Source: Arcobacter sp.
Lineage (GTDB): Bacteria; Campylobacterota; Campylobacteria; Campylobacterales; Arcobacteraceae
Length of the DNA: 64,000 nt
Reading direction: 5' to 3'
NCBI GenBank assembly: GCA_002869535.1
Contig: PKUK01000008.1
Span: 540,351 to 604,350 of the forward strand
Below are positions 1 to 64,000 of this stretch, piece after piece. Within the stretch, counting starts at the first letter, position 1. The number at the start of each line of letters is the position of its first letter. Made by a program: the position numbers and the translations under genes. The notes beneath the pieces were generated by a model that made no database searches, had not been told where the DNA came from, and saw only the letters and a program-made list of their open reading frames with translations.

Positions 1-248
1 TTATCAAACTCTCTGATTTGTTTTATCATTTCAATCCCAGACATTGTTGGCATATTGATATCACTTATTATAAGGTCGATTTTTTTTTGATTTTTTTTAA
101 ATATCTCTAAGCCTTCAGCACCATTACTAGCACAAAAAACTTGAGAAAAGAAGTTTGTTAATAAAGAAGATAATTCTGTTCTCATTACATCATCATCTTC
201 TACATATAAGATAGATATTTGTTTTAATAAGGTCTTATCTAAAGACAT
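1..248 (-). CDS. CheY-like response regulator receiver protein (C-terminus outside window)
   Basis: The 82 visible codons form the first two thirds of a receiver (REC) domain. The acidic cluster VEDDD follows the first strand, and the expected phospho-acceptor Asp lies in ISDINMPTMSG. The ATG directly follows the TAA of the upstream receiver gene, so the two are almost certainly cotranscribed with cheW. The 3' part, which would hold the conserved Thr/Ser and Lys and any output domain, lies beyond base 1, so this may be a stand-alone CheY-like protein or the start of a longer regulator. Role by family: phosphorelay receiver in chemotaxis or a related sensory pathway. Confidence 0.85.
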   Translation of the reverse strand, partial: MSLDKTLLKQISILYVEDDDVMRTELSSLLTNFFSQVFCASNGAEGLEIFKKNQKKIDLIISDINMPTMSGIEMIKQIREFD

Positions 249-653
249 TTATTTTAACTTTTTGTTATTTATTAGCTCGATAAATTTTATGAAATCAAAT
301 GGTTTTAGTAAATAATCATTTACTCCATACTCTTTTGCTTCTATCATATATTTAGATTCAGTATGGGCAGTCATTATAATAATTTCTAAATTTGGATATA
401 AAGATTTTACCTCTTTAATCATCTCCAAGCCATTCATAACTGGCATGCTAATATCAGTAACTATGATATCAATATCATTAGCATGTTCTTTTAAAATAGT
501 TAAACCCTCTTCACCATTATTGGCTGTCAAGAAATCTACTCCCAGCTTTTGTAAAGTTTCGGAAATAATATCCATTAAATCTTTTTCATCTTCAACGAAA
601 AGAAACTTTAATTTTTTAAGATGGTCTATACTTTCTTGTAAGTTCTTTGTCAT
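249..653 (-). CDS. Single-domain response regulator (CheY-like)
   Basis: A 134-residue protein that is essentially one REC domain. It has the acidic pair E21/D22 (VEDEKD), phospho-acceptor D67 in VTDISMPVMNG, T95 in IIMTAHTES and K117 in LLKPF. No output domain is present, so it probably acts by protein contact as CheY does, or passes phosphate on. The ATG at 653 was chosen because an earlier in-frame ATG at 701 would run 35 bases into cheW. Even the chosen start lies just after the cheW stop region. It is followed without a gap by a second receiver gene. Two tandem receivers behind cheW suggest a small signalling operon that continues out of the window. Confidence 0.85.
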   Translation of the reverse strand: MTKNLQESIDHLKKLKFLFVEDEKDLMDIISETLQKLGVDFLTANNGEEGLTILKEHANDIDIIVTDISMPVMNGLEMIKEVKSLYPNLEIIIMTAHTESKYMIEAKEYGVNDYLLKPFDFIKFIELINNKKLK

Positions 654-666
654 TATTTTACTTTCA

Positions 667-1149
667 CTATTCCAGTTCAGCTTTACTAACAACTGCTTCA
701 ATATCCATGATTACTAACATTTCGTTATTATGAAGTCTAACAAAACCTTTCAAATACTTTGAAGGGATTGATGAACCTATATCAGATACTGGTGATAATG
801 CTGATAAATCAAGTCTTTGAACATCATCAACTTTATCAACAACAATTCCAATCATTCTTTTATCTTTTGTTACAACTGCGATTACAGCAGTGTTTTGATT
901 ATTTACAATATTTCCTGTCTTAAACTTAACTCTTAAATCAACAACAGGTACAACTTCACCTCTTAAATTAATAAGTCCTTTTATATATGAAGGCACGTTT
1001 GGTAAGATAGTTATCATTTCTGGATAAGTTAATATTTCTCTAATCTTAGGTAGCTCAATTGCGTATTGCATAGAACCTAATACAAACTTCATATACTCAC
1101 TTGTGTTTGCATAATCTATTATTGCGTCGTCGTTGTTTTGATTTTCCAT
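667..1149 (-). CDS. cheW: Chemotaxis coupling protein CheW
   Basis: A 160-residue protein covering a single CheW domain. After a short acidic tail it starts at YMKFVLGSMQYAI, and INLRGEVVPVVDLRVKF is the hallmark segment of the second subdomain. By family role it links CheA kinase to chemoreceptor tips in the cytoplasm. A strong ribosome-binding site (AGGAG) lies 9 bases before the ATG, and a TATAAT box is found about 40 bases upstream. It heads a minus-strand group with two CheY-like receivers. No cheA is visible in the window, so this could be the main CheW or a coupling protein of an accessory pathway. Confidence 0.92.
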   Translation of the reverse strand: MENQNNDDAIIDYANTSEYMKFVLGSMQYAIELPKIREILTYPEMITILPNVPSYIKGLINLRGEVVPVVDLRVKFKTGNIVNNQNTAVIAVVTKDKRMIGIVVDKVDDVQRLDLSALSPVSDIGSSIPSKYLKGFVRLHNNEMLVIMDIEAVVSKAELE

Positions 1150-1188
1150 ATGATCTGAACTCCTATTAGTAGTATGTTATCATTTTTT

Positions 1189-1194
1189 ATTATA
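1189..1194 (-). promoter_or_regulatory. Candidate -10 box of the cheW operon
   Basis: A perfect TATAAT on the minus strand, about 40 bases before the cheW ATG in the short gap after xseA. The surrounding sequence is strongly AT-rich. No convincing -35 hexamer was seen, which is common in Campylobacterota promoters. Chance occurrence is possible in such AT-rich DNA. Confidence 0.35.
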
Positions 1195-1217
1195 TTTTAC
1201 AATATTTAGCTTAAATT

Positions 1218-2405
1218 TTATATTTTTTTAATGTCTAAAATATTACATCTAACAGATAACTTTGTAGTTTCTAGTGTGATTTCTTCATTTATCTTAACAC
1301 TATCTAAACTTACAATTTGATTGTTTTTAGATAACTGCACATATCCATCAACAATTTTTCTATCTGGATGATTAGATTCATATGCACTTTTTAAATAGTT
1401 TAGTTCATTTTGTTTTTGTCTATAAACTTGACTAAAAGTACTTATTAAATTTGATTTTAAAAAGTCAATCTCTTTTTGGATAAAAGAGAATTTTCTATCA
1501 AGGGAGTGCTGCTCAAAATGTTTTTTATAGTTTAATAAAATTTGTTCTTTATTAAACAGAACTCTTTTAAATCTATTTTCTAATTCTACTTGTAAGTTAT
1601 CTAAATATATTAGATGTTCATTTTTATCAGGTAGCGCGATTTCCATCGCATTTGAAGGAGTCGCAGCTCGAACATCTGCTACAAAATCAGAAATCAAAAA
1701 ATCAACTTCATGACCAACAGCAGATATTACAGGAGTTTTTGCTTCAAATATAGCTCTTGCTACAATCTCTTCATTAAAAGCCCAAAGGTCTTCAATACTT
1801 CCTCCACCTCGCCCCACAATCATAACATCACAATTTAGACTATCAGCTTTTTTTATAGAGTTTACAATGTTAAGTTTAGACCCTTCACCTTGAACTAAAG
1901 TAGGAATCAAAATTAACCGAGCTAAAGGCCATCTATTTTGTGCAACTTTTTTCATATCCTCAATAGCTGCACCAGTGGAAGATGTGACCATTACTACTCT
2001 TTTAGGATATTTTGGAAGAGTTTTTTTAATGTTTATATCAAAAAGCCCCTCTTTTTGAAGTTTCTCTTTTAACTGTTCAAAGGCAAGAGCAAGAGAGCCT
2101 TGACCATCAGGGTCAATCTTTGTGCACATAAGTTGATAATTTCCCCGTGGAATATATGCGGTAATACTTCCTGAAATAATTATCTTCATACCTACTTCTA
2201 ATCTAAACTTTAGGTATTGAGCATTGCCACGAAACATTACACAAGAGATTGTAGAATTTTCATCTTTTATTGAAAAGTATATATGTCCTGAGGAGTGATA
2301 TGTTAAATTAGATATTTCACCTTGGACATAGACACCTACAAAAGTAGTCTCAAGTAAAGACTTGATTTGATTGTTTAGCGTTGATACACTAAGAGCTTGA
2401 TTCAT
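1218..2405 (-). CDS. xseA: Exodeoxyribonuclease VII large subunit
   Basis: A 395-residue protein with the XseA layout: an N-terminal OB-fold (about residues 10-95, with VQGEISNLTYHSSGHIYFSIKD), then the catalytic domain (about 115-310, with VVMVTSSTGAAIEDM, GRGGGSIEDLWAFNEE and ISAVGHEVDF), and a long helical C-terminus. With XseB it degrades single-stranded DNA to short oligonucleotides in DNA repair. It lies 8 bases after ubiE on the same strand. The small subunit xseB is not adjacent; the 83-residue protein further upstream is longer than usual XseB and carries a membrane segment, so it is not taken as XseB. Confidence 0.95.
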   Translation of the reverse strand: MNQALSVSTLNNQIKSLLETTFVGVYVQGEISNLTYHSSGHIYFSIKDENSTISCVMFRGNAQYLKFRLEVGMKIIISGSITAYIPRGNYQLMCTKIDPDGQGSLALAFEQLKEKLQKEGLFDINIKKTLPKYPKRVVMVTSSTGAAIEDMKKVAQNRWPLARLILIPTLVQGEGSKLNIVNSIKKADSLNCDVMIVGRGGGSIEDLWAFNEEIVARAIFEAKTPVISAVGHEVDFLISDFVADVRAATPSNAMEIALPDKNEHLIYLDNLQVELENRFKRVLFNKEQILLNYKKHFEQHSLDRKFSFIQKEIDFLKSNLISTFSQVYRQKQNELNYLKSAYESNHPDRKIVDGYVQLSKNNQIVSLDSVKINEEITLETTKLSVRCNILDIKKI

Positions 2406-2413
2406 ATTTTAAA

Positions 2414-3124
2414 TCAAACCTTTCTAGCAATAAATAGTGTTGAGATATTCATAGAAAAACCTTTTACATAAATAGGTTCAAGCCCTGCTTCTTTTAACTC
2501 TAAACAAAGATTATCTTGAGTTAAAAACTCATCTATTGAATTTGGTAAATAAGTATATGCTTCTTTATTTTTTGAAATCATTCCACCTAAAGTTGGTAAG
2601 ATTTTATTCATATAAAAATCTGTTACATAATCAAGTGGAGAGTTCTTTTCATTTTTTGTAAACTCTAAGATTACTAAAAGTCCATCTTTTTTTAAAGTTC
2701 TTGCGAACTCATGGAAAGCCTCTTGTCTTTTAACTACATTTCTAATCCCATATGAAATAGATATAATATCTGCAACTTCATTTTCAAAAGGCATAGATTC
2801 AGCACCTGCTTCTATAAACTCAACATCTGGTAATTTTGTTTTTGCTACATCCATCATACCAACACTTGGATCAACTCCAACTCTACTTTGAAGTTCTATT
2901 GCATTTTTATCTGCTATTTTTTGCCAAGTTGTAAGCATATCGCCAGTTCCACAAGCCACATCAATGATTTTCTCTATTTTGTTTTTACCATAAAAAGAAA
3001 AAGCTAAATCACAAGCTTTGTTTCTCCAAGTTTTATCAATACCCATACTTAGAACTCTATTTGCTACATCATAAGTTCCAGCTATTTCATTGAACATTGA
3101 TACTATTTTTTCTTGTTTACCCAT
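2414..3124 (-). CDS. ubiE: Demethylmenaquinone / ubiquinone methyltransferase UbiE/MenG
   Basis: A 236-residue class I SAM-dependent methyltransferase of the UbiE family. The family segment MFNEIAGTYDVANRVLSMGIDKTWR is near the N-terminus and is followed by the SAM-binding motif DVACGTGDM. SYGIRNVV is the second signature. It methylates the quinone ring in menaquinone biosynthesis, the usual quinone in Campylobacterota. It ends in TGA, which shows that TGA is used as a real terminator here. It sits between xseA and a small membrane protein gene on the same strand. Confidence 0.93.
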   Translation of the reverse strand: MGKQEKIVSMFNEIAGTYDVANRVLSMGIDKTWRNKACDLAFSFYGKNKIEKIIDVACGTGDMLTTWQKIADKNAIELQSRVGVDPSVGMMDVAKTKLPDVEFIEAGAESMPFENEVADIISISYGIRNVVKRQEAFHEFARTLKKDGLLVILEFTKNEKNSPLDYVTDFYMNKILPTLGGMISKNKEAYTYLPNSIDEFLTQDNLCLELKEAGLEPIYVKGFSMNISTLFIARKV

Positions 3125-3138
3125 TATAAATATTCCTA

Positions 3139-3390
3139 TTATTTAAATAAAAAAACTCCCACCAATAATCCACAAATAAATCCGATATTTAAAAAAACTA
3201 ATAGTTTTAAAAAATCTAATTTTTTATCTTTTATTGGCATAAGTTTTACAATTTGTTCTTGTAATTTTAAAGCTTCATTAAACTTTAGTGTTGACCTATC
3301 TATATTATCAGCGGTCTTTTTTAGTGTTAATTCTGTAAATTCTATTCTTTCTACAAGCTCTTTTGCTTGTTTGAAACTCATATCACTCAT
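3139..3390 (-). CDS. Small membrane-anchored hypothetical protein
   Basis: An 83-residue protein of no recognised family. Residues 1-60 are polar and helical with likely coiled-coil character (FKQAKELVERIEFTELTLKKTADNI). Residues 62-82 form a single membrane segment (LLVFLNIGFICGLLVGVFLF), so it is probably a tail-anchored protein with a cytoplasmic helix. Its ATG begins directly after the TAG of the ParA-like gene with no intervening base, which implies translational coupling. A membrane partner for the ParA-like ATPase is a possible inference. The length and coiled-coil look resemble XseB, but XseB lacks a membrane anchor. Confidence 0.7.
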   Translation of the reverse strand: MSDMSFKQAKELVERIEFTELTLKKTADNIDRSTLKFNEALKLQEQIVKLMPIKDKKLDFLKLLVFLNIGFICGLLVGVFLFK

Positions 3391-4179
3391 CTATTTTTTT
3401 TCTAACCATTTATCTAAATCACAAAAGATTTGATTTAAAACATTTAAAACATAATCCTGAGCCTCTGACTGTAATCTTCTAAAAAATATATACTTTTTAG
3501 CACTTTCAACATCACCTAACTCTTTTGCTTTTATAGCTTTTTCTCTAAAGTCAGTGTTATTGTGTGCCATTTCCCAAACTGTACTACCTAGATATCTACT
3601 CATGGTAATAACTTTATCATTTTTTACTGTAAAATATTTTGGGTCTTTCATAAAATCAAACATCACAGTATTTGAAGCTAAATATTTATGTCCAAAGAAG
3701 TTTATAAACTGCTCTTCCACATAATCTTTTTCCATAGATATTGCACGGTTTAGAGCAAATATAATATTATCATCTGGATTTTGCTCAATTTTTCTTATTT
3801 TTTTCATAGTTGCTATTGCATTTTTACCATCAAGTTCACCATCACCTAAAGGTATAATCCATTTTAGATTTCCAAAAGAACCAACTTTTTTAATCTCATC
3901 TAAAACCAAACTTGAAGTTTTATTTCCACCAACATCAATGATTATTTCATGATTATCGTCCATTAAAATAAGTTCATCTAACTCACTTACTTTATTTGTT
4001 CTTAGCATTCTTTTATTAACTATTTGTGTTGTAGTAAATGATTGGCTATCATTATTTTCATCATCAATTTCTATGTAAGTAATCTTTTTTCCATGCTTTT
4101 TATATAAGTAGGGAGCTATTACTTGCATAGCAACAGTTGATTTACCAACACCACCTTTAGTTTGAGGAATAATAATCAT
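3391..4179 (-). CDS. ParA/MinD-like P-loop ATPase without a visible ParB partner
   Basis: A 262-residue protein whose N-terminus carries the deviant Walker A motif PQTKGGVGKSTVAMQV typical of ParA/MinD/Soj ATPases. A Walker A' type acidic stretch (YIEIDDENND) and a Walker B-like segment (EIIIDVGGN) follow. The C-terminal part does not show standard ParA signatures, and no parB-like gene or parS-like repeat is nearby. It overlaps none of its neighbours and touches the small membrane protein gene directly (TAG then ATG). It could position a cellular structure or be a plasmid-type orphan. The specific cargo cannot be told from the sequence. Confidence 0.8.
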   Translation of the reverse strand: MIIIPQTKGGVGKSTVAMQVIAPYLYKKHGKKITYIEIDDENNDSQSFTTTQIVNKRMLRTNKVSELDELILMDDNHEIIIDVGGNKTSSLVLDEIKKVGSFGNLKWIIPLGDGELDGKNAIATMKKIRKIEQNPDDNIIFALNRAISMEKDYVEEQFINFFGHKYLASNTVMFDFMKDPKYFTVKNDKVITMSRYLGSTVWEMAHNNTDFREKAIKAKELGDVESAKKYIFFRRLQSEAQDYVLNVLNQIFCDLDKWLEKK

Positions 4180-4192
4180 CTGAACTAATCCT

Positions 4193-4837
4193 TTAAGATT
4201 TTTTTTGATTTTTCATGAATTCTACAATTTTGCCATGAAATCTACAATATATCATATTTAATGAGACATCATAATCATAAAGCGATTCAATTTTATCGAA
4301 ATTTTCATTAATTCCATATTCTAACCAAGCTTTGAGTTCATCATAACTTTCAAACTCATATCCAAAAGTTTTTAGCAGTCTATTGGTGTAAGAATCCACA
4401 ACCATCTGCTCTTTATGACAAGAGTAACAAAGTATAGCATCAGCAGTTTCTGCACCTATTCCTTTTTGAGAAAGTAACCAATCTCTACAAACATTTTCTT
4501 TAAAAGTTTCAAAATCACCAAACTCTTCAATTATATTTTGACAAATCTTTTTTATTCTTATGGATTTTTGGTTTTTAAAACCACTTGGAGTAATTGCAGA
4601 TATTAAAACATCGATATCAATATGCGATAATTTTTCTAAATCTAAACTATCTAGTTTTCTTAAGTTTTCTAAAGACTTTTCTACATTTATCCACTTAGTA
4701 TTTTGAGTTAATATAGCACCTAAAAAAACTTCAAAGTCATCATTTGTAGGCCACCAATATTTGTATCTTTTATCAATAAGATTTTTCTTTTTTAAAAAAA
4801 GAAATAAGTCATATGAATTTAAAATACTATTCAACAA
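4193..4837 (-). CDS. magIII: 3-methyladenine DNA glycosylase, MagIII type (endonuclease III superfamily)
   Basis: A 214-residue helix-hairpin-helix glycosylase. It matches the remembered pattern of Helicobacter pylori MagIII: YWWP near the N-terminus, FLGAILTQNTKW, PSGFKNQK, QKGIGAETADAILCY as the HhH, then MVVDSY with the catalytic Asp and FHGKIVEF at the C-terminus. The four-cysteine iron-sulphur cluster of true endonuclease III is absent, as in MagIII. It removes alkylated purines such as 3-methyladenine from DNA. It lies between the ParA-like gene and the YmdB-type phosphoesterase on the minus strand and slightly overlaps the latter. Confidence 0.88.
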   Translation of the reverse strand: MLNSILNSYDLFLFLKKKNLIDKRYKYWWPTNDDFEVFLGAILTQNTKWINVEKSLENLRKLDSLDLEKLSHIDIDVLISAITPSGFKNQKSIRIKKICQNIIEEFGDFETFKENVCRDWLLSQKGIGAETADAILCYSCHKEQMVVDSYTNRLLKTFGYEFESYDELKAWLEYGINENFDKIESLYDYDVSLNMIYCRFHGKIVEFMKNQKKS

Positions 4838-5639
4838 TTACCTTTGTTATTATCTCTTCACTTTTATCACAAAGAACTTTTATTTTAAAGGCATCTACTG
4901 ATTTACCATCTTCTATATTCATAACCAACATTTGTAAAATATATTTACAAGAATTGGGAACAGCAAAATGCCCTCCAAGTCCAGTGGTTGCTTTTTCTAT
5001 AGGAACCTTTGAATCCATTCCGATAACATTGTCCCTACAGCCTGTTAATCCAATATCTGTTAAATATGTTGTTCCATTTACTATTTGTAAATCATCAGTA
5101 CCAATGTGTGTATGTGTTCCACAAATACCACTTACTCTTCCATTAAACATCATTGCCATAACTCTTTTTTCACTTGTGGCTTCTGCATGAAAATCTATAA
5201 AAATATTTTTGATATTTTCTTCTTCTAACTCTTGCACTATTTTAGTAGCCTTATTGAAAGGATTGTCACAAGTTGGCATAGAGAAATTGCCCATAAGATT
5301 AATAACTGCAAGTTTCTCACCTGCAACATCAAAAATCTTATACCCCACACCTGGAACACCCTCTGGATAGTTTGCTGGTCTAATTACATTTTGGCTTTCA
5401 AGTAAGCCAATTATCTCTTTTCTTTTATCAAAAGTATGATTCCCACCAGTAAACAAATCAACACCTATTTTAAAAAGTTCATTGGCATTTTTGACTGTTA
5501 AACCAAAACCATGACTTGCATTTTCACCATTGGCGATTATAAAATCAAGCTCATATTTTGCTTTTAGTTTTCTTAGATTTTGTTCAATTATTTTTCTACC
5601 AGGACGACCTACAATATCACCAATAAATGCAATTTTCAA
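4827..5639 (-). CDS. YmdB-family calcineurin-like metallophosphoesterase
   Basis: A 270-residue protein with the TIGR00282/YmdB pattern: metal-binding GDIVGRPGR at the N-terminus, NGENASHGFGLT, FTGGNHTFDKR, FIDFHAEATSEK and GTHTHIGTDD. These supply the Asp, Asn and His ligands of a di-metal site. Family members in Bacillus are 2',3'-cyclic-nucleotide phosphodiesterases; the physiological substrate in Campylobacterota is not established. It is cytoplasmic, with no signal peptide. It overlaps the start of magIII by 11 bases, so the two are probably coupled. Confidence 0.9.
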   Translation of the reverse strand: MKIAFIGDIVGRPGRKIIEQNLRKLKAKYELDFIIANGENASHGFGLTVKNANELFKIGVDLFTGGNHTFDKRKEIIGLLESQNVIRPANYPEGVPGVGYKIFDVAGEKLAVINLMGNFSMPTCDNPFNKATKIVQELEEENIKNIFIDFHAEATSEKRVMAMMFNGRVSGICGTHTHIGTDDLQIVNGTTYLTDIGLTGCRDNVIGMDSKVPIEKATTGLGGHFAVPNSCKYILQMLVMNIEDGKSVDAFKIKVLCDKSEEIITKVIVE

Positions 5640-5685
5640 TATATATTTCCTTTATTTATCTATTGGGATTGTATCAATTAAAAAG

Positions 5686-5844
5686 TTAGTCTTTTCTTTT
5701 GTTTCTCTCGTTTTTTATATTTCTTAACATAAGCAAAAGAAAAAAAAGTCCAATGCTAACGCTAATAATGGTAGGGGTTAAATTTGAAGCATCATAAAAA
5801 TTGTATGCTATTACAAAAGATAAGATTGAGATAACTAAACACAT
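5686..5844 (-). CDS. Small membrane protein, 52 residues
   Basis: An open frame of 52 codons whose ATG overlaps the last codons of the BaiN-like gene. The product starts MCLVISILSFVIAY and has two hydrophobic segments (about residues 2-16 and 24-41), then a very basic tail (RNIKNERNKRKD). That topology and the coupled start support a real small membrane protein, although no ribosome-binding site stands out and no family was recognised. It fills an otherwise empty gap before the YmdB-type gene. Confidence 0.5.
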   Translation of the reverse strand: MCLVISILSFVIAYNFYDASNLTPTIISVSIGLFFLLLMLRNIKNERNKRKD

Positions 5845-6977
5845 CTGTTTAACTCTTTTGCACATACATAAGCAGACGAAAAAGCAAACTGAAAGTTAAA
5901 TCCACCTAATTCACCCGTCACATCCAAAGCTTCACCTACAAAGTACAAGTCTTTTTGAAGTCTGCTTTGCATCGTTTTTACATCTACCTCATCAACTTCA
6001 ACTCCACCTTTAGTAACCTCAGCTTTTGTATATCCAAAGTTTCCAGCAGGCGCGAACTCATAGTTTTTTAGAATTTCTAGTTTTTTTAGCTCTTCATTAC
6101 TTAATTTACTAACTGGCTTATCTTCAAGTTCAATTGATACTAAAAACTCTTGCATAAATCTTTTTGGTAGATTAAAACTTGAAGAGATATTTTTATTGCC
6201 TTTTAAAAATGATTTGAAAGTTTTATTTGGCAAGAAGTCTATACTCATCTTTCCTTTTTTCCAATACAAAGAACTATTTAAAATAACAGGTCCAGTTATA
6301 CCTTTATGGGCAAAAAGAATATTCCCTTCAAAGAATTTATTTTCAACATGTGCTTTTACAAACATAGAGATACCACTTAAGTTTTTAAACCAAAACTGCT
6401 CTTTTTGCACTGTAAAGCCAACAAGGGAAGGATTTAGAGGATTTACTTTATGTTTAAATTTTTTAGCTACATCAAAAGCTATAGAACTAGCTCCCAAGCT
6501 TTGATAACTCAAGCCTCCGCTTGCTATTACTACCTTTTTTGCTTCGATTGTTTGATTATTTGTTTTTATTTTATAAAAGTTATCAAACTCTATATCAGAA
6601 ACTTCTGTATTTAAAAAAAGTCTTTTGTTTTTTATTAGCTTTGAAAACATATCAATAACATCTTGGGATGTGTTACAAAAGTATGTTCCTTTTACTATCT
6701 TTTCATTGAGTTTAAAATCTAAGTTTTGCTTTTTTAGAAAACTTATTAAGTCATCATTTGAGAACTCTTTTAAGACAGAGCTTACAAAAGCATTATCTCC
6801 CAAATAGTTATTTGCTGTAACTTTTTTATTAGTGATATTACATTTTGCTCCACCTGATACTTTTATTTTAGCACCAACTTTTTCATTACTATCTATTAGA
6901 CATATATTATTACTTTTAAGTTGACTAGCTAACATCAAGCCACTAGCTCCTGCTCCTATTATTGCTATATCAAATAT
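5835..6977 (-). CDS. BaiN/HI0933-family NAD(P)/FAD-dependent oxidoreductase with a lost start codon
   Basis: The protein has the HI0933/BaiN pattern: the dinucleotide-binding GAGASGLM at the extreme N-terminus, KVSGGAKCNITN, IASGGLSYQSLGA and the C-terminal FVGEALDVTGELGGFNFQFAFSSAYVCA. It is a flavoprotein of uncertain substrate. The frame needs to start a few residues before the FAD motif, but no ATG, GTG or TTG exists there. The codon in the right place, at 6977-6975, is ATA, directly overlapping the kinase stop as TAATA where TAATG would be normal. The first usable start (TTG at 6938) would delete the Rossmann glycine motif. The gene is therefore probably crippled, or this base is a sequence error. 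Confidence 0.75.
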   Translation of the reverse strand: MFDIAIIGAGASGLMLASQLKSNNICLIDSNEKVGAKIKVSGGAKCNITNKKVTANNYLGDNAFVSSVLKEFSNDDLISFLKKQNLDFKLNEKIVKGTYFCNTSQDVIDMFSKLIKNKRLFLNTEVSDIEFDNFYKIKTNNQTIEAKKVVIASGGLSYQSLGASSIAFDVAKKFKHKVNPLNPSLVGFTVQKEQFWFKNLSGISMFVKAHVENKFFEGNILFAHKGITGPVILNSSLYWKKGKMSIDFLPNKTFKSFLKGNKNISSSFNLPKRFMQEFLVSIELEDKPVSKLSNEELKKLEILKNYEFAPAGNFGYTKAEVTKGGVEVDEVDVKTMQSRLQKDLYFVGEALDVTGELGGFNFQFAFSSAYVCAKELNRCV

Positions 6978-8227
6978 TACTTATCCTTCTTTTCAAGCTT
7001 TATAATAGTAAATATATTTATCTCATCTTTGTATTCATATTTTAGTTCAAAATCATTTGCTTTTAGAATTGAATTTACTATATAAAGTCCAAGTCCAAAA
7101 CTATTTTTACTTTTATTTTCATTTGCAAAAAATGGTTCAAAATAGTCTTCTAAATTATATGCTAAACCCTTTCCACTATTTTTAAATATTATTTCATCAT
7201 TCTCATTAGTTTGTATAGTTACTTTTTTATCATCTGAGTATTTAATTGCATTATCAATAAGATTTTTAACTGCCACACAAAAGAGTTTGAAGTTTACATT
7301 TATTTTTTTGTTTTCATATTCTGAAATAATTACATCATCTTCTAACATAAGTATATCTACTGCATTGTCAATAATATCATCTAAAAAGTAGTTGTTTTTT
7401 ACAATATTTTTTGTAGAAGATATAAGCTCTTCTATTTGTGTAAATTCACTAATAAGTAGTTCTAACCTCGTAAATACTCTTCTCATTTTCTCAGCATTTT
7501 CATCACTGTTTTCTAACTCACTTAAAAACTTACCCTTTGTAATTGGAGTTTTAAGTTCATGCATTATATTACGTATAAATACATTTCTAGACTCTTTAAT
7601 ATCTTTTAATTTTTTAGCTGTATTTCTAAACTCAACTGCTAACTGAGAGACTTCATCTTGTGCTGTTGTATTATGGATTTCAAAATCAAACTCTTCATCA
7701 CCTAAAGTTTTTACCTTATCCTTTAAAAGTTTTATTGGATAGAGCTTTTTCCAAGTGGTAATAAAGGATAAAACTATTGCTAAAAACAAGACTGCAAAAA
7801 CTGCTATTAAGTATATAAGTGGATTGACATGTTTATAATCTGTATCTTTAAACATAATCTCCAACATACCACTTTTTATAAAAAGATAGCTATCTCCTTT
7901 TAAATCTAAAACCCTAACTAATATTGTTCTATATTTTCTCTCTAAGGCAATCTTTGTTTTTGGATTATATAAAACTGCATTCATTTGTCCAACATCATTT
8001 ATAAAGTCCATATCCATATTTGATAAGGAGTCCACAAAAGACTTAGTCAAGCCATTTCTTCTTTGTTGTTCTAGTACCATTTTAGCAACTGGCAAATATT
8101 TCTTTGACAGATGTTTTTCTTTATCCTCTTGGGTATGTAAAACAAGTACTACAAAACTTGCTATTACTAAGAATAGTGAAATTATAAAACTAATTGTTAT
8201 AGTAAAAAATATTGAATCTTTTTTCAT
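6977..8227 (-). CDS. ArsS-like sensor histidine kinase
   Basis: A 416-residue membrane kinase. One membrane segment is at about residues 9-31, a periplasmic sensor follows, and a second membrane segment is at about 137-158. A HAMP-like linker leads to the H-box FIRNIMHELKTPITKGKFL. The ATPase part has N-box NLIDNAIKYS and G-box NSFGLGLYIV. The H-box and its LSELENSD continuation resemble the acid-responsive ArsS family of Helicobacter (from memory). Its ATG overlaps the TGA of the regulator gene as ATGA, so the two genes are coupled. The pair plus a Spy-like gene suggests an envelope or metal/acid stress circuit. Confidence 0.88.
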   Translation of the reverse strand: MKKDSIFFTITISFIISLFLVIASFVVLVLHTQEDKEKHLSKKYLPVAKMVLEQQRRNGLTKSFVDSLSNMDMDFINDVGQMNAVLYNPKTKIALERKYRTILVRVLDLKGDSYLFIKSGMLEIMFKDTDYKHVNPLIYLIAVFAVLFLAIVLSFITTWKKLYPIKLLKDKVKTLGDEEFDFEIHNTTAQDEVSQLAVEFRNTAKKLKDIKESRNVFIRNIMHELKTPITKGKFLSELENSDENAEKMRRVFTRLELLISEFTQIEELISSTKNIVKNNYFLDDIIDNAVDILMLEDDVIISEYENKKINVNFKLFCVAVKNLIDNAIKYSDDKKVTIQTNENDEIIFKNSGKGLAYNLEDYFEPFFANENKSKNSFGLGLYIVNSILKANDFELKYEYKDEINIFTIIKLEKKDK

Positions 8228-8901
8228 TGTAAAAATTTATACCCCATTCCTCTTATTGTATGTAAATACGATGGTGTTTTTGGATTATCTTCAATTTTAT
8301 GTCTAATTCTATTTATAATAACTGCAAGGGAACCTATATTGTCATAGTCACTATTTAATAAATTACTATTTTCAAAAATATCATCCCTTGAGACAACAAA
8401 ACCCTCTCTTTTTATCAAAAGAGACAATACCTCATATTCTGCTGCTGTCAACCTTATAAATTTATCATCTTTTCGTATCTCTTTTTTCTCTTCATCAAAA
8501 ATGAACACTTTTTGTGGTTTTTCTTCTATTTTTGAAGTTGTATTATATCTTCTTAGGATTGTTTTAATTCTAACTTCAAGTTCTCTTGGGTCATATGGTT
8601 TAGGTAAATAATCATCAGCTCCAAGTTGTAAAGCAGTTACTTTATCTGTAATATCACTTCTAGCACTTGAGATTATTATTGGTATATCATGGTTTACAAT
8701 AATCTCTTTACAAACATCTAACCCATCCATTCCAGGAAGAGTTAGATCTAAAATTATCAAATCAAATTTATTTATTTTTAGACTACTAAGAGCCAAAAAA
8801 GGCTCTTCATAGTTTGTCACTTTTATATTAAATTTACTTAAATATTGAGTTAAGACTTCTGCTAGTTCAGCATCATCTTCCACCATTGCTATATTTATCA
8901 T
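8224..8901 (-). CDS. OmpR/PhoB-family response regulator (ArsR-like partner)
   Basis: A 225-residue regulator. The REC domain (about 1-118) has VEDD, phospho-acceptor Asp in LILDLTLPGMDG, the S/A switch IISSARS and LPKPYDPREL. The winged-helix domain (about 135-225) has RLTAAEYEVLSLLI, the recognition region DNIGSLAVIINRIRHKIEDN and the C-terminal IRGMGYKF. It should bind direct repeats as a dimer. Its gene overlaps the Spy-like gene by 29 bases upstream and the kinase by 4 bases downstream, giving a three-gene operon. Direct GTTAA repeats upstream of the Spy-like gene are candidate binding sites. Confidence 0.9.
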   Translation of the reverse strand: MINIAMVEDDAELAEVLTQYLSKFNIKVTNYEEPFLALSSLKINKFDLIILDLTLPGMDGLDVCKEIIVNHDIPIIISSARSDITDKVTALQLGADDYLPKPYDPRELEVRIKTILRRYNTTSKIEEKPQKVFIFDEEKKEIRKDDKFIRLTAAEYEVLSLLIKREGFVVSRDDIFENSNLLNSDYDNIGSLAVIINRIRHKIEDNPKTPSYLHTIRGMGYKFLQ

Positions 8902-9340
8902 ATTTCATACCTCTTTTATCTTCAAAACTATTTGAATCAAGCATCTTTTTTAACTCATTTTTTTGTTCATTTGTTAAAATAGCATAAATTTTTTCTATCA
9001 AAGTAGCCCTATATTCTACCATATTTTTATACTTATTCATAGAGATATCTATATAAACAGTTTTATCAAACTTTCCATTTTCAAAGGCTTTAGCATAAGA
9101 GTCTATTTTAGGTTTAGTATTTCTCATTATATTCTTTACCTTTGATACTTGTTCATCACTTAACTCTAATTTATGTATATATCTCATAATACTAAAATGT
9201 GGACTTTTTTTACTTTTCATATGACACGATGAGTTCTCTTTTTTAGCTTTACAAGAGTGTTCTTTCTTCATATCAACAGCAAATAAAAATGTTGAAACCA
9301 AACTACTTAATAAAACAACTGTTACTAATACTCTTTTCAT
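8873..9340 (-). CDS. Spy/CpxP-like periplasmic protein with Cys/His-rich N-terminus
   Basis: A 155-residue exported protein. A signal peptide covers about residues 1-21 (VLVTVVLLSSLVSTFLFA), followed by a Cys/His-rich stretch with HSCKAK, SSCHMK and SPHF that may bind metal. The mature part is helical with LSDEQVSKVKNIM and LTNEQKNELKKM, the LTxxQ-type pattern of the Spy/CpxP family of periplasmic chaperones and stress sensors. It overlaps and precedes the two-component genes and probably modulates or responds to the kinase. Its ribosome-binding site is buried in a perfect hairpin (separate entry). Confidence 0.78.
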   Translation of the reverse strand: MKRVLVTVVLLSSLVSTFLFAVDMKKEHSCKAKKENSSCHMKSKKSPHFSIMRYIHKLELSDEQVSKVKNIMRNTKPKIDSYAKAFENGKFDKTVYIDISMNKYKNMVEYRATLIEKIYAILTNEQKNELKKMLDSNSFEDKRGMKYDKYSNGGR

Positions 9341-9346
9341 GCAACT

Positions 9347-9366
9347 TTCCTTATATTGATAAGGAA
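9347..9366 (-). promoter_or_regulatory. Hairpin sequestering the ribosome-binding site of the Spy-like gene
   Basis: On the minus strand TTCCTTAT and ATAAGGAA form a perfect 8-bp stem around the 4-base loop CAAT. The 3' arm contains AAGGAA, which with the next two bases is the only good ribosome-binding site for the ATG at 9340. Folded RNA would hide it from ribosomes. An AU-rich stem of this kind resembles RNA thermometers or other translational switches. This is inference from pairing alone. Confidence 0.5.
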
Positions 9367-9388
9367 ATTATTACATGCCTATATAACA

Positions 9389-9420
9389 GTTAATAAATGA
9401 AAGGTTAACTTAATGTTAAT
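9389..9420 (-). promoter_or_regulatory. GTTAA direct repeats, candidate operator of the Spy-like/two-component operon
   Basis: Three copies of GTTAAT/GTTAAC lie at 9389, 9404 and 9415 on the plus strand, with one 11-base and one 15-base spacing. The 11-base period fits dimeric binding by OmpR-family regulators, so autoregulation by the downstream regulator is plausible. A TATAT-rich -10-like stretch lies just downstream, toward the gene. Chance is possible in AT-rich DNA. Confidence 0.3.
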
Positions 9421-9433
9421 AGTAATTATATAA

Positions 9434-11362
9434 TTAATTAAGAGGTATAGAAATAACAAACTCAGCACCCATATGGGTTTTATCTTCATATTTATACTCA
9501 ACATTTGAAGCACTTATTTTACCTTTCATACTCTCTTCAATAATTTGTTTAGAGATATACAGCCCTATTCCAGTGCCACATTCTTTCTCTTTTGTAGTAT
9601 AATAAGCATCAAAAATATTGTTTATTATTTCATTTGGTATTCCATTTGCATTATCTTTTATCTTGATAATCAAACTATTTTCTTCTTTGTATACATCAAC
9701 AAATATATACCTTTTTTCTCTACTAGGTTTTTTTACTAACTCTTCTTTTGCATTTTTTAATAGATTAATCAAAGTTTGTAATAACTCGTTTTTTAAACCT
9801 AATAACTCCACTTCTTCAATATTTTTTATAACTTCAATATTATTACTTCTAAGTTGTGAATTTATCAATTTTAAAGTATCTTCCATAACATCTGTGCTTT
9901 TAAATGATTCTTTTTGTTTGTTTGGATTAAAAAAGTTTCTAAAGTCATCAATTGTTTGAGTTAGATTATGCACTGATTCCTCTATATCATCAATAGCATC
10001 CTCAATCTCTTTTTCACTTGAAAAATCTTTCATCTCTCTATTGATTCTAAGTAATCCATTAGCCATAGAAATCACACTTAATGGTTGTTTCCATTGGTGG
10101 GCAATACTTCCTATCATCTCACCCATTGTTGCCATTTTTGATTGTTGAACTAATAGTTTTTCTTTTTCAACAACATTATTCATTTTTTCATATACTTTTA
10201 ATTTATACTCACTAAATATTATGTAAACTCTTTTTGATAAATATGATGAAATAATAATTGTTATTACTGTAAGCAATAATCCTATAAGAATTATATTTTT
10301 TATAGACTTATTATTTGACTCTAATAAAGATATCTTTTTTTCTTGAATTTGCTTTTTCAACGCTTCTAAATAAAATCCACTACCTATCATCCAATCCCAA
10401 TCTTCATATAATTTTATAAATGAAATTTTGTCATTTGAATTTAATTTGTCATTTAGTACTACGGTTGAAGTATAGTTAACAAATCCCTCTTTATTTTTTA
10501 CAGCAAAGTCGATAAGTTCCCTTATTATATATCTTCCATCTTTTGTCTTAACATCATATCGATTCTGTCCTATTAACTCTTTTTTAGGATTAACTAAACA
10601 TAAACCTTCTAAATCATATATAAAAATATGCTCAGGTTTTTTTAATTCAAAACTATTAAGTTTTTTCAATATTCTTTTTTGTGTTTGTTCCTTAAAATAA
10701 TCTTCATAATAGCCTGCACCAATAAACAAATCATATGGTTCAAATTTTTTAAAAACTCCTATTTTTTTGTGATTTACTAGATTGCTATTTGCTTTTTTCC
10801 AATACCAAGAATAAAAAGTTTCATCTTTTTCACTTAATATTTTATACATATCTTGAAGTATTAATGTACCCTTTGAATCTTTAAAATTCCAAAGATTTTT
10901 ACCTTCCATCTCTGGAAAACCTGAGTTTAAAAGATTTTTGCCTTTCATTTCATAAACAAATATATATCCATTATTATTAAACTTTATTGCTCTCAATTCT
11001 GATATTATAGTTTCAATAGTTTTATCTTTTGTATAATTTGCTTTTTTTATATTTCTATTATAAATTAGTGTAGCCATTGCATGAGCTTGTTGCACTTCTT
11101 CTTTTATTTCATTATTAAAATCTTCTTTTTCAAACTCTCTTTCCATATCAATAAGCTTATAGATTTTATTTACTAAATTTTCAACCATAACTTTATTATG
11201 TGATATATAATTTTCTTCTAATTTTTTTATATCTTGTTTTATATCTTGTTTTTTTTGATAAATTAGTATTTGAATAATAATAAACGAAAAGACTATAATT
11301 GAAACTATCGGTCCGTATTTTATAAAAGTTAGTAAACTTTTTTCATTTTTAAATATATTCAA
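9434..11362 (-). CDS. Double-Cache sensor histidine kinase
   Basis: The protein has a membrane segment near the N-terminus (YGPIVSIIVFSFIIIQILIY), a long coiled segment, two Cache_2-type sensor repeats (each with a YIFVYEM or HIFIYDL strand and a closing FEPYDLFIGAGYYED or YEDWDWMIGSGFYLE), and a second membrane segment. The kinase core has H-box MGEMIGSIAHQWKQPLSVIS, N-box NLLKNAKEEL and G-boxes DNANGI and GTGIGLYIS. The periplasmic part probably binds a small organic acid or amino acid. I prefer the TTG at 11362, preceded by AAAGGA at good spacing and matching where relatives begin. An in-frame ATG at 11527 is the alternative. No regulator gene is adjacent. The gene diverges from fumarase. 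Confidence 0.85.
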   Translation of the reverse strand: MNIFKNEKSLLTFIKYGPIVSIIVFSFIIIQILIYQKKQDIKQDIKKLEENYISHNKVMVENLVNKIYKLIDMEREFEKEDFNNEIKEEVQQAHAMATLIYNRNIKKANYTKDKTIETIISELRAIKFNNNGYIFVYEMKGKNLLNSGFPEMEGKNLWNFKDSKGTLILQDMYKILSEKDETFYSWYWKKANSNLVNHKKIGVFKKFEPYDLFIGAGYYEDYFKEQTQKRILKKLNSFELKKPEHIFIYDLEGLCLVNPKKELIGQNRYDVKTKDGRYIIRELIDFAVKNKEGFVNYTSTVVLNDKLNSNDKISFIKLYEDWDWMIGSGFYLEALKKQIQEKKISLLESNNKSIKNIILIGLLLTVITIIISSYLSKRVYIIFSEYKLKVYEKMNNVVEKEKLLVQQSKMATMGEMIGSIAHQWKQPLSVISMANGLLRINREMKDFSSEKEIEDAIDDIEESVHNLTQTIDDFRNFFNPNKQKESFKSTDVMEDTLKLINSQLRSNNIEVIKNIEEVELLGLKNELLQTLINLLKNAKEELVKKPSREKRYIFVDVYKEENSLIIKIKDNANGIPNEIINNIFDAYYTTKEKECGTGIGLYISKQIIEESMKGKISASNVEYKYEDKTHMGAEFVISIPLN

Positions 11363-11541
11363 AAAAATCCTTTCATTCACAGAAGTTACTACAAGTATAT
11401 GTATTAACAATAAAGTTATTATATTAGAGTATATCACAACTTCATATTTATATATCTTTCTCAAAATGTTACAAAAATATTCAAAAACTTTACATATATT
11501 TTTATACGAAGTAAAAGTTAGCTTCATAAACAATAATTGGT

Positions 11542-11547
11542 TATAAT
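11542..11547 (+). promoter_or_regulatory. Candidate -10 box for the fumarase gene
   Basis: A perfect TATAAT preceded by TGGT, a partial extended -10, lies 34 bases before the fumarase ATG. A strong AAGGGG ribosome-binding site lies between them. The rest of the roughly 220-base gap between the divergent kinase and fumarase genes shows no further gene. Confidence 0.45.
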
Positions 11548-11580
11548 CAACTAATTTAATTATAAGGGGCATCTAAAATT

Positions 11581-13071
11581 ATGGGAAAAATTACTGAACA
11601 AGATATAATAGATAGTATAGCAGACGCATGTCAATACATCTCTTTTTACCATCCAGAGGATTTCGTAAAAGGAATGGTTGAGGCATATGAAAATGAAAAA
11701 TCTGAAGCTGCAAAAAATGCAATAGGACAAATATTAATCAACTCTAAAATGTGTGCAATGGGTCATAGACCTTTATGTCAAGATACAGGAAGTGTTAATA
11801 TTTTTGTTAGAGTTGGATTAAACGCAAACTTAGATATTAAAAAAGAGTTAGTAGATTTATTAAATGAAGGTGTTGCAAAAGGATATACAGATCCAGATAA
11901 CACGTTAAGATACTCTGTTGTTTCAGATCCTGCGGGAGCTAGAACAAATACTAAAGATAACACACCAGCTGTTATTCATGTAACAGTTGATAACTCAGAT
12001 GAATTAGATATTACAGTTGCAGCAAAAGGTGGAGGAAGTGAAAACAAATCTAAATTTGCAGTATTAAACCCATCTGATAGTGTTTATGATTGGGTTATGG
12101 ATAATGTCAGACAAATGGGAGCTGGATGGTGTCCTCCTGGTATCTTAGGAATTGGTATTGGTGGAAACCCAGAAAAATCTATGCTTTTAGCAAAAGAGTC
12201 TTTAATGGGTCATGTTGATATTCATGAACTACAAGCAAGAGGTCCTCAAAATGCCCTAGAAGAGTTAAGATTAAAACTTTATGAAGATATCAACAAAATC
12301 GGAATTGGAGCACAAGGACTTGGTGGATTGACTACTGTTGTTGATGTTAAGATTTTAGATTATCCATGTCATGCAGCTTCTCTTCCTGTTGCTATGATTC
12401 CAAACTGTGCAGCAACAAGACATATTCACTTTAAACTTAAAGGTGATGGACCTGCAAGATTTAATAAACCAGATTTAGACCTTTGGACAGATATTGAACT
12501 TCCAATGGATACAATCAAAAGAGTAAATATTGAAGATTTAACAAAAGAGAATTTATCTCAATTTAAATCAGGAGATACACTATTACTTTCTGGAAAAATT
12601 TTAACTGCACGTGATGCAGCTCATAAGAAAATAGTTGAATACAAAAATGCAAATAAACCACTTCCTAATGGTGTTGATTTAAAAGATAGATTTATCTACT
12701 ATGTGGGACCTGTTGATCCTGTAAGAGATGAAAAAGTTGGACCTGCTGGACCAACAACATCTACAAGAATGGATAAATTTACAAAAGATATGATGGAAAT
12801 AGGAATCATGGGTATGATTGGTAAAGCTGAAAGAAAGCAACCAACAATTGATTTAATCAAAGAGTATAAATCTATGTATTTAATTGCAACTGGTGGAGCT
12901 GCTTACTTGATTTCTCAATCAATCAAAGATGCAAAAGTTCTTGCATTTGAAGAGATGGGAATGGAAGCTATCTATGAATTTGAAGTAAAAGATATGCCTG
13001 TTACTGTTGCAGTTGATACAGAAGGTACTTCTATTCATACAACAGGTCCAGCTAAATGGAGAACCATATAA
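11581..13071 (+). CDS. fumA: Class I fumarate hydratase (iron-sulphur)
   Basis: A 496-residue single-chain class I fumarase that fuses the alpha and beta parts. The N-terminal part has CQDTGSVNIFVRVG, AAKGGGSENKSK, GAGWCPPGILGIGIGG and LKLYEDIN. The C-terminal part has YVGPVDPVRDEKVGPAGPTTSTRMDKF and GKAERKQ. The cysteines in CQDTG, CPPG and related positions would hold the 4Fe-4S cluster. It interconverts fumarate and malate in the TCA cycle. It is single-cistron, flanked by a divergent Cache kinase and a downstream Cache-GGDEF protein. It is followed by a strong hairpin. Confidence 0.95.
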   Translation: MGKITEQDIIDSIADACQYISFYHPEDFVKGMVEAYENEKSEAAKNAIGQILINSKMCAMGHRPLCQDTGSVNIFVRVGLNANLDIKKELVDLLNEGVAKGYTDPDNTLRYSVVSDPAGARTNTKDNTPAVIHVTVDNSDELDITVAAKGGGSENKSKFAVLNPSDSVYDWVMDNVRQMGAGWCPPGILGIGIGGNPEKSMLLAKESLMGHVDIHELQARGPQNALEELRLKLYEDINKIGIGAQGLGGLTTVVDVKILDYPCHAASLPVAMIPNCAATRHIHFKLKGDGPARFNKPDLDLWTDIELPMDTIKRVNIEDLTKENLSQFKSGDTLLLSGKILTARDAAHKKIVEYKNANKPLPNGVDLKDRFIYYVGPVDPVRDEKVGPAGPTTSTRMDKFTKDMMEIGIMGMIGKAERKQPTIDLIKEYKSMYLIATGGAAYLISQSIKDAKVLAFEEMGMEAIYEFEVKDMPVTVAVDTEGTSIHTTGPAKWRTI

Positions 13072-13079
13072 TAATTTTA

Positions 13080-13107
13080 TGTATAAAAGGACTATTCCTT
13101 TTATACA
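13080..13107 (+). terminator. Hairpin after fumarase
   Basis: TGTATAAAAGGA and TCCTTTTATACA form a perfect 12-bp stem with loop CTAT, starting 9 bases after the fumarase stop. There is no clean U-tract right after it, so it may be an RNA-stabilising or Rho-assisted end rather than a textbook intrinsic terminator. Confidence 0.55.
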
Positions 13108-13140
13108 TGGGTACAAGAGACTCTCTACTTTCATCTTATT

Positions 13141-13146
13141 TATAAT
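13141..13146 (+). promoter_or_regulatory. Candidate -10 box for the diguanylate cyclase gene
   Basis: TATAAT lies 30 bases before the ATG of the diguanylate cyclase and directly follows the fumarase hairpin, so the gene probably has its own promoter. No clear -35 element was seen. Confidence 0.35.
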
Positions 13147-13175
13147 ATAATAGCAAAAATAATTAAAGCAGTATA

Positions 13176-15287
13176 ATGAAACTATCTAATCTAATCTTAA
13201 AAGCAATTTTTTTTACTGCCCTTATATCTACTTTTCTTGCCTTTATAATTAATACTATCTTTGAATACAACAATTTCCAAAATGAAAAAGAAGATATAAA
13301 AAAAGAGTTTATCAAACAAAAAAAGAGTGAAGTAAAACGTGAAGTAAACAAAGCATATGATTATATTTTATATCACGAAAGTGTGATTAAGAGTGATGTA
13401 AAAAGAAAACTAAGAAATAGAGTATATGATGCATATAGCATAGCATATAAAATATTTAATGATAACAAAAATAAAAAAACAGAAAAAGAAATCAAATACC
13501 TAATCGTAGCAGCTTTACAAAATATAACATATGAACATGGAGCATATTTTTTCGTCAACAGTAATCAAGGAAGAGCAGTACTTTTTGATAAAAACTCCTT
13601 TTTAGATACTTACAAAGATATTTGGAATCTGCAAGATATCAAGGGAAATTATATAATAAAAAGACAAAGTAATATCGCACAAGTTCAAATAGAAGGCTTT
13701 ATAAAAAATTACTTTAAAAAACCAAACCAAAATAGTGATAAGCAGTATGAAAAAATATCTTTTATAAAACTATTTGAACCATATGATTGGCATATTGGTA
13801 TGGGAGAATATATTGATGAAATTACTGAAGACTCTAAAAATGAAATCTTAGAATACATCTCATCACTTAGATTTGGAAAAGATGGATATATTTTTGTAAA
13901 TTCAATGGATAAAAAAGCCTTAGTTTTTGATGGGAGAAAACTAAGTCCCCCAAAGGATTATCCAAATGATATTTTATTTCAACAACAAAAAGATACAGTC
14001 GAAAATAAAGAGGGGAACTTTTTCTTTTATAAATTTAAAAAATTAAATACAGTTGAAGAGTACCCGAAATTAGCCTTTGTAAAAAAATATGACAATTGGG
14101 GTTGGATAATTGGAGCTGGGGTTTATATTGATGAAATTGATGAAGAGTTAGCAAAAAAAGAGAGCCAACTTACAAATGCGATTATCTCTGAAACTACCAT
14201 TATCTTAATCATATTTTTTATTATTTTAATAATGATATTTTTTGTATCTAAAAAAATAACCTCTTATATAGAGTCAAATATTTTAAATCTTCTTCAACTA
14301 TTTAAAGCCTCATCTACGAGTTTAGAAGAGATTGATATTGATAAATTTACTTTTAAAGAGTTTAGAACTATTGCAAAAAGTTTAAATAGAACCCTGAGAC
14401 TAAGAAATAAAGCTGAAAAAAGAGTGAATGACCTTATGGACATTATTAATAAAAATGTAAATATATCCACAACTGATACAAAAGGTATAATAATTGATGT
14501 AAATGACTCTTTTTGTAAATTATCTGGTTTTTCTAAAAAAGAGCTTCTTGGAAAATCACACAATATAGTTCGTCATCCAGATACACCAAAAGAGATTTAT
14601 AAACAGATGTGGACAAATTTATCAAATGGTATAAAATGGGAAGGTGAATTAAAAAATATAAAGAAAAATGGGGATACTTATTGGGTTGATATAACTATTC
14701 ATCCCAATTATCAAAATGGAAAACTAGTAGGATATACAGCTATCAGACAAGATATTACAGATAAAAAAAGAGTTGAATATCTCTCTATAACAGATGAATT
14801 AACTCAAACATATAACAGAAGATATTTTAATATAAAAATTGAAGAAGAGATAAATAGAGCAAAAAGAAATGATTATTATTTAAGTTTTTTAATGCTAGAT
14901 GTTGATTATTTTAAATTTTACAATGATACATATGGCCACCAAGCTGGAGATTTAGCATTGCAAAAAATTGCATCTATTTTAAAAAGTCATACAAGTAGAG
15001 CTAGTGATTTTGCTTTTAGATTAGGTGGAGAAGAGTTTGGAATTTTATTCTCATATAAAGATGAAGAAGAGTCTTTAATATATGCAAATTTAATCAAAAG
15101 TGAAATTGAAGGCTTAAAAATAGAGCATAAAGCAAGTAATGTAATTCCATATGTTACTGCTTCGTTTGGGCTAGTTGTCAAAAAAGGTGAAGATATAGAA
15201 AGTGTTAATATGATTTATAAGTTAGCAGATGAAGCACTATATAATGCAAAAGAGAGTGGAAGAAATAAAGTATCTGTTAGTGAGTAA
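13176..15287 (+). CDS. Cache-PAS-GGDEF diguanylate cyclase
   Basis: A 703-residue membrane protein. A membrane segment is at about 8-30, followed by two Cache repeats (ending in FEPYDWHIGMGEYIDEI and YDNWGWIIGAGVYIDEI). A second membrane segment is at about 340-362, then a PAS domain (about 430-535, with VNDSFCKLSGFSKKELLGKSHNIVRH), then a GGDEF domain (about 540-703). The active motif is RLGGEEFGILF, and RASD five residues upstream forms the inhibitory I-site. It should make cyclic di-GMP in response to a periplasmic ligand. Its Cache layout resembles the kinase on the other side of fumarase, which suggests related ligands (inference). Confidence 0.92.
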   Translation: MKLSNLILKAIFFTALISTFLAFIINTIFEYNNFQNEKEDIKKEFIKQKKSEVKREVNKAYDYILYHESVIKSDVKRKLRNRVYDAYSIAYKIFNDNKNKKTEKEIKYLIVAALQNITYEHGAYFFVNSNQGRAVLFDKNSFLDTYKDIWNLQDIKGNYIIKRQSNIAQVQIEGFIKNYFKKPNQNSDKQYEKISFIKLFEPYDWHIGMGEYIDEITEDSKNEILEYISSLRFGKDGYIFVNSMDKKALVFDGRKLSPPKDYPNDILFQQQKDTVENKEGNFFFYKFKKLNTVEEYPKLAFVKKYDNWGWIIGAGVYIDEIDEELAKKESQLTNAIISETTIILIIFFIILIMIFFVSKKITSYIESNILNLLQLFKASSTSLEEIDIDKFTFKEFRTIAKSLNRTLRLRNKAEKRVNDLMDIINKNVNISTTDTKGIIIDVNDSFCKLSGFSKKELLGKSHNIVRHPDTPKEIYKQMWTNLSNGIKWEGELKNIKKNGDTYWVDITIHPNYQNGKLVGYTAIRQDITDKKRVEYLSITDELTQTYNRRYFNIKIEEEINRAKRNDYYLSFLMLDVDYFKFYNDTYGHQAGDLALQKIASILKSHTSRASDFAFRLGGEEFGILFSYKDEEESLIYANLIKSEIEGLKIEHKASNVIPYVTASFGLVVKKGEDIESVNMIYKLADEALYNAKESGRNKVSVSE

Positions 15288-15344
15288 TTAAAGATTAAAG
15301 GTTTTCATTTATTCAATTCCTACCATAAATAATATAGAAAATAG

Positions 15345-15453
15345 TAGATTTTATTAAAGGTCAAGGCAAAGAGTTAAATTTGAGAAGGAGCTTACAAGTA
15401 GTAAGTGACTGAACAAATTGAACTCTTCAACGCAGAGATTTGATAAAAGATAC
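15345..15453. repeat. Intergenic palindromic element, family B copy 1
   Basis: Between two convergent genes lies a long imperfect hairpin. The core is CTTAC, loop AAGTA, GTAAG (15391-15405). The next stem pairs GAGTTAAATTTG (15371-15382) with CAAATTGAACTC (15414-15425) with one mismatch, and further flanking pairing extends to about 15345 and 15453. A second copy at 32748-32892 keeps the AAGTA loop and the GGAG before it but changes the core stem to TGTAC/GTACA, so pairing is preserved. The function is unknown; it may also act as a transcription end for both genes. Confidence 0.6.
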
Positions 15454-15463
15454 TGTTTTATAT

Positions 15464-18433
15464 TTATTTTCGCAAGTATTTTAAGGCCGTAGCAATAATA
15501 TCATCATCATCTTTACTAGGACTTTTAATTGTCTCTTTTGTATCATCATTCTTGGTAAAAGTTACATTCATCTCATAACTTGATACTGTTTTTATCTCTT
15601 TTTGTAAAGCTAAGATTTTTATCATGATTAATTCTAAAAACTGTTTTGTTGGAGTATCTGGTTTTCCAAATCTATCTTCCATCTCTTCTTCTATTTCATA
15701 AACTGCTTCTTTTGATTTTGCTTTTCCTAGCCGTCTATAAAGTTCAAGTCTTACCCTATCTTCAACTATATAATCACTTGAAATAAATGCAGAAATCGCA
15801 AGTTTGATATCTACTATTTGGCTCTCTTCTTTTGATTCACCACTAAGAGTTGCTAAAGTATCTTCTAACATCTTAAGATATAGCCCATACCCTATTTGTT
15901 TGATATGTCCACTTTGAGCTTCACCGATGATATTTCCACCACCTCTTATCTCTAAATCTTGATGAGCAAGTGCTGTTCCACTTCCTAGATAAGAGTTAGA
16001 TTCTAAAGCTAATAATCTTTTGATTGCATCACTTGTTATTTTTTTCTTATCTTCAACTATAAAATAACAAAAACCTTCTTTGTGCCCTCTTCCAACTCTT
16101 CCTCTTAATTGATGTAAATCAGCTATTCCAAATCTATCCGCCCCATCTATTATCATAGAGTTTGCATTTGGTAGGTGAAGTCCTGATTCCACTATTGAAG
16201 TTGCTAATAAGATATCAAATTTTCCATCATTGAAATCTTCAATTAATTTTTCTGCTTTTACTTGAGAAATTTTAGAGTGAATCATCTCTATTTTTATATT
16301 TGGTATCAACTCTTGAATATCTGCTTTTTTAGCTTCCATTGAAACAATATTATTATGCACATAAAAGAGTTGCCCACCTCTTCTTTTTTCTCTTAATACT
16401 ATCTCTTTAATGAGTTTTTCATCAAACTCTTTTACATATGACCTTACACCTAATCTCTCAGTTGGTGGAGTTAGAAGAGAACTCATACCTTTTAGTTTTG
16501 ATAGGGCTAGATTTAGAGTTCTTGGAATTGGTGTTGCACTCATAGAGAAAATATGTACATCTTCTCTAAGCTCTTTTAACTTCTCTTTTTGTTTTACACC
16601 AAACTTATGCTCTTCATCAATGATTACCAAGGCTAAATCTTTTGTCTTAACCCCAAGTAGCGAGTGAGTTCCTACTACTAAATCTATATCTCCACTCTCT
16701 AGTGCTTTTTTAACATATGTTTTTTCTTTTGCAGTTGTTTTTCCATCAAGTTGAGCCATTTTGATGCCATATTCATCAAATCTTTTTTTCATACCATGAA
16801 AATGTTGAGAAGCTAGCAAAGTTGTAGGACATACAAAAAGTGCTTGATGCCCATCTAAAATAACAGCTAAAAGTGCATTCATTGCAACTTCTGTTTTTCC
16901 AAATCCCACATCTCCTGAAAGTAACCTATCCATTACTTTTCCACTTGATAAATCTTTAAATAGCTCTTTTACACTTCTATTTTGATCTTTTGTATAATCA
17001 AAGCCAGCACTACAAGCAAAATCATTTAATATCTTTTTATTACAATCTATTTTTATACCATTTACAAGCTCTCTTGCAGCTGCTAATTTTATAATATCAT
17101 TTGCTATGGCAAAAAGTCTATCTTTTACTTTATCTTTTAGTTTGGCAAAACTTCCCTTACCAAGTGTATCAACAACAGCATATGAACTTCCATCTGCAAC
17201 ATATCTATCTATTAAATCAATATTCTCTACTGGTATTAAAAGCTTGTCATCATTTGCATAAGCAACTATAACAAAGTCTCTTTTTGCTCCCATTACAACA
17301 ACAGGCTCTATACCTTTATATTGTCCAATACCGTGCTGTTCATGCACTACAAAATCATTTACAAGTAGTTCATCCAGGACTAGTTTGATTTTCTTTTTTC
17401 TTTTTTTCTTTATCTCTTTGTTAAGTGAAATGATTACCTCATCATCACTAACGAGATTTATAATATATGGTTCTAAAATATATTTTATATTTTTGTATGC
17501 TAAATCTAAATCAAAACTTTTTATCTTAGCTTCAGTTGTTGAAATGATTGTATGTTTTTTCTTATCATGGAAAGTTAAAAACTCTTTTATATTTGCAGGT
17601 TCTATTATTTGGTATTTTTTTGCTTTTGGTACTTTTGGAAGTGTTAAAAACTTCTCTTTATCTATTCTTTTTGCTTCAAAAATATATGCTTCTTCTAACT
17701 CATCAAGGGCATTGTAAGTAACATATGAATTAAACTTAGAGGGTAAATATTCTCCCAAATCATCCAAATACCAAAACCCAAGTGAATGAATATCTTTTAT
17801 AAAAGCATCACTCTCTACGCTTTCTAGTTCTTCATTGATTCTATCTATCTCTTCTTCATTTAAAGCTAAAAAGGCAGGTGTAATTGAAAAGACTTCTATC
17901 TCTTCTTTTGATGACTTCTGGTCTTCTATATCAAACTCTCTGATACTTTCAACTTCATTATCAAACAAACTTACTCTAAAACCTTTAACAGCTCCTAGGG
18001 GACAGATATCCAGAATATCCCCACGAAGTGAAACTTCACCTTCACTTGTAACAATATCAACAAAATAGTATCCCCAGTTATAAAGTTTTTCTTTTAGATT
18101 TTCTAAATCAATTGTTGAAGCAAACTCTATTTTAAAAGAGTCAAAGCACTTCTCAACAGGCATTTTATAAGAAGCAGTTCGTAAAGGAACTACAAGAACT
18201 TTATTCTCTTTTTTATAACTATAAAATTCATTTAAAGTTTTGGTTATATTTTGTAACTCTTCAGAAAAAGATAATAAATCATCCCCAAAGTTTGCTCTAA
18301 AATCAGCTAATACAAAAGGCTTTTTTTGATTGTAAGCCAATACATCATAAGCCTCTTGTGCCTCTTTATCATCACTTACAATTAATAATTTACAGTCATT
18401 TTTTTCTTTAAAAAACTCAAATAAGGAATTCAA
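15464..18433 (-). CDS. mfd: Transcription-repair coupling factor Mfd
   Basis: A 989-residue protein with Mfd architecture. The N-terminal UvrB-like module is followed by the RNA-polymerase-interacting domain (about 340-410, with LVLDELLVNDFVVHEQHGIGQYKGIEPVV). The RecG-like translocase motor has Walker A LLSGDVGFGKTEVAM, DEEH box IIDEEHKFGVKQKE, and SMSATPIPRTL. The helicase C-terminal part has TSIVESGLHLPNANSMII, DLHQLRGRVGRG and a TRCF C-terminal domain. The length fits epsilonproteobacterial Mfd, shorter than the E. coli protein. It removes stalled RNA polymerase at DNA lesions and recruits UvrA. The next gene upstream ends 3 bases before its start. Confidence 0.95.
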   Translation of the reverse strand: MNSLFEFFKEKNDCKLLIVSDDKEAQEAYDVLAYNQKKPFVLADFRANFGDDLLSFSEELQNITKTLNEFYSYKKENKVLVVPLRTASYKMPVEKCFDSFKIEFASTIDLENLKEKLYNWGYYFVDIVTSEGEVSLRGDILDICPLGAVKGFRVSLFDNEVESIREFDIEDQKSSKEEIEVFSITPAFLALNEEEIDRINEELESVESDAFIKDIHSLGFWYLDDLGEYLPSKFNSYVTYNALDELEEAYIFEAKRIDKEKFLTLPKVPKAKKYQIIEPANIKEFLTFHDKKKHTIISTTEAKIKSFDLDLAYKNIKYILEPYIINLVSDDEVIISLNKEIKKKRKKKIKLVLDELLVNDFVVHEQHGIGQYKGIEPVVVMGAKRDFVIVAYANDDKLLIPVENIDLIDRYVADGSSYAVVDTLGKGSFAKLKDKVKDRLFAIANDIIKLAAARELVNGIKIDCNKKILNDFACSAGFDYTKDQNRSVKELFKDLSSGKVMDRLLSGDVGFGKTEVAMNALLAVILDGHQALFVCPTTLLASQHFHGMKKRFDEYGIKMAQLDGKTTAKEKTYVKKALESGDIDLVVGTHSLLGVKTKDLALVIIDEEHKFGVKQKEKLKELREDVHIFSMSATPIPRTLNLALSKLKGMSSLLTPPTERLGVRSYVKEFDEKLIKEIVLREKRRGGQLFYVHNNIVSMEAKKADIQELIPNIKIEMIHSKISQVKAEKLIEDFNDGKFDILLATSIVESGLHLPNANSMIIDGADRFGIADLHQLRGRVGRGHKEGFCYFIVEDKKKITSDAIKRLLALESNSYLGSGTALAHQDLEIRGGGNIIGEAQSGHIKQIGYGLYLKMLEDTLATLSGESKEESQIVDIKLAISAFISSDYIVEDRVRLELYRRLGKAKSKEAVYEIEEEMEDRFGKPDTPTKQFLELIMIKILALQKEIKTVSSYEMNVTFTKNDDTKETIKSPSKDDDDIIATALKYLRK

Positions 18434-18435
18434 TA

Positions 18436-18732
18436 CTATTTAACCTCTTCAAAATCATTTGTAGTTTTGTCATAAGTGTATGGGGGATATGGTGTTTCAT
18501 TGAGTAAAAATACCATATTACAAGAGTCAAACTCTGTTTTTTGTAAACCTTTTTTAAACACTTCTAATATATAAGCTTTTGTAGAAAAAGTGGTAGTACT
18601 TGAACTTGCAGTGTATACGAACTCTTCTTGAGGTACTGTTTGAAACCCCTCTTTTATCAAATGTTTTTCAAAAAGCTCTTTATCTTTTAAATTTTCTACT
18701 TCTAATATAACTATTAACTCTATATTTTCCAA
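18436..18732 (-). CDS. Hypothetical protein, 98 residues
   Basis: A compact soluble protein of no recognised family. It opens with a beta-strand-like LIVILEVENL and has a Ser/Thr-rich centre (YTASSSTTTFSTKAYIL) and a Pro/Tyr-rich C-terminus (NETPYPPYTYDK). The alternating pattern hints at a small ferredoxin-like alpha/beta fold, which is only a guess. Three bases separate it from mfd, and eight from the DUF445 gene, so all three are probably one transcript. Confidence 0.7.
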   Translation of the reverse strand: MENIELIVILEVENLKDKELFEKHLIKEGFQTVPQEEFVYTASSSTTTFSTKAYILEVFKKGLQKTEFDSCNMVFLLNETPYPPYTYDKTTNDFEEVK

Positions 18733-18740
18733 CTCTTCTC

Positions 18741-19448
18741 CTAAAGTACAACTGTACTAATTAAACCAATAAGTCCACCAAAGACTCCACCCCAAACAAC
18801 TAGCCATCCTAGATGCTCTTTTATCATCTTTTGAACAATCTCTTTTACCATCTTAGGAGTTAACTCTTCAAGTCTACTATTTACTATAGAGCTTACCTTT
18901 TCAAAAATATCCTCACTAACACTTGAAGAACCTAGACTTTCATGAAGGGAAGCTTGAAAAGATTCATCTTTAGAAATAGTAACTATTGCACCTTTTAATT
19001 TTTCTACAAAGGGCTCTTTTAAAGGATTCAATGCAGCTTCTCCTCCAAACATTCCAAGCATACCACCAAATTGTGACTCTAATACAGCTTGTTTTAAAGA
19101 CTCAAATGCAGGTGTAAAATCTGTTTTTTCTAAAACTGGTGATAAATCAAAGTGTGATTTTTTTGAAGTTATTTCCTCTTCAAAAAACTTTTGAAGGTTC
19201 TCTTTTGTAAAAAATTGATCCATTATAAGTGAGTGAATCCCCTCTTTAAATTGAGAAAATCTATTTTCAACAACACCTGAACCATATAAAAAAGGCACCT
19301 TTTCAAAAAGCATATGTATTGCCAAGGCGTTAGTAATTGCCCCACTTAAAGCAAATAGCCCTACCATAAAAAGCATATCTTGTTTTAAAACAAAACCTAA
19401 AATAACTACCAATAAAGCTAGTAAATTTGTACCTAATGATTTGTTCAA
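18741..19448 (-). CDS. DUF445-family membrane protein
   Basis: A 235-residue protein with two membrane segments at the N-terminus (LLALLVVILGFVL and MVGLFALSGAITNALAIHMLF). The DUF445 signature is ITNALAIHMLFEKVPFLYGSGVVENRF. A long helical region with weak internal repeats follows, then a membrane segment near the C-terminus (LGWLVVWGGVFGGLIGLISTVVL). The family role is not established; members are inner-membrane proteins sometimes linked to envelope stress. It is first in the mfd transcript and diverges from the acyltransferase gene, with about 118 bases between them. Confidence 0.85.
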   Translation of the reverse strand: MNKSLGTNLLALLVVILGFVLKQDMLFMVGLFALSGAITNALAIHMLFEKVPFLYGSGVVENRFSQFKEGIHSLIMDQFFTKENLQKFFEEEITSKKSHFDLSPVLEKTDFTPAFESLKQAVLESQFGGMLGMFGGEAALNPLKEPFVEKLKGAIVTISKDESFQASLHESLGSSSVSEDIFEKVSSIVNSRLEELTPKMVKEIVQKMIKEHLGWLVVWGGVFGGLIGLISTVVL

Positions 19449-19566
19449 AAACTTCTCCTTAAATTTTTGTGGAGTTTACCATAATCTAACAAAGGAAAAA
19501 ATCAAAAAAAGAGTAACCATCATGTAATCATTTAAATATAAAATCACAAATAACAAAAGGATACAA

Positions 19567-21273
19567 ATGGTTGATGTAGAAAACGAAATAAAGAAAAAAT
19601 TTCCAAAGATAAATCTTGAATCATCTTTTATAAATAAGTCTTTAATTAAAATAGCAAAAAAAGTGGTGCATGAAGAGTCTATAAATGAATTCTTACAAGC
19701 AAATGCCCATAAAAAAGGTTTTGAGTTTGTGGATGCTGTTTTGGATAATTTTGATTTTGATTATACTGTTTCTAGTAATGATGTACAAAATATACCAAGC
19801 TCTGGAAAAGTTGTAATTATAGCAAACCACCCTTTGGGCGGATTAGATGCTTTATGTTTATTAAAACTTGTTGGGAAAGTGCGAAAAGATGTAAAAATAG
19901 TAGCCAATGATTTTTTAGCTGGAATTGAAGCACTTAGCTCTTTATTTGTGCCAATAGATAACTATAAAAAAAGACAGAGTAAAAAAGATATTAAAGCAAT
20001 CTACGATACTTTAAATAGTGGAGAAGCTATTATAATCTTCCCAGCAGGTGAAGTTAGTCGAGCAACACCAAAAGGTATAAAAGACCCTGCATGGAATAAA
20101 GGATTTTTAAACTTCGCCCAACACTGTAATGCACCAATACTTCCAATACTTGTAGATGGTAAAAACTCAAAACTCTTTTATACTATCTCTATACTAAATA
20201 AAACTTTTTCAACTCTACTTTTATCAAATGAGATGTTTAAGAAAAAATCTAAAAAAATAAGTATTAAAATTGGTCAAATTATTCCAAATGAAAATATTAT
20301 GCCAAAAGGTATCGATAAAAAATATCTTTTAACCCTTTATAAAAAGCACCTATATGCCCTAAGAAAAGGCAAAAGGTCATTCTTTGTAACACAAAGTGCA
20401 ATAGCCCATCCAGAGAGTAGACAAGAGATAATAAATGAATTAAAAAACTCAAAAGTTATTGGTGAAACTTCTGATGGCAAACTTATATATTTGTATAACT
20501 ATAGTGATGATTCAATTGTCTTAAAAGAACTAGGAAGATTAAGAGAACTCTCTTTTAGAAGCGTGGGAGAAGGGATAAATAAAAAAAGAGATACAGATAG
20601 GTATGATATTTATTATGAACACATAATTTTATGGGATAAAGATGCTTTAGAAATAGTAGGTTCATATAGAATAGGAAATGGTTAATTTATCAATAATAAC
20701 CTTGGTATTTCTGGGTTTTATTCAAGTACTCTATTTCAATATAAAGATGATTTTGTACCATATTTAAATGACTCCATTGAACTTGGACGAAGTTTTGTTC
20801 AACCAAAATATTGGGGAAGTCGTGCCTTAGATTATCTTTGGTATGGGATTGGTGCTTATTTAAAAGCAAATCCACAAATAAAATATATGTATGGTCCAGT
20901 ATCTATTTCTGCATCACTTCCTAAGATAGCAAAAGATATGCTTGTATTTTATTACTCTTTATATTATTCAAGTGATAAAAACTTATTAGACTCAAAACTT
21001 CCTTATCAATACTCTGTTGATGAAAAGTCTATAAAAGAGATGTTTTCTTGTGGAGATAAAAAAGAGGATTTCAAAAGATTAAAAACAGCTCTTTCTAATA
21101 TGGGAGTTGCTGTACCAACTCTATTTAAGCAATACTCAGAGTTATGTGAAGATGGTGGAGTTAACTTTCAAGGATTTAATATAGACCCTGATTTTTCAAA
21201 CTGCGTTGATGGTTTAATTGTTGTGGAAATTGATAAAATAAAAGATAAGCAAAAGTCTAGATACATAAAATAA
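19567..21273 (+). pseudogene. olsF: OlsF-like bifunctional acyltransferase interrupted by an in-frame TAA
   Basis: The N-terminal part is a PlsC-type O-acyltransferase with the HxxxxD motif in IANHPLGGLDALCLL and the PAGEVSR box. The C-terminal part is a GNAT-like OlsB domain (FYSSTLFQYKDDFVPYL, IELGRSFVQPKYWGSRALDYLW, YGPVSISASLPK). Such fusions make ornithine-type aminolipids or act as hemolysin-like acyltransferases. A TAA at 20683-20685 (after SYRIGNG) falls inside the GNAT domain. The frame then continues with no further stop for 196 codons, and GAA to TAA is the simplest origin. A good AAAGGA site precedes the ATG. A free O-acyltransferase half could still be made, but the N-acyltransferase would be lost. 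Confidence 0.8.
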
Positions 21274-21294
21274 GATACTAAAGTATCTTATTTT
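21267..21294. terminator. Bidirectional terminator between the olsF-like and kefB-like genes
   Basis: AAAATAAGATACT and AGTATCTTATTTT make a perfect 13-bp stem with a 2-base loop. A-rich and T-rich ends suit intrinsic termination in both directions. The hairpin contains the final TAA of the olsF-like frame and, on the other strand, the TAG at 21278-21280 that ends the extended kefB-like frame. Its position supports both longer frames as ancestral. Confidence 0.75.
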
Positions 21295-21406
21295 GTGAAA
21301 AGTCTATACTACAAACTCTAGTCTCTTCAACTAAAGCTTTTGCTACAACTTCATCATCTACAATGATATGTTCTAAATGTAAACCTTCTAAAAGTTTTTT
21401 ATCTTC

Positions 21407-22912
21407 TTATTTTGTAATTTTTACTATTGTTTTTGTATTTTTTGTCAAATCATTTATTGTTTCACATACAATTCTAATTTGTTCTTGATTATCAATTGCC
21501 ACAATTACGGCACAAGCTTTTTTTATGTTTACTGATTCTAAGATATGTTTTTGGGCAGCATTTCCAAAAATGATTGGTTCATTATCATTTTTCCCCATTT
21601 GATAAAATAAAATCTTATTTTCAATAATAATATAATCATTTCTCATATCTTTTAATTCACGTACAAGTTCTTGTCCCAAGTGTCCATATCCAAGAACTAT
21701 TACATGACCTTTTAAATCCTTATCAACAGCCAATGTAGCAGGAGTATCCATCACATCATCAGGAAGTAAAGAACTAGCTATTTTTGATAGATTTTTAAGT
21801 GCAATTGGAGTTAAAATCATAGATAAAACAATAGTTACAATCAATATTTGAGCATGGGTTGAGTTTATTAAGTTTCCACTTCTTGCTAACTCTAAGATTG
21901 CAAGTGAGAACTCTCCAATTTGAACTAATGAAAAAGCTGTTTTAAATGCAACTCTTTTTGTATCATCAATTCTAACTATCGCATAAATTATTAAGTATTT
22001 CAAAATCATTAAAATAGGAAGTAAAAGCAATATTGTAAATAGATGTTCATAAATCATAATAAAGTTTATTTGCATACCAACTGTTACAAAGAATACCCCA
22101 AGTAAAAGATTTCTAAATGGTATAAGGTCAGACTCTACTTGATGTTTAAATTTAGTCTCAGATATCATCATACCTGCAATAAAAGCCCCAAGTGAGTATG
22201 AAAACCCAAAATAATGAGCCATATAAGAAGCCCCAATCGCAATTAGTAATACAGAACCAACAAATAGTTCTTCTGAGTTTGTTTCACTTACATGGGTAAA
22301 AAATGGTTCAAGCAAATACTTTCCAGATAGATATAATATTCCTATTAAAATAACTGCAGCAACTGTTGTTTTAAAAATTATGAATAAAACACTATCTCCT
22401 GAGTTTGTTGTAAAAATTGATATCATTAACAATATTGGAATTACTGCAATATCTTGCATAATAAGAATTCCTAGAACTCTTTGTCCATGTCTTTTTTTAA
22501 TATCTCTATTTTCATTATAAGTTTTTAAAACAATTGCCGTAGAAGATAAAGACAAGGCAGCCCCTATTATCATGGACGTTTGAAAATCAAAATTTAAAAT
22601 ATAAAAAGAGATTAATACAACAATTAAAGTTGTAATTATTACTTGCAAACTTCCTGTTAAAAAAACTTCCCGTTTCATTCTAACTAGGGCATCAACAGAA
22701 AACTCTAATCCAATTGTAAACATTAAAAATACAATACCAAACTCTGCAATCTCTTTTAAGTTATGGTTGTTTACAACATCATGTAAACCAAATATATAAG
22801 CAATAATAGTACCTGTTACTATATATCCTATAATGGTGGGTAAATGAAATCTTTTTAGTATTAAATTAACAATAATTGCAATAAATATTGTTGCTACGAT
22901 AATTCCTAACAT
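21407..22912 (-). CDS. KefB-type monovalent cation:proton antiporter, C-terminally truncated by a TAA
   Basis: A 501-residue membrane protein with about 12 membrane segments in the CPA2 Na/H exchanger domain (LPTIIGYIVTGTIIAYIFGL, GIVFLMFTIGLEFS, ALSLSSTAIVLKT, GAFIAGMMISETKF). A cytosolic TrkA-N/RCK domain follows, starting HVIVLGYGHLGQELVREL. It is expected to exchange K+ or Na+ for H+. The TAA at 21409-21407 ends the RCK domain early. The same frame continues for 42 sensible codons (LLEGLHLEHIIVDDEVVAKAL) to a TAG inside the shared terminator. The start at 22912 was chosen for the AGGA site 7 bases upstream; an earlier ATG would overlap the helicase gene. Confidence 0.87.
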   Translation of the reverse strand: MLGIIVATIFIAIIVNLILKRFHLPTIIGYIVTGTIIAYIFGLHDVVNNHNLKEIAEFGIVFLMFTIGLEFSVDALVRMKREVFLTGSLQVIITTLIVVLISFYILNFDFQTSMIIGAALSLSSTAIVLKTYNENRDIKKRHGQRVLGILIMQDIAVIPILLMISIFTTNSGDSVLFIIFKTTVAAVILIGILYLSGKYLLEPFFTHVSETNSEELFVGSVLLIAIGASYMAHYFGFSYSLGAFIAGMMISETKFKHQVESDLIPFRNLLLGVFFVTVGMQINFIMIYEHLFTILLLLPILMILKYLIIYAIVRIDDTKRVAFKTAFSLVQIGEFSLAILELARSGNLINSTHAQILIVTIVLSMILTPIALKNLSKIASSLLPDDVMDTPATLAVDKDLKGHVIVLGYGHLGQELVRELKDMRNDYIIIENKILFYQMGKNDNEPIIFGNAAQKHILESVNIKKACAVIVAIDNQEQIRIVCETINDLTKNTKTIVKITK

Positions 22913-22919
22913 TTTTTTC

Positions 22920-25040
22920 CTAATATATTTTATAGTGCATCTGTTTATAGCCTTCAAGTCTCTTTTTAAAAGTTGAATTTAACATTGCATTTTTTGAGTC
23001 TAATAAATCTATGGCTAAACACTCTTGTCCATCACGGCCAACTCTTCCTAAATATTGAACAAGTCTTCCATAATATGAAATAGGTGTTACAAAAATAATT
23101 GTGTTTAAATGCGGGAAATCTATCCCCTCTCCAAAATATGAAGTTGTGGCAAGAATTAAATTACTAGATTCAATCTGTTCTAGATTTTCTTGCTGTTCTT
23201 TTTTGCCTAAACTTCCATGTATACTAACATATTTTAAATTATTTTTTATTAATAATTCTTCCAATATATTTATATGCTCTATTCTATCTGTTAAAACTAA
23301 AATTTTTCTGTTTATATACTCTTTTACTTCATTTATAATCAAATCATTTCTATGTTTATCTATTGTTATTTCATTGATTAATTGAGCATAATTATCTGCT
23401 TGACTTGTGAAATCTGTATTTACAACTTTTACTCTGTGAGTAATTGTTCTTTTCTTTTTGTATTCATATGAGATTTGACCTAGTTGTTGGAAAAGTATTG
23501 GCTCTAGTCCATCTTTTCTATTAGGTGTTGCACTTAAACCTAAAACATATTTACCACAAAACAGTTTTATGATTTGTTCAAAGGTAACAGCAGGAATATG
23601 ATGGCATTCATCAACTATTACAAATGAGTAGTTTTTGATAATTTCTGGCTTGTTTTTGAGACTTTGCATAGTAGCAATATCTAGTTTACCTGTTAGTTTG
23701 TTTTTACTTTTTCCTAAAAATCCTATCTCTTTTTTATTCATTCCAAAATAATCAACAAACCTTTGAATCCATTGGTCTAAAAGCATATTTTTATTTACAA
23801 CAATTAAAGTATTTACTTTTCTCTGCTCTATCATCTTTGCACCAATTAAAGTTTTACCAAATCCAGGAGGTGCTACACAAATTGAAAAATCTTTTTTAAG
23901 AACTTTAGAAATTGCTAAAATTTGCTCATCCCTTAATTCATATTTTATTAAAGGAAACTCCTCTTTTATAGAAACTCTTTTATCATCAATAGAGTAACTA
24001 ACTGCATTTTGTTTTAATATCTTTAAAACAAAACCTAAAACTCCCCGTGGAAGTTTTAAATACTCTTCGTCTTCTTCATAGTTTTTTATCTGTTTAGGGG
24101 TATTGTAAAGGGGCTTTCTCAAAGCTAATAAGGTTTTAATTTGGGGGTTATCAAAAACTGCTAGGTTTTTAAGTTCATTTAAAAATGTTTTTGATAAATT
24201 TTTTGAAGATATATATACATAATCAAAAATAGTAATATTTAGTGAAAAGTTGGGATACTCTACACTACTTTGTTTTTTACTCTCCCAGTTTTGTAATTTT
24301 CTCTGTTCATTTGATTTTGCTATATTTAATATTACGCTTTTAGCTATTTTTTTAATATTTGATAAAAAGCTCCATTGGTCTTCATATACATTTAAAGTTT
24401 TAGGGTCAAAGAAAACTGTTTTATTACTTTCTCTAAGTTTTAAATGTAAAGGCAGTTCAAGATATGTTCCAAAATTTGAACTGTTTACAAATTCGCTATT
24501 TGGATATATCTTTGCACTAATATTTGCGCTTTTGATTATATTTTGCAAAAACTCTTTTGCCTGTGCTGCAAAAATACTCTCTTCAAAAAAGAACCATACT
24601 AAAATATCATTATAAGAATCATACTGATAATTTGCAGAGATATTTAATCTATTTGTAATATTTTGTATTTTAGGTATATCATTTTTTGAGATTTTTAAAA
24701 CTGCATATTTACACTGATTTGTTATGGATATGGTATAAGTTGAAAGTTGAACTTTTCCCCTTAAATGTTGTTCAATATCATGATTTAAAAGAGGGAGATA
24801 ATCACTACCTTGAAAAGTTTTAGTAACTGGGAAATAAGACTCTTTTGTGGAGTCTTTACTAACCCATTTTTTTAAGTATACATCAGGACGAGATATAAAT
24901 AAAGAGTTAAATAATTGAATTTTCTCATCTTTACTTAACTCTTTTTTATTTAGCTCTTTTTCTAAAAGAGCTATCTCTTTATCAATATTTTCTCTATCTA
25001 GGTAAAGCTTATTTAATCTTTTCTGCACTTGGGTTTGCAT
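22920..25040 (-). CDS. SF2 helicase fused to a degenerate TOTE-type primase domain
   Basis: The protein starts with a coiled coil (about 1-60). Next comes a region patterned like the archaeo-eukaryotic primase domain of TOTE conflict proteins: SRPDVYLKKW, VWFFFEESIFAAQAKEFL, FGTYLELPLHL and VYEDQWSFLSNIKKI. The expected metal-binding acidic residues are replaced (AVLKISKN), so primase activity is doubtful. The C-terminal half is a complete SF2 helicase: Walker A APPGFGKTLIGAKM, DECHH box, LSATPNRKDG, ATTSYFGEGIDFP and QYLGRVGRDG. The ATG at 25040 limits overlap with bactofilin to 32 bases; an in-frame ATG at 25154 is the alternative. The role is unknown; repair or phage defence is possible. 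Confidence 0.8.
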   Translation of the reverse strand: MQTQVQKRLNKLYLDRENIDKEIALLEKELNKKELSKDEKIQLFNSLFISRPDVYLKKWVSKDSTKESYFPVTKTFQGSDYLPLLNHDIEQHLRGKVQLSTYTISITNQCKYAVLKISKNDIPKIQNITNRLNISANYQYDSYNDILVWFFFEESIFAAQAKEFLQNIIKSANISAKIYPNSEFVNSSNFGTYLELPLHLKLRESNKTVFFDPKTLNVYEDQWSFLSNIKKIAKSVILNIAKSNEQRKLQNWESKKQSSVEYPNFSLNITIFDYVYISSKNLSKTFLNELKNLAVFDNPQIKTLLALRKPLYNTPKQIKNYEEDEEYLKLPRGVLGFVLKILKQNAVSYSIDDKRVSIKEEFPLIKYELRDEQILAISKVLKKDFSICVAPPGFGKTLIGAKMIEQRKVNTLIVVNKNMLLDQWIQRFVDYFGMNKKEIGFLGKSKNKLTGKLDIATMQSLKNKPEIIKNYSFVIVDECHHIPAVTFEQIIKLFCGKYVLGLSATPNRKDGLEPILFQQLGQISYEYKKKRTITHRVKVVNTDFTSQADNYAQLINEITIDKHRNDLIINEVKEYINRKILVLTDRIEHINILEELLIKNNLKYVSIHGSLGKKEQQENLEQIESSNLILATTSYFGEGIDFPHLNTIIFVTPISYYGRLVQYLGRVGRDGQECLAIDLLDSKNAMLNSTFKKRLEGYKQMHYKIY

Positions 25041-25467
25041 GTGGGCTATCTTCTTGTTTAGTTGATACAAAACCGCCAATTCTATTTTCAATTTCGTTAT
25101 ATCTACTTTTAAGTTCAGAATTTTTTCTACTAACTCTTCCCTCAAATTTTGCATCTTCTTCGATAATTAAATCATTATAAGTAAAATCACCAATTACTTT
25201 TCCTGCTGATAAAACTTGCATAATATTACAATCAATTTTACCATCAAAAAAACCACTTATAACAACATGGTTAGCCTTCACATCACCGATCACTTCACCA
25301 GTTTTACCAATTGAAATTGCATCAGCTTCTAATATTACACCCTCAAACTTACCATCAATATGAACTGTACCTTGTGTTGAAATTCCACCAATGATACAAG
25401 TTCCTTTAGCAATTACAGTTGCCCCAGCTTGTGATGTTCCTTTATTAGTTTTACTAAATACTCCCAC
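25009..25467 (-). CDS. Bactofilin (CcmA-like)
   Basis: A 152-residue bactofilin. The beta-helical core (about 20-115) shows the repeating pattern GTVHIDGKFEGVILEADAI, GEVIGDVKANHVVISG and DGKIDCNIMQVLSAGKVIGDF. It forms cytoplasmic or membrane-attached filaments. In Helicobacter the bactofilin CcmA works with Csd peptidases to set helical cell shape, and here too it sits next to an M23 peptidase. The start is a GTG with GGAGAG upstream, which overlaps the end of the M23 gene by 55 bases. The 3' end overlaps the helicase gene. Confidence 0.9.
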   Translation of the reverse strand: MGVFSKTNKGTSQAGATVIAKGTCIIGGISTQGTVHIDGKFEGVILEADAISIGKTGEVIGDVKANHVVISGFFDGKIDCNIMQVLSAGKVIGDFTYNDLIIEEDAKFEGRVSRKNSELKSRYNEIENRIGGFVSTKQEDSPHANPSAEKIK

Positions 25468-26327
25468 TTTACTCTCCTTTGTTTAGTAAATATTGACTCA
25501 TACTTTTTTAAATCCCAATTTATAAAATCCCTTGGATTTAAAACCATACTTGCATATCTAACTTCATAATGTAGATGTGGACCAGTGCTTCGTCCCGAAT
25601 TTCCAGTCATTCCAATAACTTGGTTTTTCTTTATCACATCCCCAAGTTTAACCTTAGTTTGTTTTAAATGAGCATAAACTGTCTCAAATCCAAAATTATG
25701 TGAAATAATTACAACTCTACCAAAATCTCCACTATCTCTTGACTGTACATATCTTACAACTCCATCAGCTGTTGCATAAACTGGTGTTCTAAGATTTGCT
25801 CGTAAATCAATTCCCCTATGAAATTTTTTCTCATGTGTTACAGGATGGATTCTATAACCAAAACTAGCAGACACACTTATTCTTTCAAGTGGCTTACCAT
25901 TTGGTATAGTTGAAAGCATATACATTTTTTGTGCTGACGTTATTTTAGTCAAAGTAGCCTTTGTAATAGATATTTGCTCATTTGAATCTCTTTTTAACCC
26001 AACAATCTCTTCAATAGTATCTAGTTTGCTACTTAACTCTTCTATATCTTGAACTTTACCCTTAATTTGCATTGAGTAAAAAAGATTTTGTGCCTGGAGT
26101 TTTTTCTCTTTTTCTGTTAATACCGAAATCTCTTGCTTTTTTTTGATTTTCACTTCATTAATCTCAGTAGTTAAAAAAGAGATAAACCAAAAAGCACCAG
26201 TTATTACAAAAAAAGTTATAATAATTACAATTAAAATAATCTTTCTAAAAAGCTGATGAATATTATATGATTTTGTACTATTTACATCCGAAACAGTAAT
26301 AACTAATCTATTATTTAATATCTTCAT
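25413..26327 (-). CDS. M23 (LytM) peptidoglycan endopeptidase, Csd-like
   Basis: A 304-residue protein with one membrane segment (about 29-52), a coiled-coil region (about 58-115) and a C-terminal LytM domain (about 150-270). Zinc ligands are visible in FHRGIDLRA (His, Asp) and GPHLHYEVRY (His), with VYAHL supplying the catalytic His. It should cleave peptidoglycan cross-links in the periplasm. The adjacent bactofilin gene fits the Campylobacterota cell-shape module. It overlaps folC by 17 bases upstream and bactofilin by 55 bases downstream, so expression is probably coupled. Confidence 0.9.
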   Translation of the reverse strand: MKILNNRLVITVSDVNSTKSYNIHQLFRKIILIVIIITFFVITGAFWFISFLTTEINEVKIKKKQEISVLTEKEKKLQAQNLFYSMQIKGKVQDIEELSSKLDTIEEIVGLKRDSNEQISITKATLTKITSAQKMYMLSTIPNGKPLERISVSASFGYRIHPVTHEKKFHRGIDLRANLRTPVYATADGVVRYVQSRDSGDFGRVVIISHNFGFETVYAHLKQTKVKLGDVIKKNQVIGMTGNSGRSTGPHLHYEVRYASMVLNPRDFINWDLKKYESIFTKQRRVKWEYLVKLIKEHHKLGQL

Positions 26328-27480
26328 CTACTCTATTCTCAATCTTCAAAAAATTTTCTACTACTAAAAATGAGCCAAAAACTAAATACTCTTCATTTTT
26401 TAGAATCTCATTTTTAAACAATCCCGATATTATATTCAAATTTTCACAAACATTTATTAAAGTGGCTTCTTTGACTACTCTTTTATCCTCTAATGGCAAA
26501 ATATACAACTTTTTTATAATAGGTTTTAAGATTTTTAATACCTCTTTATAATCTTTATCTTCAAAACTATTATAAATAAGGTTTATTTTTTTACCTTTAA
26601 ACTCTTCTAATATTCCCCTTGCGGCAAGTGGATTATGTCCCACATCTAAAGTGATATTTTTTTTGTATTTTTCACACCTTCCATTTAACTTCATAGTTTC
26701 AAACTTCTTTATGTCAACTTCTATATTTAGATATTTCAACGTTGCTATTACTAAAGAGATATTTTTTAATAAATATTTTGGGAAAAATTTATCAAGTGTA
26801 CTTATATCTATTTTAAAATCATCAAGAGTAAAAAGCTTTATATTTTTTTCATCTTCTATTGTTTTAGCACATAAATATACTTCATCATGTACTTGAGAAC
26901 CTAGAATCATGACTTTGTCACATGAACGCATTTTCGTCAGAGCTATCTCTTTTATACTATGCCCGAGAAAACTTTGGTGATCAAGATCTATTGTTGTAAT
27001 AAGTGACAAATCATTTATTGCTACATTTGTAGCATCAAACTCCCCACCAAGTCCTGCTTCTAAAATAAGATAGTCTCGATTTGAACTTAAATAAAATGCT
27101 AAAAGTGTTGTATATTCAAAATATGTGAGTTTTTCTAACAAAGCAATATCTAAAATCTCTTGTAAAAATTTGTGTGCAGTATTTAAGTCATTATCATTTA
27201 CATCAAAATTATTGATCCAAATTCTTTCATTGAAATCTTTTATATGAGGAGAACTATAATGAAGTACATTCTTATTCATAGCAGATAAATATTTAGCTAA
27301 AAATCTTCCAGTACTTCCTTTTCCGTTTGTTCCTACTATGTGGATTATGTAAGGAAGTTTTATTTTTTGTTTTAAAATTTCAAAAGAGTTTCTAACTATG
27401 CTAAAATCTATTTTATCATAGTACATTGTTTTGTAATTTAAAAACTCTTTTAAAGGTATGGTTTTAAAATCAATCTTCAC
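26311..27480 (-). CDS. folC: Bifunctional dihydrofolate / folylpolyglutamate synthase FolC
   Basis: A 389-residue Mur-ligase-fold enzyme. Its ATP loop is IHIVGTNGKGSTGRFLAKYL, followed by HYSSPHIKDFNERI, LEAGLGGEFDATN, TTIDLDHQSFLG and LDVGHNPLAARGIL. These are the FolC signatures. It adds glutamate to dihydropteroate and to folates. It lies 3 bases after lptE and overlaps the M23 gene, placing it in the leuS-lptE-folC-M23-bactofilin transcript. Confidence 0.94.
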   Translation of the reverse strand: MKIDFKTIPLKEFLNYKTMYYDKIDFSIVRNSFEILKQKIKLPYIIHIVGTNGKGSTGRFLAKYLSAMNKNVLHYSSPHIKDFNERIWINNFDVNDNDLNTAHKFLQEILDIALLEKLTYFEYTTLLAFYLSSNRDYLILEAGLGGEFDATNVAINDLSLITTIDLDHQSFLGHSIKEIALTKMRSCDKVMILGSQVHDEVYLCAKTIEDEKNIKLFTLDDFKIDISTLDKFFPKYLLKNISLVIATLKYLNIEVDIKKFETMKLNGRCEKYKKNITLDVGHNPLAARGILEEFKGKKINLIYNSFEDKDYKEVLKILKPIIKKLYILPLEDKRVVKEATLINVCENLNIISGLFKNEILKNEEYLVFGSFLVVENFLKIENRVDEDIK

Positions 27481-27483
27481 GTT

Positions 27484-28017
27484 CTATTTTTTATCTAACT
27501 TTTTTTTAGGTTTTTCAAAAGACATTATTGCTATTCTTGAGATTACTTCATCTAAAGCTTTTGTTGATGCAACCTTAATTGCTTCAAATCTTTTTGCATC
27601 TGATATTGTTCCGCCACTATCTATTGAAAAATCATATGTTCCTGATACACTAAAACTTCTTGATGTCTCACCATTTGTATAGTTTACACTTACACTTGAA
27701 GTTGCTTTATATAGTTTTACATAACAATCACTATCATATTGCAAAGCACCAAAACTTGTAGAATCTAAAGTAACTATTACAATTGTATCAGCTAACTCTT
27801 TTTTATTGACTAATTTTGCATCCAATTTATGAACTAAAAGTTCATTCATAGCATCTTTTATTAGTACTGAGTTTTTAGGGTCTTCAATATTAACTCTTAA
27901 GTCAACAAATACTTTCCCATTAATCTCTTTTTTTGCATAAGTTGAACCTGGTTTATAACCACACGCTGTAAAAACAAATCCAATCAAAACTGCTAATACA
28001 ATTGATTTTAATTTCAT
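27484..28017 (-). CDS. lptE: LPS-assembly lipoprotein LptE
   Basis: A 177-residue lipoprotein with signal peptide and lipobox at about residues 8-19 (LIGFVFTAC, Cys then Gly-Tyr). The mature part alternates strands and helices (VFVDLRVNIEDPKNSVLIKDAMNELLVHKL) in the way of Campylobacterota LptE. The highly basic C-terminus ends EKPKKKLDKK. LptE plugs the LptD outer-membrane barrel for lipopolysaccharide insertion. The position between leuS and folC matches the arrangement known in relatives and supports the call, because LptE sequence conservation is weak. Confidence 0.8.
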   Translation of the reverse strand: MKLKSIVLAVLIGFVFTACGYKPGSTYAKKEINGKVFVDLRVNIEDPKNSVLIKDAMNELLVHKLDAKLVNKKELADTIVIVTLDSTSFGALQYDSDCYVKLYKATSSVSVNYTNGETSRSFSVSGTYDFSIDSGGTISDAKRFEAIKVASTKALDEVISRIAIMSFEKPKKKLDKK

Positions 28018-28019
28018 AA

Positions 28020-30485
28020 TTATCCCTTAATTACTAAGTTTACCAATTTATTTGGAACAACTATCTCTTTTATAATCTCTTTACCCTCTATCCATTTAGC
28101 TGAAGTCTCTTTTGCTATAACTAAAACTTCTTCTTTAGAAGCATTTGGAGCAACTTCGATTTCAGCTCTTTTTTTACCATTTATAGTAATAGCTAATGTA
28201 ATAGAATCAGATACAAAAACTTCCTCTTTTACTTCTGTTTTATTGTTAAAGTTTTTTAACTCAAATAGTTCATTTGATAACTCCCAACAAAGGTGAGGAA
28301 TAATTGGCTCTAAGATATTTGTTAAAATATAATAACCCTCAGCCCAAACAGTTTTATTATCTTGTGCATTTAAAGCATTCATAGCTTCCATTGATGAAGC
28401 GATTAAAGTATTGAAAGCATAAGTTTTATCAAATACTTCATTTGACTTTTGTAGTGCTTCATATACTTTTTTTCTAGCCTCTTTTTCTTCTTTTGATAAA
28501 GAGCCGTGATCAATTGTATTTATCTCATCAAGTGATACACCTTGTGCCATTTCAACTTTTGAAGCAAATCTTTTAATAAACCTAAATGCTCCATCAACAG
28601 CACTATCATTCCACTCTAACTCTTTTGTTGGAGGGGCTGCAAACATCATAAACAGTCTTGCAGTATCAGCACCATATTTCTCAACAATCATATCAGGATC
28701 TACAACATTTCCTTTTGATTTTGACATTTTGGCACCATCTTTTAAAACCATACCTTGAGTAAGTAATCTTTTAAATGGCTCTTTAGAATTTGTATATCCT
28801 AACTGATTTAAAGCTTTTGTAAAAAATCTTGCATATAAAAGATGTAATATAGCATGTTCTATTCCACCAATATATTGGTCAACATCCATCCAATAATCAC
28901 TATCATCTTTTGAGATACCTTCATTTTTCCATTTTTTGTTATTTGTTGCATATCTTAAGAAATACCAAGATGATTGTACAAATGTATCAAGAGTATCTGT
29001 CTCTCTTAAAGCTTCTTTTCCACATTTTGGACAAGTAGTATGTTTCCATGTTGGATGATTATCTAAAGGATTTCCTTCACCTGTAATCTCCACATCTTCT
29101 GGTAGTGCAACTGGAAGGTTTTCAAGTTTTTCAGGAACTAAGCCACAACTATCACAATGGATAAATGGAATAGGTGCTCCCCAATACCTCTGTCTTGAAA
29201 CTCCCCAATCTCTTAGTTTATAGTTAATCTTTTTTGTTCCAAAAGAGTTTTGCTCAAAGTGATAGATTATCGCTTTTTGTGCTTTTGTATTATCTAAGTT
29301 TGTAAAACCTTCAGAGTTAATCAAAGTACCAGCTTCTGTATAGGCTTCTTTCATATTTGGGATTTCGCCATCTTTTCCAACAATTACTTGTTTGATTGGT
29401 AATTCATATTCCCTTGCAAATTCAAAATCTCTTTGGTCATGTGCAGGAACTGCCATAACAGCTCCACTTCCATAAGATACTAATACAAAGTTTGCAACCC
29501 ATACAGGAACAGTTTTACCTGTTAGGGGATGAAGAACATCAAGCTCTAAAGAGACACCCTCTTTAGGCATAGTTGCTCTATCTCTTTCACTAACCTTTTG
29601 CATAGCTTTGATTTTAAATATCTTGTTTTCATCAAGAAGTTCATTATCAACCATATATTTTACTATTGGGTGCTCTGGTGAAAGTGCTGTATATGAAACA
29701 CCATAAATAGTATCAGGTCTTGTTGTAAACACATCAAATGAAGCAAAGTTTTTATTTAACTTATATCTTGCATCTTTTGTAAGTTCAAAAGTGAACTCTA
29801 AACCTTCACTTCTTCCTATCCAATTTTCTTGCATAGTTAAAACTTGTGATGGCCATGAATCTTCTAAACCTTTTAAATCATCTAGTAACTCTTGGGCAAA
29901 TTTTGTAATTGCTACATAATACCCTGGCATCTCTTTTTGCTCTACAGGTGTATCACATCTCCAACAACATCCCTCTTCTACTTGCTCATTTGCTAAAACA
30001 GTATGACAAGGCTCACACCAGTTTACAGTAGTAGATTTTTTATATAAAAGACCCTCTTCATACATCTTGATGATAAACTCTTGTTCCCATCTTGTATAAA
30101 GCTCATCACTTGTAGCAAACTCTCTTTTTGCAGAGAAGCTTAAACCTAAACCGTTAAGCTCTTTTCTCATGTAGTCTATGTTTTCATAAGTCCATTTTTT
30201 TGGATGAAGTTTATGCTTAATAGCTGCGTTTTCAGCAGGCATTCCAAAACTATCCCAACCAATTGGATGCAATACATTGAAGTTTGATTTTCTAAAAAAT
30301 CTAGCAAATGCATCACCTAAACAGTAGTTTCTAACATGTCCCATATGTATCCTACCACTTGGGTATGGAAACATACTTAAAATATATTTTTTATCTTTTT
30401 TTGTATCATCACTTGGTTCAAAACTACCATTTTCAATCCAATAGTTTTGCCATTTCTTCTCTATCTCTTGCGGATTGTACTCCAT
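28020..30485 (-). CDS. leuS: Leucyl-tRNA synthetase
   Basis: An 821-residue class Ia synthetase. It has the HIGH-type motif in [17 protein letters not shown], a zinc-binding part ([18 protein letters not shown]), an inserted CP1 editing domain (about 230-410, with [16 protein letters not shown] and [13 protein letters not shown]), a second four-cysteine knuckle (CDSCG and CPKCG), the KMSKS motif in [15 protein letters not shown], and the anticodon-binding C-terminus. It charges tRNA-Leu. Its ATG touches the DUF6394 stop, and lptE follows 2 bases after its own stop. Confidence 0.97.
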
Positions 30486-30835
30486 TAAAACTCATCCTTT
30501 TCCTGACTTTTTGCACTCTCAATTAGTGCTAAGGCTATAGAAAATATATTTGCAACAATTGCTCCAATAGCAAGTGCTATAGCCAATCTTTCATCACCCA
30601 TAAAAGTAAGAACCATAAATGCAGGTATCAAGTGTAAGTCTGCAACTAAAGAACTTGCAAGTAGTTCTGCAGCCAATAAGTTTTTAACACCTATTTTTAA
30701 AATTGTTGATATTACATTAACCCCAGCTGCTAAAAATAGTGCCAAAGAGTTTGGTTCATATAAAAACCCTGCCGTTGTAGTTAAAGACATTAGTGAAAAG
30801 AATATATAGGTTACTTTACCCCAATCCATGTTCAT
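30485..30835 (-). CDS. DUF6394-like membrane protein
   Basis: A 116-residue hydrophobic protein with about four membrane segments ([71 protein letters not shown]). It resembles a small membrane family found next to leuS in Campylobacterota, recalled as DUF6394. The role is unknown. It overlaps leuS by one base, so translation is coupled, and it is probably the first gene of the leuS transcript. Confidence 0.75.
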
Positions 30836-30894
30836 CCTTTTAAAGTATTTCTAAAAGCAATTATAATAGCTAAAGTATGATAAAAAAGCTCTTT

Positions 30895-30919
30895 TATAGT
30901 TCTAAAATTTAGAACTATA
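30895..30919 (-). terminator. Hairpin terminator of the 158-residue membrane protein gene
   Basis: TATAGTTCTAAA and TTTAGAACTATA pair perfectly around a single central base (a few bases will open as loop). On the minus strand it is followed within a few bases by a run of six T. It begins within the last codons of the gene that it would terminate. Confidence 0.55.
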
Positions 30920-31391
30920 GTTGATTAGGTTTTGAAGCTCGAAGTGATTTAACCACTTGAAAGATTAAGTAAAAAATTATAAGTTTGAAAAAAAGTTGAA
31001 TAATCAGGTTTATCCCTGTATCACTTTGAATAAGTCTAAATATATTGATGTTATTTATAAGAAAATCAAGAAAATAATCATGGGTAGTAATCATATAAAT
31101 ACCAACAAATCCAAATAAAATAAGATATAAAATAGAACTCTTATCCCAAAATATAAGATTATAAATACATAACCAAATATAGACAGTAACAATAAGTCCA
31201 ATAATTATTTCTGTGAAAATTCCATCAGGAATATGCAACATAACAGATGAGGGTTGATGTACAAAAGAGTACTCAATTAAAGAAGCAAGTATTTCAAATA
31301 TAACTATCCAAAATAGTGCTAAACTCCAACTTGCAGAGTTATTTGAGGTGATTTTATCAAAGTTGTCTTTTAAAGCTATATATTTTTTCAT
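30915..31391 (-). CDS. Membrane protein paralogous to the C-terminus of its neighbour
   Basis: A 158-residue protein with about four membrane segments. The start ITSNNSASWSLALFWI and the end FFKLIIFYLIFQVVKSLR parallel ISSDHSQDWLLALFWI and LIFKIIIAYLIYQLIISIR in the membrane domain of the next gene upstream. It looks like a copy of that membrane module without the pentapeptide-like domain. No function is recognised. A hairpin terminator overlaps its 3' end. Codon use is AT-rich like the rest of the window. Confidence 0.7.
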   Translation of the reverse strand: MKKYIALKDNFDKITSNNSASWSLALFWIVIFEILASLIEYSFVHQPSSVMLHIPDGIFTEIIIGLIVTVYIWLCIYNLIFWDKSSILYLILFGFVGIYMITTHDYFLDFLINNINIFRLIQSDTGINLIIQLFFKLIIFYLIFQVVKSLRASKPNQL

Positions 31392-31490
31392 ATTTAATCC
31401 ATTGTAAAAATTATATTCTATACTTTTATCTTTAAATTATATATTAAAAGTGTGTCATTTTTATAACATTTTATTATATCTACTTAAAAT

Positions 31491-32699
31491 TTATTTACGC
31501 CTAGTATTTTGCCTTATTGAAATAATTAGCTGGTAGATTAAGTAGGCAATTATGATTTTGAAGATTAAAGTTCCAAATGTAATTGGCTCATCACCTCTCA
31601 TAATTGAAAATGGATTTAAGTTTTTTGCAAAACAGTCTAAATTACTATCATTTGTACTAAAAATATATAGCTTATAATATATATATGTAAATGGGATAGA
31701 AATCAATCCACGTAATTTCATAGAAATGTAAGATATGCCAATTCCTGCAATTAATAAAATTAAAGTTTTATCCAAGATTTGAACATAAGACATTTTTTCA
31801 ATATCTATTAAGCCAAATAAAAATGTTATATTGATTATCCAAAACAATGCTAATAACCAATCTTGTGAATGGTCTGAAGAAATTTTATGAAACTTGAATA
31901 CTAACCATTCAAAAGGATTTTTTAAAAAGCTTAATTCTTTTTCTCGTTCTTCCATCTCTAAAGCATAAAATTTATTTGCTTCAATAATGTTGTTTTGTTG
32001 TTCAAAAGAGTCTTTTATTATTCTTGCTGTTTCACGATTTTTAACATTTATATACTCTTCAAACTTATTATTTAAATTATTATAATTTTCTTTAACTGTT
32101 AGATTATTATTGATATTTATTTCTTTAGTAAATGATTTGATTCCTAAAAAATATGTTTTATTATTGATGTAACAATTCCTTAAATCAAATTTATAATCAT
32201 GAGTTATCATAATATCTTTAAAATTTGTTATTTCATCAAAAGATGTTAATTCTAAATTTATTCCTTTACAAAATACACTTCTTGAAAAATCACAATATGA
32301 AGAAAAAAATGTATTTCTTAAATTTACAGTATCAAGAAATATACAATTATTAAATATAATTTCACAATGTATTTCTTTATCATCAAGATTAACTTCTTTT
32401 TCAAAAATACAATTTTTAAACATTAGCATATCTATAGGTAGTATTTCTCGTGATTTATCTAAAAAATGTATTGTAGGAAGATAAAAATCTCTAGGAAATA
32501 TGCATTCTTCAAATCTTACAGTTTTATTATTAGGGTGTGGATTAATAATATTGCTAAAAAATGAATTCCCATTTTTTGTATCATTAGTAATAAATTTTTT
32601 ATTCTTAAATTCATGACAAGTGCTGGCTAAACTTGTATATTGATTTATTGCGGATTTATCCGCTAAATTAATATTTTGATAATTTCTAATTTTATTCAT
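31491..32699 (-). CDS. Pentapeptide-repeat-like protein with C-terminal membrane domain
   Basis: A 402-residue protein. Residues about 30-200 have a degenerate pentapeptide-like beta-helix pattern (VRFEECIF, LMFKNCIF, IIFNNCIF, VNLRNTFF, CDFSRSVF, FDLRNCYI). Residues about 215-265 look like a coiled segment (ENYNNLNNKFEEYINVKNRETARI). Residues about 275-398 form a membrane domain with four or so segments, ending in NPFSIMRGDEPITFGTLIFKIIIAYLIYQL. The membrane part is shared with the 158-residue neighbour. Such fusions may be scaffolds or channels; function unknown. The gap between the two genes is 99 bases and shows no other gene. Confidence 0.75.
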   Translation of the reverse strand: MNKIRNYQNINLADKSAINQYTSLASTCHEFKNKKFITNDTKNGNSFFSNIINPHPNNKTVRFEECIFPRDFYLPTIHFLDKSREILPIDMLMFKNCIFEKEVNLDDKEIHCEIIFNNCIFLDTVNLRNTFFSSYCDFSRSVFCKGINLELTSFDEITNFKDIMITHDYKFDLRNCYINNKTYFLGIKSFTKEININNNLTVKENYNNLNNKFEEYINVKNRETARIIKDSFEQQNNIIEANKFYALEMEEREKELSFLKNPFEWLVFKFHKISSDHSQDWLLALFWIINITFLFGLIDIEKMSYVQILDKTLILLIAGIGISYISMKLRGLISIPFTYIYYKLYIFSTNDSNLDCFAKNLNPFSIMRGDEPITFGTLIFKIIIAYLIYQLIISIRQNTRRK

Positions 32700-32747
32700 A
32701 AATATTTCTCTTAATTGTTTTAAATTACATTATACATTTCTATTTCT

Positions 32748-32892
32748 TATAAGAGTTATATTTATATTAGATTTTGGATTTAGTGGAGGCGGAAGTTTAT
32801 TTTCAAGCGGAGTGTACAAGTAGTACATGAGCATTGAAAATAAATTTCCAACGCTCAATAAATTTAAAAGATGATGTAAAGATAACTCTTAT
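32748..32892. repeat. Intergenic palindromic element, family B copy 2
   Basis: A long imperfect hairpin. The outer arms ATAAGAGTTAT (32749-32759) and ATAACTCTTAT (32882-32892) enclose a 16-bp stem (32791-32806 with 32834-32849, one G-U) and a core TGTAC, AAGTA loop, GTACA (32813-32827). Copy 1 at 15345-15453 has the same loop with a compensating core stem. Here it lies between the secF stop, which it overlaps, and the start of the pentapeptide-like gene on the same strand, so it could act as terminator or processing site. Confidence 0.6.
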
Positions 32893-33860
32893 ACGGTTCC
32901 TTGTTCAAACATAGCTCTCATCTTTTCCTTCTCTTTTTGTTTCTTCATCTTCTCTGCTTCTTTGCTTCTAAAATTCTCAATAGAGAACTTTAACTGAACT
33001 AAAAACGAAGCCGCTACGAAGATAGATGAATATGTACCAACAATAATACCAACTAATAAAGTAAAGGCAAAACCATTGATAATCTCTCCACCAAAAAAGT
33101 ATAAAGTTGCAACAACAAAGAATGTTGTCAATGAAGTAAGTGTAGTTCTTGATAATGTTCTTGAAACAGACTCATCAACAATCTTTTCTAAATCACTCTC
33201 TTTAGAAGTTTGAACACCCTCTCTAATTCTATCAAATACAATAATCGTATCATTTAGTGAGTAACCCAAAAGTGTAAGAATAGCTGCTAAGATATCTAAG
33301 TTTACTTCCACATTAAACAAACTAATTGCACCTAAAGCAATAGTAACATCATGAATTAAAGCCAAAATAGAAGCAAGTGCAAATCTCCACTCAAATCTAA
33401 ATGAAACATAAATCATAATTACTATTAGAGATAAAACAAATGCCATAAGACCTTTTTCTCTTAACTCTCCACCAACTTTTGGTCAAACTATATCAACTCT
33501 TCTAATCTCATAGTTTCCAGTATCAACTAATATTTTTCTAATCTCATCACCTAAGTCATTTGATACACTGTTTGAAGAAGTTGTTACTCTGATAATTATC
33601 TCTTCATCACTACCAAATTTTGTAATAGATGAATTTTTATATTCACTTGTATTATTTAAAATATCTCTTATTTTATCAAGAGGAGCTGCTTTTTCATATT
33701 TTACTTGAACTAAAGTTCCACCAGCAAAATCAATACCAAAGTTAACGCCTTTTGATAATAAAAGTACAATAGAAGCTACAACTAAAATAGCGGAAAACCC
33801 TAAAAATGGTAATCGCTTACCCATAAAATTGTATATTTTATCACCTTTAAAAAATTCCAT
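32889..33860 (-). pseudogene. secF: Protein translocase subunit SecF interrupted by an in-frame TGA
   Basis: The full frame of 324 codons has SecF features: the first membrane segment (LPFLGFSAILVVASIVLLL), the motif GVNFGIDFAGGTLVQVKY, and the C-terminal half with VNLDILAAILTLLGYSLNDTIIVFDRIRE, TLSRTTLTSLTTFFV and GIIVGTYSSIFVA. A TGA at 33485-33483 interrupts VDIV-stop-PKVGGELREKGL, where SecF normally has VGPKVG, so GGA to TGA is the simplest origin. The ATG at 33860 overlaps the secD stop as TAATG. SecF with SecD uses proton motive force to complete protein export and is normally essential or nearly so. Confidence 0.88.
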
Positions 33861-35428
33861 TATTTTATCCCAAACCATTTTCTTAAATTTTTCTCTCTAT
33901 TCATCTTTGGCAATAAAGACTCATAAATACCATGTGTTCCTAAAATAGCTGTTAACATAGATGCTAATATACCAATAGAGATAGTAATAGCAAAACCTTT
34001 AATAGGTCCAGTTCCATATGCATATAATATAACTGCCACAAGTAGTGTTGTGATATTTGCATCTAAGATTGCTCTCATTGCATTTGAATATCCATCTTCT
34101 ATGGCTTTAGTAATTGAAGCACCATTATTTAACAACTCTTTTATTCTTTCACTAATAATTACGTTGGCATCAACTGCCATACCAACAGTTAGTACAATCC
34201 CAGCCATACCAGGTAAAGTTAAGGTTGCTCCAAACATAGCCATAACTGCAATGATTATAAAGATATTAGTTATAAGTGCAATATTAGCAACTACTCCTGC
34301 CATACCATAATATAAAACCATAAATACTACTACAATAGCAAACCCAGCAATAAGCGCAATCATAGATGCTTTTATAGAATCAGCACCTAAAGATGGTCCA
34401 ACACTTCTTTTTTCTAATAGTTCAACTGAAGCAGGTAATGCACCAGATCTTAAAGCAATAGCAACATTTCCAGCTTCTACAAGTGTAAATCCACCAGAAA
34501 TTTGTCCACTTCCTCCACCAATTCTCTCTCTAATATTTGGTGCAGAGTAAACTTTACCATCTAAAACAATAGCAAGTCTTTTTCCAATACTTTTAGAAGT
34601 AAACTCCCCAAATACTTTTGCTCCAATTGAGTTTAGAGTAAAGTTAATAATAGCTTGATTTGATTGGTCAAAAGCAACTTGAGCATCTGTTACTTGGCTT
34701 CCGTTTAAAATAGGTATCTCTCTTACAAGATATTTTTTTGAAGGCTCTTTTGCATCTTCTAAAATAATATCTCCATATTGAGAAGCTTGTGAGGCACTCA
34801 TAGTATAAACTTGGTCAAATCTCTCTTCATCTACAGCCATAAGCTCTAGGTTTGCAGGTTTTGAGATAAGTTCTCTTGCTGCTTGTTCTTCTGCTTGATT
34901 TTTTATACCGGGAAGTTCAACAACGATATCAGTTTCACCTTGCCTTATAACAGTAGGTTCAGATAGACCAAATTGGTCAAGTCTATTTCTTATAGTTTCA
35001 ACAGCTTGAGAAACAGATTGATCTTTTGTTAAAGCTATCTCTTCTTGTGTTAAAGTTAAGGCATAGGTATTATCTTCAGATTTTGAGATAATTAGGCCTT
35101 TTATTTTACCTAACATCTCATCTACTCTTTTAACCTCATCTGGGTCAAGTACTAAAAAGTGTACACTATCAGAGTTTATAGTTAAGTCTTCTATTAAAAT
35201 CTCTTCATCTTCTGAATAGTATTTAACTGTTGCTGCTATTGATTTGATTTTAGATACAACTGCTTCCTCAGTTTTAACACCTAAAAGTAGATGAAGTCCA
35301 CCTTGTAAATCAAGTCCTAGTGAGATTTTTTTTCCAGTATCGGTTTGTAGAAATGAAGGTATTGAGAATACTACACCGAAAATAATGCTTAAAATAAATA
35401 TTATAAGTCTATAATTTAAGATTTTCAA
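33860..35428 (-). CDS. secD: Protein translocase subunit SecD
   Basis: A 522-residue protein. The first membrane segment (about 8-24) is followed by GLDLQGGLHLLLGV, a large periplasmic region with VETIRNRLDQFGLSEPTVIRQG, VELPGI and ALRSGALPASVELLEKRSVGPSLG, then five membrane segments with GMAVDANVIISERIKE and TTLLVAVILYAYGTGPIKGFA. It pairs with SecF in the inner membrane. It is coupled to secF by a TAATG overlap and follows yajC after a 77-base gap that holds a strong hairpin. Confidence 0.96.
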   Translation of the reverse strand: MKILNYRLIIFILSIIFGVVFSIPSFLQTDTGKKISLGLDLQGGLHLLLGVKTEEAVVSKIKSIAATVKYYSEDEEILIEDLTINSDSVHFLVLDPDEVKRVDEMLGKIKGLIISKSEDNTYALTLTQEEIALTKDQSVSQAVETIRNRLDQFGLSEPTVIRQGETDIVVELPGIKNQAEEQAARELISKPANLELMAVDEERFDQVYTMSASQASQYGDIILEDAKEPSKKYLVREIPILNGSQVTDAQVAFDQSNQAIINFTLNSIGAKVFGEFTSKSIGKRLAIVLDGKVYSAPNIRERIGGGSGQISGGFTLVEAGNVAIALRSGALPASVELLEKRSVGPSLGADSIKASMIALIAGFAIVVVFMVLYYGMAGVVANIALITNIFIIIAVMAMFGATLTLPGMAGIVLTVGMAVDANVIISERIKELLNNGASITKAIEDGYSNAMRAILDANITTLLVAVILYAYGTGPIKGFAITISIGILASMLTAILGTHGIYESLLPKMNREKNLRKWFGIK

Positions 35429-35471
35429 TCTTTATCCTTAAATAGTAAGTTAGTTTATAGGAGTATGTGGT

Positions 35472-35500
35472 AAAACATGTAAAAAAGTTTTACATGTTTT
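35472..35500 (-). promoter_or_regulatory. Hairpin between yajC and secD
   Basis: AAAACATGTAAAA and TTTTACATGTTTT form a perfect 13-bp stem with a 3-base loop, six bases after the yajC stop. It could be a partial terminator that lowers secDF relative to yajC, or an RNA stability element. The right arm ends in four T but no long U-tract follows on the minus strand. The remaining ~40 bases to secD hold a ribosome-binding region only. Confidence 0.5.
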
Positions 35501-35505
35501 ATTTT

Positions 35506-35775
35506 TTATTCAGCAAGTCTGGCTACAAACTCTTTTGCTAATTTCATTTCAGAACCATCTACATTTTTTACAGTAAAAAAAGTCTCTTCTACTTTAGTAA
35601 TTTCAACGATTAAGCCACCATTTGTTACAATCTTATCACCTTTTTTAAGATCAGCCAACATCTGCTTATGCTCTTTAGCTTGCTTTTGTTGTGGTCTGAT
35701 AATTAAAAAGTAGAATATTGCAAATAATGCAACTAGAGGTAATAATGAACTTATTAAGTCACCGCTTTCACCCAT
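35506..35775 (-). CDS. yajC: Preprotein translocase accessory subunit YajC
   Basis: An 89-residue protein with one membrane segment (LISSLLPLVALFAIFYFLIIRPQ), the family motif RPQQKQAKEH and the small cytoplasmic domain LKKGDKIVTNGGLIVEITKV. YajC associates with SecDF. The ATG at 35775 is preceded by AAGGAAG at good spacing; an in-frame ATG further upstream at 35832 would overlap the divergent lnt start and lacks such a site. It is first in the yajC-secD-secF group. Confidence 0.93.
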   Translation of the reverse strand: MGESGDLISSLLPLVALFAIFYFLIIRPQQKQAKEHKQMLADLKKGDKIVTNGGLIVEITKVEETFFTVKNVDGSEMKLAKEFVARLAE

Positions 35776-35800
35776 GGTACTTCCTTTATAATGATTTAAT

Positions 35801-37030
35801 ATGTTTTTCCTAAAACGCGAGTATTTTAACAAAACCTATATAATAAAAGGCTTGATTACAGCTTTATTGTTTTCAACTCCTATTTATTTAGCCTATTTTG
35901 GTCTTGAATTAAAAGTAATTAATACTATTTTTTTACTCTTTTCTTTCTATTTTATCCTCACAATAAATAGACCTTCTCTATTTTTTGCAGGTTTTTTCAC
36001 AGGAATTTTTTGGTTTTATTGGGTAAGTTTTTCTTTTAGATATTATGATTTAACTTTTTTAATTCCTTTTGTAATTTTTGCTTTTGCTCTTGCATATGGA
36101 CTACTTTTTTTAATAACCTCACTAAAAGATACCATTTATATAAGAGCTATACTCTTTTTTGTACTAACATTTATTGACCCTTTGGGATTTAATTGGTTTA
36201 AGCCTGAGATTTTACTTTTAGATAGTTTTTTTGAAACAAATAAAATTGTTCTTGCGTTGCTTTTGTTTAGTACTATTTTTTTAGTAAAAAAAAGAGTTTT
36301 TATTTATTCTATTATTATAATAGCTACCTCTTTTGTAAATATAAACCCAAGTTCAACACCCCTTAGTGATTTAAAAGTATCTCTTCCCCAATACTTTATA
36401 AATCAAGATTATAAATGGAATAAAAAAAATCTTGCTAGTGTTATAGATATAAACTTTGCACAAATAAATAGTGCAATCAAAAACAAAGATGATGTTGTAG
36501 TTCTACCTGAAACTGCTTTTCCTTTATTATTAAATACTCAAGATTTTGTACTAGAGAGTCTACTTGAAAAGTCCCATCTTATTACGATAGTAACAGGAGC
36601 ACTATATTATGAGAATAGTGAATATAGAAACTCTACTTATATTATTAAAAATGGAAATGTAAAACTTGCACATAAAGTTGTACTTGTACCCTTTGGTGAA
36701 GCTATTCCGCTTCCAAGTATAATAACAAACTTCATAAATGATATTTTTTATAATGGTGCAAAAGATTATACAAAAGCGAAAAAACCAACAGATTATAAGA
36801 TAAAAGATACTTTTTTTAGAAATGCTATTTGTTATGAGGCTACAAGTGAAGAGTTATACCAAAATCTAGGAACGGTTAAAAATATAATAGCCATATCAAA
36901 TAATGCCTGGTTTACCCCTTCCATTGAACCTACCTTGCAAAAACTTCTACTAAGACTTTATTCAAATAAATATGGCGTAAATATTTATCACGAAGTAAAT
37001 GGAAGTGAAAACTATATAATTAAAAATTAG
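35801..37030 (+). CDS. lnt: Apolipoprotein N-acyltransferase
   Basis: A 409-residue membrane enzyme. An N-terminal bundle of six or more membrane segments (FFAGFFTGIFWFYWVSFSFRYYD is the family signature) precedes a periplasmic nitrilase-like domain. The catalytic triad candidates are Glu in VVLPETAFPL, Lys in KVVLVPFGEAIPL or just before it, and Cys in RNAICYEATSEE. It adds the third acyl chain to lipoproteins. It is shorter than E. coli Lnt (about 510) but in the usual range for Campylobacterota. It diverges from yajC with only 25 bases between starts, so promoter elements overlap. Confidence 0.88.
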   Translation: MFFLKREYFNKTYIIKGLITALLFSTPIYLAYFGLELKVINTIFLLFSFYFILTINRPSLFFAGFFTGIFWFYWVSFSFRYYDLTFLIPFVIFAFALAYGLLFLITSLKDTIYIRAILFFVLTFIDPLGFNWFKPEILLLDSFFETNKIVLALLLFSTIFLVKKRVFIYSIIIIATSFVNINPSSTPLSDLKVSLPQYFINQDYKWNKKNLASVIDINFAQINSAIKNKDDVVVLPETAFPLLLNTQDFVLESLLEKSHLITIVTGALYYENSEYRNSTYIIKNGNVKLAHKVVLVPFGEAIPLPSIITNFINDIFYNGAKDYTKAKKPTDYKIKDTFFRNAICYEATSEELYQNLGTVKNIIAISNNAWFTPSIEPTLQKLLLRLYSNKYGVNIYHEVNGSENYIIKN

Positions 37031-37089
37031 CAATAATAATTTTTAATAAAGCTTTTTAGTAGTAACATTCCAAAAAGTTTAGGAAAAAT

Positions 37090-37971
37090 ATGCATCTTTT
37101 ATCAAATGACATTAAATATGCCCTACTTGCTGTTTTTCTTTGGTCAACTGTTGCAACTGCATTTAAAGTCTCACTGCAATCTTTAACTCCATATGAACTT
37201 CTTTTTTATTCAAGTTTACTTTCTACTTTAATTTTTTTATCTATTATTATAAAAAGAAAACAACTTCCAGTTTTATTTGAATTTATAAATAACAATAAAA
37301 CAAATGTCCTTTTATCCTCACTATTAAATCCTTTTTTATACTATTTGATGCTTTTTAAAGCCTATGATTTACTTCCAGCCCAAGAAGCCCAAGCCATAAA
37401 TTATACTTGGGCTTTAGTTTTGGCATATTTTTCAGCAATTTTTTTAAAGCACTCATTAACACTCAAAGATATATTTGCTGGGATACTGTGTTACCTTGGT
37501 GTTCTTATCATATCAACCAAGGGAAATATACTTGGTTTAGAGTTTTCTAATTTAGAAGGTCTTTTATATGCCATAATCTCAACTGTACTTTGGGCAACTT
37601 ATTGGATAATAAATACAAAAAATAAATTTGACCCTATAATTAGTCTATGTGCATACTTTTTAGTTTCACTTCCTTTTATAACTATATATATACTAATTTT
37701 CCACTCTTTTTCACTGCCAAGTATTGAGGGCTTATTAGGGGCTACTTATGTGGGTCTATTTGAAATGGGTATTACTTTTTTATTATGGCTAAAAGCCTTG
37801 CAACTAACACCTAGGATTAGTAAAATCTCAAATTTAATATTTATTTCACCTTTTATATCTTTGATCTTTATTCACTTTATTGTTGGCGAAGAAATTTATA
37901 TTTCAACTTTGATTGGACTTATAATCATAATCTTCGTACTAACTTTACAACAGCTTAAAAAACACCACTAA
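37090..37971 (+). CDS. DMT-superfamily (EamA) transporter
   Basis: A 293-residue protein with ten membrane segments in two EamA repeats. The first has YALLAVFLWSTVATAFKVSL and PAQEAQAINYTWALVLAYFS; the second has LEGLLYAIISTVLWATYWIINT and EMGITFLLWLKALQLTPRISKISNLIFISPFISLIF. Family members export amino acids or other small metabolites; the substrate cannot be inferred. It lies 59 bases after lnt with no evident hairpin between them. Confidence 0.88.
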   Translation: MHLLSNDIKYALLAVFLWSTVATAFKVSLQSLTPYELLFYSSLLSTLIFLSIIIKRKQLPVLFEFINNNKTNVLLSSLLNPFLYYLMLFKAYDLLPAQEAQAINYTWALVLAYFSAIFLKHSLTLKDIFAGILCYLGVLIISTKGNILGLEFSNLEGLLYAIISTVLWATYWIINTKNKFDPIISLCAYFLVSLPFITIYILIFHSFSLPSIEGLLGATYVGLFEMGITFLLWLKALQLTPRISKISNLIFISPFISLIFIHFIVGEEIYISTLIGLIIIIFVLTLQQLKKHH

Positions 37972-37986
37972 TTTTGTAAAAATTCT

Positions 37987-38030
37987 TTACATAGCATTTA
38001 CATAGCACCAAGATAGCATTTACGTAGCAT
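37987..38030 (+). repeat. Four tandem 11-bp repeats upstream of the ribbon-helix-helix gene
   Basis: TTACATAGCAT, TTACATAGCAC, CAAGATAGCAT and TTACGTAGCAT follow each other without a gap, sharing the core TAGCA. The 11-base period matches one helical turn, as in arrays bound by ribbon-helix-helix repressors. The 204-base gap also holds GTATAT TTT ATATAC at 38051-38065 and the hairpin at 38131-38151, but no other gene. Confidence 0.6.
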
Positions 38031-38130
38031 TTCATAAAAAACCACTAATTGTATATTTTATATACAGCTTTTAGCACTATTTTAAGTTTTACATAAGTTT
38101 CACTATGAAATAATTGCCTAATCAAAAAAA

Positions 38131-38151
38131 GGTAGTACAAAAAGTACTACC
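38131..38151. promoter_or_regulatory. Perfect inverted repeat before the ribbon-helix-helix gene
   Basis: GGTAGTAC and GTACTACC, separated by AAAAA, end 24 bases before the ATG of the ribbon-helix-helix gene. On the minus strand the hairpin is followed by six T, so it could terminate leftward transcription, but no leftward gene is present. An operator or 5' leader hairpin is equally possible. Confidence 0.45.
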
Positions 38152-38175
38152 AAAAAATAATTAGGATTTCTAACT

Positions 38176-38409
38176 ATGGCAAAGTTGAAAAATAATAGAG
38201 CTGTTATTCACAATGTTATTCACAAACACTTGAAAAAAAATAAAAAAGAAGTTTCACAACTAACTATTAAAATCAATAGTGAGCTAGATAATGCTCTTAT
38301 TATACTAAGTCAAAATCTAGGTATTTCTAAAAATAAACTTATTGAAGAGATTCTATTTGAAAGTGGGATTATCCAAGAAGTAGATGAAAATTATAGGGAA
38401 GAAGACTAA
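38176..38409 (+). CDS. Ribbon-helix-helix DNA-binding protein (CopG/antitoxin-like)
   Basis: A 77-residue protein. After a basic tail (KNNRAVIHNVIHKHLKKNKK) it has a strand QLTIKIN followed by two helices (SELDNALIILSQNL, ISKNKLIEEILFESGII), the ribbon-helix-helix layout. The acidic C-terminus is DENYREED. Its TAA overlaps the next ATG as TAATG. Small DNA-binder first, larger unknown second and a shared start resemble type II toxin-antitoxin operons, though no toxin family was recognised. Tandem repeats and a palindrome upstream are candidate binding sites. Confidence 0.72.
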   Translation: MAKLKNNRAVIHNVIHKHLKKNKKEVSQLTIKINSELDNALIILSQNLGISKNKLIEEILFESGIIQEVDENYREED

Positions 38410-39068
38410 TGAATATTTTTCCAAAACAAGAAGAAGTTATAGACGCAGTAGTTGCAGGATTGAACAAAGCAAAAAGAAACTATAGCTTTTGGACTTCAGA
38501 TGAACTATACCTTTCAAATGCTACTGAAAACTTTTTGACAATACACGTTGCGCAAGAAATAGCAAAAATAGAAGATACTCCAGAGATATTTATAGATGCA
38601 ACAGTTTCAGATATCTTAAGATGTTCCCTGCCAGACAGATCTGCTTTTAAAGAGTTTATGAAAAACAAATCTATCCAAGATAGATACTTATCAATTACCC
38701 TTGATACTAGATTTAAACACAGAACAGATAATGATTCTATATCAAAAGTAATAATGTCAGTAAGAAATGGTGTTAGAAATGCTCAAGAAGATTATAAAAA
38801 TGATATTCATCTTATATGTAAAATGTTAGAGCGATCAAATAAAGAGGACTCAACTTTAGATTATGGTTTGTTTGCTTTTTACTTAGATATTTCTAATAGT
38901 GCTAGAAAAGATGCAAAAAAAAGATTAGAAGAGATAATCAAATCTTTTGATGAGATTGTTAATTCATATGAAAATTTAAAATCAAGTTTCAAAGGAGGCG
39001 ATATAAAAAAATTAGAAAAAATTGGTGAATGGTGTATCGGTTGTTACATCATAGAACATACTTTATAA
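38409..39068 (+). CDS. Unknown protein coupled to the ribbon-helix-helix gene
   Basis: A 219-residue soluble protein. The N-terminus (EVIDAVVAGLNKAKRNYSFWTSDELYLSNATENFLTIHVAQEIAKI in outline) and the later YGLFAFYLDISN recall, from memory, a group of uncharacterised proteins with a PD-(D/E)xK nuclease-like core. The catalytic Asp and ExK of that core appear replaced here (VIMSVRN), so it may be an inactive relative. This resemblance is unverified. It overlaps the ribbon-helix-helix gene by one base and ends 21 bases before livJ, so it could be transcribed into the liv operon. Confidence 0.6.
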   Translation: MNIFPKQEEVIDAVVAGLNKAKRNYSFWTSDELYLSNATENFLTIHVAQEIAKIEDTPEIFIDATVSDILRCSLPDRSAFKEFMKNKSIQDRYLSITLDTRFKHRTDNDSISKVIMSVRNGVRNAQEDYKNDIHLICKMLERSNKEDSTLDYGLFAFYLDISNSARKDAKKRLEEIIKSFDEIVNSYENLKSSFKGGDIKKLEKIGEWCIGCYIIEHTL

Positions 39069-39089
39069 ATCAAACTAGAAGGGAAAAAA

Positions 39090-40211
39090 ATGAATTTAAA
39101 AAATATAACAAAAGCTTTTGCAGTAAGTGCAATAGTAGCTAGCTCATTATTTGCTAGTGATGTAGTAAAAATTGGTGTACAAGCACCAATTACAGGTCAA
39201 TACGCAAATGAGGGACAAAGTATAGAAAACTTTGTAAAACTTATTGTAGATGAAAAAAATGCCGAAGGTGGGCTTTTAGGTAAACAAATCGAAGTTGTAA
39301 CTTGTGATGATGAAGCTAAAGCTCAAAAAGCTGCTGTATGCGCTAAAAAACTTACAAATGCTGGTGTTATAGCTGTAATTGGTTCGTATACATCTGGTGC
39401 AACAGAAGCTGCCCAAACTACATATTACAGAAAAGGTGTTTTACAAACAAGTGATGGAACAAGTGATTCTTTAATTAAGAAGAAATATTGGACTTTCTTT
39501 AGAAACTCTTTTCCAAACTCATCACAAAGTGATTTTACAGCAGACTATATGGTAAATTCTAAAAAATACAAAAATATAGTTGTTTTATCTGATTATTCTT
39601 CTTACTCAGCAGGACTTGGTGATGCGACTGAAGCTTCAATAAAAGCAATTGGTGGAAATGTAGTTTTCAGAGGAAAAATCAAAGCAGGAACTCAAAACTT
39701 TACTGCAATGTTAACAAAAGTTAAAGCTATGAATCCAGATGTAATTTATTACTCAGGTTACTATACTGATGGCGGATTATTAAGAGCTCAACAAAAACAA
39801 TTACAAATCGATGCTGACTTTGTTGGTGGAGATTCAAACGATAACCCTGATTTTTATAAATTAGCAGGTGACGCAGCAGCAGGTACAGTTTTAATCAACT
39901 TTCCAACACCTGAAATCTTACCATACCCAGAAGCTAAAAAATATTTAGCAGCTTATAAAACTAGATTTAAAATGGATCCTCCATCAATTTGGCCAGTTAC
40001 AAATGCTGATGGATTAAGAGCTGTTATTGAAGGTGTTGAAAAAACAAAATCTTTTGATACTAAAAAAATCGCAGAATATATCAGATCTATGAAAGATTTT
40101 CCAGGGATTACTGGACCATTTAACATTAGAGAAGATGGGGAAAGAGTTGGTGCTAAATTTGTTGTTTATAAAATGAAAAATGATGGTACAAAACAAGTAG
40201 TTAGTGAATAA
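39090..40211 (+). CDS. livJ: Branched-chain amino acid ABC transporter, periplasmic binding protein
   Basis: A 373-residue exported protein with a signal peptide (about 1-23, ending SLFAS) and no lipobox. It is a type I periplasmic binding protein of the Leu/Ile/Val family: VKIGVQAPITGQYANEGQSIENFVKLIVDEKNAEGG outlines the start, with GVIAVIGSYTSGAT, VVLSDYSSYSAG and NPDVIYYSGYYTDGG. It starts the livJHMGF set with an AGAAGGG ribosome-binding site. The substrate could be branched-chain or other amino acids; the nearby putA makes proline or related compounds worth testing. Confidence 0.94.
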   Translation: MNLKNITKAFAVSAIVASSLFASDVVKIGVQAPITGQYANEGQSIENFVKLIVDEKNAEGGLLGKQIEVVTCDDEAKAQKAAVCAKKLTNAGVIAVIGSYTSGATEAAQTTYYRKGVLQTSDGTSDSLIKKKYWTFFRNSFPNSSQSDFTADYMVNSKKYKNIVVLSDYSSYSAGLGDATEASIKAIGGNVVFRGKIKAGTQNFTAMLTKVKAMNPDVIYYSGYYTDGGLLRAQQKQLQIDADFVGGDSNDNPDFYKLAGDAAAGTVLINFPTPEILPYPEAKKYLAAYKTRFKMDPPSIWPVTNADGLRAVIEGVEKTKSFDTKKIAEYIRSMKDFPGITGPFNIREDGERVGAKFVVYKMKNDGTKQVVSE

Positions 40212-40222
40212 TAAGGTTTAAT

Positions 40223-41125
40223 ATGGATACTTTACTTCAACAGTTAATAAATGGTTTAACAATAGGAAGTCTGTATGCATTAGTGGCTTTAGGTTATACA
40301 ATGGTTTACGGTGTGATGAAGTTAATCAACTTCGCACACGGTGACCTTGTTGCCTTTTCTGCTTATGTGGGATTGACTATTTTTACACAGTTTTATGGTT
40401 CAAATGCATTATCATTGGTAAATATTGTTATTGTATTTACATTAACTGCATTAGTTGTGGCTTTTGTAGGTGTTCTTCTTGAGCGTCTTGCATATAGACC
40501 TTTAAGAACGGCACCAAGGTTAAGTGCTGTAGTTTCTGCACTTGGTGCGTCACTTGTAATCCAAAATGCAATTATGCTTATTTGGGGTCCAAATATGGAA
40601 ATTTTTCCAGCTGATGTATTTCCTGCAACATCTTGGAACTTTGGTGGAGTAATTATATCGTTTACACAATTAGTTATTTTGGCTTTATCTGCTGTATTAA
40701 TGGTTTCTTTATACATTTTCATTAATAAAACAAAAATGGGAACAGCAATAAGAGCAACGGCAATTGACCAAGATGCAGCAAAACTTATGGGTATCAATGT
40801 AAACAGAGTTATTATGACTATTTTCATTATTGGTTCTATGTTAGGTGCAATTGGCGGTTTGTTTATTGGGATTTATTATAGAGGTTTAACATTTGACATG
40901 GGATGGCTTTATGGTTTAAATGCCTTTATTGCAGCTATTATTGGTGGTATTGGAAGTATTCCAGGAGCAATGCTAGGTGGGCTATTGCTAGGATTATTCA
41001 ATGCTTTAATATCAGGATATATTTCAACAGAATGGGCAGAAACATTTACATTTATTTTATTAATTATAATTTTAATTGTAAAACCAACTGGACTTCTTGG
41101 TGAAAACACAGCGGAGAAAGTATAA
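40223..41125 (+). CDS. livH: Branched-chain amino acid ABC transporter permease LivH
   Basis: A 300-residue membrane protein with about eight segments. It opens with QQLINGLTIGSLYALVALGYTMVYGVMKLINFAHGD, which is the LivH signature, and has AIDQDAAKLMGINVNRVIM as the ATPase-coupling loop, then GIYYRGLTFDMGW and GGIGSIPGAMLGG. It forms half of the membrane channel with LivM. Its stop overlaps the livM start as TAATG. Confidence 0.95.
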   Translation: MDTLLQQLINGLTIGSLYALVALGYTMVYGVMKLINFAHGDLVAFSAYVGLTIFTQFYGSNALSLVNIVIVFTLTALVVAFVGVLLERLAYRPLRTAPRLSAVVSALGASLVIQNAIMLIWGPNMEIFPADVFPATSWNFGGVIISFTQLVILALSAVLMVSLYIFINKTKMGTAIRATAIDQDAAKLMGINVNRVIMTIFIIGSMLGAIGGLFIGIYYRGLTFDMGWLYGLNAFIAAIIGGIGSIPGAMLGGLLLGLFNALISGYISTEWAETFTFILLIIILIVKPTGLLGENTAEKV

Positions 41126-42081
41126 TGAATAAAACTACAATTATTGCTACTTTATTTATAGTAGTTATGGCAGTTTTCCCATTTTTGGTTGATTCTGCAT
41201 GGCTTAGTATTGGTATTACATTTTTAGTATTTGCCGTAGTTGCTTTTTCTCAAGATATTATTTTAGGAAGAGCTGGTGTTTTTAATATGGGTCATGCAAT
41301 ATTCTTTGGGCTTGGAGCATATACTACAGCTATATTAAATATACATTTTGGTTTTGAGATTATTGAAACTGTTCCTTTTGCGATTCTAGTTCCAGTTGTT
41401 TTCTCAGTTTTACTAGCAGGACCAATTATCCACCTAAGAGGGGATTATTTACTTGTGGCAACTATTGGTTTTAATATCATATTTGAACAAGTATTATCAA
41501 ATGACGTATTTGGTTTAACAGGTGGTCCAAATGGTATTTTTGGAATTGATTTCATTAGAGTTTTTGGATATGAGTTTACAACTGATACTTCAGTTTATTA
41601 TGTTGCATTTGGATTACTGATTATAACTTTGTTTATTATAAGAAACCTAGATACATCAAAATATGGAAGAGCGTTATATTATATAAATAAAAATGAAATT
41701 GCAGCAAAATCTATGGGTATTAATATCTCATATTACAAACTTTTTGCATTTGCTTTAGGTGCTGGTATTGCTGGAGCTGCAGGTGCAGTGTTTGCAGTTC
41801 AATATTCAGCTGTAAGTCCTGAGTCTTTTAACTTTATGCAATCGGTTATGTTCTTTGCAATCGTTTTAGTTGGTGGATCAGCTTCACTTCCTGGAATTAT
41901 TATTGGTACATTTGTGATGTTTGTATTACCTGAACTGTTTACTGAGTTTAAAGAATCAAGATATTTAATTTTTGGTGCGGCTATGGTTCTTACTATGATT
42001 TTAAGACCAAATGGTGTTTGGCCAGCTACTTTTGGAAATATCCCAAAATTTCTTAAAAAGAAAGCAAGGGAGGCAAAATAA
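41125..42081 (+). CDS. livM: Branched-chain amino acid ABC transporter permease LivM
   Basis: A 318-residue membrane protein with about nine segments. LivM signatures are ILGRAGVFNMGHAIFFGLGAYT, LRGDYLLVATIGFNIIFEQV, FGLTGGPNGI and the coupling loop NKNEIAAKSMGINISYYKL followed by GGSASLPGIIIGT. It pairs with LivH. Both ends overlap the neighbours by one base as TAATG, so the operon is tightly coupled. Confidence 0.95.
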   Translation: MNKTTIIATLFIVVMAVFPFLVDSAWLSIGITFLVFAVVAFSQDIILGRAGVFNMGHAIFFGLGAYTTAILNIHFGFEIIETVPFAILVPVVFSVLLAGPIIHLRGDYLLVATIGFNIIFEQVLSNDVFGLTGGPNGIFGIDFIRVFGYEFTTDTSVYYVAFGLLIITLFIIRNLDTSKYGRALYYINKNEIAAKSMGINISYYKLFAFALGAGIAGAAGAVFAVQYSAVSPESFNFMQSVMFFAIVLVGGSASLPGIIIGTFVMFVLPELFTEFKESRYLIFGAAMVLTMILRPNGVWPATFGNIPKFLKKKAREAK

Positions 42082-42860
42082 TGAAATATGTATTAGAAAT
42101 AACAAATGTTTCAAAGTTTTTCCATGGATTAGTTGCAATTGATGACTTAACTATTAACGTAAAACCTGGTCAAATATATGGAATCATTGGTCCAAATGGT
42201 GCTGGTAAAACTACACTTTTTAACTGTGTAACAGGTATTTATACTCCAGAACAAGGAACTATAAAATATAAAGGTGAAGATATAACAGGAATGGCTCCAC
42301 ACAAAATTGCCCAAAGGGGAGTTTTAAGAACATTTCAAAATATTCGTCTTTTTAAAGAGATGAGTGTTGCTGAAAATATCATTGCTGGATGTCATACAAA
42401 ATCAAACAAAAAATGGTACCACGCTATCTTTCACACTCCTTTTTATAAAAAAGATGAAAGTAGACAGTGGGAAAAAGTTGCTGAATTGATGGATTTCTTT
42501 GGATTGACAAAACATGCTAATACTCCAGCAGGAGATTTATCATATGGAAATCAGAGAAAAATAGAGATGGCAAGAGCACTTGCAGCTGAACCTGAACTTC
42601 TTATTTTAGATGAACCAGCCGCTGGACTTAATGAAAATGAAACAATAGAACTTACAAATATCATCTTAAAAATAAAAGAGATGGGACTTGGAATTATGAT
42701 GATTGAACATGATATGGATATGGTTATGAAATTAACTGATTATATTACTGTTATAAACTTTGGAAAAGAGATTTCTCAAGGTCTACCATCATTTGTTCAA
42801 GATGACCCAAAAGTAGTTGAAGCATATATTGGAATAGACGATGATGAGGAGGATGCATAA
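42081..42860 (+). CDS. livG: Branched-chain amino acid ABC transporter ATPase LivG
   Basis: A 259-residue ABC ATPase. Walker A is GPNGAGKTTLFNCVTG, the Q-loop region has RTFQNIRLFKEM, the signature is LSYGNQRKIEMARAL, Walker B is LLILDEPAAGLN, and the switch His is in MMIEHDMDMVM. The long C-terminal tail ending YIGIDDDEEDA is typical of LivG. It energises transport together with LivF. It overlaps livF by one base. Confidence 0.95.
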   Translation: MKYVLEITNVSKFFHGLVAIDDLTINVKPGQIYGIIGPNGAGKTTLFNCVTGIYTPEQGTIKYKGEDITGMAPHKIAQRGVLRTFQNIRLFKEMSVAENIIAGCHTKSNKKWYHAIFHTPFYKKDESRQWEKVAELMDFFGLTKHANTPAGDLSYGNQRKIEMARALAAEPELLILDEPAAGLNENETIELTNIILKIKEMGLGIMMIEHDMDMVMKLTDYITVINFGKEISQGLPSFVQDDPKVVEAYIGIDDDEEDA

Positions 42861-43582
42861 TGGTAAATAACGAAGTATTATTAGAGATTAGAGATCTTCA
42901 TGTATCTTATGGGGCAATATCTGCTATTAAGGGTATTTCTTTAAAAGTATTAAAAGGAGAAGTTGTAACAATACTTGGTGCAAATGGTGCTGGTAAAACT
43001 ACAACTTTACAAACAATATCTGGACTTTTAAAAGCAAAATCATGAAGTATAATTTTTGATAAAAATGATATTACAAAATCTGAAGCTCACGATGTTGTAG
43101 GACTTGGAATGTCACATTCTCCTGAAGGAAGAAGAGTTTTTGGAACACTAACAGTTGAAGAAAACCTTATGATGGGAGCATATACATTAAAGGACCATGA
43201 TAAAGAGACTTTGGAATGGATTTACGATATTTTACCAAGATTAAAAGAGAGAAAAAAACAACTTGCAGGAACTCTAAGTGGTGGTGAGCAACAAATGCTT
43301 GCAATTGGAAGAGCTATTATGAGTAAACCTAAACTTTTAATCTTAGATGAGCCATCACTTGGACTTGCACCAATTTTAATTAAGGCAATTTTTAAAGCAG
43401 TAAAAGAGATTGCACTAAGTGGAGTTACAGTTTTATTAGTTGAACAAAATGCAAAAGCAGCGCTAAAATTAGCAGATCGTGCTTATGTATTAGAAGTTGG
43501 GAAAATCACACATGAAGGAACTGCTGAAGAGTTATTAAACTCTAAGACAATTCAAGAAGCCTATTTAGGGAAAAAGCATTAA
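42860..43582 (+). pseudogene. livF: Branched-chain amino acid ABC transporter ATPase LivF interrupted by an in-frame TGA
   Basis: The 241-codon frame is a complete LivF: Walker A ILGANGAGKTTTLQTISG, Q-loop and MSHSPEGRRVFGTLTVEENL, signature LSGGEQQMLAIGRAI, Walker B LLILDEPSLGLAP, switch VLLVEQNAKAAL. A TGA at 43043-43045 falls in LKAKS-stop-SIIFDKNDIT, where relatives have Gly, so GGA to TGA is the likely origin. Translation would stop just after Walker A, and a restart at the ATG at 43109 would lack it. Without LivF the transporter would have only LivG. Confidence 0.88.
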
Positions 43583-43583
43583 T

Positions 43584-43652
43584 ATGAGACATAAACGTAG
43601 ATTACAATCAAAAGTACAAGATTTACATAAAGGCCAGGCAATCCTTAATTAA
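43584..43652 (+). CDS. Possible 22-codon ORF between livF and putA
   Basis: ATG AGA CAT begins a 22-residue basic peptide (MRHKRRLQSKVQDLHKGQAI and two more residues) overlapping the end of livF. No strong ribosome-binding site is visible. The remaining ~110 bases before putA hold a hairpin and no other gene. It may be chance, or a leader peptide. Confidence 0.2.
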   Translation: MRHKRRLQSKVQDLHKGQAILN

Positions 43653-43690
43653 TTAGCAAGATGGCAATACTTAATAGTCATTAGCCTTTT

Positions 43691-43713
43691 GAGCACATTT
43701 AAAATATGTGCTC
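43691..43713 (+). promoter_or_regulatory. Hairpin in the livF-putA gap
   Basis: GAGCACAT and ATGTGCTC form a perfect 8-bp stem with a 7-base AT-rich loop, about 50 bases before the putA ATG. No U-tract follows, so it could be the end of the liv transcript or part of a putA leader. Confidence 0.4.
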
Positions 43714-43764
43714 TCAAGCTGCTTAAAAGTAATTTAAAAAACAATAAATTTTTAAGGACAATAA

Positions 43765-46700
43765 ATGATAAATGAAACAAAAATTATAGATTCAGCTATA
43801 GAATTAGCTGAAAAATGGCAAAACAGAGCTACAGAACTTGTAAGTGACTACGATAGAGAATTCTATGTAAAAATGAATAAAATGCTTGATCATCCAAAAG
43901 ATAAAGCACTTTTAATTGAGTTGATGGATCAATGTTTTAGATGTGATTCAAATGCAAGAGTTGCTGACCAAATCATTTTTCTTTTAGAAAAGCATGGTAT
44001 GGCACATTTCTTTACAACAAAAGATAAAACACTTCTATGGTTATTCCAAAACTTCGGTAAATTTTTACCAAACTTATCTGTTCCTATGTTTGTAGACCAA
44101 ATAAGAGAAGATACAAAAACAGTAGTTATTAAAGGAGAGGCAGGGCCTTTTAATAAACACTTAATCATGAGAAAAGAAGAAGGTACAAGAGTTAATATCA
44201 ATCTTATTGGTGAAGTAGTACTTGGTGAAGAAGAAGCCAGTGAAAGAATGGAAAAATATTTAAAAGCTTTAAGTAATCCAAATATTGACTATATTTCTAT
44301 CAAAATCTCAACAATTTACTCTCAAATCAATCCTTTAAATTTTGAGCATACAGTTGAAGTACTTGTTGAAAAATTAACTAAAATATATGAACAAGCAATC
44401 AAGTATCCTTATATAGCTCCAGATGGAACAAAATCAAATAAATTTATCAATCTTGATATGGAAGAGTATAGAGATTTAGCTATTACTGTTGAAGTATTCA
44501 AAAGAACATTAGATAAACCACAATTTAAAAACTTCTATGCAGGTATTGTTTTACAAGCATATGTTCCAGATTCATTTTTAGTACAAAAAGATTTATTGGC
44601 TTGGGCAAAAGCAAGAGTAGAAAATGGTGGAGCTCCTATGAAGTTTAGACTTGTAAAAGGTGCTAACATGGAGATGGAAGAGACTGAAGCTAGTCAAAAA
44701 CATTGGGAAATGGTTACTTATACTGATAAAAGTGATACAGATTCTAACTACAAAAGAATGGCAAGATATGCACTAGATCCAGAAAATGCAAAATATATGC
44801 ATATAGGAACTGCATCTCATAACTTATTTGAGTTAGCATATGCTACAACATTAGCACAAGAAAATAATACATCTGAATATCATACATTAGAGATGTTAGA
44901 AGGTATGAGTGAAGCTGCAAGATTAGCAATTAGAGAGATTTCTAAATCAGTAATTTTATATGCTCCAACAGCAGCAAAAGAACAGTTTACAAATGCAATT
45001 GCATATTTAGTAAGAAGACTTGATGAAAATACAGGTCCTGATAACTTTATTAGATACTCATTTGGTCTAACTGTTGGTTCAAAAGATTGGAATATGCAAA
45101 AAGAGTTATTTATAAAATCTTTTGAAAATGAAAAAACTTCATTCGTAGGTTCAAAAAGAACTCAAAATAGACTTGAAGAAAAATGGGATGATTTTTCTCA
45201 TTCATCTTATGATACAAAAGATTATCATGCGGAAGCTGATACTGATTTTATTTTAGCAAAAAACCAAGAGTGGGCTAAAAATATTGTTAAAAAATGGAAA
45301 TTTTCTAAAGACACTGAACATAAAATCACTCCTATTGTTGTAGGTGGTGTTGATATAACTGAAGATAGAAAAGTTGTAGAAGCTATTGATAAGTCTCAAA
45401 TAATAGATGGTGTTCTTGCAGGTAAATTTGCAAATGCGAATGCAGAAGACCTTAAAAAAGCAGTAGAAGTTGCTCGTGATGATGTTGACGGTTGGAGAAG
45501 TTTAACTCATGAACAAAGACATGCTGCACTAAAACTTGCTGCTATAAAAGTGCGTGAGAGAAGAGATGATTTAATAGGTGTTGCTGCTGCTGAAGTTGGT
45601 AAAGTTTTTACAGAGACTGATGTAGAAGTTTCTGAAGCTGTTGACTTTTTAGAATTCTATCCATATAGCGCAGACTATTTTGATAAATATGAAAACTTAG
45701 AATTTACAGGAAAAGGTGTAGGTGTAGTAGTTCCACCATGGAACTTCCCTGTTGCTATTCCTTTAGGTGGAGTTGCTGCAACTTTAGCTGCTGGTAATAC
45801 AGTTATTATAAAACCAGCTTCAGTTGCTGCTTTAACAGCATATGAGATGTGTAAATGTTTCTGGGATGCTGGTATTTCTAAAAATGTACTTCAATTTGTT
45901 CCTTGTCCAGGAGCACTTGCTGGTGAACATTTAATTGCAAATAAAGATGTTGACTTTGTAATCTTAACAGGTGGAGAAGATACAGCGGCAACTATGCTTA
46001 AAACTAGACCAGACTTATTCTTAACAGCAGAAACTGGTGGAAAAGATGCAACTATTGTTACAAATATGGCAGATAGAGAACAAGCCATTAAAAATGTATG
46101 TCAAAGTGCCTTTGCAAATTCAGGTCAAAAATGTTCTGCGACTTCACTTTTAGTTTTAGAAGAAGAAGTTTATAATGATGAAGGCTTCAAAAAAGCACTA
46201 TTAGATACTGCAAAATCTATGAGTGTAGGTTCTGTTTGGGATTTCAAAAATAGAATTGGAACTTTAGCAAACCCTGTATCTGGAAACCTTAAAAAAGCTA
46301 TTAGTGAACTAGAAGGTAATGAAGAGTGGCTGTTAGCTCCTGAATATGCAGAAGATAATGAATATATGTTAAAACCTGCAATTAAATGGGGTGTAAGTGA
46401 AGGTAACTTTATCCATATGAATGAGCTATTTGGACCAGTGCTTGCTGTTGTAAAAGCAAAAGATTTAAAACATGCTGTAAAAATTGTAAATGATACTGGC
46501 TATGGTTTAACTTCTGGGATTGAATCACTAGATGAGAGAGAAGTTTCATATTGGAGAGAAAACCTAAAAGCAGGTAATTTATACATAAATAGAGGTACAA
46601 CTGGAGCAATAGTTATCAGACAACCTTTTGGTGGTATGGGTAAATCTGCAATTGGTGCAGGAAGAAAAGTTGGTATATTTAATTATATTACACAATTTGT

Positions 46701-47334
46701 TGATTTTAAAGAAAATTCTCTTCCAAAAGTTAAAAGAAATCATAATAATGAATTAACAAGATTTATCGCTGATTGTAAATATTCAAAAAACAATAAAGAA
46801 GATTTTGAAAAACTTGAAATTGCATTACAATCATATTTAGAAAACTATGATAATGAATTCTCACAAGAGAAAGATTATTGTAAAGTTAGAGGTGAAGATA
46901 ACCACTTTAGATATCTGCCTTTAAAAAATGTAGTTATAAGAGTTTCAGGTGATGATTCTATATTTGAAGCAGTTGCAAGAATATTGGCAGCAATTGTATC
47001 AGGTGTAGAATTTAAAGTATCAGTAGATAATAATAAACTAGTTAAGTCATTCTTGGAAGAAGCAACAATTTTATTCAAAGGAAATAATACTTTAGTTGAA
47101 GAAGATGATAAAAAATTCTTAAAAACTATTGCTAACTTTGATAGAGTTATTTATTCAAATATCTCTAAAGTATCAACAGCAGTATTTGAAGAATCTGTTA
47201 AATCTTTGACATTTATTGTAAGACAACCTGTAATGATGGAAGGAAGATTAGAACTCTTAAATTACTTTATTGAGCAATCAATTTCTCACTCTTTTCATAG
47301 ATATGGAAATATAGGAGCTAGAGAAATAAAATAA
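43765..47334 (+). CDS. putA: Bifunctional proline dehydrogenase / P5C dehydrogenase PutA
   Basis: A 1189-residue trifunctional-type layout without the N-terminal ribbon-helix-helix, so it is not a DNA-binding repressor. The proline dehydrogenase barrel spans about 100-450 (KISTIYSQINPLNFEH, RLVKGANMEMEE, GTASHNLFELAYA, YAPTAAKEQFTNAIAYLVRRLDEN in outline). The aldehyde dehydrogenase part spans about 500-1000, with VVVPPWNFPVAIPLGG, TAETGGKDATIVTN, catalytic Cys in NSGQKCSATSLLVL and NELFGPVLAVV. It oxidises proline to glutamate, feeding electrons to quinones. It has its own AAGGA site and a terminal hairpin. Confidence 0.95.
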   Translation: MINETKIIDSAIELAEKWQNRATELVSDYDREFYVKMNKMLDHPKDKALLIELMDQCFRCDSNARVADQIIFLLEKHGMAHFFTTKDKTLLWLFQNFGKFLPNLSVPMFVDQIREDTKTVVIKGEAGPFNKHLIMRKEEGTRVNINLIGEVVLGEEEASERMEKYLKALSNPNIDYISIKISTIYSQINPLNFEHTVEVLVEKLTKIYEQAIKYPYIAPDGTKSNKFINLDMEEYRDLAITVEVFKRTLDKPQFKNFYAGIVLQAYVPDSFLVQKDLLAWAKARVENGGAPMKFRLVKGANMEMEETEASQKHWEMVTYTDKSDTDSNYKRMARYALDPENAKYMHIGTASHNLFELAYATTLAQENNTSEYHTLEMLEGMSEAARLAIREISKSVILYAPTAAKEQFTNAIAYLVRRLDENTGPDNFIRYSFGLTVGSKDWNMQKELFIKSFENEKTSFVGSKRTQNRLEEKWDDFSHSSYDTKDYHAEADTDFILAKNQEWAKNIVKKWKFSKDTEHKITPIVVGGVDITEDRKVVEAIDKSQIIDGVLAGKFANANAEDLKKAVEVARDDVDGWRSLTHEQRHAALKLAAIKVRERRDDLIGVAAAEVGKVFTETDVEVSEAVDFLEFYPYSADYFDKYENLEFTGKGVGVVVPPWNFPVAIPLGGVAATLAAGNTVIIKPASVAALTAYEMCKCFWDAGISKNVLQFVPCPGALAGEHLIANKDVDFVILTGGEDTAATMLKTRPDLFLTAETGGKDATIVTNMADREQAIKNVCQSAFANSGQKCSATSLLVLEEEVYNDEGFKKALLDTAKSMSVGSVWDFKNRIGTLANPVSGNLKKAISELEGNEEWLLAPEYAEDNEYMLKPAIKWGVSEGNFIHMNELFGPVLAVVKAKDLKHAVKIVNDTGYGLTSGIESLDEREVSYWRENLKAGNLYINRGTTGAIVIRQPFGGMGKSAIGAGRKVGIFNYITQFVDFKENSLPKVKRNHNNELTRFIADCKYSKNNKEDFEKLEIALQSYLENYDNEFSQEKDYCKVRGEDNHFRYLPLKNVVIRVSGDDSIFEAVARILAAIVSGVEFKVSVDNNKLVKSFLEEATILFKGNNTLVEEDDKKFLKTIANFDRVIYSNISKVSTAVFEESVKSLTFIVRQPVMMEGRLELLNYFIEQSISHSFHRYGNIGAREIK

Positions 47335-47354
47335 GAAGGAACCTCCTTCTTATT
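47330..47354 (+). terminator. Hairpin at the end of putA
   Basis: AATAAGAAGGA and TCCTTCTTATT form a perfect 11-bp stem with a 3-base loop. The stem includes the putA TAA. The downstream sequence is only moderately T-rich, so termination strength is uncertain. Confidence 0.6.
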
Positions 47355-47427
47355 ACTCATCAATTTTAACCCACTATTTGTACATATTGTGATGTTAAAA
47401 TTCTAAAAAATATTATAGGAATTGTCT

Positions 47428-49125
47428 ATGGAAACATGGTTTATAGTTTTAGTTGTTTTTTGCATAGTTATATTTATGTGGTATGTACATGATAAATATG
47501 TGCAAAGAACACATCAAATCTTGGTTAATTATCCAATAATTGGACGTTTAAGATTTGTTTTTCAAGAGTTTAGAGAGCCATTTAGACAATATTTTGGTGA
47601 TGAAAAATTTTATGAATCAATGGATAAGTTAGACTGGGTATATAGTGCATCAAGAGATAAAGTAAATTTTTCATCTTTTTCTCCATCACAACCTTTGCCA
47701 AAACCAAAGTTTATGCTTAGGCATGTAAATATTGTATTAAATGATAATGAAGTTGATGATGATTTTTCAGTTACTTTTGGTGAAAAAAGAGAAAAACCTT
47801 TTGTAACATCTTCTATTATAGGAAGAGCTCCCATGAGTGATGGTTCTATTTCACCTGAGGGAACTAGAGCTTTTGTATATGGTTCACAAAGAGGGAATTT
47901 CCCTATCAACTCAGGTGAAGGTGGATTAACATCGAACTTTTTCGTAACACATAATAGTTATGATAAAAGCTATATGGAAATTGTAAGAGGAAGTAGTTTT
48001 GCATACAAAATGTTTAAAATGGCAAAAATATTCTTTAATGAACCTGTTGCAATTGATTTTTATAGAAAACATATATTTAAGAATAATAAAGAAGCAGATA
48101 CATATGTATTTAACAAAGAAAAAAAATGTTTTTATAGACCAAACTGGAACGCTTCACTAGAAAGTTTTCCAAAAAATGTCCCTTCTGATATGCCAGATAT
48201 TATTTTACAAATTAGTTCTGGACTTTATGGTGTTAGAGATAAAGAGGGTAACTTTGATATGCAAAGGTACAAAAAGCAAATGAGCTTTTGTAAAATGACA
48301 GAGATTAAACTTGCCCAAGGAGCAAAGCAAACAGGTGGAAAACTTATCGCAGAAAAGGTTACTCCTTCTATTGCTTATTATAGAAATATAGAGGCACATA
48401 AAGATCTGTTTTCACCAAATAGGTTTCCATATGCTACTTCAAATGAAGAGTTATTTGATTTTATTGGTACTTTACAAAAAGCTTCAGGAAAACCAGTTGG
48501 AATCAAAATTGTTGTTTCTGATTATGACAATATTGTTCCAATTGCAAAAGAGATTAAAAGAAGAGTTGATTTAAATCTTCCATTTCCTGACTATATCTCT
48601 ATTGATGGTGGGAGTGGAGGAAGTGCTACTGCACCATTAGAGATGATGGAAAGAATAGGAATGGATATTAGGGATGCTTTATACTTAGTTGATAAAGTAT
48701 TAAAAGACCATGGCGTAAGAGAACATATAAAAATCTCAGCAAGTGGAAAAATACTAACTCCTGATGATGTGGTAATAACACTTTGTTTAGGAGCAGATTT
48801 TGTTCAAATAGCACGTGGGTTTATGATGAGTGCCGGATGTATACGAGCTAGATATTGTTCAGGTGCTACAAAACATCAATGTCCTGTGGGTTTAGCAACT
48901 CAGGATATTAAAAAAAGGCGACATTATTTTGTAAATAAACATTCAAACTATATAAAAAATTACCACAATAATGTTTTAAAAAGTATGAAAAGTTTGTTGG
49001 CAGTAATGGGTTTAAAAAATATCAAACAGCTAAATAAAGAGAAATTAATATTTTTAGATATTGATTCAAAAATCCATGATGATATGGATGCTTTATTTGA
49101 AAGAAGGATTTTACTTAAAAAGTAA
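47428..49125 (+). CDS. FMN-binding glutamate synthase family protein
   Basis: A 565-residue protein with an N-terminal membrane segment (TWFIVLVVFCIVIFMWYVH) and a GltS-type FMN barrel. Recognisable parts are SSIIGRAPMSDGSISPEGTRAFVYGS, NSGEGGLTSNF, ISSGLYGVRDKEGNFD, EIKLAQGAKQTGGKLIAEKVT and YISIDGGSGGSATAPLEMMERIG, with cysteines near the end (SAGCIRARYCSGATKHQCPVG) for an iron-sulphur cluster. It lacks the glutaminase domain, so it resembles archaeal-type or membrane-linked glutamate synthase-like oxidoreductases of unproven substrate. I chose ATG at 47428 with AGGA 8 bases upstream. Confidence 0.87.
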   Translation: METWFIVLVVFCIVIFMWYVHDKYVQRTHQILVNYPIIGRLRFVFQEFREPFRQYFGDEKFYESMDKLDWVYSASRDKVNFSSFSPSQPLPKPKFMLRHVNIVLNDNEVDDDFSVTFGEKREKPFVTSSIIGRAPMSDGSISPEGTRAFVYGSQRGNFPINSGEGGLTSNFFVTHNSYDKSYMEIVRGSSFAYKMFKMAKIFFNEPVAIDFYRKHIFKNNKEADTYVFNKEKKCFYRPNWNASLESFPKNVPSDMPDIILQISSGLYGVRDKEGNFDMQRYKKQMSFCKMTEIKLAQGAKQTGGKLIAEKVTPSIAYYRNIEAHKDLFSPNRFPYATSNEELFDFIGTLQKASGKPVGIKIVVSDYDNIVPIAKEIKRRVDLNLPFPDYISIDGGSGGSATAPLEMMERIGMDIRDALYLVDKVLKDHGVREHIKISASGKILTPDDVVITLCLGADFVQIARGFMMSAGCIRARYCSGATKHQCPVGLATQDIKKRRHYFVNKHSNYIKNYHNNVLKSMKSLLAVMGLKNIKQLNKEKLIFLDIDSKIHDDMDALFERRILLKK

Positions 49126-49135
49126 TTTATTGTTT

Positions 49136-49222
49136 TGTATCTACTGGTGAGTAGGCATATTTAAAAGACACCCCATATGTCCTCTTTATATTCCGTCATA
49201 TGCCTACTCACCAGTGGATACA
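49136..49222. repeat. 88-bp palindromic element, family A copy 1
   Basis: Arms of about 25 bases starting TGTATCTACTGGTGAGTAGG and ending CCTACTCACCAGTGGATACA pair with a single T-G wobble. The loop contains GACACCCC and ATATGTC, conserved in the second copy at 52545-52633 in the same orientation. It lies between the glutamate-synthase-like gene and the porin gene. It has no coding capacity, so it could be a non-autonomous mobile palindrome or a structured RNA end. The other ~130 bases before the porin gene hold only AT-rich promoter-like sequence. Confidence 0.75.
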
Positions 49223-49363
49223 TAAGGATTGTCGAAATTTCTGTCTATATTACGCGCATTATAGAAGAGTATGAATAACTATTTACTTTAAAGAAATTTC
49301 AAAAATTTAGAATTAATAGAAAAAAAGGGGAACTATTAATTTTAACAAAAGAAAGGGTTTTAA

Positions 49364-50542
49364 ATGAAAAAATTAACAAAAATAAGTTTAGTTGCTAGTT
49401 TAGCACTAATTACAACTCAAGCATTTAGTGCAGACACAATTGCAAAAGCTTTCGAAGAAGGTAAAATAAGTGGAGAGATTAAATCTCAATATTTCCAAAA
49501 AGAAGTTGGAGCTTCTCACGATAAAGTTGGTATTTGGACAAATGGTGGTAATTTATCTTTTGTTACAGGTTCTTATTATGGTTTAAAAGCTGGTGTTACA
49601 TTTCAAGCAGCAACAGTAACTTCAGATGATTTAGATAAAGGTCCTACTGCGTATAATAGTGACCAAAATGTTTCTGGCGCAGTTGCATCACAAGCATATT
49701 TAGAGTATACAAGAGGATATACAACTGGTAAAGTTGGTAGACAGTATATTTCTACTCCACTAGTTGCAGGTTCTAGTTCTAGAATATTTAAAGAATCTTT
49801 TGAAGCTATTCTTCTTTCAAATACTGATATTCCAGGTACTACTTTAGTTGCTGGTTATGTTGATAAAGAACAATATAGAACTGATATTGCTGCTAGAGGA
49901 GCAACAAATGGAACTGTTAAAGCTGTTTCTGGATTTGAAAATGTTCAAGATGGTGCTTATACATTATATGTAAAAAACAACTCTATTGAAAACTTAACTC
50001 TTGACGGACAATATGCTCAAATTAAAACAGATGGAACACAAGTTAATGATAAAAAAGCATTCTATGCTTCTGCTTCTTATAATATCAATCCTTTTACTAT
50101 TTCAGCACAAACATATCAAACTGATGATGGAAGTGCAACAAACTCTGATGGTAAAGCATATGGTATTGATCTTGGTGCTAATTTTGGTAAGTTATCTTTA
50201 GGAGCAGCATATACTACTATTGATGATGAAGCTGATATCGTAAATGGTATAGGTAATGGTGCTGATTATATGTATACATGGGCATGGATTTATGGTGGAA
50301 TTTATACTGCTGATACTGATGCATATAAATTATCTGCTGGATATAAAATCACTGATTATTTATCATTCGACATAATGTATTCATCATGGAAAACTGGTAG
50401 TACAAACAGACAATCTGAGACTGGTTATATCACATCGTATAATTTTGATAAAAACTTATCGGCAACATTTGTATTTGCAGATTATAATAATATATCAACA
50501 GAAAGCTATAGATCAAGACTTTACGTTTCTTACAAATTTTAA
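49364..50542 (+). CDS. Outer-membrane porin (OprD/Campylobacterota major porin type)
   Basis: A 392-residue protein with signal peptide (about 1-23, ending AFSA). A beta-rich barrel with alternating aromatic strands follows, ending in RSRLYVSYKF with the C-terminal Phe needed for outer-membrane assembly. GKISGEIKSQYFQKE and YLEYTRGYTTGKVGRQYISTPL fit the OprD-like porins of Campylobacterota. It should allow diffusion of small solutes. An AAAGGG site precedes the ATG, a strong terminator follows, and it is therefore probably monocistronic. Confidence 0.88.
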   Translation: MKKLTKISLVASLALITTQAFSADTIAKAFEEGKISGEIKSQYFQKEVGASHDKVGIWTNGGNLSFVTGSYYGLKAGVTFQAATVTSDDLDKGPTAYNSDQNVSGAVASQAYLEYTRGYTTGKVGRQYISTPLVAGSSSRIFKESFEAILLSNTDIPGTTLVAGYVDKEQYRTDIAARGATNGTVKAVSGFENVQDGAYTLYVKNNSIENLTLDGQYAQIKTDGTQVNDKKAFYASASYNINPFTISAQTYQTDDGSATNSDGKAYGIDLGANFGKLSLGAAYTTIDDEADIVNGIGNGADYMYTWAWIYGGIYTADTDAYKLSAGYKITDYLSFDIMYSSWKTGSTNRQSETGYITSYNFDKNLSATFVFADYNNISTESYRSRLYVSYKF

Positions 50543-50545
50543 TAT

Positions 50546-50570
50546 AAAAAAGGCTTATAAAGCCTTTTTT
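50546..50570 (+). terminator. Intrinsic terminator of the porin gene
   Basis: AAAAAAGGCTT and AAGCCTTTTTT form an 11-bp stem with loop ATA, three bases after the TAA, and the right arm ends in six T. This is a textbook intrinsic terminator, also usable on the other strand. Confidence 0.88.
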
Positions 50571-50592
50571 ATAAAACAAATAAACACTCTAC

Positions 50593-50640
50593 TTCGAACT
50601 ATGTAAAAAATTATTAAATTAATTTTTTACATAGTTTGAA
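50593..50640. repeat. 20-bp inverted repeat before the chemoreceptor gene
   Basis: TTCGAACTATGTAAAAAATT pairs with AATTTTTTACATAGTTTGAA over 20 positions with one G-T wobble and an 8-base loop. It ends 18 bases before the chemoreceptor ATG, just before its AAGGA site. It could be a second terminator, an operator or a leader hairpin. Confidence 0.55.
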
Positions 50641-50658
50641 ATAAAACAAGGATATAAG

Positions 50659-52523
50659 ATGTTAGGTATAAATAACATAAACATCGGGAAAAAAATTATC
50701 ATTTCACCTGCTATTGCAGTAATATTTTTACTAATTTTGACAATTTTTTCTAATAAAGCATTAAAATCAGATAGGGATACTTTAAAGGAAATTGTTCAAG
50801 TTAAATTTGAACTTTATGTTGTCAGTACTAAACTTTTAACTGATATTGAACTATATAATACCGTATTATATAAAGTATTTAACTATGTTACAGGAGCATA
50901 TGAAGAAGCTGAAATTGAGGCTGAAATAAAAATATTAAATGCTCTACAAAAAGAAGTTAATGAAGATATGAAAAAACTAAAACAAGCAATTATTCATGAT
51001 GAAAATGTTAAAAAAGCGTTAAAGAAATTGAAATTGATTTAAAAGAGTATAACACACAAATAAATGATGCAATGAATGATGTGATGAATATATATTTAGA
51101 TAAAATTTTAGAAACTGATATACCATATTCTAAAATAACTAAAGAATTAAATAAGATTACAAAATTTGCTTATAAAGAAAATAACAAAAGTTATGCTATA
51201 GCTTTAGACAAAATTAGCAATACCCTCTCTACTCTAAATATACTAAGTATAATTGCTTTTGCCTTATCATTTACTATTATTATTTTTGTTACAAGGTCAA
51301 TAAAAAATCCACTGAAAAAGTTTCAAGATGGACTTCTTGAATTTTTTAAATATTTAAACAAAGAGATTGATGATACTCAATTAATTGAACTAAATACTAA
51401 AGATGAACTAGGGAAAATGGCAAGTGCAATAAATAATGGTATTTTACAAATTAAAGATGGTGTAGAAAAAGATAAATTATTAGTTGCAAGTGCTATAGAG
51501 TGTGCAAATGAAGCAAAAAAAGGGTTTTTAAATGTAAGAATAAGTGGCGATACAACAAATCCTGCTTTGATTGAATTAAAAGACGTAATAAATGAAATGT
51601 TAAGTTCGATTGAGTCAAATATAAAAAATGCCATGGCAGTGCTTGATAAGTATACAGAGTATGATTATAGACCAAAAGTAGACTTAAAAAATATGGATGG
51701 TGATTTAAAAGATTTAAGCGAAGATATTAATAGTTTAGGAAGTGCAATTACTGCAATGCTTTTAGAAAATAAAGAACTTGGATTATTTCTATCACAAAAG
51801 GCGGACATCTTATCTGCAAATGTTCATAACTTAAGCTCTTCTGCAAATAATCAAGCTGCATCTTTAGAAGAAACAGCTGCGGCAATTGAAGAGATAACTT
51901 CCAATATGCAAAACAGTTCACAAAATATTTCAGAAGTTACAAGTTATGCAAATGAAGTATCAAAATCTGTTAAAGATGGGTTAAACTTAGCATCAAAAAC
52001 AACTTCTTCTATGGATATAATAAATGAACAAACAAATGCAATCGCAGATGCAATTACAGTCATTGACCAAATTGCATTTCAAACAAATATTTTATCACTT
52101 AATGCTGCAGTTGAAGCAGCAACTGCTGGTGAAGCTGGAAAAGGTTTTGCTGTTGTTGCACAAGAAGTGCGAAATCTAGCTTCAAGATCAGCAGAAGCTG
52201 CAAAAGAGATAAAAGCCTTAGTTGAAAATGCGACAATAAAAGCAAATGATGGTAAAAGCATATCTAATGAGATGATTAAAGGATATGATAAATTAAATGA
52301 CAATATTCAACATACACTAAAACTTATATCTGATGTTTCAGTCTCATCAAAAGAACAATTTTCTGCAATGGAACAAATCAATGATACTGTAAATAAATTG
52401 GACCAAGTGACACAAGAAAATGCATCTTCAACATCTGAGTCAAACAAGGTTGCTAGTGAAGTTAAAGGTATAGCAGAAAAAGTTGTATTACATGCAAATG
52501 AAAAAGAGTTTGAAGGAAAATAA
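50659..52523 (+). pseudogene. Methyl-accepting chemotaxis protein with a one-base frameshift
   Basis: The N-terminal part has a membrane segment (IIISPAIAVIFLLILTIFSN) and a helical ligand-binding region. After the frameshift come the rest of the sensor, a second membrane segment ([18 protein letters not shown]), HAMP and a signalling domain with the hairpin tip [40 protein letters not shown]. In the first frame a TAA at 51040 ends translation. Adding one A near 51021-51026 restores the frame as [18 protein letters not shown]. No pentapeptide tether is present at the C-terminus. The lesion cuts off the whole membrane-to-tip half unless translation restarts at 51072. Confidence 0.87.
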
Positions 52524-52544
52524 ACTATCAAATTTACACTTAAG

Positions 52545-52633
52545 TATCTATTGGTGAGTAGGCATATATTATTCATTTGACACCCCATATGTCAGCCCTC
52601 CTTAAACACTATATGCCTACTCACCAGTGGATA
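52545..52633. repeat. 88-bp palindromic element, family A copy 2
   Basis: Arms TATCTATTGGTGAGTAGG and CCTACTCACCAGTGGATA, extended by ATATA-rich bases, pair with two T-G wobbles. The loop again carries GACACCCC and ATATGTC. It is in the same orientation as the copy at 49136-49222. It fills the gap between the convergent chemoreceptor and cca genes and may terminate both. Confidence 0.75.
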
Positions 52634-52634
52634 T

Positions 52635-54047
52635 TTATTTCTTTAACTCTTTTTCATATTTACTTATAATTAACTCTAAAATCTCTTCTTTTTTCATATT
52701 TTCATCAATTTGTAAATCAAAAGCATAATCTAAAATCTCTTTAAATAAAACACCAGGCTTATAACCTAAAGCCATTAAATCTTTTCCCATTACAATAGGT
52801 TTTAGTCCTTCATTAGTAACTTCCAATTGTATTGCTTTATTTTTTAGCCAAGAAATTGCTTCATGACATTTACACTTATCTTCTATTGTTCTGCCTAGAC
52901 AATCTGCCAGACAAACTAAACAAAGCATCTCTATATCAACTTTTAAAGCTAATCTTTTTACTGCTTTATCACTACTATTATGTAAATATAGTTGAAAGGG
53001 TGAAAGATGATTTTTTACTAAAGGAAGAACATCAGAGATTAGTTTTTTATCACTAGTTAGTTTTTCTAAAAAAGATATTGTGGGCTCTATTCCTAAAGAC
53101 TCATGCTTATGGGAAGTTATTTTGCCATCTATTACTTTTGTACAAAGTGGCTTTCCAAAATCATGGCAAAGTATTGCAAAAAATAGAACTAAATCTTTAT
53201 ATTCATCACCTGTTTTTAATTTAGCCATTTCATCTAAAGTCATAAGAGTATGAACCCAAACATCACCTTCTGGATGATATTCAGGCTCTTGTTCACAGCC
53301 AATTAATGCTTGTAATTGGGGATAATACTTTAATACTTCTAATTCTTTTAAAAGTTCAAAGCCTAAAGAAGGTTTAGGTGATTTTAAAAAGAGTTTTTTT
53401 ATCTCTTCAAAAATACGCTCTTTTGGTAACTCTTCCAAGTCACCATTTAAAACCATTTTTTTACATAAAGCAAAAGTTTTAGTATCCAATGTAAATGCAA
53501 ATCTTGAAGCAAATTGAATAGCTCTATAAACCCTTAAAGGATCTTCCATAAAACTATTATCATCAATATGTCGTAAGATTTTATTTTCTAAATCTTTTAG
53601 TCCATCAAAGGGGTCTAAAATCTCTTCATTTATAAAATCATATCCTAGGGCATTTATTGTAAAATCTCTTCTTCTAGCTGCCTCTTTAAAGCTTAAATGG
53701 CTATTACTAATAACTTCAAAGCCTTTGTGACCTTTAGCTACTTTTTTTTCAACTCTTGGCAAGGCAAAATCATACTCATCATTGTCAACTGAAAGTTTTA
53801 ACACTCCATATGATTTTCCTACAAGTTTTACTTTTCCAAATTGTTCTAAATGTTTTGTGAGGGTTTCAAAGCTTTCTATATGAAAAACTTCTATGTCATA
53901 ATCTTTTATTTGTAAGTTTAAAAAGTGGTCTCTAACACATCCTCCTACAAGAATAGGCTTTGCACCTTTTTCTTGTAAAAGTTTTAGTATCCTTGTTAGA
54001 GTATTGGGTAACTTGATACTAGTTTTTTTCGTTGATAATATGCACAT
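52635..54047 (-). CDS. cca: CCA tRNA nucleotidyltransferase (class II, with HD domain)
   Basis: A 470-residue enzyme. The head has LVGGCVRDHFLNLQIKDYDIEVF with the metal-binding Asp pair, followed by ARRRDFTINALGYDF and DPLRVYRAIQFASRF for nucleotide binding. A C-terminal HD domain (about 250-400) has LFFAILCHDFGKPLCTK and VKNHLSPFQLYLH, suggesting phosphohydrolase activity as in E. coli Cca. It adds or repairs the CCA end of tRNAs. The ATG at 54047 overlaps mscS by 29 bases; an earlier in-frame ATG lies inside mscS. Its stop lies 2 bases from the palindromic element. Confidence 0.92.
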   Translation of the reverse strand: MCILSTKKTSIKLPNTLTRILKLLQEKGAKPILVGGCVRDHFLNLQIKDYDIEVFHIESFETLTKHLEQFGKVKLVGKSYGVLKLSVDNDEYDFALPRVEKKVAKGHKGFEVISNSHLSFKEAARRRDFTINALGYDFINEEILDPFDGLKDLENKILRHIDDNSFMEDPLRVYRAIQFASRFAFTLDTKTFALCKKMVLNGDLEELPKERIFEEIKKLFLKSPKPSLGFELLKELEVLKYYPQLQALIGCEQEPEYHPEGDVWVHTLMTLDEMAKLKTGDEYKDLVLFFAILCHDFGKPLCTKVIDGKITSHKHESLGIEPTISFLEKLTSDKKLISDVLPLVKNHLSPFQLYLHNSSDKAVKRLALKVDIEMLCLVCLADCLGRTIEDKCKCHEAISWLKNKAIQLEVTNEGLKPIVMGKDLMALGYKPGVLFKEILDYAFDLQIDENMKKEEILELIISKYEKELKK

Positions 54048-54834
54048 CTCTTTGAGGGAAAGGAATAGAGATTCCTTCTTTATCAAATGTATTTTTAATA
54101 TCTTCGATTAAGGCCCATTTTACAGCCCAAAAATCAGGTGTATTAACCCAAACTCGAACTACAAAATTAACTGATGAATCACCTAGTTCTGAAACAGCAA
54201 TTGTAATTGCTTCATCTTTTAAAACTTTATCATTTGATTCAATTATTTTAGTAATCAAATCTTTTACTATTTTTAAGTTATCACCATACCCTACACCAAT
54301 AAGTAAATCAACTCTTCTTTTAGGATGAGCATTTACATTTGTTATACTTCCTGCAGTAATTGCGCCATTTGGCACTAAAACTCTTTGATTATCTGGTGTT
54401 GTAAACTCTGTATTAAACAAATGTACTTCAGTAATAGTTCCACTTACTCCACCAGCACTTACAAAATCCCCTATTTTAAAAGGTTTAAAGAAAATAATCA
54501 TAACGCCAGATGCAAAGTTTGATAAAGAATCTTTAAGTGCTAAACCAACAGCTAAACCAGCTGCACCTAAGATTGCCAAAAATGAAGTTGACTCAACTCC
54601 TAATTGTTCTAAAGCAGTTAAAACAACAACTACTACTAATACATAATAAATAATATCATCAAAAAAGTTTATAAGAGTTTCGTCAAACTTTGGATTTTTT
54701 CTAATCATAGTAGTTAATAGGTTTGCAACCTTTTTAGCTAACCACTTACCAACCACAAATATCACAATTGCCATTGCTACATTTAAAGAATAAAGACCGA
54801 TTATATCCGAAACTGTTTCTACACTATTTCCCAT
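54019..54834 (-). CDS. mscS: Small-conductance mechanosensitive channel MscS
   Basis: A 271-residue protein with three N-terminal membrane segments (about 18-95). The pore-lining helix is LGAAGLAVGLALKDSLSNFASGVMII. The cytoplasmic beta domain follows with FKIGDFVSAGGVSGTITEVHLFNTEFTTPDNQRVLVPNG, and a C-terminal alpha/beta part ends ISIPFPQRDVHI. It is close to E. coli MscS in size (286) and relieves turgor on osmotic downshock. It lies 12 bases after proS on the minus strand and overlaps cca. Confidence 0.94.
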   Translation of the reverse strand: MGNSVETVSDIIGLYSLNVAMAIVIFVVGKWLAKKVANLLTTMIRKNPKFDETLINFFDDIIYYVLVVVVVLTALEQLGVESTSFLAILGAAGLAVGLALKDSLSNFASGVMIIFFKPFKIGDFVSAGGVSGTITEVHLFNTEFTTPDNQRVLVPNGAITAGSITNVNAHPKRRVDLLIGVGYGDNLKIVKDLITKIIESNDKVLKDEAITIAVSELGDSSVNFVVRVWVNTPDFWAVKWALIEDIKNTFDKEGISIPFPQRDVHIINEKN

Positions 54835-54846
54835 GTTAATCCCTTT

Positions 54847-56565
54847 TTATATTAGTTTTTTTAATTTGTTTACAACTTCAGCTAAAGAGACTTCTTCTTT
54901 TTCTAAAGTTTTTCTATTTACAATCTCAACTAAGCCATCTGGAAGTTTTTTACCAACTACAACAGCATATGGAAATCCAATAAGTTCAAAATCACTCATT
55001 TTAAATCCAAATCTTGCATTTACCCTATCATCTAAAATAGTAGAAATACCTGCTATTTTTAAATCATTATATATCTTTTTACCAGCAGTCAACTCTTCTT
55101 CTTTTTTTGCATTTGAAACAATAATATCAACCATAAAAGGAGCTGTTTCTTTCGTCCAAATACAACCTTTATCGTCATGATGTTGTTCAACCACTGTTGC
55201 TACAAGTCTAGATACACCTATTCCATATGTTCCCATAACAAAAGGTTTAGACTTACCATTTTCATCTAAAAAGTTTGCTCCAAGAGGTTCAGAATATTTA
55301 GTTCCAAGTTGAAAAATATGTCCAGCTTCTATCCCTTTTGTATGGATAAGTTTTCCGCCACAGCAAGAACAAATATCTCCTTCTTGAACAGCAATTAAGT
55401 CAAAATATTTCACATCTTTTAATGTAGTTAAGTCAGTTCCAGTAAAATGATAGTCAATTTCATTTGCACCACAAACTAATCCAACTTCATCCTTTAATTC
55501 ATTATCAATAACAAAATTTATATTTTCAGGTAAATTAAATGGTCCACAATATCCAGCAACTAAACCAGCATCTAAAATATCAGCATCATTTGCATCAAGA
55601 AGTTCTAAGGCATCAACTGCATTTGTAGCTTTTGTTTCTTCCAGTTCGTCATTTCCTCTTACAAAGAAAACTACTACTTCTTCTTTCTCTTCATATATTG
55701 CTTTTTTAATTACTGCTTTTATTGATTGAGCTTTTGGAGTGCTTAAAAAGTTTGAAACATCTTCAATAGTTTTCATCCCCGCAGTTAATACTTTTTCCAT
55801 TTTTATATTTTCAGCAGTAAGCTCATACCAGTTTTTAGTCTCTTTTTTTGCTCTTGTAGCTGCTTCAATATTAGCACCATATTCACACTCTTCACATACA
55901 ACTATTGTATCTTCACCTGAATTTGCCAATACCATAAACTCTTTACTTCCACTTCCACCAATTGCACCACTATCTGCTGCAACTACACGAAACTCTAAAC
56001 CTAATCTTGTAAAAATCTTTTTATAAGTCTCTTCCATAAGATTAAATTCTCTAATCATATCCTCTTCACTAGAGTGGAAAGAATAAGAGTCTTTCATTAA
56101 AAATTCTCTTCCTCTCATAAGTCCAAATCTAGGACGTGCTTCATCACGAAACTTTGTATTGATTTGATATAAATGAACAGGTAAATCTTTATATGAAGTA
56201 ACTCTATTTTTTACTAAATTTACCATTGCCTCTTCATTTGTAGGACTTAAAACAAAATCACTACCTTTTCTATCTTTGATTCGAAGCATCTCTAGACCCA
56301 TTTTAGATGCACGACCACTCTCTTCCCAAAGTGTAGTTGGTGTTACAAATGACAATTGAACTTCATTAAGCCCTGCATTATCTAACTCTTCTTTTACAAC
56401 AGCTCTAATTTTGTCTAATACTATCTTTCCTAAAGGCATAAAATTATATAAACCAGCACCTTCTTGATTGATAAATCCAGCTCTGATTAAAAACTGATGA
56501 GATGGTAAAGTTGCATCTTTTGGTGCTTCTTTTGTAGTTGGTATAAACATTTGAGAAAATTTCAT
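54847..56565 (-). CDS. proS: Prolyl-tRNA synthetase
   Basis: A 572-residue class II synthetase of bacterial type with the INS editing domain between motifs 2 and 3. N-terminal segments are [34 protein letters not shown] in outline and [13 protein letters not shown]. Motif 2 has [26 protein letters not shown]. The editing insert lies at about 230-390, and motif 3 is [20 protein letters not shown]. The C-terminal anticodon-binding domain has [18 protein letters not shown]. It charges tRNA-Pro. It lies 8 bases after hemA. Confidence 0.96.
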
Positions 56566-56573
56566 TTATATTC

Positions 56574-57869
56574 CTAATTATTAAATTTTATTGCGTGGTC
56601 GCATTTTTGAATAGAGTTTGATTTACTCTCTAGGCCAAATACTGATTGTACTGTGCCTAAAATAATATCGCACTCAACATCTTTTGAAATCTTTTTTAAC
56701 CTAGTTGTTGGTTCATGTAAAAATTCATTTAAAACTGTTTGACAAAGTTTTTTAATATTTTCTTCATCTTCAGCTTTTACAAAACCTTTTTTTATAGCAT
56801 TTTGAAGTTTCTTTTCAATTACATCATCTGCTTTTGTATAAAGATGTTTTACTACAGGTTCCACTTCAAGTGATTTTAGCCATTTAAAAAACTCTTCTGA
56901 TTCTTGATTAACGATTTGATATGCTCTTTTTGCTTGTTCGGCTCTTAGTGTCATATTTGAGTTTACTATCTCTTGTAAATCATCTACAGCATATATTTTT
57001 AAGTTTGAGCTTTCTATCTCTTCAATATCTCTTGGTACTGCAATATCAAACCAATGTCTACCAAAAGAACAATTCTTCACCATGCTCTCTTTTATGATGG
57101 GATAGGGAGCTGCAGTTGCTGTAATCATTATTGGTATTTCATTTAAAAGTTTTTCTAAATCTTCATAAGGCTCAACACTTACTTCAAAATCAAAAGTATC
57201 CACAAGCATTTGTGCTTTTTTAATATCTCTACTAGTAAGAACAATATCAAATCCAGCTTTATTTAAGTGCTTCATTGTAAGTTAACTCATCTCACCAGCA
57301 CCAATAACTAAAGCTTTTACTCCACTTGTATTTTGAATAATATCTTTTGCTTTTGCAACGGCAGTTGAAGCCACTGAAACAGAACCTGTTCCTAAGCTTG
57401 TCTCAGTTCTTACATTTGCAGCACACTTAAAAGCATAGTTCATAGCTTTTGAAATACTTTTACCGCAATAACCTTTTGCCAAAGACAATCTAAAAGCGTC
57501 TCTTAATTGTCCTACTATTTGAGTCTCACCTATAACTAGTGAATCCAAGGCTGAAGCTACTGAAAAAAGGTGATGTATAGCACTTGTATTATCATAAATA
57601 TCAGCTCTTTCTAATAAGTTCTCATAATCTAGTCCTGAATATTTTGCCAATATTTGGAAAATCTTTTCTTTTGATTGTTTGATATTTAAAGAAGTAGTCA
57701 TTATCTCAACTCTATTACAGGTTGATAATAAAACTACCTCATCAATAGATTCATCTGCTTTTACACTTTTTAAAAAAGTCTCTACTGAACTTTCATTTGA
57801 AAAAGCAATCTTTTCTCTTGTTTGTATATCTGTATTTTTGTGGGTAAAAGAGATACTTAAATAACTCAT
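56574..57869 (-). pseudogene. hemA: Glutamyl-tRNA reductase HemA interrupted by an in-frame TAA
   Basis: The 432-codon frame is a complete HemA. The N-terminal catalytic domain has LSTCNRVEIM with the active Cys, HHLFSVASALDSLVIGETQIVGQLRDA, and ALVIGAGEMS at the start of the NADPH domain. The C-terminal part has PRDIEEIESSNLKIYAVDDLQEIV and the dimerisation helix. A TAA at 57284-57282 follows GAGEMS, where HemA normally has Glu, so GAA to TAA is the simplest origin. Restart at the ATG at 57275 could give only the C-terminal half. HemA makes glutamate semialdehyde, the first step of haem synthesis in these bacteria, and should be essential. Confidence 0.92.
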
Positions 57870-57872
57870 ACT

Positions 57873-58769
57873 TTAAAACTCTCTTTCTATCATTTCTTTC
57901 ATAATTTTCACAAGACCATCTGAATTTTCGTCTTCTAAAATCATGATTGCTTCTCTTCCTAAAGCTTTTGCTTGAGAGATAGCATCATTTAATGAATCTG
58001 TTCGCTCCATTTGTTGTTTTATCCAAAGGGCATCTTCTTCATTTAACTCTTTTTTTAAAAGTGATTCCAACTTTGTTTTATCATCTAATCTTTGATGTAA
58101 TAATAAATAAGGAATTGTAGCTTTTCCTTCAACAAAATCAAACATTGCAGGTTTTCCTAAAGTAGTTGAGTCTTGAGTAATATCTAAAATATCATCAATC
58201 ATTTGAAAAGCAAGACCTAGATTTTTTCCATAAAGAGCATATTTTTCTTCATCTTTATTAGCCAATATTGCAGCACTTGCAGCACTTGCTTCTATAAGTG
58301 AAGCAGTCTTTTTATAAATCATATCAAGGTATTTTTTGTAATCAGTATTAAAAGTTTCTGTCAAATCAATATCTAGCATCTCTCCAATACTTAATTTTGT
58401 AACAGCACTTGAGATATTGTAAGCAACTTTTCTATCCATTTGTGAAAGTTCAGTAAAGGCTTTAGAGTATAAAACATCTCCAAACATAATTGCTGTTTTA
58501 TCATCATATAAAGCATTTACAGAGGGGCTTCCTCTTCTTGTATCTGCCTCATCAATAACATCATCGTGTAAAAGTGATGCCGCATGAATCATCTCAACTA
58601 TTGCACATAGTTTTATTGACTCTTCATTTACTCCAGCAATTTTAAGTATTAGTTTAGACCTTAACATTTTTCCAGTTGCTAGATGTCCAAAAAGTTCTAT
58701 GCTCTTTTCATCTTCACACTCTTTTACAAACTCTAAAATTTTTTCTTTTACTATTTTTAATTCTTCCAC
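57873..58769 (-). CDS. Polyprenyl diphosphate synthase (IspB-like)
   Basis: A 298-residue trans-prenyltransferase. It has both Asp-rich motifs: first LLHDDVIDEADTRRG and second FQMIDDILDITQDSTTLGKP. MLRSKLILKIAG and TASLIEASAASAAIL flank them. It extends allylic diphosphates, probably to the menaquinone side chain. It lies 3 bases before hemA and after DUF2018 on the minus strand, an arrangement that fits a quinone and haem supply group. The exact chain length cannot be told. Confidence 0.9.
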   Translation of the reverse strand: MEELKIVKEKILEFVKECEDEKSIELFGHLATGKMLRSKLILKIAGVNEESIKLCAIVEMIHAASLLHDDVIDEADTRRGSPSVNALYDDKTAIMFGDVLYSKAFTELSQMDRKVAYNISSAVTKLSIGEMLDIDLTETFNTDYKKYLDMIYKKTASLIEASAASAAILANKDEEKYALYGKNLGLAFQMIDDILDITQDSTTLGKPAMFDFVEGKATIPYLLLHQRLDDKTKLESLLKKELNEEDALWIKQQMERTDSLNDAISQAKALGREAIMILEDENSDGLVKIMKEMIEREF

Positions 58770-58777
58770 AAAATACC

Positions 58778-59047
58778 TTATGAATCTAATCTACAAATAA
58801 TTTCACCAGTAAACTCAATATACAAATCATCTTTTACCTTAGATACCTCATCAAGATTTTCTAAAACAAAAGAGTCTATATCTTCATTTACATCATAAGC
58901 CTCACCTTTATCTTTTGATAAAAGTAATTCCATCGCTGCGTATTTTTCCAATATTTTATCTAACTCATCACTTACAACTTCACTTGATGCGTGTTTAACC
59001 ACATCCAAAAACTTTGACTTTGGAGTTCCAAATAAAATATCATCCAT
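58778..59047 (-). CDS. DUF2018 family protein
   Basis: An 89-residue helical protein opening MDDILFGTPKSKFLDVVKHAS. It matches the small DUF2018 family found in Campylobacterota, function unknown although a structure is recalled for the Helicobacter member. Acidic residues dominate (ILEKYAAMELLLSKD, VNEDIDSFVLENLDEVSKVKDDLYIEFT). It lies one base after hisD and 8 bases before the polyprenyl synthase gene, so it is cotranscribed. Confidence 0.82.
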   Translation of the reverse strand: MDDILFGTPKSKFLDVVKHASSEVVSDELDKILEKYAAMELLLSKDKGEAYDVNEDIDSFVLENLDEVSKVKDDLYIEFTGEIICRLDS

Positions 59048-59048
59048 A

Positions 59049-60341
59049 CTATTTTTCCAATCTCACTCTTACAGATTTTGCATGAGCGGTTAAGCCTTCT
59101 GTATCTGCTAATAATGCACAAGCTTCGCCAAGCTCATCAATTGCCTCTTGAGAAAAACTTATTATTGAAGACTTTTTCAAAAAGTTTTCCACATTTAGTG
59201 GGCTATAAAACTTAGCTGTACTTCCAGTTGGAAGTGTATGGTTTGGTCCAGCAATATAATCACCTATTGGCTCAGGTGTATTTTTACCTAAGAAAATAGC
59301 TCCTGCATGTTTGATTTTTGGCAGTAGTTCAAAGGCATTATTTGTCATAATTTCTAAGTGCTCTGGTGCTATTTCATTCATATATTTTATAGCTTCATTC
59401 ATATCTTTTGCGATTATTATAACACCTCGCTCATCAATAGATTTTTTAGCTATTTCACGTCTGCTTAACTCTGGCAAAAATCTATCAACCTCTATTGAAG
59501 TAAGCTCTGCTACTTTGTCACAAGTTGTTATCATAATAGAACTAGCCATCTCATCATGCTCTGCTTGTGAAAGTAAATCAATAGCTAAAAATCTAGGATT
59601 TGCACTTGCATCACTTAAGATTCCAATTTCACTAGGACCTGCTATCATATCAATATTTACTTCCCCAAAAACTAACTTTTTAGCTGTTGCAACAAATATA
59701 TTTCCAGGACCAGTTATAACGTCAACCTTTGGAATAGTTTCAGTTCCATAAGCCATAGCAGCAATTGCACTTGCTCCTCCAACTTTAAAGGCTTTTTTTA
59801 TTCCACAGATGTGACAAGCCGCAAGTAATAATTCATTGATTTCATTATTTGGTGTTGGAGTACATACAACTATCTCTTCTACACCTGCAACTATTGCTGG
59901 AATTGCATTCATAAGTAAGCTACTTGGATATGCAGCTTTTCCACCAGGAATATAAAGCCCTGCTCTATCAACAGCTGTTACTTTTTGTCCTAAGATACTT
60001 CCATTTTTTTCAAAATCAATCCATGATTTTGGAAGTTGTTTTTCATGGTAAGATTTTATTCTATCATAGGCAGTGTGAAGTGACTTTCTTAACTCATCAT
60101 CTATATTTTCATAGGCTTTTTTCATCTCATCAAGTGATATTTCTAAATCACTATCTTGTTTTACTTCCCATTTATCAAATCTAGAAATATGCCCTTTAAT
60201 AGCCAAGTTTCCATTATCAACAATCTCTTCAATAATATTTGAAACGATTGCAGAAACACCTTTGATATCTGTTTTTGCTCTTGCTAATATATTTTCAAAC
60301 TCTTTTTCGAAATTTGAATCTGTAGTATTTATTATTTTCAT
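59049..60341 (-). CDS. hisD: Histidinol dehydrogenase
   Basis: A 430-residue enzyme with HisD signatures: VDRAGLYIPGGKAAYPSSLLMNAIPA, VGGASAIAAMAYGTE, VDVITGPGNIFVATAKK, IAGPSEI, LLSQAEHDEMASSIM, EIAPEHLEIM and the zinc-site region GPNHTLPTG. It catalyses the last two oxidations in histidine synthesis. It follows aroK after 7 bases with a GGATTAAATG start region. Confidence 0.96.
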   Translation of the reverse strand: MKIINTTDSNFEKEFENILARAKTDIKGVSAIVSNIIEEIVDNGNLAIKGHISRFDKWEVKQDSDLEISLDEMKKAYENIDDELRKSLHTAYDRIKSYHEKQLPKSWIDFEKNGSILGQKVTAVDRAGLYIPGGKAAYPSSLLMNAIPAIVAGVEEIVVCTPTPNNEINELLLAACHICGIKKAFKVGGASAIAAMAYGTETIPKVDVITGPGNIFVATAKKLVFGEVNIDMIAGPSEIGILSDASANPRFLAIDLLSQAEHDEMASSIMITTCDKVAELTSIEVDRFLPELSRREIAKKSIDERGVIIIAKDMNEAIKYMNEIAPEHLEIMTNNAFELLPKIKHAGAIFLGKNTPEPIGDYIAGPNHTLPTGSTAKFYSPLNVENFLKKSSIISFSQEAIDELGEACALLADTEGLTAHAKSVRVRLEK

Positions 60342-60348
60342 TTAATCC

Positions 60349-60861
60349 TCATTCACACATACTTGTTAATTCTTTTAAAATCTCTTCAATATCTCTAGCC
60401 TCTACATCAAGTGTAAAGTCAGCTACATTTTCATACTCTTTTACTCTTGTATTATAAAGTTTTTTTGCTTCATCTAGATTTTTAAGAAGTGGTCTTTTTG
60501 CTAGTTTTTGTTTTGTATTTGGAGCATCATTGATTCTTTTAAGAATGCCCTCAAAAGAAGATTTTAGATAAACAACTTTACCAATATTTTTGATATTTTC
60601 TTGTCTATAAAACCCACCACCTGTAGATATAACAGTGTTTGTAATTGACTTCTCTAGCCATAAAGCACATTGTTTTTCCAAGTCTCTAAAATGAGCTTCG
60701 CCCTCATCTTTAAAAATTGTTTTAACTTTCTTTTTTGTGATACTCTCAATTAAATCATCAGTATCAATTGAAAATCTACCACTATATTTAAAAAAAGCTC
60801 GTGCAATGGTACCCTTACCTACACCCATAAAACCGATTAGTATAATATTGTTCTTATTCAT
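60349..60861 (-). CDS. aroK: Shikimate kinase
   Basis: A 170-residue P-loop kinase. Walker A is LIGFMGVGKGTIAR, the shikimate-binding DTDDLIE and FRDLEKQ follow, and STGGGFYRQENI is the family glycine motif, with KRPLL in the lid. It phosphorylates shikimate in the aromatic amino acid pathway. It ends in TGA seven bases before the hisD ATG, another example of TGA as a true stop. Confidence 0.94.
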   Translation of the reverse strand: MNKNNIILIGFMGVGKGTIARAFFKYSGRFSIDTDDLIESITKKKVKTIFKDEGEAHFRDLEKQCALWLEKSITNTVISTGGGFYRQENIKNIGKVVYLKSSFEGILKRINDAPNTKQKLAKRPLLKNLDEAKKLYNTRVKEYENVADFTLDVEARDIEEILKELTSMCE

Positions 60862-60894
60862 AACTTGCGATTATAGCTAAATAAAAGTAAAAGT

Positions 60895-63807
60895 TTAAGT
60901 TGTAGGTATATAAATTAAGAAATTAGCGCCTTTGTACTTTTTATTTTCCCAAGTGTACTCTTCATTTAATACTTCGATTTTTCCTTCAATGTGATTTTCA
61001 ATTATTTGATGGGTCATATAAAGACCAATCCCTGTTCCATTACTTTGATGTTTTGTAGTAAAGTATGGTTCAAAGATTTTATCTTTAATATCTAAAGAAA
61101 TTCCTCCGGCGTTGTCTTTAATAGAAAGAACTAAATAGTTATCTTTTTGGTAAAGTTCAAAAAATACAAATCTATTGTCTTCTTTATTATTTAAAAGTAA
61201 GGCATCCTTAGCATTGTTGAAAATATTAACAGTAGCTTGAATAAGTTCATTTAAGTATGTGTTTACTTCTAAGCCTTCACAGCTATTTTTTACAATAAAT
61301 TCAATGCTATTATCTTTTAAAGAACTACCTATCAAATTGCTATTTTTGCTAATAATTTGATTTGAGTTAACATAAGTCTTTTCTTTGTCAGTTTTATAAA
61401 AATTTCTAAAATCATCTATTGTTTGAGATAAATATTGTGCAGATTCATTCATGTTATCCAAAGAAGAAAGAACACTACTAGTCTCATATTCACCTAGTGA
61501 AAACTTTAGTTTTAATCCAGTAGAAACTGCACTAATTACACTTAAAGGCTGTCTCCATTGATGGGCAATATTACCAATCATTTCTCCCATTGCAGCCATT
61601 TTAGACTGTCTGAAAAAAATCATCTCTTTTTCTTTTATATCTCTTAAATCAATAACACTAATAATATATACAGCTTTTCCTTCAAAGTTTGTTGTATTTA
61701 CTTTTACAAGGGAGGGAATTGTTTTACTATCTTTATCTTTTATATTTATTTCAAATGGCTCATGGTTTTCATATAGATTTTTAAGAATATCTTTCTTTCC
61801 ACTATTTTCAATAAATTTAAATATATTTTGTCCTATTAGGTCCCGTTTATTTTTATAACCTAATAAAAATACCCCGTTCTCATTTGTATCAATACAAATA
61901 TTTTTTTCAACAACATAAATAGAATCCATAGTAGAACTTAAAAGTGTCTCAAAACTTTTTAAAGTCTTTTCAAGCTCCTTTTGTATTCTCTTAAATTGAT
62001 TATTACTCTCTTTTAATTTGTTTTTTTGCTCTTCTATTTTTCTGTTTTTAGAGAGTAACTCTTTTTGTCTATAACCTATTAAGAGTAAAATAACCAAAAA
62101 GCCTAAAACTATTTTCCAAATTATAGAATAATCTATTCCACTATCAAACTTTACATTTACCCATTTATTATATATCTCATGTTTTTTATCTTCAGGAATA
62201 TTTTTTATAATCTTATTAAAAATTTCCAATAAAGCTAAATCATCTTTTTGAATAGCAATACTTAAATCTAAGGAATCATCAAATTTCCCTGCAATTTTAA
62301 GTTCACCTATAAAATCTTTTTGTATTTCATAACCAATAGCTGCTAGGCAATCAATAAAACCATAAACTTCACCCTTTGCAACTTTTTCTAGCCCCTCTTT
62401 TACAGAATCTACTTCAATAATGTTTTCATATTTATATCTTCTCTTCAATAAATCAATTATTGCATAGCCCTTTACAACAGCTAACTTTTTTTTACCTATA
62501 ATACTTTCTATATCTGGTATAAAAATCTCTTCATTTTTTGTCGCTATTACAAAATGAGAGGAAATATATGGTTTCGTGAAATTCGCGTACTCTTTTCTAT
62601 TATTTGTTTCCATAGCTAAAGATAAAATATCACATTTTTTTGCTTTAAATTTTTCTAAACTTTCACTCCAAGTTTTTGTTTGAATTAAGTTTATTGGTCT
62701 TTTTAATATAGCTTGAAAATAATCCATGTATTCTCTACTTATTCCTATATGTCTGCCATTTTCTATTTTTTCAAAAGGTAGCCAATTGGGATCAATACAT
62801 ACATTGATTTTTCTTTTTTTAGTTAAATATTGTTTATCAGCATTAGTTAAAATATTATTAGATTTAAAATCTTTTGTATTAAACACGATATCATTGATAT
62901 TTATATTTGGATGAAACTCTTTTAGTTTTGATAAAATATCTTTTATCAATTCATCCCTAATACTACCTATCTCATATAGATTTGGCATCATTAGTTTTTC
63001 TATTTCAAGTGCTTCAAAAAGTAAGGCATCTTTTGATTTTAATTTAGAGTATTTATTATAAATTATATCTACTAACTCTTTTTTATGATCAAAGGCATAT
63101 TTCCATCCTCTGTTTGTTGCTTCAATTATTCTCTTCATTTTGTCTTGATTTGATAAAGCATAATCTTTTAAAGCAAATAAATTCAAGCTAAAATTATACA
63201 TTCCATAATTTGCTGGAGTAATTACAGTATAAGGTACTTTTGATTTTTTGATTTTATATAATTCATTTGATAAATAAGCTGTCATAATGTCTACATTACC
63301 ATTTATAAAACTATCGGCGGAAAAGTCATGATTTCTTATCTCTTTAAAATCAGATTTTTTTATTTCAAATTTTTTAAGTAACTCAGATAGAATAGATTTA
63401 TCAAGCTGACTTTTTTCTGCCATAATTATTTTGTTCTTAAAATCATAGGGAGTAATAATATCTTGTTTTGCAACAAATACAAGTGCTGATTTTTTCATAT
63501 AATTAGCTAAAAGCATTAATGGCTTTTTTTCATCATAATATTCTAATAAAGATAAATCATAAACTCCAAAATCGGCTTTTTTATTTTTCACTTCATTTAT
63601 TACATTTATTTTATCTTCATATTCTCGTATCTCAACATCAAACCCAAGCTCTTTATAAAAACCTTTTTCATAAGCTGCAATAAACCCTGCATACTCAAAT
63701 TGATATTTCCAATTTAATTGAATAGAGACTTTTTCTAAATTTCTTGCATATAAAGCAGAAAAGAGAGATAAAAATAATATAAAAAGTAATTTAATTTGTT
63801 TTTGCAT
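60895..63807 (-). CDS. Histidine kinase with NMT1-like and SBP3 sensor domains plus PAS
   Basis: A 970-residue membrane kinase. A signal peptide (about 1-21) is followed by an NMT1/THI5-like binding domain (about 25-300, with VSIQLNWKYQFEYAGFIAAYEKGFYKELG). A second, SBP_bac_3-type domain follows (about 330-560, with INVCIDPNWLPFEKIENGRHIGISREYMDYF). A membrane segment lies near 570-590 (WKIVLGFLVILLLIGY), then a coiled coil and a PAS domain (about 630-740). The core has H-box MGEMIGNIAHQWRQPLSVIS, N-box NIFNNAKDALLL and G-boxes DNAGGI and GTGIGLYMTH. Two ligand-binding folds suggest it senses a pyrimidine-like or amino-acid-like solute. No response regulator is adjacent. Confidence 0.9.
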   Translation of the reverse strand: MQKQIKLLFILFLSLFSALYARNLEKVSIQLNWKYQFEYAGFIAAYEKGFYKELGFDVEIREYEDKINVINEVKNKKADFGVYDLSLLEYYDEKKPLMLLANYMKKSALVFVAKQDIITPYDFKNKIIMAEKSQLDKSILSELLKKFEIKKSDFKEIRNHDFSADSFINGNVDIMTAYLSNELYKIKKSKVPYTVITPANYGMYNFSLNLFALKDYALSNQDKMKRIIEATNRGWKYAFDHKKELVDIIYNKYSKLKSKDALLFEALEIEKLMMPNLYEIGSIRDELIKDILSKLKEFHPNININDIVFNTKDFKSNNILTNADKQYLTKKRKINVCIDPNWLPFEKIENGRHIGISREYMDYFQAILKRPINLIQTKTWSESLEKFKAKKCDILSLAMETNNRKEYANFTKPYISSHFVIATKNEEIFIPDIESIIGKKKLAVVKGYAIIDLLKRRYKYENIIEVDSVKEGLEKVAKGEVYGFIDCLAAIGYEIQKDFIGELKIAGKFDDSLDLSIAIQKDDLALLEIFNKIIKNIPEDKKHEIYNKWVNVKFDSGIDYSIIWKIVLGFLVILLLIGYRQKELLSKNRKIEEQKNKLKESNNQFKRIQKELEKTLKSFETLLSSTMDSIYVVEKNICIDTNENGVFLLGYKNKRDLIGQNIFKFIENSGKKDILKNLYENHEPFEINIKDKDSKTIPSLVKVNTTNFEGKAVYIISVIDLRDIKEKEMIFFRQSKMAAMGEMIGNIAHQWRQPLSVISAVSTGLKLKFSLGEYETSSVLSSLDNMNESAQYLSQTIDDFRNFYKTDKEKTYVNSNQIISKNSNLIGSSLKDNSIEFIVKNSCEGLEVNTYLNELIQATVNIFNNAKDALLLNNKEDNRFVFFELYQKDNYLVLSIKDNAGGISLDIKDKIFEPYFTTKHQSNGTGIGLYMTHQIIENHIEGKIEVLNEEYTWENKKYKGANFLIYIPTT

Positions 63808-63830
63808 TAGATATTCTAGTGAATTTAAAC

Positions 63831-64000
63831 TTAAAGATATTTGTTTATATATCGTTTTATCATACTTTCATTACCCAATATTCCGCCTTGGTGTATATAT
63901 ATGATATCATCATCTTGAAAGTAATCTGATGATATCAAATTTAGCCAACCCAAACTATCATAAAGTAAGTCAAACTCTATATTAGTATCTTTTAAAAGTT
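63831..64000 (-). CDS. ACC deaminase / D-cysteine desulfhydrase-like protein (C-terminus only)
   Basis: The last 56 codons of a minus-strand gene that enters from the right edge. The end YIHQGGILGNESMIKRYINKYL in outline resembles the C-terminus of the PLP-dependent ACC deaminase/D-cysteine desulfhydrase family seen in Campylobacter relatives. Only this tail is visible, so the assignment is tentative. It lies 23 bases upstream of the double-sensor kinase start. Confidence 0.6.
   Translation of the reverse strand, partial: LLKDTNIEFDLLYDSLGWLNLISSDYFQDDDIIYIHQGGILGNESMIKRYINKYL

Follow-up and report, generated by a model that had tools for sequence, protein, structure and literature searches.

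A two-gene unit of an Arcobacter genome, encoding a small, probable ribbon-helix-helix protein (X) and an uncharacterised partner (Y), is most likely an on-off switch of the genes for proline uptake and use in free-living relatives of Campylobacter, rather than a toxin-antitoxin pair. We regard it as probable that transcription of the proline-use genes is switched by X and Y, acting as a two-protein system dedicated to this task. The computational analysis described herein established the linkage of the pair to the proline catabolic gene putA, the co-occurrence of these genes across genomes, a conserved DNA site that moves with the putative target genes, and the homology of Y to nuclease-like proteins together with the loss of its active site.

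Locus organization and linkage of the X-Y pair to putA

The analysed DNA (hereafter the window) was a stretch of 64,000 nucleotides from an Arcobacter genome of 2.68 Mb, and the features of interest within it are summarized in Table 1. The layout described in the initial annotation, in which direct repeats, a palindrome and the coupled genes precede livJ, was confirmed from the sequence and its open reading frames, including the translational coupling of the two genes with the small DNA-binding gene placed first, where the stop codon of X and the start codon of Y overlap in TAATG. X and Y are conserved in related genera and are thus real genes rather than chance reading frames. The livF gene forms a single full reading frame in relatives, and the internal stop found here may be either a real mutation or a sequencing error; a nosZ-like frame elsewhere in the same genome (L274) was also interrupted.

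Table 1. Positions of the genes and DNA elements of the X-Y locus within the window.
Feature	Position	Strand	Remark
Four 11-bp direct repeats, TAGCA core	37986..38036	+	probably a box of the response-regulator type; not confined to X-Y
Extended -10-like element TGAAATAAT, conserved	38106..38114	+	upstream of many Arcobacteraceae X genes
Predicted operator, two GTANTAC units with centres 12 bp apart	38132..38150	+	conserved upstream of X
X, 77 aa, predicted ribbon-helix-helix protein and repressor	38176..38409	+	
Y, 219 aa, PD-(D/E)xK-derived without catalytic acids, predicted partner of X	38409..39068	+	
livJ-like periplasmic binding protein, predicted target operon	39090..40211	+	
livH	40223-41125	+	gene order livHMG conserved
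livM	41125-42081	+	
livG	42081-42860	+	
livF reading frame, in-frame stop at codon 62	42860..43582	+	
putA, proline dehydrogenase / glutamate-semialdehyde dehydrogenase without ribbon-helix-helix domain, predicted target	43765..47334	+	

Presence or absence of the pair in relatives was assessed in 100 genomes. Y gave matches in 32 of them at E <= 0.001, three of which (G022, G077 and G082) were weak and partial, leaving 29 genomes with a full-length Y; X was found in exactly these 29, the genome of the window included. The putA gene was present in 36 genomes, comprising all 29 with X-Y and 7 of the 71 others (Fisher 6.7e-19, relatedness ignored). The seven putA genomes devoid of X-Y indicated that the switch is dispensable. 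In a class-wide draw, Y was detected in 24 of 298 genomes, 5 of these by weak partial matches only. X and Y were found side by side both in Arcobacteraceae and in genomes of the Sulfurospirillum type, and the public records containing Y were labelled, among others, Poseidonibacter, Halarcobacter, Malaciobacter and Arcobacter, all genera of the Arcobacteraceae, as well as Sulfurospirillum. No match to Y was obtained in 72,556 plasmid records or 50,697 phage records, nor was any found in viral contigs by a peptide-pattern search.

The gene neighbourhood was then compared in a redundant set of 78 fetched loci carrying 80 Y genes. In 52 cases, the pair preceded livJ with putA further downstream, and in another 9 it preceded livJ in a fetched piece that stops before putA. 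Eleven pairs had no livJ, with putA downstream either directly or after another amino-acid ABC transporter set, and two (L056 and L151) were divergent from putA, with liv running the other way. Two pairs were second copies, located before the citrulline hydrolase gene ctlX (L037) and before ornithine cyclodeaminase and arginase genes (L043). The remaining four Y genes, which represent two genomes each seen twice, had no adjacent X and preceded ctlX, ornithine cyclodeaminase, an amino-acid ABC set and arginase, the last named from a family model whose cut-off it narrowly misses. These two genomes, G032 and G042, are of one genus and also possessed a normal pair; no X was found adjoining their extra Y, which in G032 lies only 235 bp from the upstream contig end, and both extra genes had only 3-mismatch matches to the operator described below.

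The second pairs and lone Y genes were thus observed near genes for arginine use (L037:16868-18980, L043:2980-3900, L059:6969-8577 and L060:236-6702), and it seems that the X-Y switch was copied to arginine use. Arginase, ornithine cyclodeaminase and PutA form the route from arginine through proline to glutamate, and the contexts of X-Y therefore fall on one pathway.

All 31 places at which X was found adjoined a Y place, and the two genes were duplicated together in L037 and L043. Over 26 loci, the distances among X correlated with those among Y (Mantel r 0.76), and those among Y with those among PutA (r 0.71). On account of this constant adjacency, joint duplication and correlated divergence, Y is most likely the partner of X.

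A conserved putative operator and a separate repeat element

The palindrome upstream of X spans positions 38131-38151 and contains the core GTANTAC-N5-GTANTAC. This core was the sole exact match in the window, which held four further matches at two mismatches (5 in total vs a shuffle mean of 1.75), and also the sole exact match in the whole genome, where four other places carried one mismatch. Among 61 regions upstream of X (L137 and L149 were dropped owing to runs of N), the site was exact in 39 and had one mismatch in 11, two in 6, three in 2 and four in 3. At most one mismatch was thereby found in 50 of the 61 regions vs 0.08% of dinucleotide shuffles; the 11 regions with at least two mismatches include L138 and L140, whose X start is misplaced. 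The distance from the beginning of the operator to the start codon of X is 33 to 49 bp. The -10-like element upstream of it was not picked up by a simple sigma-70 scan.

In both L056 and L151, an exact site lies 37 bp upstream of the putA frame and a 2-mismatch site upstream of livJ (-83 and -90, respectively), whereas the best matches before X have four and three mismatches. When the genes are split, the site thus stands before putA and, in weaker form, before livJ, and not before X, indicating that it follows the metabolic targets. The suspicion, voiced in the initial annotation, that the pair might regulate the transporter is counted as right. Both second copies of X-Y (L037 and L043) also possessed an exact operator.

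In 12 chosen X-Y genomes, 18 exact sites were found vs 7 for a reversed-pattern control. X was the gene that followed in 12 cases, a TRAP transporter gene in 2 and putA in 1, while the other 3 sites were inside genes. G001 had no exact site, its X site carrying one mismatch. No exact site was present in five putA loci scanned from putA genomes lacking X-Y (the putA fragments of G018 and G029 were left out), and the surroundings of livJ in G006, a genome without X-Y, contained no site at up to two mismatches.

Sites before TRAP genes were counted separately. At up to one mismatch, such a site was present in 9 of 28 X-Y genomes vs 1 of 20 without the pair; the single genome of the latter group was 74% complete and carried a fragment of putA. 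This count left out 10 of 40 matched genomes, none with X-Y, and all second copies except that of G052, and covered only 175 bp upstream in G059. The association with X-Y is modest (P 0.031 at up to one mismatch and 0.0068 at up to two, relatedness ignored). Operators situated approximately 155-190 bp before a TRAP transporter gene were observed in several X-Y genomes, at L175:1501-1519, L211:3100, L220, L221 and L250, and some TRAP genes were preceded by three tandem units, that is, overlapping sites with the same 12-bp step. In G004, the TRAP binding-protein gene adjoins a divergent gene that reads from its sequence as glutamate-synthase-like.

The palindrome noted earlier before X thus proved to be real and conserved. 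The "iteron-like" repeats noted alongside it were equally confirmed, although a role as the site of X is improbable for them. Tandem Repeats Finder reported a period of 11 with 4.7 copies, with exact TAGCA at 37992, 38003, 38014 and 38025. A TAGCA pair with 11-bp spacing occurred in 26 of the 61 upstream regions, in two copies vs the four of the window, and was absent from the upstream regions of the Sulfurospirillum-labelled loci. The pattern ATAGCA-N5-ATAGCA was found seven times in the genome of the window, vs 0 for a reversed control, and only two of these copies belong to the present locus. The other five (L270, L271, L274, L275 and L276) stand before operons whose genes read as NiFe hydrogenase small subunit, DUF485/acetate permease, nosZ, Tat-signal oxidoreductase and pyruvate:ferredoxin oxidoreductase (por). 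Since the repeats recur before such unrelated operons, they are probably not the site of X, and an iteron or replication origin was rejected for the same reason. Response regulators of the OmpR/PhoB type usually have sites laid out as 11-bp direct repeats, and the repeats found here therefore probably serve a separate and wider control. Their recurrence before the five other operons suggests a response-regulator regulon.

Sequence and structural features of X and Y

X showed weak similarity to Pfam RHH_3 (E 0.013, failing the cut-off of the model) and to the PHROG Arc-like repressor family (E 0.0017), while a PDB sequence search returned nothing significant. The ribbon-helix-helix pattern was nevertheless kept across 17 aligned X sequences, so that the first description of the small gene as CopG/ribbon-helix-helix-like is probably right. 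No BLASTP alignment was obtained between X and E. coli PutA in its ribbon-helix-helix part (residues 1-60), and the idea that X is a detached piece of PutA was rejected accordingly.

With regard to Y, searches against Pfam, NCBIfam and PHROG gave no match near significance. A Pfam scan of 32 Y sequences produced nothing but weak hits dispersed over unrelated models. The best of them (E 6.1e-4) occurred in 2 members and the most frequent, to a CATSPERE model, in 19 (best E 0.0057), while the Y of the window had no match at 0.1. A single weak PADLOC match to the PtuA ATPase (residues 87-192, E 5.2e-4, 17.1 bits) was judged spurious, and the placement of Y in a defence module was discarded.

Homologues of Y with an intact nuclease motif (GRxD...IEVK) are present in the same order of bacteria, the nearest being those of L108, L109, L110, L183, L184, L185 and L189. 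Y aligned with one intact relative at E 3e-14 and 30% identity, an intact relative matched the Y of the window in the reciprocal search (E 2.2e-9), and the profile-profile comparison with hhalign gave a probability of 99.1 and E 1.1e-18 over most of the chain. As judged from this homology, Y descends from intact PD-(D/E)xK proteins and has lost the active-site acids. Residues were counted in 64 distinct Y sequences, the window's included, and in six intact relatives, with L186, L183 and L189 left out. E40 was kept in 5 of the 64 Y, D95 in 1, E117 (the glutamate of ExK) in none and K119 in 38; the Y of the window is among the five with E40, the only one of the three catalytic acids that it retains. 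All four motif residues were present in the six intact relatives extracted and invariant in a seven-sequence alignment (A5). Among the selected columns for which conservation was tabulated, W28 was invariant in Y and common to the intact relatives, E59, L98 and D99 were invariant in Y, and H46 and Q49 nearly so.

The models of Y and of an intact relative (pLDDT 94.3 and 78.1, respectively) resemble each other in the order of their helices and strands, and structural comparison of Y with the PDB was led by the restriction-fold structure 3ijm (Z 7.2, rmsd 4.3, 118 aligned), with NgoMIV at Z 6.3 (rmsd 4.3, 160 aligned); a restriction-fold structure also topped the list for the intact relative (Z 6.5). 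All these scores are middling, and methyltransferases and other folds followed closely for both proteins. Foldseek retrieved nothing from the PDB for Y at E <= 0.001; methyltransferases, a designed fold and SpoVS ranked highest. In a viral structure library, a single row, from a giant virus, reached E <= 0.001, and some PD-(D/E)xK rows stood lower; PDB sequence searches with Y and with the intact relative L109 returned nothing significant. In view of the Foldseek result, it is sequence similarity that underlies the assignment of Y to PD-(D/E)xK. The suspected resemblance of Y to PD-(D/E)xK proteins with lost catalytic residues was thus upheld by homology and residue counts, and the profile comparison and structure prediction proposed as a check gave the hhalign result and the restriction-fold rows just described. 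Y resembles the superfamily in its homology over most of the chain and its similar element order, and differs from it by the lost acids and by the linkage to X and putA.

Three of the intact relatives (L108:5156-5773, L109:5870-6484 and L110:5157-5762) matched the phage P2 Tin family (PADLOC PDLC02359; E 6.5e-11, 3e-10 and 6.2e-6), whereas Y itself had no match at E up to 1, and L108, like Y, was without a match in the phage records. These matches to an anti-phage model hint at possible membership of Tin in the PD-(D/E)xK superfamily.

Proposed regulation of proline use and alternative explanations

PutA of the trifunctional type, which contains a ribbon-helix-helix domain, uses this N-terminal domain to repress the put regulon, and its function changes with the conditions in the cell (PMC5293562). 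In the PutA of the window, no ribbon-helix-helix domain is fused to the enzyme: Pfam matches were confined to the enzyme domains Pro_dh (132-430) and Aldedh (545-979), and the alignment with E. coli PutA begins at residue 137, corresponding to residue 276 of the latter. The two systems are alike in that a ribbon-helix-helix protein is tied to putA, here as a predicted repressor of proline catabolism and uptake. They differ in that the DNA-binding part is separate here and has a second partner, PutA is without the N-terminal part, the operator is a tandem pair of GTANTAC units, and X gave no BLASTP alignment to the 60 N-terminal residues of the E. coli protein. Considering a separate X beside a PutA devoid of the domain, and a site that follows the -10 element and, in the split loci, precedes putA and livJ, X is best read as the missing regulator, and the pair would supply in trans what the fused domain does for enterobacterial PutA.

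In the proposed mechanism, tandem dimers of X would occupy the two GTANTAC units, which directly follow the -10 element, and X would thereby block transcription of X-Y-livJHMGF and putA, repression rather than activation being the mode that we infer; in some relatives, it may also block the promoter of the TRAP transporter. Y, co-translated with X, would bind X in a putative complex and either sense the state of the pathway, with proline or its product as the presumed ligand, or complete the repressor complex, and the liv system would carry proline.

The reading of the pair as a type II module, with X as antitoxin and autorepressor and Y as toxin, was suggested by its gene order, the small size of its first gene, the coupling and a palindrome near the promoter that looks autoregulatory, and ribbon-helix-helix antitoxins are described as common (PMC2701414). 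X-Y is instead chromosomal, in fixed synteny with the putA and liv metabolic genes, and without the mobile, patchy distribution expected of such modules: Y is unmatched in the plasmid and phage collections, the pair co-occurs with putA in 29 of 29 genomes, and the operator, common to putA and livJ, is found before these and not before X when they are split. In addition, the ancestral active-site acids have gone from nearly all Y, and Y occurs without a neighbouring X in two genomes. We thus consider a toxin-antitoxin module very improbable and rejected it on distribution, linkage and operator position. Instead of being an operator, the palindrome could act at the RNA level as a terminator or attenuator, and it does score as a terminator-like hairpin, with a T run, on the minus strand. 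The variable central bases of its units, however, do not covary (12 of 40 Watson-Crick pairs vs 10.35 expected, among 40 exact sites including that of L137), which shows that DNA rather than an RNA stem is conserved, and the three tandem units before some TRAP genes are not explained by a hairpin; this explanation is hardly credible.

Two other explanations change the part played by one or both proteins. X could be the whole regulator, with Y a co-transcribed enzyme or chaperone of amino-acid catabolism outside the switch, as would fit the invariant E59, L98 and D99 of Y and its occurrence without adjacent X before ctlX-ornithine cyclodeaminase-ABC-arginase in two genomes. The invariable adjacency of X to Y, the duplication of the two as a pair and their correlated distances argue against a bystander role, which appears rather unlikely. 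Alternatively, X-Y might activate its targets, or control only itself, with the liv-putA linkage as a by-product of operon structure; the majority of the exact sites are indeed before X. Against this stand the displaced sites of L056 and L151, the modest enrichment of TRAP-gene sites in X-Y genomes and a position just downstream of the -10 element, which fits repression, and we accordingly find activation or self-control distinctly unlikely.

With the two-protein repressor of proline use as the preferred reading, a more far-reaching scenario can be put forward tentatively, as a possibility on which we would not yet rely: a dead restriction-fold protein may have become the sensing half of a two-protein repressor that rebuilds PutA-type, proline-responsive self-repression in trans, and a copy of the pair, together with an operator of its own, may have been placed before arginine/citrulline genes.

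Proline is among the important amino-acid fuels in the phylum, as described for C. jejuni, in which PutA and PutP are needed for proline use, in an account whose passages on this subject name no regulator (PMC3511319). A literature search (below full-text level) found no description of the X-Y pair and no account, in this phylum, of the control of a PutA without its own DNA-binding domain. If the proposed switch is true, it would identify what regulates proline use, at which DNA site and with which target genes, and Y would provide a case of a nuclease fold turned regulatory subunit. More generally, a ribbon-helix-helix gene with an uncharacterised partner does not by itself make a toxin-antitoxin system.
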